A stretch of DNA of 64,000 bases from Ehretia macrophylla (Eukaryota > Streptophyta > Magnoliopsida > Boraginales > Ehretiaceae), in assembly GCA_037974665.1 (NCBI GenBank), contig CM075767.1, positions 88,872,644 to 88,936,643 on the forward strand. The letters run 5' to 3'. Positions 1 to 64,000 of the stretch are shown here, in pieces (positions within the stretch are counted from its first letter, which is position 1; each line of letters begins with the position of its first letter). Position numbers and translations under genes: made by a program. The notes beneath the pieces are model-generated. The model was given only the letters and a program-made list of their open reading frames with translations, did no database searches and was not told the origin of the DNA.

Positions 1-50
1 CCAATGGGCCTTTTGAATGGGCCATCTCTCTAGGCTGGGACTATGAACAG

Positions 51-84
51 TTAACACATAAAGGAATTGGGCCCTCAACATGAC
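51..84 (+). promoter_or_regulatory. 5S upstream promoter region (representative)
   Basis: Just before the 5S start lies an AT-rich block (cacataaagg, about -30 to -21), GC near -14/-13 and a C at -1. This fits the TATA-like, GC and -1C elements known upstream of plant 5S genes. The same layout precedes nearly every copy, as either the acataaagg or the acatatagg variant. Listed once as representative. Confidence 0.6.
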
Positions 85-204
85 GGGTGCGATCATACCA
101 GCACTTATGCACCGGATCTTATCAGAACTCCGAAGTTAAGCGTGTTTGGGCGAGAATAGTACTAGGATGGGTGACACCCTGGGCAGTCCTCGTGTTGCAC
201 CCCC
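85..204 (+). rRNA. 5S rRNA gene copy L1 (diverged)
   Basis: Full 120-nt plant-type 5S gene. By eye about seven differences from the window consensus: A22T, C35T, C36T, C61T (box A), G72A (intermediate element), C92A and A100C. The changes in the internal promoter make normal activity doubtful. Confidence 0.93.
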
Positions 205-219
205 TTTTCAATTTTTTTT
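205..219 (+). terminator. Pol III T-run terminator after 5S (representative)
   Basis: TTTT directly follows the gene, and a second run of eight T lies three bases later. This double T-run follows almost every 5S copy in the window and is the normal Pol III stop signal. Listed once as representative. Confidence 0.8.
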
Positions 220-761
220 GCTCTAGTTAGGGTTGCCAAGATACTTTATCCACCAAATCTATATTACTGAATCTCACAGAACATTGGGCAAGACAACTTC
301 GCTTCACATAGAGGCTGGGCCCGCAAACCGAGGGCATAGGGTTTGTGACCAGGTCTCCGTCGCTCCGGTGCCCATAATTTTTGATCCGTAAGGAGTTATG
401 CGACGCACAGCATACCGTTGCAAAGCCCTCTAAGAGCTCTACGACGGGGGCAGCCAGCTTGCTCGCTGTGCCCCTTTTTGGAGCCCAAAATCAAACGTTT
501 TCATCAGTTTTAGGCCAATTTTCTTCTTTTGCTCTGTTTTTTCATCGCGGATCATACGTCGTGAACTGTTAAAAGGATGATAACGTGACTCGTGGGACAA
601 CAGAGGGCCCTACAACGTGTCGATATCACGTCTTGCAAGGATGCTGCGTTGTTGAAGGGGATGGGATGTCGTTAAGCCCATTGGACCTTTTGAATAGGAC
701 ATCTCTCTAGGCTGGGACTGTGAACCGTTAACAAATATAGGAATTGTGCCCTCAACATTAC

Positions 762-881
762 GGGTGCGATCAAACTAGCACTAATGCACCAGATCACATC
801 AGAACTCCGAAGTTCAGCGTGCTTGGGCGATAGTAGTACTTGGATGGGTGACCCCCTGGGAAGTCCTCGTGTTGCACCTCC
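762..881 (+). rRNA. 5S rRNA gene copy L2 (diverged)
   Basis: Full 120-nt copy, 677 bp after L1. About eight differences from the consensus, including A54C in box A, G70T in the intermediate element and A80T at the edge of box C. The spacer after it carries the retroelement insertion. Confidence 0.93.
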
Positions 882-1400
882 TTTTCAATTTCTTTTGCCC
901 TGGTTAGGGTTGCCAAGATAATTTATCCACCAAATCTCGATTACTGAATCCCACGGAGCATTGGGCAAGACAACTTCGCTTCACTTAGAGGCTGGGCCCG
1001 CAAACTGAGGGCGTAGGGTTTGTGACCAGGTCTCCGTCGCTCTAGTGCCCATAACTTTTGATCCGTAATTGTTACGCGGTGCACAGCATACCGTTGCAAA
1101 GCTCTCTGAGAGCTCTACGACACGGGCAGCCAGCTTGCTCGCTGTGCCCATATTTGTAGCTCAAAATCGAACGTTTTCATCAGTTTCAGGCCACTTTTTT
1201 ACTTTGGCATTGTTTTTCCGTCTCGGATCATACGTCATGAACTATTAAAAGGACGACAACCTGACTCGCGGGACATCAGAGGGCCCTACAACGTGTCGAT
1301 ATCACGTCTTGTTACGATGCTGCATTGTTAAAGCGGATGGGTTGTCGTTAAGCCCATTGGGCCTTTTGAATGGGCCATCTCTCTAGGCTGGCACTGTGAA

Positions 1401-4400
1401 TGTAACGCCCCAAACCCTCATGAGACCGGAGGCTCTACTAACCATGCTATTCTCAACCCAATCCCAAACTCGGTCTCAGACCACCTAAAATGTAACGCCC
1501 CGACTCAACCCCACGCTAAAGGTTAAGTCTGGACCCGACAAACGGACAGAGTCTCCCCTGTACCGTGGACATTCTGAAAGCCTGTAAGCAACCAATAAAG
1601 CCACAAAACAACCTAGAACTCCAATTCTAATTAAAGACTCAAACTTTAAGGCCATCCGAGCCTTAAAACATTCAAACAGTTAGAATCATGCAAGCATACA
1701 TCCAACTTCACTTCTTTACCAAACCGCTTATCATGCCACTCCATGATAGCTTTTAAGCATTCTTAGAAATTGAAAACAACCAGTCATTCACTCCCAAGCA
1801 TGCAGAGAAGCTAAGAGCAGAAATATAAGTTATTACATGCCATAGTTCATATCTCCTACTACAATCAACTAGCATTCAGCTTACAATCACTCAAACATAT
1901 ACATAAGCACTTAGGTTACAAAATAGAAAATAAGGTAGAGCAAACAAGATCTCCACATAATAGCAAGAGCCATAAATCCACCTCACGCAATTAGACACTG
2001 CAACTAAGGCAACTCCTCCTCCAAATGCACCACCTGAAACATGTTAGCGAGGTATGAGCAACCACTGTTTCCCAGTGAGGGATAAAGTCTCCCGGGGCGT
2101 GCAATGCAACAAGTAATACAGTTAAACATTAATAGCAATTAAAACCATTCAAGAATGACAGCAGATTAAGTAACCACACATTGAAAAGGATACATTACAC
2201 TTAACCCCAACACTCCAATCTTCACTTGATCTTCATTCACGATCCACGAACCACGATCACTGTGCCGGCATAATCCCAATCACTCCAGCGGGTGTACTCC
2301 GGATGTACCCCGATAATCCTACGACCCAACATCCCCTGGCAATCTCTGGACCAGGCAAATGAGGGACTAGGGCATGGAGTTTGAATATCCACTGGCAAGC
2401 CCTTTGCCGCCCAGCCGATATACAACACATCTGCCCCTGACACTATGGTTGCGCAACCACTATGCAATGAACTTATCAATGGCAAGACAATATCAACAAT
2501 ATAAGCTATAACACATAGGAGGATCAACAAATTAGGTTGACCTCGAAGCAGTTAGAATAGAAGCAATTTACACAAGCAATTAAGCAGTTTTACAAAGGGG
2601 CATATTCAAGATACACATAGAACTATACCAAAAGCTCCAAAACAACTAGAAACCACATTTAAACACACAAGGAGTCATGCCATGATTTTAGAAGCGTGAA
2701 ACAACTGAATTTGCACTTAAACCCCTTTGTTATTCAAGCTATTTTCCTTCCAAACTCATGTTAGAGATTCAAATTCAAGGGAAAGCTATACCAATATTCT
2801 AATTAGCTCTTAAGGTACCCTTACAACCCTCAAACGCATTCAATTACCCGCAATTACCCCAAAAGCCCCAATTTCCCTCTTATAGCTTTGAACTACACAT
2901 ATCTTATCCGGGCTTCAAACAAGGGTTAACAAAGCTTCTATAGCACCTAGGTAGCCTAACAATACCAAATGTGAAGCTCAATTCTACCCGGATTAGCATT
3001 AACCCGAAACCCCTTTTAAAAAGTCGGCTATGTCGCGTTTTAGCTAAGTTCCGAGCAATTAAACTACATGGGGTCATTAGACTATCTTCATTAATATCTA
3101 TAGCACCTAACTATAGTATTGAATCAAACCCGAAAGCACATTTTATCAAAACCTTAAAATTTACACTATTCATTGTCTTCTTTAACTTGTCATTTCAAAA
3201 TCTAGCCATAAACTATGCCAATAGCTTGCAAAAGAATGTTCACTAATCATTTTAGAAGGTTTTGGAAGCATTCATAAGCATTTATATCACAATATACAAC
3301 AATTACAAAATTCAACACAAACCCTAACATTCAAAGAAATGCATATAAATGTTTCTCCCTCACCTCTACTAGTTTCCATGATGCAAGTTTGGCTCAATGG
3401 ATCCACCAAGCATGTAATAGAACACATATTTATCACAAGAAACCTCATAGACGTGATTCACAGCCAAATATAACAACGAGAACAATAGCTAAGTAGGCAA
3501 TACTAGCTCAATTATAGCAACTTATGCAATCAAAATTATTCTAACTTCCACCTATCACTACACAACCTTAGCATGCTACTATTATAACTTCGAGGCAGCC
3601 CAAAGGTCACCATTACAAGCGTAGAGATTACACACCACACAGGAGCACACATTTGCACCTAAACCAACCATTTCAACTCAAAAACACCAACAATTTAGCT
3701 TATTCCACCCAAACCACCATGACCCTCCAACTACCAACATTTTTCCCTATCTAATAAAAGGGTTATAAACCATATAATAGCATAAAATAAGCAATCTAAT
3801 GGGTGCACAAAAACTGCCCAACGAAACAGCCCCTAAACGCCCAAAAATAGAAAAATTCAGCAAGCTACATTCTCCATTTATTTTGCTCCATTTTGCAATC
3901 TCAAGTTATTTTATTATGCTAGATAGGTTCATTAACATATATGAGCATTATATAAAATCTAAGAATCAAGATTAGACACAACTTAGGCATATAAATCATT
4001 GAACAACTCAAAATAGCCAATTTCAACAAAATATGTTCTATACAAGAAATTAATCGGTAAAGTCTTCTCTAACACCTATTTAGCAAGATACAAATGCAAT
4101 CCTAGCATTTTATGATGTAAAAATAAACTTTGGAAGATTTGAAAAAAAATTCTCTCACCTTTGTTTCGCAAAATAAAGGCAAAAACGATCGGTAGAAAGA
4201 TGCTAGACATCGACACGAGTCCAAAAATGCTTGGTTTGCGTCTTGGTTCCGCTTCTAGCTCAAGATATAAGCAAAATAGTGAAAAATCTACTATTCTTAG
4301 GGTTTAGACTGGTCACGGCTGAAGCAAGAAGAAGATGAGCAATTTTGGGATTTTTTTGGTGTTTTATAAGCTTTAATGAAAGTCAAAGGTCAAGTCTTCG

Positions 4401-4930
4401 GTCAAACCCGTGTAAACCAAAATAGCCCTGCGCAACCTTACGAAAACGGCCATAACTTCTTCTAGAAAACTCTAATTCACGAACGGTTTGAAGCCTTAGA
4501 AACTAGACTCATAGAGCTTTCCAACCATATCTAATTTGATACCTAAATCTTCCCCAATTGGTTCAGATTTAATTCCAAAGTTGACCCAAAATTTGACTAA
4601 TTAACCTTGCATTTTTATTTCTAATCCCAAGTTTGCCTTTCATTAAACATTTTAAAAATTTCCACCTTGTCCTAGTTGGTCAATGTAGATGAAAAGTCAA
4701 CTAGTTTAATCAAAGAATGTGAAAGTCAACAAGATGTAATTTAAATGAACTTTAAATGCAATTTTAAATTTTAAAACACTAAATAAGTCATGTAAATGCA
4801 CATATTATTTTTCAAATAATGATTAAAATAAATGAATGCACATGTAATGAATGCTCGGGTTCTCACAGCTACCATTTAAGATAACACATAATAAATGCAA
4901 TTAAATACGTGCCCATTTTGGGGTATCACA
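1401..4930 (-). repeat. Left LTR of the inverted-LTR element (minus orientation)
   Basis: Read on the minus strand, it starts tgtgatacccc at 4930, right after a polypurine tract, and ends ggggcgttaca at 1401, about 3530 bp. It is homologous to the LTR at 6304-9872 but clearly diverged: the U3 starts share little, while the U5 half shares several blocks, for example the tacatccggagta motif near 2300. A second copy of the terminus lies 90 bp inside, at 1491. Short open frames here (2237-2530 minus, 2971-3246 plus) show no recognisable protein and are probably chance. Confidence 0.85.
2063..2545 (-). other. Conserved LTR hairpin module (left LTR, inverted-LTR element)
   Basis: Minus-strand version of the module seen in all full LTRs here. 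In order it has a gagg...cctc hairpin around a caacct..tttgttg loop (near 2545-2517), the palindrome tggttgcgcaacca (near 2450), the core gggcggcaaagggcttgcc (2412-2394) with gctgg/ccagt flanks, gggtacatccggagtaccc-like arms (near 2300), and a cactg/cagtg stem near 2075-2063. Confidence 0.6.
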
Positions 4931-4948
4931 TCCTTCCCCCCTTAAAAC
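4931..4948 (-). promoter_or_regulatory. Polypurine tract of the left (minus) LTR
   Basis: On the minus strand, aaggggggaagga lies directly against the LTR start at 4930. This is the usual plus-strand primer site of LTR retroelements. Confidence 0.75.
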
Positions 4949-5173
4949 AATTGCGTCCTCGCAATTCATCTTCCAATAGAAATTGACATCAACTGAAGTC
5001 CAACTCTGGTTACTCTTCATCGATTTCTGTAGTAAGAACACTGAAAAAGAATGCACAAAGGAAGACACAAGAAGAAATCGCAAGAGTATTGCTTAAGGGT
5101 TCCCAAGTAATAAGGCCAAATAAAGGCTCCAACGAACAGCCAATCAAAAATCTTAATAAGAATCCCAATAACG

Positions 5174-5187
5174 TGGTATCAGAGCTT
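5174..5187 (+). promoter_or_regulatory. Primer binding site (initiator Met-tRNA type)
   Basis: tggtatcagagctt has the sequence complementary to the 3' end of plant initiator Met-tRNA, as used by many Ty3/gypsy elements. Unusually, no plus-strand LTR precedes it. The inverted half-internal ends only a few bases upstream. Confidence 0.8.
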
Positions 5188-5639
5188 AGTAGCTCACAGC
5201 CAGGACAGGGTCCTTGGTCTGTTGGGTAGTAATCTCGAGTGCGTGCATGTGAAGTGTGTCTTGAATTGGTACGTGTGCTTGTTTGGAAGACTTGTGTGTC
5301 TTGAGTCTATATGTGCCCTATATGACTTATTTGTGTAATAAGTGAAAATTGTGTGATATGGTATTATGTTATGTGATTATGTGTGCACATATGTGACCTC
5401 ATTATGCAATAAGTAAAACTTCTATGGTATGTTTATTTATATAGTTAGATATGCATGTAAGTGATTCCTTGAGTGTTTACCTACCTTAGTTATTTGTAAT
5501 AAAGTGTATAAGTGTTTATCATATGTAAAATCCACCATATACATGCATTATCCATTATTGTGGTAAGTGAACACTTTTCCCTATAAAGAGATGACAGTGG
5601 TGGCTTGCTTGAAGATGTGGACCAACAGCAAGAGGAAGA

Positions 5640-6240
5640 GTTGATCAATTAGTATTCTCTCTGGGATTCTTATTGGTATTTTCATACGGGATTCTATAGT
5701 AATATTCTTATTTGGACTTTTGTTGGTATTCTTACTCGGCACGTATACATATATGAGTAGTCTTTTTCGGGATTCAATATGGGGATCCTCAATTGGTGTA
5801 TTTCTACTGGGCTTCTTATTTGGTGCTCCCGTTGAATTCTTATTTGGCTTTCATTGTTTGGTGACCTAAGAATAATGCTCGGGGATTCTTAATAATATTC
5901 TTATTCAGCAATAATGATTGATGGTCTATCTTGAGATTCTTATCTGCTATAATTATGGTATTTTTGTTTAGAGATTTTCGGTTGGGCTTCTCGTTTAACA
6001 AGTACATTGGGAATTCCTATGTGATGTTCGTATTCGAAGGGACCCTTAGTCGGACTTCTGGATTGGTATTCTTTTGGCATTCTTACGAAGATCTTTGATG
6101 ACATTTTATTGGCATTCATGAGAAATGGGTTTCTTGGGAGTTCCATTTGAAGGCTCTTATTGGAGTGTTTCTTCGGTACTTCTACTTGGTATTCCCTATG
6201 ATTTTCGCATTCAAGCTTCTTATCCAGATTGTTCAAAATG
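5640..6240. repeat. Degenerate short repeats (ggNattcttatttgg type)
   Basis: Motifs such as gggattcttattgg, ggtattcttac and gaattcttatttggc recur every 15-40 bp across this AT-rich stretch, with much drift. Related motifs occur inverted at ~5100-5170. No function is evident; this may be an old minisatellite inside the element. Confidence 0.5.
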
Positions 6241-6285
6241 CATATAAAGAGATCAATTCAAACAAGAAATTGCGAGGACGCAATT

Positions 6286-6303
6286 TGTTTAAGGGGGAAA
6301 GAG
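6286..6303 (+). promoter_or_regulatory. Polypurine tract of the right (plus) LTR
   Basis: aagggggaaagag directly precedes the LTR start tgtgatgccc at 6304, mirroring the tract at 4931-4948. Confidence 0.75.
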
Positions 6304-9300
6304 TGTGATGCCCAATAATTTGCATCATAGTCATAAATAATTGTAGCATATCTTTTGTGCATTTTAATGTGTTTTATTTATAGTTTAAATATGTTTATTT
6401 GATGGTCACTATTCATAAGAAAATTTACTGTCTAAATTGCTTAGTTTAATATTTTTTCCTAGATAATATGACTTATAAAAGGAATCTAAAACTTGTAGTT
6501 TTAGATTTTAGAGGTCGAGAACATGCATTTGAAAAATGATTTGAGTTTCGTGTGAATAGTGTTACATAGGTGAAACATTAGTTTTAATTAGTTAGCAATT
6601 ATAGGAGTTTTTAACATGGTTTTGCATTTTTCTCATGATACTTGTCATTTAAGAGGCATGAGAAAATTTGAATTACTTGCATAGCACGTCGGGAAGGCGG
6701 GTAGAAAAAATATTTTTTTGTGTCGTAATGAATAGTAAAAAAAAATAAAAAATTCAGCATTTTGATTTTTTTTCATTTAGCTTGCTTTGACTTGGATTAA
6801 AACTCCCTAACCAAACCATTTGACCCAATAACCCAAACCCTTGACCCATGAACCATTTTTAACTCTTGTAACCCATTATTTACCAAACAAAAAAAAATCA
6901 GCTCAAAAAACCCCCTCCCCAAACCCGTGAGTCAACGGAGCAAAAAAGGAAGAAGAAAATTGTTAGTTTTCAACAATTTCATCCATTCCAAGCCTCATTT
7001 TAGTGCTCTTGAGCCTAGCAAAGCCATCTCCAAGCTTCTTCTTCTTGTCTAGTGGTGAGAGATGCATAATTTTGAGTTTTTAAAGTTAGGTTACATTTAT
7101 GTAAAATTTTGTGATTTGATATATCTTGCTTATATGTGCCTATCTATGCTTAAATTAGCCTTTATTATGATCATAGAATAATCTTTTATAGTTATTTGAA
7201 GAATTTTATGGTTGAAAATGAAGTTTGGAGACTTGGGGAAGATGATGAATAGTATATGTGAATAGTAACCTGCGAATTTTGGAGTTTTTGCATTTTAATT
7301 ATTTTATTGCTTCTTATAGTTGCTATAACCCTTGAGAATGCTATATGTATCATAAAAATGGTGATAACTTGACTATAATTGGAAATTTAGCTTGAAATGC
7401 AAATAGGACCTTAAAACGAAATGTTGAGTTATACATGTTTGATGATGTAGTTGGTCTTAGAAGTGTTAGGAAGCTTTTAAAATGTAATTACGATGCTTAA
7501 TTGTTAATCGGATTATGTAGCTGTAGTTCAAATCACTAAAGAGATTTTTCGGTGCTTTTGTGTTAACATGCTTAAAAATGTGATTTTGTGACATTTAGTT
7601 GCATCATAAAGTGGCTATATGGGATTAGTGAAGCCAGATTTGAAGTTAATTATCTTGCTATGTGTTTTATGTTATGTTGAAGTTAATGGTTAAAGAAACT
7701 TGAAACTCATGATTTGGTTAGTTGTTTAGTGTGAAAAATAGTGTATGAATCCTCTAATGCTCGTGTTGCTAGTTTATATATGTGTTTTGGATGTAGTTTA
7801 AGATTTTGCTAAAGCTAACTTAATGGTGTAGCTTAAATGTTTGTAATAATGTCTAAATGAAGTGTAAGAATGTTATACATGCTAGAGTGTTATCATAGTT
7901 AGTTAAATGCAAGAAAAGTTTATAAACAAGCAAAGCCCTGATTTGGACAGTCCACTGCCCTGCCTTTCGAAGCTCTTTTGACATAGTAAACGTGTTCTAA
8001 AATTAACGAAATTTGTACAGAAGCTAGATTAGGAAGTTTAGAGTAAATGTTGATTTCTAGGACTAAGGTTAATTCTAAATTTTTAGCCCTCTGATCACAT
8101 CATTTCCGAAATGTAGCTAAAAAAATCGCTGGTTCTGCCCAGCTATGTGTAGTTGCACTGTAAAGGCTATAACTTTTGGAATTTAACTCGGAATTGAGCA
8201 CCGTTTGAACCTAAAATTAACTACAATTGAAGAGCTACGTTTATACATAAAAATCAGATAATTTGGAGGCCATTAGCATAGGTAACTGATTGAATAAAGT
8301 TAAGCTTCTGCTAGAAAGTTGGAAAATGAACTTGCTTCCGTGAAAGTTTACATGTTAAGTGTTGAAAACGTGCTTGGTAGTTGATTTTATTTTGGTGGTT
8401 AAATGGGGTTGAGCCATTAATGTGATTTTATTGTGTTGGTTACGAATGTCTCTAAGAAATTCTTTGTGATAAGTATATGTTCTATTACATGCTAGGGTTG
8501 ATCCATTGAGCCAATCCAAGGTGTTGAAAGTAGACTAACGCTAGTTCTTGTATCCTTTAGCTACCTGGTAAAGGTGAGGGAGTTACATTCTTTTGTGCAT
8601 CTTAATTTGTTTACTGCTCATAAATTATATAGTTTAATATGATTGCTTATAATTACGTGTACTTTGATATGAATAGACTAAATATACACTTGACTTTTAT
8701 TTATATTGTTATATGGCTTATTTATTGTAATCTACGTGCGAGGGCAACCTACTTTGTTTGTCCCTCATTTATGTGATTCTTGAACTATATTGCCATTGCT
8801 TGAATTATTGTGATCAAATATCGGGTTGCGCAACCTTTTCGAACACGGTAGCGTCGAGAAACACGGGCGGCATCGGGCTTGCCGTGCTCCCTCGACTACC
8901 ATGGTGCCTATTTCCTTCTCGCTGAGGCATGCTCCATTACCCCAGAGGCGTGGTTCACCTGCTGAGCGTGGACCTACCTCAGGAGAAAGGGTCGTAGGAT
9001 TGGGATACATCCGGAGTATCCCAACTTGTTGGTGTATGGGTTTGCCAGCATTAGCGTGAAGTTCGTGGCTCGTGGTCCGAGATTGAAGACTTGAAGTGGA
9101 ACCGTATCCTTTTTATATGTGTTTGATTACTTGTTTACTTGGTTGGTTTATTTGATGTTGAATATGCTTTTATCCTGTTGCATATTATGTTGCATCACCT
9201 CCCTCACTGAGTATACCGGTTGTATACTCACCCTCGTCTCTAACACCTTTCAGGTTCAGCACCTTCGCAAGGTGATACAGGGAAAGCTCGAGAGTTACCG

Positions 9301-9872
9301 TGTTTGGTTGTGTTGGCTTTTATTATTAGTACCTACGAATCCATGTGAATTAGTGAAGTGATTTGAATTGTAATTTGATTGGCACTATAAAAACTCGGCT
9401 TGTAATTGTATTGGATCTTGTTTGTATTTGGTTCGTAGGTGGCCTGTAATAACTTAAAGGACTATGTTATTGTTTAATTGTCGTGCATGCTAGCTTGGGT
9501 TAATGGAGTTAGTAGGCTAGATTAATAAATAAGACAATTGAAGAGATAAAGTTAGAATGATATGATAAGTGACTTTATAACATAGTATTTCAATATTTGA
9601 GGCCTATGCATGTTTGTGTACCTATTTTGTTGAGTCTAAAGCTTGGATGACCTCAAGACGAGGCATAGCTTAGTGGTTGAAGTTGAAATATATGAGAATG
9701 TTGGATTATGGTTTCATAGTTGTATTCTATTATTCGCAGGTTTTTAATTAGTCCTACAAACAGGGGAGACTCCGTCCGTTTCTCCCTAAATTCTGTGTCC
9801 GGGGTTTGGAATTGGGTTGAGAATAGCGTGATAAATAGGAATTCCGGTCTCGTGAGGGATCGGGGCGTTACA
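6304..9872 (+). repeat. Right LTR of the inverted-LTR element (plus orientation)
   Basis: Starts tgtgatgccc after the polypurine tract and ends ggggcgttaca at the target duplication, 3569 bp. It matches the left LTR in inverse orientation. The U5 half contains the conserved hairpin module and a ctttcag acceptor-like site near 9253. Short open frames at 8765-9010, 8826-9059 and 9119-9361 overlap the hairpin module and are not convincing genes. Confidence 0.85.
8740..9230 (+). other. Conserved LTR hairpin module (right LTR, inverted-LTR element)
   Basis: Five inverted repeats in order: gaggg/ccctc around caacctactttgttt (8740-8766); the palindrome ggttgcgcaacc (~8824); ggtag..cgag/ctcgactacc (8847-8900) enclosing the core gggcggcatcgggcttgcc; gggatac/gtatccc around atccgga (~9002-9022); and tgagtatac/gtatactca (9208-9230). 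The stem bases differ from those in the LARD and gag-pol LTRs but still pair. Confidence 0.7.
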
Positions 9873-9914
9873 GTGAACAGTTAATACATAAAGGAATTGT
9901 GCCCTCAACATGAC

Positions 9915-10034
9915 GTGTGCGATCATACCAATACTAATGCACCGGATCCCATCAGAACTCCGAAGTTAAGCGTGCTTGGGCGAGAGTAGTACTAGGATGG
10001 GTAACCCCCAGGGAAGTCCTCGTGTTGCACCCCC
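9915..10034 (+). rRNA. 5S rRNA gene copy L3
   Basis: Full length. About five changes: G2T, G17A, C18T, G89A and T96A. Box A is intact; the last two lie in box C. Confidence 0.93.
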
Positions 10035-10591
10035 TTTTCAATTTTTTTTTCCCTGGTGAGGGTTGTCAAGATACTTTATCCACCAAATCTCTATTACTGA
10101 ATCCCACGAATCATTGGGCAAGACAACTTTGCTTCACGTAGAGGCTGGGCCCGCAAACCGAGGGCGTAGGGTTTGTGACCAGGTTTCCATCGCTCCAGTG
10201 CCTATAACTTTTGATCCGTAAAGAGTTACACGGTGCACAGCATACCGTTGCAAAGCTCTCCGAGAGCTCTACGATGGGGGCGGCCAGCTTGCTCGCTATG
10301 CCCGTTTTTGGAGCCCAAAATCAAAAGTTTTCATCAGTTTCAGGCCACTTTTCTTCTTTTGCTCTGTTTTTCTATCCCGGATCGTACGTCGTGAACCGTT
10401 AAAAGGACGATAACCTGACTCGCGGGACATCAGAGGGACTTACAACGTGTCGATATCACGTCTTGCAAGCATGCTGCGTTGTTGAAGCTGATGGGTTGTC
10501 GTTAAGCCCATTGGGCCTTTTGAATAGGCCATCTCTCTAGGCTGGGACTGTGAACAGTTAACACATAAAGGAATTGTGCCATCAACATGAC

Positions 10592-10711
10592 GGGTGCGAT
10601 CATACTAGCACTAATGCACCAGATCCCATAAGAACTCTGAAGTTAAGCGTGCTTGGGCGAGAGTAGTACTAGGATGGGTGACCCCCTTGGAAGTCCTTGT
10701 ATTACACCCCC
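10592..10711 (+). rRNA. 5S rRNA gene copy L4
   Basis: Full length. About eight changes: C15T, G30A, C39A, C47T, G97T, C107T, G110A and G113A. It shares C15T, G30A, C39A, C47T, G97T and G110A with L5, so L4 and L5 are sister units. Confidence 0.93.
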
Positions 10712-11268
10712 TTTTCAATTTTTGTTGCCCCGGTTAGGGTTGCCAAGATACTTTATCCACCAAATCTCTATTTTTGAATCCCACGGAACATTGGACAAGA
10801 CAACTTCGCTTCACGTAGAGGCTGGGCCTGCAAACCGAGGGCGTAGGGTTTGTGACCAGGTTTCCGTCGCTCCGGTGCCTATAACTTTTGATCCGCAAAG
10901 AGTTACGCGGTGCACAGTATACCGTTGCAAAGCTCTCTGAGAGCTCTACGAAAGGGGCAGCCAACTTGCTCGCTGTGCCTGTTTTTGGAGCCCAAAATCG
11001 AAAGTTTTCATCAGTTTCAGGCCACTTTTCTTCTTTTGCTCTGTTTTTCTGTCCCGGATCGTACGTCGTGAACTGTTAAAAGGACGACAACCTGACTCGC
11101 GGGATATCAGAGGGACTTACAACATGTCGATATCACGTCTTGCAAGCGTGCTGCGTTGTTGAAGCGAATGGGTTGTCGTTAAGCCCATTGGGCCTTTTGA
11201 ATAGGCCATCTCTCTAGGCTGGGACTGTGAACAGTTAACACATAAAGGAATTGTGCCATCAACATGAC

Positions 11269-11388
11269 GAGTGTGATCATACTAGCACTAATGCACCAGA
11301 TCCCATAAGAACTCTGAAGTTAAGCGTGCTTGGGCGAGAGTAGTACTAGGATGGGTGACCCCCTTGGAAGTCCTCGTATTGCACCCCC
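11269..11388 (+). rRNA. 5S rRNA gene copy L5
   Basis: Full length. About eight changes: G2A, C6T, C15T, G30A, C39A, C47T, G97T and G110A. The 120 bp look identical to L12. Confidence 0.93.
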
Positions 11389-11945
11389 TTTTCAATTTTT
11401 TTTGCCCTGGTTAGGGTTGCCAAGATACTTTATCCACCAAATCTCTATTTCTGAATCCCACGGAACATTGGGCAAGACAACTTCGCTTCACGTAGAGGCT
11501 GGGCCTACAAACCGAGGGCGTAGGGTTTGTGACCAAGTTTCCGTCGCTCCGGTGCCCATAACTTTTGATCCGCAAAGAGTTACGCGGTTCACAACATACC
11601 GTTGCAAAGCTCTCCGAGAGCTCTACGAAAGGGGCAGCCAGCTTGCTCGCTTTGCCCATTTTTGGAGCCCAAAATTGAAAGTTTTAATCAATTTCAGTCC
11701 ACTTTTCTTCTTTTGCTCTGTTTTTTCGTCACGGATCGTACGTCGTGATCTATTAAAAGGACGACAACCTGACTCGCGGGACATCAGAGGGCCCTACAAT
11801 GTGTCGATGTCACGTCTTGCAAGCATGCTGCGTTGTTGAAGCGGATGGGTTTTCGTTAAGCCCATTGGGCCTTTTGGATGGGCCATCTCTCTAGGTTGGT
11901 ACTGTGAACAGTTAACACATAAAGGAATTGTACCCTAAACATGAC

Positions 11946-12065
11946 GGCTGCGATCATACCAGCACTACTGCACTGGATCCCATCAGAACTCCAAAGTTAA
12001 GCGTGCTTGGGAGAGAGTAGTACTAGGATGGGTGACCCCATAGCAAGTCCTCGTGTTGCACACCC
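11946..12065 (+). rRNA. 5S rRNA gene copy L6
   Basis: Full length. About nine changes, including C67A in the intermediate element and C95A, G97A and G99C around the end of box C. Partner of L13. Confidence 0.93.
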
Positions 12066-12622
12066 TTTTAAATTTTTTTTGCCATGGTTAGGGTTGCCAA
12101 GATACTTTATACACCAAATCTCTATTACTGAATCCCACGGAACATTGGGCAAGACAACTTCTCTTCACGTAGAGGCTGGGCCCACAAACCAAGGGCGTAG
12201 GGTTTGTGACCAGGTCTCCATCGCTCCGCTGCCCATAACTTTTGATCCGTAAGGATTTACGCGACACACAGCATACCGATGCGAGGCTCTTTGAGAGCTC
12301 TACGACGGGGGCAGCCAGCTTGCTCGCTGTGGCCATTATTGTAGCCCAAAATCAAACGTTGTCATCAGTTTCAGGCCACTTTTCTTCTTTTCCCCTATTT
12401 TTCCGTCCCGGCCCGTCCGTCGTGAACTGTTCAAAGGACGACAACCTGCCTCGCGGGACATCAGAGCGCACTACACCGTGTAGATATCACGTCTTGCGAG
12501 GATACTGCGTTGTTGAAGCGGATGGGTTGTCGGTACGCCCACTGGGCCGTTTGAATGGGCCTTCTCTCTAGGCTGGGACTGTGAACTGTTAACCCATATA
12601 GGAAACGTGGCCTCAACATGAC

Positions 12623-12742
12623 GGGTGTGATCATACCAGCACTAATGTACCGGATCCCATCAGAACTCCGAAGTTAAGCGTGCTTGGACGAGAGTAGTAC
12701 TAGGATGAGTGACCCCCTGGGAAGTCCTCATGTTGCACCCCG
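12623..12742 (+). rRNA. 5S rRNA gene copy L7
   Basis: Full length. Changes C6T, C26T, G66A, G86A, G109A and C120G; box A is intact. Partner of L14. Confidence 0.93.
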
Positions 12743-13298
12743 TTTTCAATTTTTTTTGCCCTGGTTACGGTTGCCAAGATACTTTATCCACCAAATCTCT
12801 ATTACTGAATCCCACGGAACTTTTGGCAAGACAACTTCGCTTCACGTAGAGGCTGGGCCCGCAAACCGAGGGCGTAGGGTTTGTGACCAGGTCTTCGTCA
12901 CTCCAATGCCCATAACTTTTGATCTGTAAGGAGTTACGCGGCACACAACATACAGTTGCAAAGCTCTCTGAGAGCTCTACGTCGGGGGCAGCGAGCTTGC
13001 TCGCTTTGCCCTTTTTTGATCCCAAAATCGAACGTTTTCATCAGTTTCAGGCCACTTTTCTTCTTTTACTCTGTTTTTCCGTCCTGGATCGTACTTCGTG
13101 AACTGTTAAAAGGACAACAACCTAACTCGCGGGACATTAGAGGGCCATACAATGTGTCGATATCACGTCTTGCAAGGTTGCTGCATTGTTGTAGCGGATG
13201 GGTTGTCATTAAGCCCATTAGGCCTTTTGAATGGGCCATCTCTCTAGGCTGGGACTCTGAACAGTTAACACATAAAGGAATTTTGCCCTCAACATGAC

Positions 13299-13418
13299 GG
13301 GTGCGATCATACCAGCACTAATGCACCGCATCCCATCAGAACTCCGAAGTTAGGCGTGCTTGTGCGAGTGTAGTACTAGGATGGGTGACCCCCTGCGAAG
13401 TCCTCGTGTTGCACCCAC
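13299..13418 (+). rRNA. 5S rRNA gene copy L8
   Basis: Full length. Changes G31C, A55G (box A), G65T, A71T (intermediate element), G98C and C119A. Partner of L15. Confidence 0.93.
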
Positions 13419-13975
13419 TTTTCAATTTTTTTTGCCCTGGTTAAGGTTGCCACGATTCTTTAACCACCAAATCTCTAATACTGAATCCCATGGAACATTG
13501 GGCAAGACAACTTCGCTTCACGTAGAGGCTGGGCCTGCAAACCGAGGGCGTAGGGTTTGTGACCAGGTCTCCGTCGCTCTGATGCACATAACTTTTGATC
13601 CGTAAGGAGTTACGCTGCGCAAAACATATAGTTGCAAAGCTCTCTGAGAGCTCTATGATTCGGGCATCCAGCTTGCTCGCTGTGCCCCTTTTTGGATCCT
13701 AAAATCGAACGTTTTCATCAATTTCAGGCCACTTTTCTTCTTTTGCTATGTTTTTCCGTCCCGGATCGTATGTCGTGAACTATTAAAAGGACGACAAATT
13801 AACTAGCGGGACATTGGTGGGTCCTACAACGTGTCGATATCACGTCTTTTGATGATCCTGCGTTGTTGAAGTGGATGGGTTGTTGTTAAGCCCATTGGGC
13901 CTTTTGAATAGACCATCTCTCTAGGTTGGGACTGTGAACCGTTAACACATATAGGAATTGTGACCTCAACATGAC

Positions 13976-14095
13976 GGGTGCAATTATACTCGCACTAATG
14001 CACCGGATCCCATCAGAACTCCGAAGTTAAGTGTGCTTGGAAGAGAGTAGTACTTGGATGGGTGACCCTTTGGGAAGTCCTCGTGTTGCACTCCC
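13976..14095 (+). rRNA. 5S rRNA gene copy L9 (strongly diverged)
   Basis: Full length but with about eleven changes, including C57T in box A, G66A and C67A, A80T, and C94T and C95T in box C. The 120 bp look identical to L16. Probably inactive. Confidence 0.92.
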
Positions 14096-14652
14096 TTTTC
14101 AATTTTTTTTGCCCTGGTTAGGGTTGCCAAGATACTTTATCCACCAAATCTCTGTTACTGAATCCCACGAAACATTGGGCAAGGCAACTTCGCTTCACGT
14201 AGAGGCTGGGCCCGCAAACCTAGTGCGTAGGGTTTGTGACAAGGTCTTTCTCGCTCTGGTGCCCATAACTTTTGATTCGTAAGGAGTTACGCGGCACACA
14301 ACATACCGTTGCAAAGCTCTCTGAGAGCTCTACGACGGGGGCAGTTAGCTTCCTCGTTGTGCCCATTTTTGGAGCCCAAAATCGAACGTTTTAATCTATT
14401 TTCGGCCACTTTTCTTCTTTTGCTCTGTTTTTTCGTCCCGAATCGTAGGTCGTGAACTGTTAAAAGGACGACAACCTAACTCGCGGGACATCAGAGGGCC
14501 CTACAACGTGTCGATATCACGTCTTGTGAGGATGCTGCGTTGTTGGAGTGGATGGGTTGTCGTTAAGCCCATTGGGCCTTTTGAATGGGCCATCTCTCTA
14601 GGTTGGGACTGTGAACTGTTAACACATATAGGAATTGTGCCCTCAACATGAC

Positions 14653-14772
14653 GGGTGGGATTATACCAGGACTAATGCACCGGATCCCATAAGAACTCTG
14701 AAGTTAAGTGTGCTTGGGCGAGACTAGTACTAGGATGGGTGACCCCCTGTGAAGTCCTCGTATTGCACCCCC
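14653..14772 (+). rRNA. 5S rRNA gene copy L10 (diverged)
   Basis: Full length. About nine changes: C6G, C10T, C18G, C39A, C47T, C57T (box A), G72C, G98T and G110A. Partner of L17. Confidence 0.92.
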
Positions 14773-15329
14773 TTTTCAATTTTTTTTGCCCTGGTCAGGG
14801 TTGCCAAGATACTTTATCAACCAAATCTCTATTACTGAATCCCACTTAACATTGGGCAAGACAACTTCCCATCACGTAGAGGCTGGGCCCGCAAACCGAG
14901 GGCATACGGTTTGCGACCAAGTCTCCGTCGCTCCGGTGCCCATAACTTTTGATTCATAAGGAGTTACGCGGTGCACAGCATACCGTTGCAAAGCTCTCTG
15001 AGAGCTCTACGACGGGGGCAGCCAGCTTGCTCACTGTGCCCATTTTTGGAGTCCAAAATCGAACGTTTCCATCAATTTCAGGCCACTTTTCTTCTTTTGC
15101 TCTGTTTTTCTGTCCCGGATCGTATGTCGTGAGCTGTTAAAAGTACGACAACCTGACTCGCGTTGCATCAGAGGGCCCGACAACATGTCGATATCACGTC
15201 TTGCGAGCTTGCTGCGTTGTTGAGGTGGATGGCTTGTCGTTAAGCCCATTGGGCCTTTTGAATGGGTCATCTCTCTAGGCTGGGACTGTGAACCGTTAGC
15301 ACATATAGGAATTGTGCCCTCAACATGAC

Positions 15330-15449
15330 GGGTGCGATTATACCAGCACTAATGCACCGGATGCCATTAGAACTCCGAAGTTAAGTGTGCTTGGGAGAGA
15401 GTAGTACTAGGATGGGTGACCCCCTGGGAAGTCCTCGTGTTGCACCCCT
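15330..15449 (+). rRNA. 5S rRNA gene copy L11
   Basis: Full length. Changes C10T, C34G, C39T, C57T (box A), C67A and C120T. Partner of L18. Confidence 0.93.
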
Positions 15450-16006
15450 TTTTCAATTTTTTTTGCCCTGGTTAGGGTTGCCAAGATACTTTATCCACCA
15501 AATCTCTATTACTGAATCCCACGTAATATTGGGTAAGACAACTTCGCTTCACATAGCGGCTGGGCCAGCAAACCGAGTGCGTAGGGTTTGTGACCAGGTC
15601 TTTGTCGCTCTGGTGCCCATAACTTTTGATGCGTAAGGAGTTACGCGGCGCATAGCATACCGTTGCAAATCTCTCTGAGAGCTCTACAATGGGGGAAGTT
15701 AGCTTGCTCGCTGTGCCCATTTTTGGAGCCCAAAATCGAACGTTTTCATCAGTTTCATGCCACTTTTATACTTTTGCTCTGTTTTTCCGTCCCGAATCGT
15801 ACATCGCTAACTATTAAAAGGACAACAACCTGACTCGCGGGACATCAGAGAGCCCTACAACGTGTTGATATCACGTCTTACAAGGATGCTGCGTTGTTGA
15901 AGCGGATGGGTTGTCGTTAAGCCCATTGGGCCTTTTGAATGGGCCATCTCTCTAGGCTGGGATTGTGATCAGTTAACACATAAATGAATTGTGCCCTTAA
16001 CATGAC

Positions 16007-16126
16007 GAGTGTGATCATACTAGCACTAATGCACCAGATCCCATAAGAACTCTGAAGTTAAGCGTGCTTGGGCGAGAGTAGTACTAGGATGGGTGACCCC
16101 CTTGGAAGTCCTCGTATTGCACCCCC
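16007..16126 (+). rRNA. 5S rRNA gene copy L12
   Basis: Full length and by eye identical to L5, with the same eight changes (G2A, C6T, C15T and so on). Confidence 0.93.
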
Positions 16127-16683
16127 TTTTCAATTTTTTTTGCCCTGGTTAGGGTTGCCAAGATACTTTATCCACCAAATCTCTATTTCTGAATCCCACG
16201 GAACATTGGGCAAGACAACTTCGCTTCACGTAGAGGCTGGGCCTACAAACCGAGGGCGTAGGGTTTGTGACCAAGTTTCCGTCGCTCCGGTGCCCATAAC
16301 TTTTGATCCGCAAAGAGTTACGCGGTTCACAACATACCGTTGCAAAGCTCTCCGAGAGCTCTACGAAAGGGGCAGCCAGCTTGCTCGCTTTGCCCATTTT
16401 TGGAGCCCAAAATTGAAAGTTTTCATCAGTTTCAGGCCACTTTTCTTCTTTTGCTCTGTTTTTCCGTCCCGGATCGTACGTCGTGAACTGTTAAAAGGAC
16501 GACAACCTGACTCGCGGGACATCAGAGGGCCTTACAACGTGTCGATGTCACGTCTTGCAAGCATGCTGCGTTGTTGAAGCGGATGGGTTTTCGTTAAGCC
16601 CATTGGGCCTTTTGAATGGGCCATCTCTCTAGGTCGGGACTGTGAACAGTTAACACATAAAGGAATTGTGCCCTAAACATGAC

Positions 16684-16803
16684 GGGTGCGATCATACCAG
16701 CACTAATGCACTGGATCCCATCAGAACTCCAAAGTTAAGCGTGCTTGGGAGAGAGTAGTACTAGGATGGGTGACCCCATAGCAAGTCCTCGTGTTGCACA
16801 CCC
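16684..16803 (+). rRNA. 5S rRNA gene copy L13
   Basis: Full length. Shares C29T, G48A, C67A, C95A, G97A, G99C and C117A with L6 but has consensus bases at 3 and 23. Confidence 0.93.
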
Positions 16804-17360
16804 TTTTAAATTTTTTTTGCCATGGTTAGGGTTGCCAAGATACTTTATACACCAAATCTCTATTACTGAATCCCACGGAACATTGGGCAAGACAACTTCG
16901 CTTCACGTAGAGGCTGGGCCCGCAAACCAAGGACGTAGGGTTTGTGACCAGGTCTCCGTCGCTCCGGTGCCCATAACTTTTGATTCGTAAGGATTTACGC
17001 GGCGCACAGCATACCGATGCGAAGCTCTCTGAGAGCTCTACGACGGGGGCAACTAGCTTGCTCGTTGTGCCCATTTTTGGAGCCCAAAATCAAACGTTTT
17101 CATCAGTTTCAGGCCACATTTCTTCTTTTGCTCTATTTTTTCATCCCGGATCGTACGTCGTGAACTGTTAAAAGGACGACAACCTGACTCGCGGGACATC
17201 AGAGGGCCCTACAACGTGTAGATATCTCGTCTTGCGAGGATACTGCGTTGTTGAAGCGGATGGGTTGTCGTTAAGCCCATTGGGCCGTTTGAATGGGCCA
17301 TCTCTCTAGGTTGGGACTGTGAATCGTTAACCCATATACGAATTGTGCCCTCAACATGAC

Positions 17361-17480
17361 GGGTGTGATCATACCAGTACTAATGTACCGGATCCCATCA
17401 GAACTCCGAAGTTAAGCGTGCTTGGACGAGAGTAGTACTAGGATGAGTGACCCCCTGGGAAGTCCTCATGTTGCACCCCC
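17361..17480 (+). rRNA. 5S rRNA gene copy L14
   Basis: Full length. Changes C6T, C18T, C26T, G66A, G86A and G109A; near-identical to L7. Confidence 0.93.
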
Positions 17481-18036
17481 TTTTCAATTTTTTTTGCCCT
17501 GGTTACGGTTGCCAAGATACTTTATCCACCAAATCTCTATTACTGAATCCCACGAAACTTTTGGCAAGACAACTTCGCTTCACGTAGAGGCTGGGCCCAC
17601 AAACCGAGGGCGTAGGGTTTATGACCAGGTCTTCGTCACTCCAGTGCCCATAACTTTTGATCTGTAAGGAGTTACGCGGCACACAACATACAGTTGCAAA
17701 GCTCTCTGAGAGCTCTACGTCGGGGGCAGCCAGCTTGCTCGCTTTGCCCTTTTTTGATCCCAAAATCGAACGTTTTCATCAGTTTCAGGCCACTTTTCTT
17801 CTTTTACTCTGTTTTTCCGTCCCGGATCGTACTTCGTGAACTGTTAAAAGGACGACAACCTGACTCGCGGGACATTAGAGGGCCATACAATGTGTCGATA
17901 TCACGTCTTGCAAGGTTGCTGCATTGTTGTAGCGGATGGGTTGTCATTAAGCCCATTAGGCCTTTTGAATGGGCCATCTCTCTAGGCTGGGACTCTGAAC
18001 AGTTAACACATAAAGGAATTTTGCCCTCAACATGAC

Positions 18037-18156
18037 GGGTGCGATCATACCAGCACTAATGCACCGAATCCCTTCAGAACTCCGAAGTTAGGCGTGCTTG
18101 GGCGAGTGTAGTACTAGGATGGGTGACCCCCTACGAAGTCCTCGTGTTACACCCAC
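18037..18156 (+). rRNA. 5S rRNA gene copy L15
   Basis: Full length. Changes G31A, A37T, A55G (box A), A71T, G97A, G98C, G113A and C119A. Partner of L8. Confidence 0.93.
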
Positions 18157-18713
18157 TTTTCAATTTTTTTTGCCCTGGTTAGGGTTGCCAAGATTCTTTA
18201 ACCACCAAATCTCTAATACTGAATCCCATGGAACATTGGGCAAGACAACTTCGCTTCACGTAGAGGCTGGGCCCGCAAACCGAGGGCGTAAGGTTTGTGA
18301 CCAGGTCTCCGTCGCTCCGGTGCACATAACTTTTGATCCGTAAGGAGTTACGCTGCGCACAACATATAGTTGCAAAGCTCTCTGAGAGCTCTACGATTCG
18401 GGCATCCAACTTGCTCGCTGTGCCCTTTTTTGGATCCCAAAATCGAATGTTTTCATCAATTTTAGGCTACTTTTCTTCTTTTGCAATGTTTTTCCATCCC
18501 AGATCGTACGTCGTGAACTATTAAAAGGACGACAAATTAACTAGCGGGACATTGGTGGGTCCTACAACGTGTCGATATCACGTCTTTTGATGATCCTGCA
18601 TTGTTGAAGTGGATGGGTTGTTGTTAAGCCCATTGGGCCTTTTGAATAGACCATCTCTCTAGGTTGGGACTGTGAACCGTTAACACATATAGGAATTGTG
18701 ACCTCAACATGAC

Positions 18714-18833
18714 GGGTGCAATTATACTCGCACTAATGCACCGGATCCCATCAGAACTCCGAAGTTAAGTGTGCTTGGAAGAGAGTAGTACTTGGATGGG
18801 TGACCCTTTGGGAAGTCCTCGTGTTGCACTCCC
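18714..18833 (+). rRNA. 5S rRNA gene copy L16 (strongly diverged)
   Basis: Full length and by eye identical to L9, with about eleven changes touching all internal promoter boxes. Confidence 0.92.
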
Positions 18834-19389
18834 TTTTCAATTTTTTTTGCCCTGGTTAGGGTTGCCAAGATACTTTATCCACCAAATCTCTGTTACTGAA
18901 TCCCACGAAACATTGGGCAAGGCAACTTCGCTTCACGTAGAGGCTGGGCCTGCAAACCTAGTGCGTAGGGTTTGTGACAAGGTCTTTCTCGCTCTGGTGC
19001 CCATAACTTTTGATTCGTAAGGAGTTACGCGGCACACAACATACCGTTGCAAAGCTTTCTGAGAGCTCTACGACGGGGGCAGTTAGCTTCCTCGTTGTGC
19101 CCATTTTTGGAGACCAAAATCGAACGTTTTCATCTGTTTTAGGCCACTTTTCTTCTTTTGCTCTGTTTTTTCATCCCGAATCGTATGTCGTGAGCCTTTA
19201 AAAGGACGACAACCTAACTCCGGGACATTAGAGGGCCCTACAATGCGTCGATATTACGTCTTTTGAGGATGCTGCGTTGTTGGAGTGGATGGGTTGTCGT
19301 TGAGCCCATTGGGCCTTTTGAATGGGCCATCTCTCTAGGTTGGGACTGTGAACTGTTAACACATATAGGAATTGTGCCCTCAACATGAC

Positions 19390-19509
19390 GGGTGGGATTA
19401 TACCAGGACTAATGCACCGGATCCCATAACAACTCAGAAGTTAAGTGTGCTTGCGCGAGACTAGTACTAGGATGGGTGACCCCCTGTGAAGTCCTCGTGT
19501 TGCATCCCC
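19390..19509 (+). rRNA. 5S rRNA gene copy L17 (strongly diverged)
   Basis: Full length with about eleven changes: the L10 set plus G41C, C47A, G65C and C116T. Probably inactive. Confidence 0.92.
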
Positions 19510-20066
19510 TTTTCAATTTTTTTTGCCCTGGTTAGTGTTGCCAAGATACTTTATCAACCAAATCTCTATTACTGAATCCCACTTAACATTGGGCAAGACA
19601 ACTTCCCATCACGTAGAGGCTGGGCCCGCAAACCGAGGGCATACGGTTTGTGACCAAGTCTCCGTCGCTCCGGTGCCCATAACTTTTGATCCGTAAGGAG
19701 TTACGCGGCGCACAGCATACCGTTGCATTGCTCTTTGAGAGCTCTATGACGAGGGTAGCCAGTTCGCTCGCTGTGCCCATTTTTAGAGCCCAAAATCGAA
19801 CGTTTTGATCAATTTCAAGCCACTTTTCTTCTTTTGCTAAGTTTTTCAGTCCCGGATCGTATGTCGTGAACTGTTAAAAGGACGACAACCTAACTTGTGG
19901 GACATCAGAGGGCCCTACAACGTGTCGATATCACGGCTTGCCAGGATGCTGCGTTGTTGAAGCGGATGGGTTGCCGTTAAGCCCATTGGGCCTTTTGAAT
20001 GGGCCATCTCTCTAGGCTGGGACTGTGAACCGTTAGCACATATAGGAATTGTGCCCTCAACATGAC

Positions 20067-20186
20067 GGGTGCGATTATACCAGCACTAATGCACCGGATG
20101 CCATCAGAACTCCGAAGTTAAGTGTGCTTGGGCGAGAGTAGTACTAGGAAGGGTGACCCCTTGGGAAGTCCTCGTGTTGCACCCCT
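20067..20186 (+). rRNA. 5S rRNA gene copy L18
   Basis: Full length. Changes C10T, C34G, C57T (box A), T84A, C95T and C120T. Last gene of the second seven-unit block. Confidence 0.93.
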
Positions 20187-20744
20187 TTTTCAATTTTTTT
20201 TGCCCTGGTTAGGGTTGCCAAGATACTTTATCCACCAAATCTCTATTACTGAATCCCACGTAACATTGGGTAAGACAACTTCGCTTCACATAGCGGCTGG
20301 GCCAGCAAACCGAGTGCGTAGGGTTTGTGACCAGGTCTTCGTCGCTCTGGTGCCCATAACTTTTGATGCGTAAGGAGTTACGCGGCGCATATCATACCGT
20401 TGCAAATCTCTCTGAGAGCTCTACAATGGGGAAAGTTAGCTTGCTCGCTGTGCCCATTTTTGGAGCGCAAAATCGAACGTTTTTCATCAGTTTCATGCCA
20501 CTTTTCTACTTTCGCTCTGTTTTTCCGTCCCGAAATGTACATCGCTAACTGTTAAAAGGACAACAACCTGACTCGCGGGACATCAGAGAGCCCTACAACG
20601 TGTTGATATCACGTCTTGCAAGGATGCTGCGTTGTTGAAGCGGATGGGTAGTCGTTAAGCCCATTGGGCCTTTTGAATGGGCCATCTCTCTAGGCTGGGA
20701 TTGTGAACAGTTAACACATAAAGGAATTGTGCCATCAACATGAC

Positions 20745-20864
20745 GGGTGCGATCATAGTAGCACAAATGCACCGGATCCCATCAGAACTCCGAAGTTAAG
20801 CGTGCTTGGGCGAGAGTAGTACTAGGATGTGTGACACCCTGCGAAGTTCTCGTGTTGCACCCCC
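20745..20864 (+). rRNA. 5S rRNA gene copy L19
   Basis: Full length. Changes C14G, C15T, T21A, G86T, C92A, G98C and C104T; box A is intact. It lies outside the duplicated block. Confidence 0.93.
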
Positions 20865-21421
20865 TTTTCGATTTTTTTTGCCCTGGTTAGGGTTGCCAAG
20901 ATGCTTTATCCACCAAATCTCTATTACTGAATCCCACAGAACATTGGGCAAGACAACTTTTCTTCACGTAGAGGATGGGCCCGCAAACCGAGGGCGTAGT
21001 GTTTGTGACTAGGTCTCCGTCGCTCTGGTGCCCATAACTTTTGATATGTAAGGAGTTACGCGGCGCACATCATACCGTTGCAAAGCTCTCTGAGTGCTCT
21101 AACACGGGGGCAGCAAGCTCGCTTGATGTGCCGGTTTTTGGAGCCCAAAATCGAACGTTTTCATCAGTTTCAGGCCACTTTTCTTCTTTTGCTCTGTTTT
21201 TTTGTCCCGGATCGTACGTCGTGAACTGTTAATAAGACGACAACCTGACTCGCGGGACATCAGATGGCCCTACATCGTGTCGATATCACGTCCTGCGAGG
21301 ATGCTGCGTTGTTGAAGCGGATGGGTTGTCGTTAAGCCCATTGGGCCTTTTCAATGGGCCATCTCTCTAGGTTGGGACTGTGAACTGTTAACACATATAG
21401 CAATTGGGCCCTCACCAGGAC

Positions 21422-21541
21422 AGGTACAATCATACCAGTACTAATGCACCGGATCCCATCAGAACTCCGAAGTTAAGCGTGCTTGGGCGAGAGTAGTACT
21501 TGGATAGGTGACCCCCTGGGAAGTCCTCGTGTTGCACCCCC
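21422..21541 (+). rRNA. 5S rRNA gene copy L20
   Basis: Full length. Changes G1A, G5A, G7A, C18T, A80T and G85A. All four early changes look like decayed methylated cytosines or their complements. Confidence 0.93.
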
Positions 21542-22098
21542 TTTTCAATTTTTTTTGCCCTGGTTAGGGTTGCCAAGATACTTTATCCACCAAATCTCTA
21601 TTACTGAATCCCACGGAACATTGGGCAAGACAACTTCGCTTCACGTAGAGGCTGGGCCCGCAAACAGAGGGCGTAGGGTTTGTGACCAGGTCTCCATCGC
21701 TCCGGTGCCCATAACTTTTGATCTGTAAGGTGTTACGCGGTACACAGCCTACCGTTGCAAAGCTCTCTGAGAGCTCTACGACGGGGGGATCTAGCTTGCT
21801 CGCTGTGCCAATTTTTGGAGCCCAATATCGAACATTTTCATCAGTTTTAGGCCACTTTTCATCCTTTGCAATGTTTTTCCGTCCCGGATCGTACGTCGTG
21901 AAATGTTAAAAGGTCGACAACCTTACTCGCGGGACATTAAAGGGCCCTACAACATGTTGATATCACATCTTGCGAGGATGCTGCATTATTGAAGCGAATG
22001 GGTTGTCGTTAAGCCCTTTGGGCCTTTTGAATGGGCCATCTCTCTAGGCTGGGACTGTGAACCGTTAACAGAAAAAGGAATTGTGCCCTCAACATGAC

Positions 22099-22218
22099 AG
22101 GTGCGATCATACTAGAACTAATGCACCGGATCCCATCAGAACTCCGAAGTTAAGCGTGCTTGGGCGAGAGTAGTATTACGATGGGTGACCCCCAGGGAAG
22201 CCCTCGTGTTGCACCCCC
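22099..22218 (+). rRNA. 5S rRNA gene copy L21
   Basis: Full length. Changes G1A, C15T, C18A, C78T, G81C, T96A and T103C. Its spacer is interrupted after 238 bp by LARD-1. Confidence 0.93.
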
Positions 22219-22456
22219 TTTTCAATTTTTTTTGCATTGGTTAGGGTTGCCAAGATAATTTATCCACCAAATCTCTATTACCGAATCCCATGGAACATTG
22301 GGCAAGACAACATCGCTTCACGTAGAGGCTGGGCTCGCAAACCGGGGGCGTAGGGTTTGTGACGAGGACTTCATCGCACCGGTGCCCATAACTTTTGATC
22401 CGTAAGGCGTTACGCGGTGCACAGCATACCGTTGCAAAGCTCTTTGAGAGCTCTAC

Positions 22457-22756
22457 TGTGAGGCCCGACCCTGAATAACGTGCAAGACCTCAATTTGCGT
22501 GCCTTAGACCTAGAATTGTACGACCGACCTTGGATTACGTTCCTTGTCTTGGTTTTCGTGCATGTCTCGTTATACGTGCCTTACCTCGATTTGCGTGCGT
22601 TAGCATTAGAATCTGTGCATTAGACTTAAAGTACGTGCCTTAGTCTAGAAGTTCGTGTCTTACCTCGTAGTTCATGTTTACCTCGTGTTTCGTGCCCCGT
22701 ATTGATTTCGGTGCGTGCCTTGTAATACGTACCCTAGACCTAGGAATCCGTGCCAC
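22457..22756 (+). repeat. ACGTG-rich degenerate ~20-bp repeats in U3 (LARD-1 5' LTR)
   Basis: Units of the form acgtgccttgacctagaatt recur with drift, beginning right after the LTR start and ending at the ccaccacgtta segment. Seven LTR starts in the window carry the same type of array. Confidence 0.65.
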
Positions 22757-23861
22757 CACGTTAATCAAGAAAGAATCCTACACGAAGCACTAAACTATAA
22801 AATAATCCTAATTCAAATCTCTACAAAATCCACTAATAATAAACAATTCAATCTACACAAACACCTAAACATTCTTTATTCTTTATTCTCACCCAAAACC
22901 AATGCACCTCAAATTTCACCCTTATTATAATCCATAATATATTAAATAGAGTCTGAAATTTCAGCAATTTGCAAGCCCTTGGCTGACCACTAAGTGCATT
23001 TAGTCTAGCATTGCATAATTTATTCATAATCCTAGACAAACTATGACAAAACACTTACACAATTCATAAAAAATTGCCCAAAACCACCTCAATTTCCTCT
23101 CATTTTCGACCAAACCACTCATGGCCCATGCTAACATTTTAAATTCCACCTTGAAGACACAAAAATCTGATTCACCAAGCTCAAGGCTGAACATGCTCAT
23201 CAAAAATTGCAAAAGGTTTTCTTCTTTGTCATATTTTTTGTCACATTCTCTCATTTCCTTCAAACTTCTCTCTCTCCCTCTCATTCTCTCTCTCCATTTC
23301 GGTTCTTGGCTGAGTTCTCTACCTCCTTGGCTTGTCTTCTTCACATCTTGGTTGAGCAAAGTCGAGTAGCCATCAAGAAACCCAAGCAAACAAGCTAGAG
23401 TTCGAAATCACTCATGCATGTGCATTGAAGCTTCATTTTCGGCCTAGGTGAGTTACAAAGCATCCATTTCTCTTCTTCAAGTTCTAAGTACATCAATGCA
23501 CTAAGAGATTGATCATTAAGCTTGGAAAAATAGTGAAAAACTAGTGAGGTTCTCGGCTAAGCAAGGAAAAGGAGAAGATTTGAGCTTCAACAAAGAGTCT
23601 TGAGCATTTTGTGGTTGATTCCTAAGGTGAGGGTTAAAAACCTTTTGAAAACTCTTCAAAATTTCACATGCATGCTCATAAATGTATGTATTTGCTTCTG
23701 TACTTGAGATATATGGTCGTTCATAAGCTTAAACAACCATGCATGGCAAGATCTTGGCTTGAAAATGATGCTAGGTGAAGTCGAAATGGATGACAGCTCT
23801 CTGACCAGTCTATTCGAGGTAAGTTTAGCTAGGTAAATGATGTTGAAAATTCTTGAACATT

Positions 23862-24380
23862 TGTGAGGCCCGACCCCGAATAACGTGTGTTACCTTGATT
23901 TGCGTGCCATAGACCCCTAATTATATGTCTGACCTTGGATTACGTGTCCTGTCTTGGTTTTCATGGATACCTTGTCATACGTGCCTTGACCTAGAATAGG
24001 GTGCCCTAATCCCCGACTTACATGTGGTACCTAGATAAACATGCCATGACCATAATTTACGTGCGAGACCTCGATTTGCGTGTGTCTCTTCATTTCGTGT
24101 GCATTAACCTTGAACTACGTGCCTTAACCTAGGTTTAGGAGGTGTACCTTAATTTACGTGCATTGCATTGAATTACGTGTCGTGCATTGGTCTACGTGCA
24201 TGACCTAGGGTTGCGTGCGTTAGCATTGGAATCTGTGCATTAGACTTGAATTATGTGCCTTAGTCTAGAAGTTCGTGTCTTACCTCGTAGTTCGTGTTTA
24301 CCTCGTGTTTCGTGCCCCGTCTTGATTTCAGTGCGTGCCTCGTAGTGCGTACCCTAGACCTAGGAATCCGTGCCACCACG
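23862..24380 (+). repeat. ACGTG-rich repeats in U3 (solo LTR), longest example
   Basis: About 25 degenerate ~20-bp units over ~500 bp, with at least seven exact ACGTG cores (for example ttacgtgcc, ctacgtgcat). Longer than in the other LTRs, so the unit number varies between copies. Confidence 0.65.
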
Positions 24381-26497
24381 TTAATCAAGAAATCATCCTA
24401 CACAAAGCACTAAACTATAAAATAATCCTAATTCAAATCTCTACAAAATCCACTAACAATAAACAATTCAATCTACACAAACACCTAAACATTCTTTATT
24501 CTTTATTCTCACCCAAAACCAATGCACCTCAAATTTCACCCTTATTATAATCCATAATATGTTAAATAGAATCTGAAATTTCAGCAATTTGCAAGCCCTT
24601 GGCTGACCACTAAGTGCATTTAGTCTAGCATTGCATAATTTATTCATAATCCTAGACAAACTATGACACAAAGGCATTAAAAAATTGCTCAACTCCCCTC
24701 AAATCCCCACCATTTTCGACCAGCCCTTGCATGCCCATGCTAGCATTCAAAAAACAACATTTTGAAGACACAAAAATCAGATTTTGGCTGCCCAAGGCCG
24801 ACCACACCCTCAAAGGAATTGCAAAGCCATCACTTTGTCACATTCTCTCATTTTCCTCAATCTTTTCTCTCTCCCCTTCATTCTCTCTCTCCATTTTCGG
24901 TTCTTGGCTGAGTTTTCTACCTCCTTAGCTTGTCTTCTTCACATCTTGGTTGAGCAAGGTCGAGTAGCCATCGAGAAACCCAAGCAAGCAAGCTAGAGCT
25001 CGAAATCACTCTTGCATGTGCATTTGAAGCTTCATTTCGGCCTAGGTGAGTTACTAAGCATCCATTTCTTTTCTTCATGGTTTAACATCATGCTTGTGCT
25101 AAGAGTTTGAACATTAAGCTAGGAAAAATAGAGAAAAACTAGTGAGGTTCTCGGCTAAGCAAGGGAAAGGAGAAGTTTTGAGCTTCAACAAAGGGTCTTG
25201 AGCATTTTGTGGTTGATTGCTAAGGTGAGGGTTAAAATCTTTTGAAAACTCTTTAAAAACTCACATGCATGCTCATAAATGTGTGTATTTGATTCTGTAC
25301 TTGAGCTATATGGTCGTTCATAAGCTTAAACAACCATGCATGGCAAGATCTTGGCTTGAAAATGATGCTAGGTGAAGTCGAAATGGATGACAGCTCTCTG
25401 ACCAGTCTGTTCGAGGTAAGTTTAGCTAAGCAAATTATGTTTAAAATGCTTGAAAATTGGTGGGTGACTAGTTTGGACAGTTTTACACATTTTTCACAGT
25501 AATAGCCCGAAGCTAAATTTGGCTCTAACGTCCTCAAAATGGAAAATCTTTAAAATGTGCCCAAATCTGGAAATCTGGAAAAACGAAGCAGGTTTTGGCA
25601 GATGCACTGACCTTGTGGAACGAACCATATTTGACTTAGTTAATGATGTCCAAAATGTATGAAAATTGGTATGCTACTAGATTTTTCAGTTCTGGACAAT
25701 TTTGTCAGAAATGGACCAAAGGTAAAAATGACTCTAAAGACCTCAAAAACGTCAATTATCGAAAAGTGTGCCAATCTGGACAGTTTTGTGTTACCTCACT
25801 GTTTCGGTTATAAATAATGATTCTGAACTCCAATTGGTGCAAGGTTTGTTTCTGATTTTAGATAACTTCTTAAGCTTTAATTTGACAACTTATTCACTGA
25901 ATTTGGAGATTGTTTGATTATCCCATTGATTATGAGAAAACAGCCTATTGCAGTGAGTGTTCCACTTAGCTATGTGCTTGGAAAACTATTGTAACCTCTT
26001 TTGTGGCACTAGTTGCTTGGAATTGTGGTGTTGGAATATTATGTGGACTGTTTTAAGCACTTGAGGATGTATGAATTGAATGATGTATGACTTGGGAATG
26101 ATGTTAAGTTGACTTAGGGTTTGATCGCACGATTATGCATGAAATGGAAACCCTAATGACTAAGTATTCTTGCTAAGTGTTAACCATTGGATATTGTGAG
26201 GAAACCGTACGTTGCGTGGGCTGCCCGTAAATGTTTTATAACTTTAAAAGTGATCTTGACCATTGCATGTTGACAAATAAGCTTTTCTCGCATTTGAACC
26301 CTTGTTGATATCACTACATGTTGAGTAATCTTATCACTTGATTGCGTGGACTTTTAATGAGTTATATGGCCTGTTTTACATGTGTTACATGGCTGCCCAT
26401 TTAATTTCCATATAACTCTATATGCCTTTCAAGTGAAATTTCCTGTCCTATCGTGTCCTGCCTGTTTATCTGTCAATGTGCAATCTTATGACTGTCC

Positions 26498-27020
26498 GGA
26501 GGCAACCTACTTTGTTGTCCTCCTTTTGTGATATATATTACCTATCATAAATGTGCATTGCATACAAGGTTGCAACCTTTCCTGTTGGCATGGTAGTGAT
26601 CACGTACGCCGGGCGGCATCGGGCTTGCCGGTGATACCGTGACCACCATGGTCCCATTCCCTCTCTCGCTTGGGAGCTAGACTTCCTCGGAGAGTTGGGT
26701 CGTAGGATTTTGAGGTACATCCGGAGTACACCCACCTGGGGTGTTTGGGGAATGATTTGAAGTCGGTCGCAACAGTTGATCCTGGATCTGATCTGAGAGC
26801 AAAAGCTCACCGTATCCTTTTTATTATATGTATGAGTACTCCCGATTGGATCCTAGAGAACCTCAGGGAGGAAAGACTGGTGTTCCTGTTTCTGTATTTG
26901 TATTTCTGTACTTGTACTTCTGTTGTATTCATGTTTGAAAAAGGGATTTTCATAAGTTTAACCGGAAAATGAGTTTCAAACTTATTTCTCGTTCCCCCTC
27001 GCTGAGTTCATAAGGACTCA
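26498..27020 (+). other. Conserved LTR hairpin module (solo LTR)
   Basis: ggagg/cctcc around caacctactttgttg (26498-26523); the palindrome aaggttgcaacctt (~26568); catggt..cacg/cgtgaccaccatg (26589-26650) enclosing gggcggcatcgggcttgcc; a gggtaca..tacaccc-type arm pair around tccgga (~26712-26732); and tgagt/actca (27003-27020). Confidence 0.7.
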
Positions 27021-28875
27021 CCCTCTTTTTATCACAGGTGAAGAAGAACAGGTACAGGTACCCGAGGACAACGTGCTTATCGATGATTCCTTGGAGTGAT
27101 TGCCTGTCCCTACGTGCTTTTGTGCCTTGCCTGAAAGTGGTTGCTATATGGATGTTGTGTTTGATTGCAAATATTCATTTTATTGATGTAAATGACCCCG
27201 TTGTAATTTGGGTCTAATTCTGGGATTGTACTATCTATAACCAGACGAACTTTTATTTGGTTGTTTGCTTTCGTTTTCTTCATTAGTAGTTATCATAGAC
27301 ATTCAAACCACTAGATGAACAATCAACTAAGTTAATTCTATCTAATTTCACTTAGTTGCTCATTTGCAAACTAAAGGATAATAGGTACTTGCATGATAGG
27401 AAATTGACAAATAAACGGGACATAGTTATCATGTTAGGCTTATTAACCAAACGAGACTTTCAAGATAAACTAGTAGGCAAATCGGTTGGTGACAAATAGG
27501 AGTCTTTAATGGAATTGGATTAATGATTGGAATAATTGAGGCGTTTAAAGAATTAGGTCAAACAAAGAGCCCAATTACAGCCGTTATGCTGCCGGATTTC
27601 TGGAAAAATTTGGAGTCTAGAATAAAACGTTAAGTGCTAAACCTCCTAGAATGATTAAGAATGTGAAAGGACTTGAATGTTTAGATCACACCCTAGTCTA
27701 ACCATTATAGGTCGGGTTGGGGCGTGACAACATTGGTAGGTGACTAGTTTGGACAGTTTTGGACATTTTTCCCAGAAATAGGCCGAAGCTAATTTTGACA
27801 CTAAGGTCCTCAAAATGGCAAATCATTAAAATGTGACCAAATCTGGGAATCTGGAAAAAATGAATCAGGTTTTGGCAGATGCACAGACCTTGTGGAACGA
27901 ACCATGTTTGACTTAGTAAATTTTGTTCAAAATGCATGCAATTTGGTGTGCTGCTATATTTTTCAGTTCTGGAAAATTTTGTCACAAATGGACCAAAGCT
28001 AAAACTGACTCTAAGGACCTCAAAAACGTCAATTTCTGAAAAGTGTGCAAATCTGGACAGTTTTGTGCTACCTCACTGTTTCGGCTATAACTAATGATTC
28101 TGAACTCCAATTGATGCAAGGTTTGTTTCTGATTTTAGTTAACTTCTTAAGCTTTAATTTGACATCCTATTCACTGAATTTGGAGATTTTTTTATTATTC
28201 TATTGTTTGTGGTAAAACAGACTATTGCATGAAAGGTTTGATTTAGCTACATGCTTGGAAAATTGTTGTAACCTCTCTTGTGGTTCTAATTGTGTGGAAA
28301 TGTGGTGTTGGGATGTTACGTGGACTGTTTTGAGTACTTGAGGATGCTTGAATTGAATAATGCATGACTTGAGAATGATTTTGAGTTGACTTAAGGTTTA
28401 ATCATACGGTTAAGCATGAAACCGAAACCCTAATGACTAGGTAGTCTTGCTAAGTGATGATCATTTGGATATTGTGTGGAAATTATATGCTTAGTGGGCT
28501 GCCCGTTAATGTCTTATAACTTCAAATGTGATTTTGACCATTGCATGTTGACAAATAAGCTTTTCTTGCACCCGAACCCATGATTGATGTCATTGCATGT
28601 TGAATAATCTTATCACTTGATCATGTGGACTTCTTAATGAGTTATATGGCCTGTTTTACATGTGTTACATGGCTGCCCGTTTAATCTTCATATAACTCTA
28701 TATGCCTTCAAGTGAAATTTTCATGTCTTATCGTGCGTTGCTTGTCTACCTGTCAATGTGCAATCTTATGACTGTCCGGAGGCAACCTACTTTGTTGTCC
28801 TCCTACTGTGATATATTACCTATTTTATTGTGCCCTGCCTGTTTACTTGGTCAATGTGCAATCTTATGACTGTCC

Positions 28876-29411
28876 GGAGGCAACCTACTTTGTTGTCCTC
28901 CTACTGTGATATATTACCTGTCATAAATGTGCATTGCATACAAGGTTGCAACCTTTCCTGTCGGCATGGTAGTGATCACGCACGCCGGGCGACATCGGGC
29001 TTGCCGGTGTTACCGTGACCTCCATGGTCCCATTCCCTCTCTCGCTTGGGGGCTAGACTTCCTCGGAGAGTTGGGTCGTAGGATTTTGGGGTACATCCGG
29101 AGTATACCCACCTGGTGTGTTTGGGGGATGATTTGAAGTCGGCCGCTACAACTGATCCTGGATCTGATTTGAGAGCAAAAGCTCACCGTATCCTTTTTAT
29201 TATGTGTATAAGTACTCCCGCTTGGATCCTAGAGAACCTCGGGGAGGAAAGACCGGTATTCCTGTTTCCGTATTTGTATTTCTGTATTTGTATTTCTGTA
29301 CTTGTATTTCTGTTGTATTCATGTTTGAAAAAGGGATTTTCATAAGTTTAACCGGAAAATGAGTTTCAAAACTTATTTCTCGTTCCCCCTCGCTGAGTTC
29401 ATAAGGACTCA
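28876..29411 (+). other. Conserved LTR hairpin module (LARD-1 5' LTR)
   Basis: Same five elements in the same order as in the solo LTR. The large hairpin is 28965-29026 and the last small hairpin 29394-29411. The first hairpin is present twice because of the 99-bp duplication. Confidence 0.7.
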
Positions 29412-30134
29412 TCCTCTTTTATCATTTCAGGTGAAGAAGAACAGGTACAGGAACCCGAGCTCAATGTACCTAATGATGAACCCCTGGAGTGATTGCCTGT
29501 TATTGTTGTTTTGCTTGAACGTGACTACTTGTGAACTTTTGTTACTTGAAGACTATTTCCCTTACGTTATTTGTTGTTTGTGATGTAATAGACCCCCGTT
29601 GTAATTTGGGGTCTAATTTTGGTTTGTACTTATATTAAGTAGACTGATACAAAACATACTATGATCGTTTTTGCTTTTGCTATCATTAGTCTATCATAGG
29701 TTATGACGCTAGTTAAGGAATAGGCAAATAAACTTATCCAATCTCAACAGGTACTCGCTAATAAGCTAAGATCAACAGGTATATTTTGAAACGAGGATAA
29801 ATGGACAAACGAGACATAGTATCCTGCTAGGTTATAAATCAAACGGGACGTCGAAATAACCAATAGGCAATTCAATTGATGACAAAATAGTAAACTCTAG
29901 TCGGGAATGAACTTGAATTGAAAGTTTTAAGGCTGTTAGAAAATTTAGGTTAAACAAAGAGCCCAATTACAGCCCTTATGCTGCCGGATTTCTGAAAAAT
30001 CTTAGAGTCTAGAATAAAACGTTAAGTGTTAAACCTCCTAGAATGATTAAGAATGTGGAAGGACTTGAATGTTTAGATCACACCCTAGTCTAACCTTTAA
30101 AGGCCGGGTTGGGGCGTGACACCTTATATTAGAA

Positions 30135-30148
30135 TGGTATCAGAGCTT
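30135..30148 (+). promoter_or_regulatory. Primer binding site of LARD-1
   Basis: tggtatcagagctt, initiator Met-tRNA type, 13 bp after the LTR end at 30121. Confidence 0.85.
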
Positions 30149-32897
30149 AGTTTACTAACTAGGCATTAGTCGGGTTCAACTCTCGTACTATGGGTAGAAG
30201 CCCTAAGGTAATTATGATGTCTTGTTTATATGTGTTAATGTGTGCTAATGTGCTTTAATTGCTTTGAGAATTGAATACTGTGTGTCTTTGTGGACTATAT
30301 GTATTATGTGTCATGCACACTGACACGTTAGTGCCCTCAATAATGCATGCATGCTTTTATACTTCTTCCTTGATACATGTGCATGTTATATAACCATGAA
30401 TGACTGTTTATATGCATAGATAGTTAGGATTAGAACTTTCAGGGAAGCGAATTCATGCAGGAAGAATGAAAAGTCTCGGTTAGAGATTTCTGGCATCTTC
30501 ACAGGTACTCGATGGATAGTATGTATTATTAGATATGCATATGTATAAAATGCGTAGCACGGGTATAATTGTTGAGGTAAAGTTATCTCCTTATTTTTGG
30601 AATACCTATACCTGTGATTAAGTTGTCAATCTTATAGCTATGAAGTTATTGATTCCGTTAAACCGTTCTTCTAATTGTTGTTCAAGAATAAAAGTTAAGG
30701 ACATACAACTTTCCTTAGATATAAGAATATACTATTAAATATGTAGAGTAGTATATATTCTCATGTGCTGATAGTGGAAGTTGACTTGGAGGTTTCTTTG
30801 AATCCATTTCTCACATCTTAAAATTGGCTTGATAGGCTATCTAAGAAGTTGGCAATATACTCGTACGATTGAATCCTTACTTGATTGGAATTAAGCATTG
30901 ATGAATTTGATATGGTGTATACTAGCGAGTTTCAAGTTCACTAAATGTTGAGATCATAACCTAGAAATTAAAAGATGAATTCGTGGAAGTTGACGATAGT
31001 TACTTTTAGGGGTTAGATTATTGAGATATGGATAGTGTATTTGAGTGACTTAGCGATAGATAACCTCAAGACATGTAGGCAACTCTGGAGACCGAGTTTA
31101 ACAAGGTTGATGATTCTTTGATATAACAAGATATAAGGATGCTGGAATCGAGGAATTCACGTAGCTATAACTCGTGTTCGAAAGACTACACCTAAAATGT
31201 TAGGTCGGATAGAAGTGTAAGGAATTGATTTATGCATTAGATGACTAACATTGCTAAAGGTCCTAAGTTGGATACCAGTGATATTTAGAATCATGGTATT
31301 AATTTGGTGCCTCTCGGATTTAGTTGTGATTATGCAAGTAAGTCATTCTATGCACTCGTTGTTTGGATACCCTAGAGGATGTTGGAAAGCATTTATCCTT
31401 AAGTAAGACCGATGGACCTATTATATAAACCATGGAAATGAGATTAAAGCATCTGGTTGTAAAGTGGAGTCGTTAGGATATGACTAGTAATCCTAAATAG
31501 CTAATAGTAAGTATACATGATGATTCGTGGTAAAGCCTAGAAACTAGCAGTTGATAGACTTCGAATTGTGGTTGCTGAATAGAGGGTGAATCTTGTAGTG
31601 ATAGTTAGATGAGTGGCTGATTACTCTTGAAATTCTATTAGGTTATATTGAAGGATGTTTCGTGGTCATAATTCTTATATTGATACAGCCTTGAAGTTAT
31701 TTCGTGTAACAAGCTATTTGAATTAGTATGATAAGTATCTTAAGAGTTAGATCATTTCGGCACCCATTTATAATCCTAAGATTGTTGTTGTACGGCCGGT
31801 AACCTAGTGGAGCATTGATATTCTTATATGGATATAGCCCTAACTTAGTAACACTAATGTTGAAAATATATTAGCGAGTATTAAGTGTTCGAAGGAATGA
31901 CTAGGTCACTAAGTGAGTGGGACCATTGTCTTCTTGAGTATTACGTAACCTTGGATTGAGGTGAGTGAAATTTATTTGAGGTTGAAACTATTCGTCTTAG
32001 GAGTTTTGTATAAGATTAAAAGAAATTCTAAAGCTTCGTGACTTGAAGATAGAGATTAGAATAAGGAAATAAATTGTGAATTGCAAGTCGATGAAATTTA
32101 CTTGTAAGAGTTGAACTAGTGCAACATGATTAGTTACCCATGCAATTTTGGTGGCAATTTGTTTGTGGTACTTAATAGACCTTAGAGTTTGAGTTTAACG
32201 AATCTCAACGGTCTTTCTCCTTGATTACGAGCGTGAAGGTTAACGAAGCTGGTAAAGAATGTCAGTGAATAGGAGCCTATAACCGGGAGACTAGTCATTA
32301 GAAGAGTTGCTAATATAATACCTACGAGATAAGGACTATGATACTATCAATAGATGATGACTTGAGATGGATCAATTTGTTTGGTGAGTTCTTCTTAAAG
32401 ATAGGGTCATGTTGTGGAAATGATCCATGACTTGTTGATGTCCTATGTGTTAACAATTTTGGAAGCTAGTTGATAGGATATGTAAATCGGATATAGACCT
32501 ATCATCTTGAAATTAGCGTTTGTCACCCTAGGATCATGGAATTATTGTGATATTGCTTTTGAGGTATGGATGTGAGATTGATACAACATGAGTCATGATT
32601 TTGGAGTTATAGTTATATAGTCTGAATACCGATGCAGCCTTGATGACTATGTATGGAGATTCTAACCTTAGTTAATAAACTTGACCTTAAGATCAAATGG
32701 AGAATAGAATCGTTCAAAGGAAAGAACTGTAAATGTAGGGGTCCCACCTAACTAAATGATTGGAGAAACATAGGAAGCGAATTGGTTGTGATAAGAGATC
32801 ACCAAACACGGGACGAACCAAAGTAGGACGAATAACAAGGGTCAGAATCCGTTTACATTACCTCAATAGGAAAGAATGAATTTCGGGACGAAATTCT

Positions 32898-32913
32898 TTT
32901 AAGGAGGGGAGGA
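32898..32913 (+). promoter_or_regulatory. Polypurine tract of LARD-1
   Basis: aaggaggggagga directly before the 3' LTR start, preceded by the cgggacgaaattctttt motif shared with the other elements of the family. Confidence 0.8.
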
Positions 32914-33893
32914 TGTGAGGCCCGACCCTGAATAACATGTGAGACCTCGATTTGCGTGCCTTAGACCTAGAATTGTACGATCGACCTTGGATTACGTGCC
33001 CCATCTTGGTTTTCGTGCATGCCTCGTTATACGTGCCTTACCTCAATTTGCGTGCATTAGCATTAGAATATGTGCATTAGACTTGAAGTACGTGCCTTAG
33101 TCTAGAAGTTCGTGTCTTACCTCGTAGTTCGTGTTTACCTCGTGTTTCGTGCCACGTATTGATTTCGGTGCGTGCCATGTAGTGCGTACCCTAGACCTAG
33201 GAATCCGTGCCACCACGTTAATCAAGAAAGAATCCTACACAAAGCACTAAACTATAAAATAATCCTAATTCAAATCTCTACAAAATCCACTAACAATAAA
33301 CAATTCAATCTACACAAACACCTAAACATTCTTTATTCTTTATTCTCACCCAAAACCAATGCACCTCAAATTTCACCCTTATTATAATCCATAATATATT
33401 AAATAGAGTCTGAAATTTCAGCAATTTGTAAGCCCTTGGCTGACCACTAAGTGCTTTTAGTCTAGCATTGCATAATTTATTCATAATCCTAGACAAACTA
33501 TGACAAAACACTTACACAATGCATAAAAAATTGCCCAAAACCACCTCAATTTCCTCTCATTTTCGACCAAACCACTCATGGCCCATGCTAACATTTTAAA
33601 TTCCACCTTGAAGACACAAAAATCTGATTCACCAAGCTCAAGGCTGAACATGCTCATCAAAAATTGCAAAAGGCTTTATTCCTTGTCATATTTTTTGTCA
33701 CATTCTCTCATTTCCTTCAAACTTCTCTCTCTCCCTCTCATTCTCTCTCTCCATTTCGGTTCTTGGCTGAGTTCTCTACCTCCTTGGCTTGTCTTCTTCA
33801 CATCTTGGTTGAGCAAAGTCGAGTAGCCATCAAGAAACCCAAGTAAACCAGCTAGAGTTCGAAATCACTCATGCATGTGCATTGAAGCTTAAT
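32914..33893 (+). repeat. LARD-1 3' LTR, truncated after ~980 bp
   Basis: Matches the first part of the LARD-1 5' LTR, with its ACGTG-rich repeats at 32914-33220 and CT-rich run near 33730. Homology ends shortly after gaagctt near 33890, a few filler bases follow, and 5S spacer begins. Open frames at 33172-33846 are the same LTR shadows as in the 5' LTR. Confidence 0.85.
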
Positions 33894-33900
33894 TTCTTTT

Positions 33901-34138
33901 CTTGCTTGCTGTGCCCATTTTTGGAGGGCAAAGTCGAACGTTTTCATCAGTTTCAGGCCATTTTTCTTCTTTTGCTATGTTTTTCCGACCCGGATCGTAC
34001 GTCGTGAACTGTTAAAATGACGACAACCTGACTCGTGGGACATCAGTGGGCCCTACAACGTGTCGATATTATGTCTTGCGAGGATGCTACGTTGTTGAGG
34101 CGGATAGGTTGTCGTTAAGCCCATTGGCCTTTTCAAAT
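33901..34138 (+). repeat. Isolated 5S spacer fragment inside the retrotransposon block
   Basis: About 238 bp of 5S intergenic spacer in plus orientation, from the cttgctcgctgtgccc segment to the gcccattgggcc segment. No 5S gene is attached. It sits between the broken LARD-1 3' LTR and the internal tail of another LARD copy. Confidence 0.9.
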
Positions 34139-34332
34139 GAGAGAACTGTAAATGTAGAGGTCACACCGAACTAAATGATTGGAGAAACATAGGAAGTGAA
34201 TTGGTTGTGGTAAGAGATCGCCAAAAATGGGACGAACCGGAGTAAGAAGAATAACAAGGGTCAGAATCCGTCTAAATGACCTCAATAGGCAGGAATGAAT
34301 TTCGGGACGAAAATCTTTTAAGGAGGGGAGGA
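34139..34332 (+). mobile_element. Internal 3' tail of a further LARD copy
   Basis: Matches the last ~190 bp of the LARD internal region (compare 32722-32913 and 53371-53561), including the polypurine tract that ends at the LTR start 34333. The following LTR therefore has internal sequence on both sides, as in tandem elements made by LTR recombination. Confidence 0.85.
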
Positions 34333-37300
34333 TGTGAGGCCCGACCCCGAATAACGTGTTTTACCTCGATTTGCATGCCATAGACCAAGAATGATATGAC
34401 TGACCTTGGATTACGTGCCCTGTCTTGGTTTTCGTGCATGCCTCGTCAATTGTGCCTTGACCTGGAATTATGTGCCCTAATCCTTGACTTATGTGCCCCG
34501 ACTTCGAATTGCGTGCGTTATCTCGTTTTGCGTGTCTTGACCTTGAATTGCGTGTCCTAACCTAGGTTTAAGAGTCGTACCTCAATTTACGTGCATTGCA
34601 TTGAATTACGTGCATTCATTTAGGGTTGCGTGCATTTACTTGAAAAACGTGTGTTCGTCTCGTAGTTCATGTCCTACCTCGTAGTGCATGCCCTAGATCT
34701 AGGAATCCGTGCCACCACGTTAATCAAGAATAAATCCTACACAAAGCACTAGACACTAAAATAATCCTACACAATCCACTAACCAATATTATATTCCTAA
34801 TTCAAATTCTCTACAAACTCCACTAACAATAAAATAATACTAAGCTATTCCTACATTTCCCACTATCTATTATTCTATTCATAATTCAACTCATCAACAA
34901 ACATTCCTATATTTTATTCTACCTAGATTCCCTCATTCCCCAACATTCCTATGACAATTCTAATGACACAAATGCATAAAAAATTAGTCCTAGACAAACT
35001 ATGACAAAACACTTAACACAATCCATAAAAAAATTGTTCAAATTCTCCTCAAATCTCCACCATTTTCGACCAAACCACCTATGCCCATGCTAAAATTTTA
35101 AATTCCATCTTGAAGACACAAAAAAATCAGATTTTAATAGCCCAAGGCTGACCATTGCTTTGATGAATGCAAAAAAGTTTCATTCCTTGTCACATTTTGT
35201 CATTTCTTCCTTTCTTCTCTCTCTCCCTCTCATTCTCTCTCTCCATTTCGGTTTTGGCTAGTTCTCTCCACCTCCTAGCTCATCTTCTTCATCATATGGT
35301 GCAACAAGACAAGCAACCATCAAAGAAACTCAAGCAAACAAGCTAAGATGTGAAAACTACACATGCATGTCCTTTGAAGACTTCTATTCGGCCCTAGGTA
35401 AGCTTCTTGACTTCCATTTCTTTTCTTCATGTTCTAACCTCATGCATGTGCTAAGAGATTGATCACTAAGCTAGGAAAAATAAACAAAAGCTACTTGGAA
35501 TCTGGGCTCAGCAAGCACACGAGATTTGAGGTTCACCAAGGTTTTTGAGCATCTTTTGGGTTGATTGCAAAGGTGAGGGCTAAAACCTTTTGAAAAATCT
35601 TCAAAAATTCACATGCATGCTCATAAATGTATGCAGTTTCTTCTGTACTTGAGTTATGTGGTCGTTCATAAGCTTAAACAACCATGCATGGCAAGATCTT
35701 GGCTTGAAAATGATGCTAGATGAAGTTGAATTGTAGACAGCTCTCTGACCAGTATGTTTCTAGGTAAGTTTAGCTAGGAAAATGATGTTTAAACTGCATT
35801 AAAATTGGTAGGTGACTATTTTGGACAGTTGTGAACATTTTTCCCAGAAATAGGCCGAAGCAAATTTTGATTCTAAGGTCCTCAAAATGGAAAATCTTTA
35901 AAATGTGTCCAAATCTGGAAATCTTGAAAAATGATGCAGGTTTTGGCAGATGCACTGACCTTGTGGAACGAACCAAATTTGACTTAGTAAATGATGTCCA
36001 AAATGCATGAAATTTGGTGTGCTGCTATATTATTCAGTTCTGGAAAAAATTTTCAGAAATGGACCATGGCTAAATCTGACCCTAAGGACCTCAAAAACGT
36101 CAATTACTGAAAAGTGTGCAAATCTGGACAGTTTTGTGCTACCTCACTGTTTCGGCTATAACTAATGATTCCGAACTCCAATTGATGCAAGGTTTGTTTC
36201 TGATTTTATTTACCTTCTTAAGCTTTAATTTGACATCTTATTCACTGGATTTGGAGATTGTTTGATCATCCTATTGATTGTGATAAAACAGCCTAATGCA
36301 GTAAGGGTTTCACTTAATGTTGTACTTAGAAAAATTGTTGTGACTCCTCTTGTTGAATTAAATGCTTGGGATTGTAGCTATGGGATGTTGTGTGGACTGT
36401 ATTGAATGTTTGAGGATGTTGAATTAAATGATGCATGGTTTGAGATTGACTTTGAGTTGGGTTGAGGCTCAAATTGCATGAATATACATGAAATAGAAAC
36501 CCTAATGACTAGGTAGTTTTGCTAAGTGTTGATCATTTGGATGTTGTGTGGAAATTATATGCTTAGTGGGCTGCCCGTAAATGTCTTATAACTTCAAATG
36601 TGATTTTGACCATTGCATGTTGTCAAATAAGCTTTTCTTGCAACCGAACCCATGTAGATGTTGTTGCATGTTGAATAATCGTATCACTTGATTACGTGGA
36701 CTTTGAAATGAGCTATATGGCTTGACTTGCATGTGTTACATGGCTGCCCGTTTAATGTTCATATGGCTCTATATGTCTTTCAAGTGAAATTACTTGTCTT
36801 ATCGTGCCTTGTTTGATTACTTGACAACGTGCGATCTTATAACTGCTCGGAGGCGACCTACTTTGTTGTCCTCCTAATGTGATATGTTAAATGTTATAAA
36901 TGTGCATTGCATATGAGGTTGCAACCTTTCAGTGTGGCATGGTAGTGTTTCACGAACGCCGGGCGGCATAGGGCTTGCCGGTGCTACCGTGACTACCATG
37001 GTCCAATTCCCTCTCTCGCTTGGCATTCCACCCTCGGAGAGTTGGGTCGTAGATTTCGGGGTACATCCGGAGTACACCCAATTGGGAGCGATAAGTGGAT
37101 GATTGAAGTCGGCCGCAACAATTGTATCGAAATTGAAATTGAGAGCAAATGCTCACCGTATCCTTGAAATGATTGGTAAATGTATATGTTACTCGATTTG
37201 TTTCATATATTTGCGTACCTTATTATTTGTAATACGTGACATGTTTTCAAAAAGGAATTTTCATAATTGAACCGGAAAATGAGTTTCAAAACGTAATTCT

Positions 37301-38041
37301 CGTTTCCCCTCGCTGATTCATAAGGACTCGCCATCTTTTATCATCTCAAGTGAAGAAGATCAAGAACAGGTACCCGAAGACGATGTGCCTAACAATGGTT
37401 CCTTGGAGTGATTGCCTGTTCCTACGTGCTTTTGTGCTTTCCTGAAAGTGGTTGCTATATGGATGTTGTGTTTAATTACAAACTACTCATTTCATTGATG
37501 TAAATGACCCCGTTGTAATTTGGGTCTAATTCTGGGATTGTACTATCTATAACCGGACAAACTTTTATTTGGTTGTTTGCTTTCGTTTTCTTAATTAGTA
37601 GTTATCGTAGGCATTAAAACCACTAGATGAACAATCAACTAAGTTAATTCTATCTAATTTCACCTAGGTGCTCATTTGCAAACTAAAGGATAATAGGTAC
37701 TCACATGATAGGAAATTGACAAATAAATGGGACATAGTTATCATGTTAGGCTTACTAACCAAACGAGACTTTCAAGATAAACTAGTAGGCAAATCGGTTG
37801 GTGACAAATAGGAGTCCTTAATGGAATTGGATTAATGATTGGAATAATTAAGGCATTTTGAGAATTTGGTCAAACCAAAGAGCCCAATTACAACCGTTAT
37901 GCTGCCGGTTTACCGAAAAACTTTGGAGTTTAGACTAAACCATTAGGTGTTAAATCTTCATAGACAGCTAAGCACGTGACATTACTTGAATGTTTAGTTC
38001 ACACCCTAGTCTAACCTTATAGGCCGGGTTGGGGCGTGACA
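34333..38041 (+). repeat. LARD-2 5' LTR
   Basis: 3709 bp, tgtgaggcccgacc to ggttggggcgtgaca. ACGTG-type repeats at 34333-34724, CT-rich run near 35215-35250, hairpin module at 36849-37330. Open frames at 35770-35976, 36874-37077 and 36950-37156 are LTR sequence. Confidence 0.9.
36849..37330 (+). other. Conserved LTR hairpin module (LARD-2 5' LTR)
   Basis: ggagg/cctcc hairpin at 36849; palindrome ggttgcaacc near 36918; large hairpin 36938-37000 with nine paired bases catggtagt/actaccatg and an inner cacg/cgtg; tacatccggagta arms near 37062. The last small hairpin is weakened (tgatt opposite actcg). Confidence 0.7.
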
Positions 38042-39866
38042 CCTTATAACTAAAATGGTATCAGAGCTTAGTTTACTAACTAGGCGTTAGTCGGTTTCAA
38101 CTCTCGGACCATGGGTAGAAGCCCTAAGGTAATTATGATGTCTTGTTTATATGTGTTAATATGTGCTTATGTGCTAATGTGCTTTAATTGCTTTAAGTAT
38201 TGAATATTATGTGCCTTTGTGAACCATATGTATTTTGTATCATGCACACTGACACGTCCTCAATAATGCATGCATGCTTTTATATTCCTTCCTTGATACA
38301 TGTGCAAGTTATATAACCGTGAATGACTGTTTATGCACATAGAAAGTTAGGATTAGGACCTTCAGGGAAGTGAATTTGTGCAGGACGAACAAAAAGGCTC
38401 AGTTAGAGATTTCCCGCATCTTCACAGGTACTCGATGGATTATATATATTATTGGATATGTATATATATAAAATGCGTAGCACATGTATAATTGTTGAGG
38501 TAAAGTTATCTCCTTATCTTTGGAATACACATGCCTGTGATTAAGTTATCAATTTTATAGCTATAAAGTTATTGATTCTGTTAAACCTTTCTTCTAATTG
38601 TGGTTCAAGAATAAATGTTAAGGACATACAACTTTCCTTAGATATAAGAATATACTATTGGACATGTGGAGTAGTATATATATATATGTTCATATGCTTA
38701 TAATGGAAGTTAGACTTAGGAGTTGCTTTTGAATCAAATTCTTATATCTTAAAATGGTATAATAGACTATTTATATGATTGAATCCTTACTTGATTGGAA
38801 TTAAGCATCATTGAACCTAATAAGGTGTATATTAATGAGTTTCAAGTTCACTCAATGGTAAGATTGTGACCTCGAAATTAAGAGATGAACTCGTGAAAAT
38901 GGGCGATAGGGGTTAGATTATTAAGGCGTGAATAATGTGTTTAAGTAACTTAACAATGGATAACCTCAAGACATGTAGGCAACTCTGGAGACTAAGTTTA
39001 ACAAGGTTGATGAATCTTTAGTATAACAAGATATGGGGATATTGGAATCGAGGAATTCGCGTAACGAGAACTCGTGTTCGGAAGACTACACCTAAATGTT
39101 AGGTCGAATAGAAGTGTAAGGTATTGAATTATGTATTAGATGATGTTGCTAAGGTCCTAAGTTGGATATTGGTGATTTTAAGAATCATGGTATTAAACTA
39201 TTGCCCCTCGGATTTAGTTATGATTATGCGAAGTAAGTCATTCTATGCTCTCGTTATTTGGATACCCTAGAGGATATTAGGAAGCATATATCCCTAAATA
39301 ATACCGATGGACCTATTATATAAACCATCGAAATGATATTAAGCATCTGGTTGCAAGGTGGAGTCGTTAGGGTATGATTTGAAATCCTAAATAGCTAATA
39401 GTGAGTATGCAGGATGATTCATGGTGAACCCTATGACCTAAGGTCGATGAGTCTTGATGCTCTTAGCTAGTTGAACATGTAAATGAAGAGAGTAAGATAG
39501 AGATGAATCAGAGTCATGATGACCCAAAAGACTATTGTTAGACCACCGTATCTATGCGCACCATTTCACTTCTAGAAACTAGCGGTTGGTAGACTTCGAA
39601 TCGTGATTGTTGAATAGAGGGTGAATCTTATAGTGATAATTAAATGAGTGGTTGATTACTTTTGAAATTCTATTAGATTATATTGTAAGATGACTTGTGG
39701 TTATAATTCTTATGATGACATATCCTTGAAGTTATTTCATGTAATAAGCTACTTGGATTAGTATGGTAAGTATCGTATGAACTAGATCATTTCGGTACCC
39801 ATTGATAGTCCTAGGATTGTTGTTGTATGACCGGTAAACTAGTAGAGAATTGATATCACTTACAAG
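38042..39866 (+). mobile_element. LARD-2 internal region, first part
   Basis: Non-coding and collinear with LARD-1 30122 to ~31824. About 140 bp at 39430-39573 have no counterpart in LARD-1, so one of the two copies has an indel there. It ends at 39866 against the minus-strand LTR; the last five bases, acaag, would be that insertion's target site. Confidence 0.8.
38056..38069 (+). promoter_or_regulatory. Primer binding site of LARD-2
   Basis: tggtatcagagctt, 14 bp after the LTR end at 38041; initiator Met-tRNA type. Confidence 0.85.
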
Positions 39867-42800
39867 TGTCACGCCCCAACCCGGCCTATAAGGTTAGACT
39901 AGGGTGTGAACTAACATTCAAGTAATATCACGTACTTAGCTGTTGATGAAGATTAACACCTAATGATTTGGTCTAAACTCCAAAGTTTTTCCGGAAAACC
40001 GGCAGCATAACGGCTGTAATTGGCCCTTTGGTTTAACCTAATTCTCTAAACGCCTCAAATGTTTACCATCTCAAATTCATTTCCAACTAAGATTACTACT
40101 TTACCATCAATTGAATGGCCTATTGGTTATTTCGACATCCCGTTTGGTTTACAACCTAGCATGATGCTATGTCTCGTTTGTTTGTTTGACCTCGTTTCAA
40201 AATATACCTGTTTAAGATTGGATAAATTCATTTACTTAGTCCTCACTAATACATCATAACCTATGATAATACTAGCGGTAATAAAAGCATAACGATCATA
40301 GTAATGTCTAGTATCAGTCTATTTAGTATAAGTACAAACCAAAATTAGACCACAAATTACAACAGGGGTCTTTTACATCATGACATCGAGTAACACAAAA
40401 GGAAATAGTCTTCAAGTAACATAAAATTCACAAGTAGTCATGTTCAAGCAAAACAACAATGACAGGCAATCACTCCAGGGGTTCATCATTAGATACATTG
40501 TCCTCGGGTACTTGTACCTGTTCTTCTTCACCTGTGATGAAAAAGAGGGTAAGTCCTTATGAACTCAGCGAGGGGGAAACGAGAAATACGTTTTGAAACT
40601 CATTTTCCGGTTCAATTATGAAAACTCCTTTTTGAAAACATGTCACGTATTGCAAATAACAAGGTACACAAATATATGAAACAAATCGAGTAACAGATAC
40701 ATTTACCAATCATTTCAAGGATACGGTGAGCATTTGCACTCAATTTCAATTCCGATACAATTGTTGCGGTCGAATTCAATAATCCACTTATCGCTCCCAA
40801 TTGGGTGTACTACGGATGTACCCCGAAACCTACGACCCAATTCTCCAAGGGTGGAATGCCAAGCGAGAGAGGGAATTGGACCATGGTAGTCACGGGAGCA
40901 CCGGCAAGCCCTATGCCGCCCGGCGTTCGTGAAACGCTACCATGCCACAATGAAAGGTTGCAACCTCGTATGCAATGCACATTTATAACATTTAACATAT
41001 CACATTAGGAGGACAACAAAGTAGGTCGCCTCCGAACAGTTATAAGATCATACGTTGTCAAGTAGTCAAAGAAGGCACGATAAGACAAGTAATTTCACTT
41101 GAAAGGCATATAGAGCCATGTGAATATTAAACGGGCAGCCATGTAACACATGTAAGTCAAGCCATATAACTCATTTCGAATTCCACGTAATCAAGTGGTA
41201 CGATTATTCAACATGCAACAATATTTACGTGGGTTTGGTTACAAGAAAAATTTATTTGACAACATGCAATGGTCGAAATCACATTTGAAGTTATAAGAAA
41301 TTTATGGGCAGCCCATTAAGCATATAATTTCCACACAATATACAAATGATCAATACTTAGCAAAACTACCTAGTCATTAGGGTTTCCATTTCGTGTATAT
41401 TCGTGCAATTTGAGCCTCAACCCAACTCAAAGTCAATCTCAAACCATGCATCATTTAATTCAACATTCTCAAACATTCAAAACAGTCCACACAACATCCC
41501 GAAGCTACAATCCAAAGCATTTAATTCAACATGAGAAGTGACCACAATTTTTCTAAGTGCAACATTAAGTGAAACCCTTACTACAATAAGCTGTTTTCTC
41601 ACAAACAATAGGAGAATCAAACAATCTCCAAAACCAATGAATAAGATGTCAAATTAAAGCTTAATAAGTTAACTAAAATCAGAAACAAACCTTGCATCAA
41701 TTGGAGTTCAGAATCATTAGTTATAGCCGAAACAGTGAGATAGCACATAACTGTCCAGATTTGCACACTTTTCAGAAATTGACGATTTTGAGGTCCTTAG
41801 GGTCAGTTTTAGCCTTGGTCCATTTCTGATAAAATTTTCCAGAACTGAAAAATATAGAATTTTCCAGAACTGAAAAATATAGTAGAATACCAAATTTCAT
41901 GCATTTTGGACATCATTTACTAAGTCAAATATGATTCATTCCACAAGGTCAGTGCATCTGCCAAAACCTGCTTCATTTTTCCAGATTTCCAGATTTGGTC
42001 ACATTTTAAAGATTTGCCATTTTGAGGACCTTAGACTCAAAATTAGCTTATGAACGACCATATAGCTCAAGTACAGAATAAAATACACACATTTATGAGC
42101 ATGCATGTGAATTTTTGAAGAGTTTTCAAAAGGTTTTAACCCTCACCTTAGCAATCAACCAAAAGATGCTCAAAAACCTTGTTGAAGCTCAACTTTCTTC
42201 CTCTCCTTGCTTAGCCGAAATCCCAACTAGCTTTTCTCTATTTTTCCTAGCTTAGTGATCAATCTCTTAGCACATGCATGAGGTCATAACATGAAGAAAA
42301 GAAATGGATGCCAAGAATCTTACCTAGGCCGAATGGAGGCTTCAATGCAGATGCAAGTGGAATTTTCACCTCCTATCTAGCTCGGTTGAGGTTCTTTGCT
42401 TGGAGCTTGCTTTGCTTAGCTATGGTGTGAAGAAGAGAACCTATGGAGATGAAGAACTCAGCCAAGGCCGAGAATGAGAGAGGAAAATGAGATGAAGAGA
42501 GAAAAAAATGAAAGAGAAATGAAGAAAATGACAAACAATGAAGCCTTTTGCAAATTTGAGGAGGATGTCGGCCTTGGACTTCCAAATCTGAATTTTTTGT
42601 GTCTTCAAGGTGGAAATTTGAAATGCTAGAATGGGCTATGAGTTTTTGGTCGAGCAAGAGAGAGATTTGAGGTGGTTTTGGTCATTTTTTTATGCATTTG
42701 TGTCATAGTTTGTCTAAATGTGTCTAGGAATTAAATTATATTGAATAAGCATGCACAAATGCCACCTAGTGGTCGGCCAAGCATGTTGAAAATTCTGAAA

Positions 42801-43223
42801 TTTTGTCTTGGTTGAGCTTATTTTATTGCATGTGTTTGGAAGTGCAAAAGAAAAGGAATAAAGAATGAAGAATGTTTGGTGTTTGGTGCATTTCTTGTCT
42901 TCTAGTGAGTTGAATTAGGATTATTATATTGATAGTGGATTTTGTAGGATTGTTTAATAGTCTAGTGCTCCGTGAAAGATGCTTTCTTGATTAGCGTGAA
43001 GGCACGCTTTCGTAGGTCTAGGGCACGCACTACGAGGTAGGACACGAACTACGAGACGAACACACGTTTTTCAAGTAAATGCACACAACCCTAATTGAAT
43101 GCACGTAATTCAATGTATGGAACATAAAATGAACACAATTCTTAAACCTAGGTCATGGCACGCAAATCTAGGTTAGGGCACATGAATTGAGGTTTCGCAT
43201 GCAAATCGGGGTCGGGCCTCACA
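39867..43223 (-). repeat. 3' LTR of the chromovirus
   Basis: 3357 bp on the minus strand, tgtgaggcccgacc at 43223 to ggggcgtgaca at 39867. Against the 5' LTR it lacks ~190 bp near 42045, between short aagctta-type repeats, and it has a ~29-bp duplication at ~41850 (the gaactgaaaaatatag segment twice). ACGTG-type repeats lie at 42993-43223. Open frames at 40059-41008 and 42373-42657 are LTR shadows. Confidence 0.9.
40552..41033 (-). other. Conserved LTR hairpin module (chromovirus 3' LTR)
   Basis: Minus-strand copy of the module. First hairpin near 41033-41007, large hairpin 40944-40882 enclosing gggcggcatagggcttgcc, tacatccg..gta arms near 40805-40825 (one arm base changed), last small hairpin at 40566-40552. 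Confidence 0.7.
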
Positions 43224-43573
43224 TCCTCCCCTCCTTAAAAGAATTTCATCCCGAAATTCAATAGTACCTTGAAATACAGCTAGATATTGCTGCTCCATCT
43301 GGTCTCGCCTTTCCCACGTTGCTTCTTCGACCCCATGTTGATCCCACAGCTCCTTCACCAGAGGGATAGTTCTGTTGCACAACTCCCGATCCTACTGGTC
43401 TAGGATCCGAATGGGCTTCTCCTCGTAACACAACTTCTCCCGAAGCTGCAACGGCCCTGGCCCCAAGATATACGACGGATCAGGATGATACTTCCGCAGC
43501 ATCGCAACATGAAAGAGCTCATGAATATTGGAGAGGTTCTGGGGTAGTGCTAGGCGATACACCAACTTGCCAA
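43173..43573 (-). pseudogene. pol C-terminus: integrase tail and chromodomain, broken
   Basis: This stretch continues pol after a one-base deletion near 43573 that shifts the frame relative to the integrase. It reads as a linker followed by a chromodomain: ILDQ, a TAG stop at 43392-43394, then IPLVKELWDQHGVEEATWE and a D..QQY tail. The E-A-T-W-E motif and the hydrophobic/aromatic pattern are those of the chromodomain that directs chromovirus integrase to particular chromatin. The frame runs on through the polypurine tract (EILLRRGG) and about 50 bp into the LTR before stopping at 43173. The parallel copy at 51494-52072 has the same ending without the stop. Confidence 0.85.
43224..43240 (-). 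promoter_or_regulatory. Polypurine tract of the chromovirus
   Basis: Minus strand aaggaggggagga directly before the 3' LTR at 43223; the same sequence as in the LARDs. Confidence 0.85.
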
Positions 43574-44656
43574 CTTCTCAACTATCTCAAATGGTCCCAC
43601 AAATCTCGAGCTCAACTTTCCACCCTTGCCATGCTTAACCAGTCCCCTCCGGGGTGATATCTTCAAGAACACCTTGTCGCAAACCTCAAACTCGAGACTC
43701 CGTCTCCGTCGGTTTGCATAACTCTTCTGCCTGCTCTGGGTGGTAAGCATCTGTTTCTGGATGAGGTGGATATTATCAACAGTCTTCATCAGTTCAGGTA
43801 AAAGGGTCGGGTCAAAAGTCTTCGTCTCACCTACTTCATCCCAGTAAATTGGGGATCGACACTTACTTCCATACAGCGCCTCAAATGGGACCATCCCGAT
43901 AGTGGCCTGATAACTATTGTTGTAGGCGAACTCCGCTAGAGATAGATATTTCTCCCAAGCTTTCCCTAATTCTAACACACATGCCCTCAGCATATCCTCC
44001 AGAATCTGAATAGTTCTCTCCAATTGACCATCCGTCTGAGGGTGATAAGCCGTGCTAAAACTCGATTTCGTTCCCAAAGCTTCTTGCAATCTCTTCCAAA
44101 ATCGGGAAGTAAAACGAGGATCCCTATCTGATACAATACTCACAGGCATCCCGTGCAATCTCACAATCTCCGCTACATACATATCTCTCAACTCCTCAGG
44201 ACTATCCTCCTTGTTCATCGGTAAGAAGTGCGCCGACTTAGTCAATCTATCCACTATAACCCAAACGGCGTCATGACCCTTTCGTGATCTAGGCAGGTCC
44301 ATAACAAAATCCATAGTTATATGTTCCCATTTCCATTGAGGAATCTCCAACGGCTGAAGTAAACCTGCGGGTCGTTGATGTTCTGCTTTGACCCTCTGAC
44401 AAGTCAAACACCATGCTACAAACTCCGCAATTTCTCTTTTCATGTTATTCCACCAATAGTGTTGCTTCAAATCCCGATACATCTTTGTTCCGCCGGGGTG
44501 AATAGTATATCTTGAATTATGGGCTTCCTCAAGAATCTTCTTTTTCAGCTTAAACTCGTTCGGAACACAAATCCGATTCCTAAATCTCCAAACACCATCA
44601 TCATGAAACTTGAAATATGCGTGGCTTTCCTTAATCTTTTGAAATTGTTGGTCCTT
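43574..44656 (-). pseudogene. Integrase of the chromovirus, broken at both ends
   Basis: Inserts element cDNA into host DNA. The N-terminal HHCC zinc-binding domain is visible: a His pair in AHNSRYTIHPG and the Cys pair CLTC. The catalytic core follows, with acidic residues in ITMDFVMDL, VSDRDPRF and the Glu of TDGQLERT, matching the D,D-35-E pattern. After it come the conserved AEFAYNNS segment and a GPF motif (RFVGPFEIVEK). The frame is open over this whole stretch but separated from RNase H by a TAG stop at 44657-44659. It is cut from the chromodomain by a one-base deletion near 43573. The intact frame may be chance survival rather than function, since the rest of pol is broken. Confidence 0.9.
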
Positions 44657-45440
44657 CTATAAAGCCTCTCGTAACTCAGACAACAAAGTCGATTGAACTT
44701 GGGTAGTGGCAAAAAGTAACCCCTTCTGAGTCAATTGTGGTTTCCACAGAAATGCTTCCTCCAAAACCTCCTGCACCTTGACTTCCAGTTTTGCCATGCT
44801 TGCTTTTCTACTTGAGGCATCTGCAACTACATTAGCTTTACCGGGCACATAATTGATTGAGCAGTTATAATCATCCAAAAGCTCCATCCACCGCCTTTGC
44901 CTCATATTCAACTCCTTTTGAGAGAACAAGTATTTCAAGCTCTTATGATCAGTAAATACCTCAAACATGTTACCCCACAGATAATGCCTCCATTTCTTGA
45001 GTGCAAACACAATGGCCGCTAACTCCAAATGATGCGTCGGGTAATTCATCTCATACGGCTTTGGTTTCCTAGAAGCATATGCAATCACTCTTCCATTTTG
45101 CATCAATACACATCCCAATCCTTCTTTCGAAGCATCGCTATAGATTACAAAACCTTGACTCCCTTCAGGCAATGCAAGAACTAGTGTGGTACTCAATCTT
45201 TTCTTCAATTCTTGAAAGCTGCTCTCACACTTATCATCCCACACGAACTTGGTTTTCTTTTGAGTGAGCTTTGTAAGCAGTCCTGCAATCTTAGAGAAAT
45301 CCTTCACGAACCTCCGATAATAGCCCGCTAGACCAAGAAAACTCCGAACCTCCGTAACATTTTCCGGCTTCTTCCAAGACATCACTGCATCAATCTTTGC
45401 TGGATGCACCGCTATTTCATCTTGGGATATTATATGCCCC
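44657..45440 (-). pseudogene. Reverse transcriptase thumb/connection and RNase H, broken
   Basis: RNase H removes the RNA strand during cDNA synthesis. Visible motifs are [11 protein letters not shown] and [17 protein letters not shown] of the connection region, then [16 protein letters not shown] (first catalytic Asp), [20 protein letters not shown] (Glu) and [11 protein letters not shown] (Asp). The segment ends in a TAG stop at 44657-44659 that interrupts the linker to integrase. The upstream boundary is a +1 change in a run of six T (minus strand, 45446-45441), which separates it from the catalytic reverse transcriptase frame. Confidence 0.9.
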
Positions 45441-46112
45441 AAAAAATGAAATCTGCTGCAGCCAAAATTCACACTTGCTAAACTTTGCATACAATTGGTG
45501 CTCTCAAAGTTTCTGCAGTACCAACCGCAGATGTTACTCATGCTCCGCCTCTGATTTCGAGTATACCAAAATATCATCAATGAAGATCACCACAAATTGG
45601 TCCAAGTAGGGTTGAAACACCCTGTGCATCAAATCCATAAAAGCTGCAGGGGCATTAGTTAGTCCAAAAGGCATCACCACATATTCATAATGCCCATATC
45701 TCGTCCTGAAAGCCGTTTTAGGCACATCTTCCTTCTTGATCCGTAACTGATAATACCCTTGCCTCAAGTCGAGTTTCAAATACACTTTGGCTCCTTGTAG
45801 TTGATCAAATAACTCGTCAATCAGGGGAAGTGGGTATTTATTCTTGACAGTCACTTGGTTCAAACCTCGGTAGTCAATGCATAGCCTCAACGTTCCGTCC
45901 TTCTTCTTCACAAATAGAACTGGCGCACCCCACGGTGAAGAACTCGGTTGGACAAACCCCTTCTTCAGCAATCCTTGCAATTGGTCCTTCAATTCTTGTA
46001 GCTCGGCCGGTGCCATACGATAGGGAGCTTTAGATATCGGCTGGGCACCCGGCAGCAACTCTATAACAAACTCGATTTGGGGGTAAACCGGGTAATTCTT
46101 CTGGAAACACAT
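45441..46112 (-). pseudogene. Reverse transcriptase catalytic domain, broken
   Basis: Copies element RNA into cDNA. The Ty3/gypsy signature blocks are present in order: [73 protein letters not shown]-like [28 protein letters not shown], and the catalytic box [13 protein letters not shown] at 45534-45536 and a TGA at 45504-45506 interrupt the frame after the catalytic box. A frameshift between about 46075 and 46085 separates it from protease. Domain length is otherwise normal. Confidence 0.92.
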
Positions 46113-46116
46113 CTGC

Positions 46117-47157
46117 CTAGTCTTTGATCACAGGCATCTCCTCCAACTTAGCTTTATCCGACGACTTGTTGATAAGGTAAGCCAAGTATCCGCTGCACCC
46201 TTTCCTCAAGGACTTCACTGCTTTTGTAGATGAAATAATGGAACTCCCGGTGAAATCTCTTCGACCCACAATCTCCAGTATTGGTTGATCAGGTACCCGG
46301 AACGTTATAATCTTTGCCCGGAAATCCAGTTGGACATGATGTTTTGCCTGCCAGCCCATCCCTAAAATGACCTCATAGTCTCGAAAAGGTAATACAATAA
46401 GATTGGCTGAGAATTCCCTATCCTTAATTTGGATTTTACATGCTTTACAAGCTGAACTAGTTACAAGTTTAGAACCCATTGGAGTACCAACTTCTACTTC
46501 ATATGGCAAACATACAACTTTCAATTTCACACGTTCCACACATAAGGGAGTAATAAATGAATCAGTACCACCAGAATCAATTAACACCTTAACAGGTTGA
46601 TTCAGTATGAAGAATGTACCTTCAACAACAGCGGTCTCATCTAGGAACTCCTCGCACTCAATAACATAGGCACGAGCCTGGACCCTAGGAACTGGAGTCT
46701 TGCCTCTACCGGCAGGTTTACCCTGATTCTGTCCCCCTTGCCATTTAGGGCAATCCTTAACCCGGTGCTGTTCGCTGCCACAACCCATACATTTCCCCAA
46801 TTTTCTCCAACACTGGGCCTCGGTGTGGCCCTTCTTGTTACAGTACGAACATATGGCAGTCTGACAAGCAGGTGAACTACCTGTGGATCCGCGGGTGGAA
46901 GAGGCTGATGGCGCTTTTGACGGGCCACGGTTATTCACTGACCTATTCTGGCTCTGGCCTTGACTGCGACTCTGACTCTGGAATTTTCTCTGCTGACCTA
47001 GAGGCTGGTAAGGTTTCTTGGTTGGCTGGCTCGAACCGGCTCCATCTAGTTTCCTCTTCTCAACTTGAGAGGCAGCAGCAAAGAGAGCAGAGTAAGTATC
47101 GAAGTCATGAGAAGCTAACTGGTCCAGAATCTCTGGCCTCAATCCAACAGTAAATTT
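46117..47157 (-). pseudogene. Gag C-terminus (nucleocapsid) and aspartic protease, broken
   Basis: Continues gag in the same frame after the TGA at 47158. It starts with the end of the capsid-like region (LRPEILDQLASHDFDTY), then a Q/S/K-rich linker and two CCHC zinc knuckles (CSYCNKKGHTEAQC and CMGCGSEQHRVKDC) that would bind element RNA. The retropepsin-like protease follows, with active site LIDSGGTDSFI and the flap/hydrophobic strand VILGMGWQAKH. The stretch ends at a TAG (46117-46119) just before the usual PGLPP segment that leads into reverse transcriptase. Confidence 0.9.
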
Positions 47158-47762
47158 TCACATTTTTGCCTCCGGAGTACAAACCATATATTGAGCATAA
47201 CGGGACAGTCGATCAAAACGTGCCGCGTACTGGGCCACCGTCATATTACCCTGAGTCAAGTGCATGAACTCCTCGATCCGCCTCTGCCTGGAAACTATAG
47301 GTACATATTTCTCCTTAAATACCTTAACGAAATTACCCCACAAGCGAGGCGTCTGATCAGTCTCCCACAGTGCCTCTACAGTGTGCCACCAATGCTCAGC
47401 ATCCCCGTGCAACAGAAATACAGCAAACTCCACTTTCTCTTCATTTGTATAATCAAGTGGCCTGAAAATCTTCTCGATCTCAGACAGCCAAGCCTCTACT
47501 TTCTCATCATCAGCTTCCCCGTAGAAGTTAGACGGGCGAAAGTCAAGGAATTCCCACATTCTGCTATGTCTCCCATGATTACCCTCATTCCAGTTGTTGT
47601 TGTTGGCTTCACGAGCATCCTGACGCTCCATCACACGTGATACGCGATCCATGGCATTCTCCATCATATTAAACATAGCTATACCAGGATTAGTCTGATA
47701 GGCATCCTCGGTCTCTTGAGGTTCACCGCTCTATTAGTAGTACGGGTACTAGGGCTAGCCAT
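47158..47762 (-). pseudogene. Gag N-terminus of the chromovirus, broken
   Basis: Gag forms the particle that packages element RNA. The retrotransposon-gag core is clear: FRPSNFYGEADDEKVEAW, an IEKIF helix, the AEHWW motif, then FKEKYVP and the MTVAQYAARFDRLSRYA helix. I place the likely original start at the ATG 47760-47762 (MASPSTRTT), because in-frame gag-like residues precede the first Met of the open stretch at 47676. A one-base loss near 47730 shifts the frame between that ATG and the core. A TGA at 47158-47160 ends the stretch, and the same frame continues beyond it. The leader between primer binding site and this ATG is ~240 bp. Confidence 0.85.
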
Positions 47763-48000
47763 CTATAGGCACAAATTACGATGTACAATTTATTGAAATA
47801 TGACAATTAAGAATCTAACGCATAAGATATGCAACATAGTATAGATACAATTCTAAAAACATTTAAGGCATGTAAGTCAGTTAAGCACCTAGAACATAGA
47901 AGGCACATTTATCACACAATAACACATAAACAAGTCATCCTAATTATCTTAGGGCTTTACCCACGGTCCGAGAGTTAAACCCGACTTAAGCAATCTAAGC

Positions 48001-48012
48001 TCTCTGATACCA
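48001..48012 (-). promoter_or_regulatory. Primer binding site of the chromovirus
   Basis: Minus strand tggtatcagaga, 12 bp inside the 5' LTR end at 48025. Same tRNA type as the LARDs, with a two-base difference at the 3' side. Confidence 0.8.
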
Positions 48013-48024
48013 TTTCTTCTAAGG

Positions 48025-51000
48025 TGTCACGCCCTAACCCGGCCTATAAGGTTAGACTAGGGTGTGAACTAACATTCAAGTAATATCACGTACTTAGTTG
48101 TTGATGAAGATTAACACCTAATGATTTGGTCTAAACTCCAAAGTTTTTCCGAAAAACCAACAGCATAATGGCTGTAATTGGCCCTTTGGTTTAACCTAAT
48201 TCTCTAAACGCCTCAAATGTTTACCATCTCAAATTCATTTCCAACTAAGATTACTACTTTACCATCAATTGAATGGCCTATTGGTTATTTCGACATCCCG
48301 TTTGGTTTACAACCTAGCATGATGCTATGTCTCGTTTGTTTGTTTGACCTCGTTTCAAAATATACCTATTTAAGATTGGATAAATTAATTTACTTAGTCC
48401 TCACTAATGCATCATAACCTATGATAATACTAGCGGTAATAAAAGCATAACGATCATAGTAATGTCTAGTATCAGTCTATTTAGTATAAGTACAAACCAA
48501 AATTAGACCCCAAATTATAACGGGGGTCTTTTACATCATGACATCGAGTAACACAAAAGGAAATAGTCTTCAAGTAACATAAAATTCACAAGTAGTCACG
48601 TTCAAGCAAAACAACAAAGACAGGCAATCACTCTAGGAGTTCATCATTAGATACATTGTCCTCGGGTACTTGTACCTGTTCTTCTTCACCTGTGATGAAA
48701 AAGATGGTGAGTCCTTATGAACTCAGCGAATGAGAAACGAGAAATACGTTTTGAAACTCATTTTCCGGTTCAATTATGAAAACTCCTTTTTGAAAACATG
48801 TCATGTATTGCAAATAACAAGGTACACAAATATATGAAACAAATCGAGTAACATATACATTTACCAATCATTTCAAGGATACGGTGAGCATTTGCTCTCA
48901 ATTTCAATTCCAATACAATTGTTGCGGCTGACTTCAATAATCCACTTATCGCTCCCAATTGGGTGTACTCTGGATGTACCCCGAAACCTACGACCCAACT
49001 CTTCGAGGGTGGAATGCCAAGCGAGAGAGGGAATTGGACCATGGTAGTCACGGGAGCACCGGCAAACCCTATGCCGCTCGAAGTTCGTGAAACGCTACCA
49101 TGCCACAATGAAAGGTTGCAACCTCCTATGCAATGAAAATTTATAACATTTAACATATCACATTAGGAGGACAACAAAGTACGTCGCCTCCGAATAGTTA
49201 TAAGGTCGCACGTTGTCAAGTAGTCAAACAAGGCACGATAAGACAAGTAATTTCACTTGAAAGGCATATAGAGCCATGTGAATATTAAACGGGCAGCCAT
49301 GTAACACATGTAAGTCAAGCCATATAACTCATTTCGAAGTCCACGTAATCAAGTGGTACGATTATTCAACATGCAACAACATTTACGTGGGTTTGGTTAC
49401 AAGAAAAACTTATTTGACAACATGCAATGGTCGAAATCACATTTGAAGTTATAAGACATTTACGGGCAGCCATTAAGCATATAATTTCCACACAATATAC
49501 AAATGATCAATACTTAGCAAAACTACCTAGTCATTAGGGTTTCCATTTCGTGTATATTCGTGCAATTTGAGCCTCAACCCAACTCAAAGTCAATCTCAAA
49601 CCATACATCATTTAATTCAACATCCTCAAACATTCAAAACAGTCCACACAACATCCCGAAGCTACAATCCAAAGCATTTAATTCAACAAGAGAAGTCACC
49701 ACAATTTTTCTAAGTACAACATTAAGTGAAACCCTTACTGCAATAGGCTGTTTTCTCACAATCAATAGGATAATCAAACAATCTCCAAATCCGGTGAATA
49801 AGATGTAAAATTAAAGCTTAAGAATGTAACTAAACTCAGAAACAAACCTTGCATCAATTGGAGTTCAGAATCATTAGTTATAGCTGAAACAGTGAGATAG
49901 CACAAAACTGTCCAGATTTGCACACTTTTCAGAAATTGACGTTTTTGAAGTCCTTAGAGTCAGTTTTAGCGTTGGTGCATTTCTGACAAAATTTTCCAGA
50001 ACTGAAACCTCTATGAGCACACCAAATTTCATGCATTTCTGACATAATTTACTGTGTCAAATATGATTCGTTCCACAAGGTCAGTGCATCTTCCAAAACC
50101 TGCTTCATTTTTCCAGATTTCCAGATTTGGTCACATTTTAACGATTTGCCATTTTGAGGACCTTAGAGTCAAAATTAGCTTCGGAATATTTCTGGGAAAA
50201 ATGTTCAAAACTGTCCAAACTAGTCACCTACAAATTGTCAAGCATTTTCAACATCATTTTCCTAGGTAAACTTACCTCGAACAGACTGGTCAGAGAGCTG
50301 TCAACAATTTCGACTTCACCTAGCATCATTTTGAAGCCAAGATCTTGTCATGCATGGTTGTTTAAGCTTATGAACGACCATATAGCTCAAGTACAGAAGA
50401 AAATACACACATTTATGAGCATGCATGTGAATTTTTGAAGAGTTTTCAAATGGTTTTAACCCTCACCTTAGCAATCAACCAAAAGATGCTCAAAAACCTT
50501 GTTGAAGCTCAACTTTCTTCCTCTCCTTGCTTAGCCGAAATCCCAACTAGCTTTTCTCTATTTTTCCCAGCTTAGTGATCAATCTCTTAGCACATGCATG
50601 AGGTCATAACATGAAGAAAAGAAATGGATGCCAAGACACTTACCTAGGCCGAATGGAGTCTTCAATGCACATGCAAGTGTAATTTTCACCTCCTAGCTAG
50701 CTCGGTTGAGGTTCTTTGCTTGTATCTTGCTTTGCTTAGCTATGGTGTGAAGAAGAGAAGCTATGGAGATGAAGAACTCAGCCAAGGCCGAGAATGAGAG
50801 AGGAAAATGAGATGAAGAGAGAAAAAAAATGAAAGAGAAATGAAGAAAATGACAAACAATGAAGCCTTTTGCAAATTTGAGGAGCATGTCGGCCTTGGGC
50901 TTCCAAATCTGAATTTTTTGTGTATTCAAGGTGGAAATTTGAAATGCTTGCATGGGCTATGAGTTTTTGGTCGAGCAAGAGAGAGATTTGTGGTGGTCTT

Positions 51001-51544
51001 GGTCATTTTTTTATGCATTTGTGTCATAGTTTGTCTAAATGTGTCTAGGAATTAAATTATATTGAATAAGCATGCATAAATACCACCTAGTGGTCGGCCA
51101 AGCATGTGAAAAATTATGAATTTTTGTCTTGGCTGAGCTTATTTTATTGCATTTGTTTGGAAGTGCAAAAGAAAAGGAATAAAGAATGAAGAATGTTTAG
51201 TGTTTGGTGCATTTTTTGTCTTCTAGTGAGTTAAATTAGGATTATTATATTGATAGTGGATTTTGTAGGATTGTTTAATAGTCTAGTGCTCCATGAAAGA
51301 TGCTTTCTTGATTAGCGTGAAGGCACGCTTTCGTAGGTCTAGGGCACGCACTACGAGGTAGGATGCGAACTACGAGACGAATACACGTTTTTCAAGTAAA
51401 TGCACGCAACCCTAATTGAATGCACGTAATTCAATGTATGGCAAATAAAATGAACACAATTCTTAAACCTAGGTCATGGCACACAAATCTAGGTTAGGGC
51501 ACACGAAGCGAGGTTTCGCACGCAAATCGGGGTCGGGCCTCACA
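48025..51544 (-). repeat. Middle LTR of the chromovirus (5' LTR of the full unit, 3' LTR of the fragment)
   Basis: 3520 bp on the minus strand, tgtgaggcccgacc at 51544 to gttagggcgtgaca at 48025. It has a primer binding site on one side and a polypurine tract on the other. ACGTG-type repeats lie at 51313-51544. Open frames at 48217-48417, 48770-49156, 49560-50438 and 50693-50978 are LTR sequence without recognisable products. Confidence 0.9.
48709..49192 (-). other. Conserved LTR hairpin module (chromovirus middle LTR)
   Basis: Same module on the minus strand. The large hairpin is at 49102-49040, where the core has drifted (gagcggcatagggtttgcc). The outer stem catggtag/ctaccatg is intact. 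Confidence 0.65.
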
Positions 51545-52072
51545 TCCTCCCCTCCTTAAAAGAATTTCGTCCCGAAATTCAATATTACCTTGAAATAGAG
51601 CTGGATATTGCTGCTCCATCTGGTCTCGCCTTTCCCACGTTGCTTCTTCGACTCCATGATGATCCCACAACACCTTCACCATAGGTATAGTTCTGCTGCG
51701 CAACTCCCGATCCTGCTGGTCTAGGATCCGAATGGGCTTCTCCTCGTAAGACAAGTTCTCCCGAAGCTGCAACGGCTCTGGCTCCAAGATATGCGACGAA
51801 TCAGGATGATACTTCCGCAGCATCAAAACATGAAAGACGTCGTGAATATTGGAGAGGTTCTGGGGTAGTGCTAGGCGATACGCCAACTTGCCAACCTTCT
51901 CAACTATCTCAAATGGTCCCACAAATCTCGGGCTCAACTTTCCACCCTTGCCATGCCTAATCAGTCCCCTCCGGGGTAATATCTTCAAGAACACCTTGTC
52001 GCCAACCTCAAACTCGAGACTCCGTCTCCGTCGGTCTGCATAACTCTTTTGCCTGCTCTGGGTGGTAAGCAT
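51494..52072 (-). pseudogene. Integrase C-terminus with chromodomain, second chromovirus copy
   Basis: A 192-codon open stretch. It covers the end of integrase (RFVGPFEIVEKVGKLAYRL, the GPY/F module), the YHPDSSHIL linker and a complete chromodomain (ILDQQDRELRSRTIPMVKV, then WDHHGVEEATWERRD and the QQYPALF end). The frame passes through the polypurine tract (EILLRRGG) into the LTR and stops at 51494. A TGA at 52073-52075, where the other copy has a Gln codon, separates it from the core upstream. It is the better preserved chromodomain of the two. Confidence 0.9.
51545..51561 (-). promoter_or_regulatory. Polypurine tract of the second chromovirus copy
   Basis: Minus strand aaggaggggagga directly before the LTR at 51544. 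Confidence 0.85.
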
Positions 52073-52609
52073 TCATTTTCGGATGAGGTAGATATTATCA
52101 ACAGTCTTCATCAGTTCAGGTAAAAGGGTTGGGTCAAAAGTCTTCGTCTCACCTACTTCATCCCAGTAAATTGGGGATCGACACTTACGTCCATACAGCG
52201 CCTCAAATGGGGCCATCCCGATAGTGGCCTGATAACTATTGTTGTAGGCGAACTCCGCTAGAGATAGATATTTCTCCCAACCTTTCCCGAAATCTAACAC
52301 ACATGCCCTCAGCATATCCTCCAGAATCTGAATAGTTCTCTCTGATTGACCATCCGTCTGAGGGTGATAAGCCGTGCTAAAACTCAATTTCGTTCCCAAA
52401 GCTTCTTGCAATCTCTTCCAAAATCGGGAAGTAAAACGAGGATCCTTATCCGATACAATACTCACAGGCATCCCGTGCAATCTCACAATCTCCGCTACAT
52501 ACATATCTCCCAATTCCTCAGGACTATCCTCCTTGTTCATCGGTAAGAAGTGCGCCGACTTAGTCAATCTATCCACTATAACCCAAACGGCGTCATGACC
52601 CTTTCGTGA
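52073..52609 (-). pseudogene. Integrase core fragment, second chromovirus copy
   Basis: Begins abruptly inside the integrase core ([20 protein letters not shown]) and contains the second Asp ([13 protein letters not shown]), the Glu ([13 protein letters not shown]) and AEFAYNNSY. The N-terminal zinc domain and the first core Asp are missing because the element is cut at 52609. Ends at the TGA 52073-52075. The sequence is close to the copy at 43574-44656. Confidence 0.9.
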
Positions 52610-52616
52610 CTTAGTC
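52610..52616. other. Junction filler between chromovirus fragment and LARD-2
   Basis: The seven bases cttagtc match neither side's collinear sequence. With the next bases they copy gacttagtcaat, found about 50 bp inside at 52558-52569. This looks like a templated filler made during end joining. Confidence 0.55.
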
Positions 52617-53561
52617 AATTTATTTGAGGTTGAAACTATTCATCTTAGGAGTTTTGGATAAGATTAAAAGAAAATTTTGAAGCCTTGTGACTTGAAAATA
52701 GAGATTTGAATAAGGAAATAAATTGTGGATCATAAGCTGATGAAATTTACTTGTAAGAGTTGAACTAGTGTATCTTGATTAGTTTACCTATGCAATTTCG
52801 ATGGCAATTTGTTGGTGGTACTTAATAAACCTTAGAGTTTGAGTTTCATGAATCTCAACGGTCTTTCTCCTTGATTACGAGCGTAAAGGTTAACGGAACT
52901 GGGGAAGAATGTTAGTGAATAGAAGCCTATAACCGGGAGACTAGTTATTAGAAGATTTGTTAATCTAATGTACCTACGAGATAAGGATTATGATATTGTC
53001 GATAGATGACGATTTGAGATGGATTAGTTGTTTGGTGAGTTCTTCTTGAAGATAGGGTCGTGTTGTAGAAATGATCCATAACATGTGTAGGTCCTACGTG
53101 TTAGCAATTTTGAAGCTAGTAGATAGGATATGTAAATCGGATATAGACCTATCATCTTGAATTAGCGTATGTCACCCTAGGATCATGGAATTATTGTGAT
53201 ATTCCTTTTGAGGTATGAATGCGAGATTGATACAACATGAGTCATGATTTTGGAGTTATAGTTATATAGTCTGAATACCGATGCAGCCTTGATGACTATG
53301 TATGGAGATTCTAACCTTAGTTAATAAACTTGACATTAAGATCAAATGGAGAATAGAGTCGTTCAAAGGAGAGAACTGTAAATGTAGAGGTCACACCGAA
53401 CTAAATGATTAGAGAAACATAGGAAGTGAATTGGTTGTGGTAAGAGATCGCCAAAAACGGGATGAACCGGAGTAGGAAGAATAACAAGGGTCAGAATCCG
53501 TCTAAATGACCTCAATAGGCAGGAATGAATTTCGGGACGAAATTCTTTTAAGGAGGGAGGA
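52617..53561 (+). mobile_element. LARD-2 internal region, second part
   Basis: Non-coding and collinear with LARD-1 31968-32913. It starts at aatttatttgagg and ends with the polypurine tract aaggagggagga (53549-53561) before the 3' LTR. The open frame at 53363-53668 (minus) crosses the LTR boundary and is not a gene. Confidence 0.85.
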
Positions 53562-56500
53562 TGTGAGGCCCGACCTTGAATAATGTGTATTACCTCAATT
53601 TGCGTGCCATAGACCAAGAATGATATGACTGACCTTGGATTACGTGCCCTATCTTGATTTTCGTGCATGCCTCGTCATTTGTGCCTTGACTTGGAATTAT
53701 GTGCCCTAATCCTCGACTTATGTGCCCCGACTTCGAATTGCGTGCGTTATCTCGTTTTACGTGCCTTGACCTTGAATTGCATGTCCTAACCTAGGTTTAA
53801 GAGTCGTACCTCAATTTACGTGCATTGCATTGAATTACGTGCATTCATTTAGGGTTACGTGCATTTACTTGAAAAACGTGCATTCGTCTCATAGTTCGTG
53901 TACTACCTCGTAGTGCGTGCCCTAGATCTAGGAATCCGTGCCACCACGTTAATCAAGAAAGAATCCTACACAAAGCTCTAGACACTAAAATAATCCTACA
54001 CAATCCACAAACCAATATTATATTCCTAATTCAAATTCTGTACAAACTCCACTAACAATAAAATAATACTAAACTATTCCTACATTTCCCACTATCTATT
54101 ATTCTATTCATAATTCAACTCATCAACAAACATTCCTATATTTTATTCTACCTAGATTCCCTCATTCCCCAACATTCCTATGACAATTCTAATGACACAA
54201 ATGCATAAAAAATTAGTCCTAGACAAACTATGACAAAACACTTAACACAATGCATAAAAAAATTGCTCAAATTCTCCTCAAATCTCCACCATTTTCGACC
54301 AAACCACCTATGCCCATGCTAACATTTTAAATTCCATCTTAAAGACACAAAAAAATCAGATTTTAATAGCCCAAGGCTGACCATTGCTTTGATGAATGCA
54401 AAAAAGTTTCATTCCTTGTCACATTTTGTCATTTCTTCATTTCTTCCTCAACTTCTCTCTCTCCCTCTCATTCTCTCTCTCCATTTCGGTTTTGGCTGAG
54501 TTCTCTCCACCTCCTAGCTCATCTTCTTCATCATATGGTGCAACAAGACAAGCAACCATCAAAGAAACTCAAGCAAACAAGCTAAGATGCGAAAACTACA
54601 CATGCATGTCCTTTGAAGACTTCTATTCGGCCCTAGGTAAGCTTCTTGGCTTCCATTTCTTTTCTTCATGTTCTAACCTCATTCATGTGCTAAGAGATTG
54701 ATCACTAAGCTAGGAAAAATAGAGAAAAGCTAGTTGGAATCTTGGCTAAGCAAGAAGAAGAAGAGATTTGAGCTTCAACAAGGTTTTTGAGCATCTTTTG
54801 GGTTGATTGCAAAGGTGAGGGCTAAAACCTTTTGAAAACTCTTCAAAAATTCACATGCATGCTCATAAATGTATGTATTTTCTTCTGTACTTGAGTTATA
54901 TGGTCGTTCATAAGCTTAAACAACCATGCATGGCAAGATCTTGGCTTGAAAATGATGCTAGATGAAGTCGAATTGTTGACAGCTCTCTGACCAGTCTGTT
55001 TCGAGGTAAGTTTAGCTAGGAAAATGATGTTGAAAATGCATGAAACTTGGTAGGTGACTATTTTGGACAGTTGTGAACATTTTTCCCTGAAATAGGCCGA
55101 AGCAAATTTTGACTCTAAGGTGCTCAAAATGGAAAATCGTTAAAATATGTCCAAATCTGGAAATCTGGAAAAATGAAGCAGGTTTTGGCAGATGCACTGA
55201 CCTTGTGGAACGAACCAACTTTTACTTATTAAATGATGTCCAAAATGCATAAAATTTGGTGTGCTGCTATATTATTCAGTTCTGGACAATTTTTCCAGAA
55301 ATGGACCAAGGCTAAATCTGACCCTAAGGACCTCAAAAACGTCAATTACTGAAAAGTGTGCAAATCTGGACAGTTTTGTGCTACCTCACTGTTTCGGCTA
55401 TAACTAATGATTCCGAACTCCAATTGATGCAAGGTTTGTTTCTGATTTTAGTTAACTTCCTAAGATTTAATTTGACATCTTATTCACTGGATTTGGAGAT
55501 TGTTTGGTCATCCTATTGATTGTGAGAAAACAGCCTAATGCAGTAAGGGTTTCACTTAATGTTGTACTTAGAAAAATTGTTGTGACTCCTCTTGTTGAAT
55601 TAAATGCTTGGGATTGTAGCTATGGGATGTTGTGTGGACTGTATTGAATGTTTGAGGATGTTGAATTAAATGATGCATGGTTTGAGATTGACTTTGAGTT
55701 GGGTTGAGGCTCAAATTGCATGAATATACACGAAATAGAAACCCTAATGACTAGGTAGTTTTGCTAAGTGTTGATCATTTGGATGTTGTGTGGAAATTAT
55801 ATGCTTAGTGGGCTGCCCGTAAATGTCTTATAACTTCAAATGTGATTTTGACCATTGCATGTTGTCAAATAAGCTTTTCTTGCAACCGAACCCACGTAGA
55901 TGTTGTTGCATGTTGAATAATCGTATCACTTGATTACGTGGACTTCGAAATGAGCTATATGGATTGACTTGCATGTGTTACATGGCTGCCCGTTTAATGT
56001 TCATATGGCTCTATATGTCTTTCAAGTGAAATTACTTGTCTTATCGTGCCTTGTTTGATTACTTGACAACGTGCGATCTTATAACTGCTTGGAGGTGACC
56101 TACTTTGTTGTCCTCCTAATGTGATATGTTAAATGTTATAAATGTGCATTGCATATGAGGTTGCAACCTTTCAGTGTGGCATGGTAGTGTTTCACGAACG
56201 CCGGGCGGCATAGGGCTTGTCGGTGCTACCGTGACTACCATGGTCCAATTCCCTCTCTCGCTTGGCATTCCACCCTCGGAGAGTTAGGTCATAGTTTTCG
56301 GGGTACATCCGGAATACACCCAATTGGGAGGGTTAAGTGGCTGTTTGAACTCGTCCGTATCAATTGTATCGAAATTGAAATTGAGGTCAAATGCTCACCG
56401 TATCCTCGAAATGATTTGTAATTGTATCTGTTACTCGATTTGTTTCATATATTTGCGTACCTTATTATTTGTAATACATGACATGTTTTGAAAAAGGAAT

Positions 56501-57282
56501 TTTCATAATTGAACCAGAAAATGAGTTTCAAAACGTAATTCTCGTTTCCCCTCGTTGATTTCATAAGGACTCACCCTCTTTTATCATCTCAGGTGAAGAA
56601 GATCAAGAACAGGTACCCGAGGACGATGCCTAACAATGGTTCCTTGGAGTGATTGCCTGTCCCTACATGCTTTTGTGCTTGCCTGAAAGTGGTTGCTATA
56701 TGGATGTTTTGTTTAATTGCAAACTACTCATTTCATTTATGTAAATGACCCCGTTATAATTTGGGTCTAATTCTGGGATTGTACTATCTATAACCGGACG
56801 AACTTTTATTTGGTTGTTTGCTTTCGTTTTCTTAATTAATAGTTATCGTAGGCATTCAAACAACTAGATGAACAATCAACTAAGTTAATTCTATCTAATT
56901 TCACTTAGGTGCTCATTTGCAAACTAAAGGATAATAGGTACTCGCATGATAGGAAATTGACAAATAAACGGGACATAGTTATCATGTTAGGCTTATTAAC
57001 CAAATGAGACTTTCAAGATAAACTAGTAGGCAAATCGGTTGGTGACAGATAGGAGTCCTTAATTGAATTGGATTAATGATTGGAATAATTAAAGCATTTA
57101 GAGAATTTGGTCAAACCAAAGAGCCCAATTACAGCCGTTATGCTGCCGGTTTACCGAAAAACTTTGGAGTTTAGACTAAACCATTAGGTGTTAATTCTTC
57201 ATAAACAACTAAGCACGTGACATTACTTGAATGTTTAGTTCACATCCTAGTCTAACCTTATAGGCCGGGTTGGGGCGAGACA
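53562..57282 (+). repeat. LARD-2 3' LTR
   Basis: 3721 bp, tgtgaggcccgacc to ggttggggcgagaca (one base off the usual end). ACGTG-type repeats 53562-53960, CT-rich run near 54450-54483, hairpin module 56091-56573. It ends only 32 bp before 5S copy L22. Open frames at 54396-54701 and 54843-55218 are LTR shadows. Confidence 0.9.
56091..56573 (+). other. Conserved LTR hairpin module (LARD-2 3' LTR)
   Basis: Same order of elements as at 36849-37330. Large hairpin 56180-56242 with catggtagt/actaccatg outer stem; the inner core has one change (gggcttgtc). Confidence 0.65.
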
Positions 57283-57981
57283 AACACATAAAGCAATTGT
57301 GCCCTCAACATGATGGGTGCGATCATACCAGCACTAATGAACCGGATCCCATCCGAACTCCGAAGTTCAGCGTGCTTGGGCGATAGTAGTACTAGGATGG
57401 GTGACCCCTTGGGAAGTCCTCGTGTTACACACCCTTTTCAATTTTTTTTGCCCTGGTTAGGGTTGCCAAGATACTTTATCCACCAAATCTCTATTACTGA
57501 ATCGCACTGAACATTGGGCAAGACAACATCGTTTCACGTAGAGGCTGGGCCAGCAAACCAAGGGCGTAGGGTTTGTGACCAAGTCTCCGTCGCTCCGGTG
57601 CCCATAACTTTTCATCCGCAGGGAGTTACGCGGCGCACAGCATATCGTTGCAAAGCTCTCTGAGGGCTCTACGACGGGGGCAACGAGCTTGCTCGTTGTG
57701 CTCATTTTTGGAGCCCAAAATTGAACGTTTTCATCAGTTTCAGGCCACTTTTCTTCTTTTGCTCTGTTTTTTCGTCACGAATCGTACGTCGTGAACTATT
57801 AAAAGGATGACAACCTGACTTGCTGGACATCAAAGGCCCTACAACGTGTCGATATCACGTCTTGCGAGGATGCTGCGTTGTTGAAGCGGATGGGTTATCG
57901 TTAAGCCCATTGGGCTTTTGAATGGGCCATCTCTCTAGGCTGGGACTATGAACTGTTAACACAAATAGGAATTTTGCTCTC
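57283..57981 (+). repeat. 5S rDNA array remnant, last plus-strand unit
   Basis: Only the final 32 bp of an upstream spacer, gene L22 and one spacer (57435-57981) are left in plus orientation. The spacer runs to the ttgctctcaa segment just before where the next gene should start, then flips orientation. Confidence 0.92.
57315..57434 (+). rRNA. 5S rRNA gene copy L22
   Basis: Full length. Changes C26A, A40C, A54C (box A), G70T, C95T, G113A and C117A. It shares A54C and G70T with L2. Position -1 is T rather than the usual C, and only the -32 to -1 promoter segment separates it from the LARD-2 LTR. Confidence 0.93.
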
Positions 57982-58208
57982 AAAGAGCTTTGCAACGGTA
58001 TGTTGTGCGCCGCGTAACTCCTTACGGATCAAAAATTATGGGCACCCGAGCGACGTAGACATTGTCACAAACCCTACGCCCTCGGTTTGCGGGCCCATCC
58101 TCTACGTGAATCGAAGTTGTCTTGCCCAATGTTCTGTGGGATTCAGTAATAGAGATTTGATGGATAAAGTATCTTGGCAACCCTAACCAGGGCAAAAAAA
58201 ATTGAAAA

Positions 58209-58328
58209 GTGGGTGCAACACGAGGACTTCCTAGGGGGCCACCCATCCTAGTACTACTCTCTACCAAGCACGCTTAACTTCAGAGTTCTGATGGGATCCG
58301 GTGCATTAGTACTGGTATGATTGCACCC
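58209..58328 (-). rRNA. 5S rRNA gene copy R1
   Basis: Full length, first minus-strand copy. Changes G7A, C18T, C47T, G66T, C67A, A90G, G97A and C119A. Confidence 0.93.
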
Positions 58329-58885
58329 GTCATGTCGACGGCACAATTCCTATATGTGTTAACGGTTCACAGTCCCAGCCTAGAGAGATGACCCATTCAA
58401 AAGGCCCAATGGGCTTAACGACAACCCATTCGCTTCAACAACGCAACATCCACGCAAGACGTGATATCGACACGTTGTAGGGCCCATTGATGTCCCGCGA
58501 GTCAGGTTGTCGTCCTTTTAACAATTCACGACGTACGATTCGGGACGGAAAAATAGAGCAAAAGAAGAATAGTGGCCTGAAACTAATAAAAACGTTCGAT
58601 TTTGGGCTCCAAAAATGGGCACAGCGAGCAAGCTAGCTACCCCCATCGTAGAGCTCTCAGAGAGCTTTGTAACGGTATGCTGTGCGCCGCGTAACTCCTT
58701 ACGGATCAAAAGTTATGGGCACAAAAGCGACGGAGACCTGGTCACAAACCCTACACCCTCGGTTTGCGGTCCCAGCCTCTACGTGAAGCGAAGTTGTCTT
58801 TCCCAATGTTCCGTGGGATTCAGTAATGGAGATTTGGTGGATAAAGTATCTTGGCAACCCTAACCAGGGCAAAAAAAAATTGAAA

Positions 58886-59005
58886 AGGGGTGCAACTCTT
58901 GGACTTCCCAGGGGGTCACCCATCCTAGTACTACTCTCACCCATGCACGCTTAACTTCGGAGTTCTGATGGGATCCAGTGCATTAGTGCTGTTATGATCG
59001 CACCC
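58886..59005 (-). rRNA. 5S rRNA gene copy R2
   Basis: Full length. Changes C14A, C29T, T62A (box A), C67T, T106A, C107A, T109A and C120T. The cluster at 106-109 would weaken the terminal part of the RNA fold. Confidence 0.93.
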
Positions 59006-59562
59006 ATCATGTTGAGGGCACAATTTCTTTATGTGTTAACTGTTCACAGTCCCAGCCTAGAGAGATGGCCAATTCAAAAGGCCCAATGGGCTTAACGACA
59101 ACCCATCCACTTCAAGAACGCAGCATCCTTACCAGACGTGATATCGACACGTTGTAGGGTCCTCTGATGTCTCGCGAGTCAGGTTGTCGTCCTTTTAAGA
59201 GTTCACGATGTACGATCCAGGACGGAAAAACAGAGCAAAAGATGAAAAGTGGCCTGAAACAGATGAAAATGTTCAATTTTTTTCTCCAAAAAGGGGCACA
59301 GCGAGCAAGCTGGTTGCCCCCATCGTAAAGCTCTCAGAGAGCTTTGCAACGGTATGTTATGCGCCGCGTAACTCCTTGCGGATCAAAAGTTATGCGCACC
59401 GGAGCGACCGAGACCTGGTCACAAACCCTACACCTTCGGTTTGCGGGCCCAGCCTCTACGTGAAATGAAGTTGTCTTGCCCAATGTTCCGTGGGATTCAG
59501 TAATAGAGATTTGGTGGATAAAGTATCTTGGAAACCCTAACCAGGACAAAAAAAATTGAAAA

Positions 59563-59682
59563 TGGGGTGCAACACGAGGACTTCCGAGGGGGTCCCCCAT
59601 CCTAGTACTACTCTCGCCCAAGCACGCTTAACTTCGGAGTTCTGATGGGATTCGGTGCATTAGTGCTGGTATGATCGCACCC
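59563..59682 (-). rRNA. 5S rRNA gene copy R3 (near consensus)
   Basis: Full length with only about four changes (G31A, T88G, G97C, C120A). Box A and the intermediate element are intact. Confidence 0.94.
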
Positions 59683-60239
59683 GTCATGTTGAGGGCACAA
59701 TTCCTATATGTGTTAACGGTTCACAGTCCCAGCCTAGAGAGATGGCCCATTCAAAAGGCCCAATGGGCTTAACGACAACCCATCCGCTTCAAGAACGCAG
59801 CATCCTCGCAAGAACTGATATCGACACGTTGTAGGGCCCTCTGATGTCCCACGAGTCAGGTTGTCGTCCTTTTAACAGTTCACGACGTACGATCCGGGAC
59901 GGAAAAGCATAGCAAAAGTAGAAAAGTGCCTTGAAACTGATGAAAACGTTCGATTTTGTTCTCCAAAAATAGGCACAGTGAGCAAGCTGGCTGCCCCCGT
60001 CGTAGAGCTCTCAGAGAGCTTTGCAACGATATGCTGTGCGCCGCGTAACTCCTTGCGGATCAAAAGTTATGGGCACTAGAGCGACGGAGACCTGGTCACA
60101 AACCCTACGTCCTCGGTTTGCGGGCCCAGCATCTACGTGAAGCGAAGTTGTCATGCCCAATGTTCCGTGGGATTCAGTAATAGAGATTTGGTAGATAAAG
60201 TATCTTGGCAACCCTAATCAGGGCAAAAAAAATTGAAAA

Positions 60240-60359
60240 GGGGGTGCAACACGAGGACTTCCCAGGGGGTCACCCATCCTAGTACTACTCTCACCCAAGC
60301 ACGCTTAACTTCGGAGTTCTGATGGGATCCGGTGTATTAGTGCTGGTATGATCGCACCC
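60240..60359 (-). rRNA. 5S rRNA gene copy R4 (closest to consensus)
   Basis: Full length with only two changes by eye, G25A and C67T, plus a normal upstream segment and T-run terminator. The best candidate for an active gene in the window, although C67T falls in the intermediate element. Confidence 0.95.
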
Positions 60360-60750
60360 GTCATGTTGAGGGCACAATTCCTATGTGTGTTAACGGTTCA
60401 CAGTCCCAACCGAGAGAGATGGCCAATTCAAAAGGCCCAATGGGCTTAACGACAACCCATCCGCTTCAACAACGCAGCATCCTCGCAAGACGTGATATCG
60501 ACATGTTGTAGGGCCCTCTGATGTCTCACGAGTCAGGTTGTCGTCCTTTTAACAGTTCACGACGTACGATCCGGGATGGAAAAACAGAGCAAAAGAAGAA
60601 AAGTGGACTGAAACTGATGAAAACATTCAATTTTGTGGTCCAAAAAGGGGCACAGCGAGCAAGCTGGCTGCCCCCGTCGTAGAGCTCTCAGAGAGCTTTG
60701 TAACGGTATGTTGTGCGCCGCGTAACTCCTTACGGATCAAAAGTTATGGG

Positions 60751-60839
60751 CACCCATCCTAGTACTACTCTCGCCCAAGCACGCTTAACTTCGGCATTCT
60801 GATGGGATCCGGTGGATTAGTGCTGGTATGATCGCACCG
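60751..60839 (-). pseudogene. 5S rRNA pseudogene R5 (3' end deleted)
   Basis: Keeps positions 1-89 only. The last ~31 bp of the gene, the terminator and ~165 bp of spacer are missing, joined through a short gggcaccc-like homology. Carries G1C on the gene strand and a C-to-G change near position 46. The product would lack the 3' half of the terminal stem and read on into spacer. Confidence 0.92.
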
Positions 60840-61396
60840 GTCATGTTGAGGGCACAATTACTTTATGTGTTAACGGTTCACAGTCCCAGCCTAGAGAGAT
60901 GGCCCATTCAAAAGGCCCAATTGGCTTAACGACAACCCATCTGCTTCAACAACGCAGCATCCTCGCAAGACGTGATATCGATACATTGTAGGGCCCTCTG
61001 ATGTCCCACAAGTCAGGTTGTCGTCCTTTTAACTGCTCATGACGTACGATCTGGGACGGAAAAACAGAGCAAAAGCAAAAAAGTGGCCTGAAACTGATGA
61101 AAACGTTCAATTTTCGTCTCCAAAAATGGGCACAGTGAGCAAGCTGGCTGCCCCCGTCGTAGAGCTCTCAGAGAGCTTTGTAACGGTATGCTATGCGCCG
61201 CGTAACTCCTTACGGATCAAAAGTTATAGGCACCAGAGTGACGAAGACCTGGTCACAAACCCTACTCCCTCGGTTTACGGGCCTAGTCTCTACGTGAAGC
61301 GAAGTTGTCTTGCCCAATGTTCCGTGGGATTCAGTAATAGAGATATGGTGGATAAAGTATCTTGGCAACCCTAACCAGGGCAAAAAAAATTGCAAA

Positions 61397-61518
61397 GGGG
61401 GTACAACACGAGGACTTCCCAGGGGGCCACCCATCCTTGTACTACTCTCGACCAACACGAGGACTTCCCAAGGAGTTCTGAGGGGATCCGGTGTATTAGT
61501 GCTGGTATGATCGCACCC
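61397..61518 (-). pseudogene. 5S rRNA pseudogene R6 (box A replaced)
   Basis: Both ends are 5S, but positions about 47-63, which include box A, are replaced by an 18-base copy of the gene's own 3' end (caacacgaggacttccca, at 61404-61421 and again at 61453-61470). TFIIIA and Pol III recognition should be lost. It looks like a recombination junction between two units with a templated patch. Confidence 0.9.
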
Positions 61519-61909
61519 GTCTTGTTGAGGGCACAATTCCTATGTGTGTTAACGGTTCACAGTCCCAACCGAGAGAGATGGCCTATTCAAAAGGCCCAAT
61601 GGGCTTAACGACAACCCATCCGCTTCAACAACGCAGCATCCTCGCAAGACGTGATATCGACACATTGTAGGGCCCTCTGATGTCTCACGAGTCAGGTTGT
61701 CATCCTTTTAACAGTTCACGACGTACGATCCTGGATGGAAAAACAGAGCAAAAGAAGAAAAGTGGACTAAAACTGATGAAAATGTTATATTTTGTGCTCC
61801 AAAAAGGGGCACAGCGAGCAAGCTCGCTGCCCCCATCGTAGAGCTTTCAGAGAGCTTTGTAACGGTATGCTGTGCGCCGCGTAACTCCTTGCGGATCAAA
61901 AGTTATGGG

Positions 61910-61998
61910 CACCCATCCTAATACTACTCTCGCCCAAGCACGCTTAACTTCGGCATTCTGATGGGCTCCAGTGCATTAGTGCTGGTATGATCGCACCG
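61910..61998 (-). pseudogene. 5S rRNA pseudogene R7 (3' end deleted, same junction as R5)
   Basis: Keeps positions 1-89 with the same deletion junction as R5 and the same G1C and position-46 variants. R5 and R7 therefore descend from one deletion event copied by a later duplication. Confidence 0.92.
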
Positions 61999-62554
61999 GT
62001 CATGTTGAGGGCACAATTGCTTTATGTGTTAACAGTTCACAGTCCCAGCCTAGAGAGATGGCCTATTCAAAAGGACCAATGGGCTTAACAACAACCTATC
62101 CGCTTCAACAATGATGCATCCTCGCAAGACGTGATATCGACACATTGTAGGGCCCTCTGATGTCCCGCGATTCAAGTTGTCATCCTTTTAACAGTTCACG
62201 ACGTACAATCCGGGACGAAAAAACAAAGCAAAAGAAGAAAAGTGGTCTAAAACTAATGAAAACATTCATTTTTGGGCTCCAAAAATGGGCACAGAGAGCA
62301 AGCTGGCTGCCCCCGTCGTAGAGCTCTCAGAGAGCTTTGCAACTGTATGCTGTGCACCGCGTAACTCCTTACGGATCAAAAGTTATGGGTACTAGAGCGA
62401 CGGAGACCTGGTCACAAACCCTACACCCTCGGTTTACGGGCCCAGCCTCTACGTGAAGTGAAGTTGTCTTGCCCAATCTTCCATGGGATTCGGTAATTGA
62501 GATTTGGTGGATAAAGTATCTTGGCAACCCTAATCAGGGCAAAAAAATTCAAAA

Positions 62555-62674
62555 GGGGGTGCAACATGAGGACTTCCCAAGGGGTCACCCATCCTAGTAC
62601 TACTCTCACCCAAGCACGCTTAACTTCGGAGTTCTGATGGGATCCGGTGTATTAATGCTGGTATGATCGCACCC
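62555..62674 (-). rRNA. 5S rRNA gene copy R8
   Basis: Full length. Changes C20T, G25A, C67T, C95T and G109A. Sister of R4 and R6. Confidence 0.93.
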
Positions 62675-63231
62675 GTCATGTTAAGGGCACAATTCCCATG
62701 TGTGTTAACGGTTCACAGTCCCAGCCGAGAGAGATGGCCAATTCAAAAGGCACAATGGGCTTAATGACAACCCATCCACTTCAACAACGCAGCATCCTCG
62801 CAAGACGTGATATCAACACATTGTAGGGCCCTCTGATGTCTCGCGAGTCAGGTTGTCGTCCTTTTAACAGTTCACGACGTACGATCCGGGATGAAAAAAC
62901 AGAGCAAAAGAAGAAAAGTGGTCTGAAACTGATGAAAACGTTCAATTTTGGGCTCCAAAAAGGGGCACAGCAAGCAAGCTGGCTGCCCCCATCATAGAGC
63001 CCTCAGAGAGCTTTGTAACGGTATGCTGTGCGCCGCGTAACTCCTTGCGGATCAAATGTTATGGGCACTGGAGCGACGGAGACCTAGTCACAAACCCTAA
63101 GCCCTCGGTTTGCGGGCCCAGCCTCTACGTGAAGCGAAGTTGTCATGCCCAATATTCCGTGGGATTCAGTAATAGAGATTTGGTGGATAAAGTATCTTGG
63201 CAACCCTAACCAGGGCATAAAAAATTGAAAA

Positions 63232-63351
63232 GGGAGTACAACATGTGGACTTCCCAATGGGTCACCCATCCTAGTACTACTCTCGCCCAAGCACGCTTAA
63301 CTTCGGAGTTCTGATGGGATCCGGTGCATTAGTGCTAGTATGATTGCACCG
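63232..63351 (-). rRNA. 5S rRNA gene copy R9
   Basis: Full length. Changes G1C, G7A, C15T, C94A, C95T, T106A, G109A, C114T and C117T. Undeleted sister of R5 and R7. Confidence 0.92.
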
Positions 63352-63908
63352 ATCATGTTGAGGGTACAATTGCTTTATGTGTTAACGGTTCACAGTCCCA
63401 GCCTAGAGAGATGGCCCATTCAAAAGACCCAATTGGCTTAACGACAACCCATCTGCTTCAACAACGCAGCATCCTCGCAAGACGTGATATCGACACGTTG
63501 TAGGGCCTTCTGATGTCCCGCGAGTCAGGTTGTCGTCCTTTTAACAGCTCATGACGTACGATCTGGGACGGAAAAACAGAGCAAAAGCAAAAAAGTGGCC
63601 TGAAACTGATGAAAACGTTCAATTTTAGGCTCCAAAAATGGGCACAGTCAGCAAGCTGGCTGCCCCCGTCATAGAGCTCTCAGAGAGCTTTGTAACGGTA
63701 AGTTGTGCGCCGCGTAACTCCTTACGGATCAAAAGTTATGGGCACCGGAGCGACGGAGACCTGGTCACAAACCTTACTCCCTCGGTTTACGGGCCCAGTC
63801 TCTACGTGAAGCGAAGTTGTCTTGCCCAATGTTTCGTACGATTCAGTAATAGAGATTTGGTGGATAAAGTATCTTGGCAACCCTAACCAGGGCAAAAAAA
63901 ATTGCAAA

Positions 63909-64000
63909 GGGGGTGCAACACGAGGACTTCCCAAGGGGCCACCCATCCTAGTACTACTCTCGACCAAGCACGCTTAACTTCGGAGTTCTGATGGGATCCG
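63909..64000 (-). rRNA. 5S rRNA gene copy R10 (cut by window end)
   Basis: Positions ~29-120 of the gene are inside the window and the 5' end lies beyond 64000. Its 3' half shares the ctctcgacca and ggggccaccc variants with R6. Confidence 0.93.

Follow-up and report, generated by a model that had tools for sequence, protein, structure and literature searches.

How an LTR retroelement can come to lie in a genome with a U5 end at each of its outer borders is the question raised by positions 1401-9872 of a 64,000-nucleotide stretch of Ehretia macrophylla DNA, here called the window. This segment is a single insertion inside a 5S unit of the window. A 5-bp target duplication at the exact LTR ends, a mark of LTR retrotransposons, is present and perfect, with GTGAA at 1396-1400 and again at 9873-9877 (both forward strand). 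The outer termini are both U5, TGTAACGCCCC starting at 1401 and GGGGCGTTACA finishing at 9872. When the flanks are joined without the element and with one GTGAA, 30 of 30 site-spanning alignments to window 5S units run uninterrupted at 87.5-91.4% identity, the count being of alignments that extend from query base 280 to 320, with all others dropped beforehand. A polypurine tract (PPT) is present at the inner side of each LTR, of about 3.5 kb. The initial annotation had described a retroelement with inverted LTRs and an intact duplication, two U5 outer ends, a 5S unit restored by removal of the element and a PPT for each LTR, and all of this is borne out. Compared for direct orientation, the two LTRs proved to be inverted and from two families, and the insertion has one PBS and two PPT-LTR pairs, with no 5′ LTR ahead of the PBS.

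The left arm is the 3′ LTR of a family here termed A (1401-4930, reverse strand; 3530 bp), inverted so that its U5 is outermost at 1401 and its U3 starts at 4930, and 98.0% identical to the LTR of a normal A element, L047. It is followed, also on the reverse strand, by a 240-bp 3′-terminal piece of the A internal region (4931-5170), delimited by comparison with normal A copies and including the inverted A PPT (4931-4947). At 5170/5171 this meets family B with no shared and no added bases, a junction that is identical in L039 and L040. All of the B part is on the forward strand. Its internal region (5171-6303) opens with three of the four bases found between LTR and PBS in normal B (5171-5173) and a PBS-like TGGTATCAGAGC (5174-5185), which we take to be of the initiator-tRNA-Met type, and closes with the B PPT (6291-6303), after which the B 3′ LTR (6304-9872; 3569 bp, 98.2% identical to the LTR of normal L041) runs to its outermost U5 at 9872.

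The two arms are two different, at most distantly related, non-coding families. Direct comparison of the arms yields patches only and no long match. At E ≤ 1e-5 the LTRs have three patches in common, namely 69 nt at the U5 end (83%) and inner stretches of 64 nt (84%) and 94 nt (72%); a distant common origin of the A and B LTRs is possible, since a few weak patches of 58-80% emerge when the whole arms are scored more loosely. Resemblance between the internal regions is limited to their two ends, the PBS end with 98 nt at 85% and the PPT end with 53 nt at 83%. The LTRs had initially been taken for diverged copies of one, which they are not; the accompanying suggestion that two different RNAs were involved is upheld by the two distinct families, each having normal direct-LTR elements elsewhere in the assembly (1.58 Gb in 20 contigs). 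Normal A (L047, L048) has direct LTRs of 3.53 kb and an internal region of about 1.3 kb, and normal B (L041, L042) has 3.58-kb LTRs and about 1.13 kb, each totaling around 8.3 kb. Their 5-bp target duplications are CAAGG (L041), GATAA (L042), GATGG (L047) and ATGTG (L048), and the LTR pairs of the four are 97.3-99.9% identical. In the internal regions no ATG-initiated ORF exceeds 83 aa for A (L047) or 68 aa for B (L041).

Large non-autonomous LTR elements (LARD/TRIM-like) have LTRs, a PBS and a PPT with no long reading frame. Families A and B, at about 8.3 kb, resemble them in all of this, but have internal regions of only 1.1-1.3 kb against LTRs of 3.5 kb, and the chimera is a rearranged product rather than a family. 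DIRS-type elements have inverted terminal repeats and no target duplication, and that identity is rejected as 1401-9872 has the duplication and its arms are not repeats of each other. So too is Cassandra, which PMC7215508 gives as a TRIM with 5S sequence inside its LTRs: a 5S unit from the window finds nothing similar within 1401-9872 at E ≤ 0.01.

If one helper serves both families, a helper that we infer, their common U5 end and their likeness at the PBS and PPT ends are what would be expected. Another element, L061, has 298-bp LTRs that end in the same GGGGCGTTACA as families A and B, a reverse transcriptase (RT) domain (Pfam PF00078) and an integrase match that is sub-threshold at 30.6 bits against a cut-off of 32.6. 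The criterion for the Ty3/gypsy lineage is the pol order RT-RNaseH-integrase. L061 gives no match to either arm of 1401-9872 at E ≤ 1e-4, and no link to A or B was found beyond the U5 terminus. Its RT and integrase reading frames (C1:13009500-13018499) are fragmentary, and it adjoins a degraded 5S array.

What happened at 5170 can be read against normal elements. Four normal B copies, compared at the LTR end, continue with GACG (or the variants GAGG and GAAG) and then with TGGTATCAGAGC. The B side of the chimera junction retains ACG-TGG, the cut being 3 nt outside the PBS, and so the B part is complete save for the 5′ LTR and one spacer base. Seven stretches of normal A or close relatives (six loci, 91.5-97.8% to the arm) continue beyond the A break with other sequence. 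That break, 240 nt inside the 3′ LTR border, is not at a known landmark of reverse transcription, and neither side of the join has a base in common with the other parent. By our own arithmetic, a break placed at random in an 8.3-kb element would come no more than 4 nt from the LTR/PBS border about once in 1,700 times.

The junction is not confined to the window. With positions 4900-5500 as query, the best 40 of 4,200 candidates, which were the ones scored, include three full-length matches, all on contig C4: the window itself, C4:86733775 (97%) and C4:32593867 (96%). The left-end pattern, with up to one mismatch, finds the same three chimeras and two places without similarity to flanks or arms (a reversed control gives 7 matches). 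The right-end pattern at zero mismatches finds the three chimeras and three plain uninterrupted 5S units (C5, C6, C10), a set that lies apart from 280 one-mismatch places, 94 of them listed. A search for the B PBS without the normal A at -4 gives four matches, which are the three chimera loci and one element with an altered LTR end. GTGAA is common to all three loci. The left flanks of the two other loci match those of the window at 97.8% and 97.6% over 1,400 bp, gap-free, and the right flanks at 94.9% and 96.5% over 3.0-3.3 kb; other 5S registers match the window flanks at 87.5-92.2%, apart from short pieces of two kinds (47 and 197 bp) that reach 92.9-93.6%. Between the two other loci the match is 97.8% over 15.7 kb, collinear and including 1.6 kb outside the array, and their element copies differ from the window copy by 1-3% depending on the part. 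The same target duplication and register-matched 5S flanks at three loci point to one insertion of the chimera, later copied along with the DNA around it, and their spread, on this comparison, is array or segmental duplication of one insertion. The initial annotation had looked to a genome search for the same arrangement, with an own target duplication for each copy as the sign of a mobile form. The junction does recur, at three loci; the separate duplications do not, and mobility of the chimeric form is rejected. Long near-identical repeats are hard to assemble, and an artefact has to be considered on that account, yet a junction present at three loci argues against an assembly inversion or error, the more so with element copies that differ by this much, two loci collinear beyond the array and an intact target duplication; an artefact is extremely improbable.

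The 5S surroundings have features of their own. Related elements have ends inside 5S genes at L002 (C1:1074327) and L006 (C1:1531801), both bordered by GTAGT, which suggests that 5S DNA has repeatedly been used as a target. Within the window, 22457-57282 is a block of mutually related repeats (70-97%) with a 236-bp fragment of a 5S unit at 33901-34136, and past 57976 the 5S array has the opposite orientation.

Tandem 5S units are near-identical target sites, and it is conceivable that A and B inserted separately, at the same position of neighboring units and in opposite orientation, and that a later deletion fused the A interior to the B PBS edge, leaving one GTGAA on each side. The related elements in 5S genes just mentioned (L002 and L006 flanks, GTAGT) and the 280 one-mismatch right-end matches outside the set examined lend this some color. 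Yet neither the left-end matches (up to one mismatch) nor the zero-mismatch right-end ones include any other insertion at the site, the deletion would have had to meet the 1 in 1,700 chance of ending so near the LTR/PBS border, and the second case, described below, would need a like coincidence again. Separate insertion is quite improbable.

That second case came from a screen for PBS sites with unusual upstream bases, which gave 54 places. Forty contexts of 132-133 bases were read, 39 of them from the 54 and one from the four matches of the search for the B PBS without A at -4. A U5-type LTR end, in some cases with changed bases, precedes the PBS in 39 of the 40; in the one other, at C1:4389222 (L066), an inverted U3 end does. 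The surrounding sequence, read in pieces, appears to be a second insertion of the same U5-U5 layout elsewhere in the genome. It spans C1:4378628-4392578, on a separate contig, has its own target duplication, TGTAT, on both sides, and shows U5 at each outer end (C1:4392578 and C1:4378628), with an inverted LTR of 3,341 bp. At 1,038 bp from the PBS is a further U3 start of that LTR's family (98% over 185 bp), oriented as in a 3′ LTR and preceded by a PPT that ends in GGA. A probe from the right LTR at U5+1000 matches the left LTR at 97% (100 bp), one at U3+500 gives no match, and between them lies a stretch similar to window repeats. Apparently some 6.2 kb of another repeat sits within the right LTR.

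The join of the second insertion reads GGGGTATTACA-TC-GG-TGGTATCAGAGC. The one normal relative read (C12) has GG as its spacer. TC complements GA, with which the element's own PPT ends, so that the PBS edge with 2 nt abuts a U3 start preceded by GA. With a 201-bp join query, in which the LTR ends at 183, the best 40 of 1,030 candidates include a full 1-201 match at this locus only; 36 of the other 39 stop at 180-187 and three extend to 191, 193 and 195. Those three (C17:51530901, C10:57362371 and C8:52635795), which match 8-12 bases beyond the LTR edge, may be chance extensions or further joins.

The join bears on rearrangement of a normal element in place after integration, by inversion or ectopic gene conversion. 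The imperfect inverted repeats formed by the LTR ends make an exact inversion of one LTR conceivable, especially for the second case. For the window, one element cannot supply the two LTR families present, and the later inversion inside a normal element that had been offered as an alternative is discounted. For the second case, the TC after the inverted U3 end fits a PPT end and is unexpected beside an integrated 5′ LTR, and the spacer of the normal relative read is GG only, keeping in mind that this is one relative and that agreement of two bases arises by chance 1 time in 16. Rearrangement in place is very improbable.

Other surveys put the two cases in perspective. There are 73 exact B-type PBS sites (69 + 4), three of which are copies of the window event. 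An inverted U3 end next to a PBS has 99 matches for the ATCACA type, three of which, with odd spacers, were read; the ATTACA-type search has 1,318, and among the 100 listed one has a TCGG spacer and is the second insertion. As the 40 chosen contexts gave one event, and 96 of the 99 ATCACA-type places are outside those read, the number of U5-U5 insertions is a lower bound. PBS-PBS palindromes with exact 12-base arms within 30 bp number zero. The three ATCACA-type places that were read were rejected as U5-U5 joins. C17:32035306 (L118) is read as a nested insertion, because matches to other LTR starts end no more than 4 bases from the U3 boundary and its PBS is preceded by 10 bases similar to a normal U5/PBS spacer. 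The sequence at C19:14099379 (L116) is unlike these LTRs, and that at C2:53522454 (L117) looks like RT coding sequence, presumably of Copia type to judge by its motif. Two other arrangements were noticed. At C17:60327784-60328358 two PBS sites of the ATCACAAAGTGG type, about 530 bp apart, face away from each other, possibly a head-to-head pair of small-LTR elements. C7:61114014-61128207 (L019-L022), L043 and L044 have tandem LTR-internal units of these families, each about 4.6-4.8 kb, as in multi-LTR complexes.

In the standard scheme (PMC12789967), minus-strand synthesis begins at the tRNA, and it takes plus-strand transfer to give a cDNA two complete LTRs. A cDNA that fails plus-strand transfer would have one integrable end, U5, and two such cDNAs joined at their inner ends would form a linear DNA with U5 at both ends. 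Very probably, this is what was inserted here: aberrant cDNAs lacking plus-strand transfer, joined tail to tail, and integrated by their two U5 ends. In the window case, non-coding A and B elements would have been reverse-transcribed together. The B cDNA would have been finished up to the PBS, with plus-strand transfer incomplete and hence no left LTR, and the A cDNA would have ended 240 nt inside the 3′ LTR border, beyond the PPT. Their inner ends would then have been joined, either by a jump of RT from one minus-strand 3′ end to the other or by end joining. The product would have had a tRNA-primed U5 end on each side, and integrase supplied in trans would have made the normal 5-bp duplication. 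Both cases have a PBS edge with 2-3 spacer bases on one side of the join and, on the other, a 3′-LTR fragment ending 240 nt (window) or 2 nt (second case) inside; the spacer bases could reflect template left undegraded beside a tRNA-bound PBS. The two families, the B break at the PBS edge, the single target duplication and the second case with a duplication of its own support this model, and with it the earlier proposal of an aberrant cDNA whose two U5 ends were used by integrase; an origin at the cDNA level is well supported as far as sequence can speak to it. With the helper of A and B itself deduced, so is their co-packaging.

The joining chemistry is another matter. Host end joining of two double-stranded cDNA ends, in the manner of 2-LTR circle formation, has somewhat less than an even chance of being the route, as against a template jump by RT. 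It fits the lack of microhomology at 5170 and the second case, where an apparently unprocessed U3 end (GA-TGT) is joined flush to the spacer. But the A inner end lies 240 nt upstream of the LTR, beyond the PPT, for which end joining needs plus-strand synthesis there or gap repair, and a jump onto an incomplete minus strand would explain that end directly. Of the minus-strand template switch in the initial annotation, the aberrant cDNA from two RNAs stands, and the switch itself is not separated from end joining of incomplete cDNAs.

Sabot and Schulman (2007, PMC1950507) describe complexes from Triticeae, rice and maize, with an inner LTR, similar outer LTRs and target duplications, and attribute them to a switch of template from one co-packaged RNA to another. 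The chimera is like them in being one integration with a 5-bp target duplication whose cDNA is attributed to two co-packaged RNAs. Those complexes have three LTRs, two highly similar outer ones and an inner one, and are explained by switching between R regions (PMC1950507). The chimera, unlike them, has two inverted LTRs of different families, a PBS-edge join and U5 at both outer ends; of their hallmarks, 1401-9872 has the flanking target duplication, and lacks both the high similarity of the outer LTRs and the common inner one. Its inverted, two-family U5-U5 layout makes it a variant of the template-switching-complex idea. A search of the open-access literature found no description of a U5-U5 retrotransposon insertion. 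In retroviral 2-LTR circles and autointegration products cDNA ends are joined without homology. In autointegration, which is known to give inverted forms, a processed LTR end is joined to an internal site, and there is older retrovirus work on inverted unintegrated DNA. In contrast to autointegration products, the 5170 junction contains no LTR end, and the chimera is a linear form integrated with a target duplication.

Tentatively, and with a good deal of doubt, the two cases may be instances of a recurrent salvage route for cDNAs left without plus-strand transfer, with tail-to-tail joining, even between families, followed by integration through the two U5 ends. If so, element-rich genomes would accumulate U5-U5 but not U3-U3 insertions at a low steady rate, and the U5-U5 insertions would record which families share one particle. 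Because their halves come from two families, such chimeras would also give evidence of co-packaging, something not easily observed otherwise in non-autonomous elements. If the present reading is right, the insertion is a fossil of a reverse-transcription intermediate, with the break at the PBS edge marking the minus-strand stop, and a DNA with U5 at each end can be integrated in vivo. Such joins, surveyed genome-wide, would allow the failure of plus-strand transfer to be measured in assemblies.
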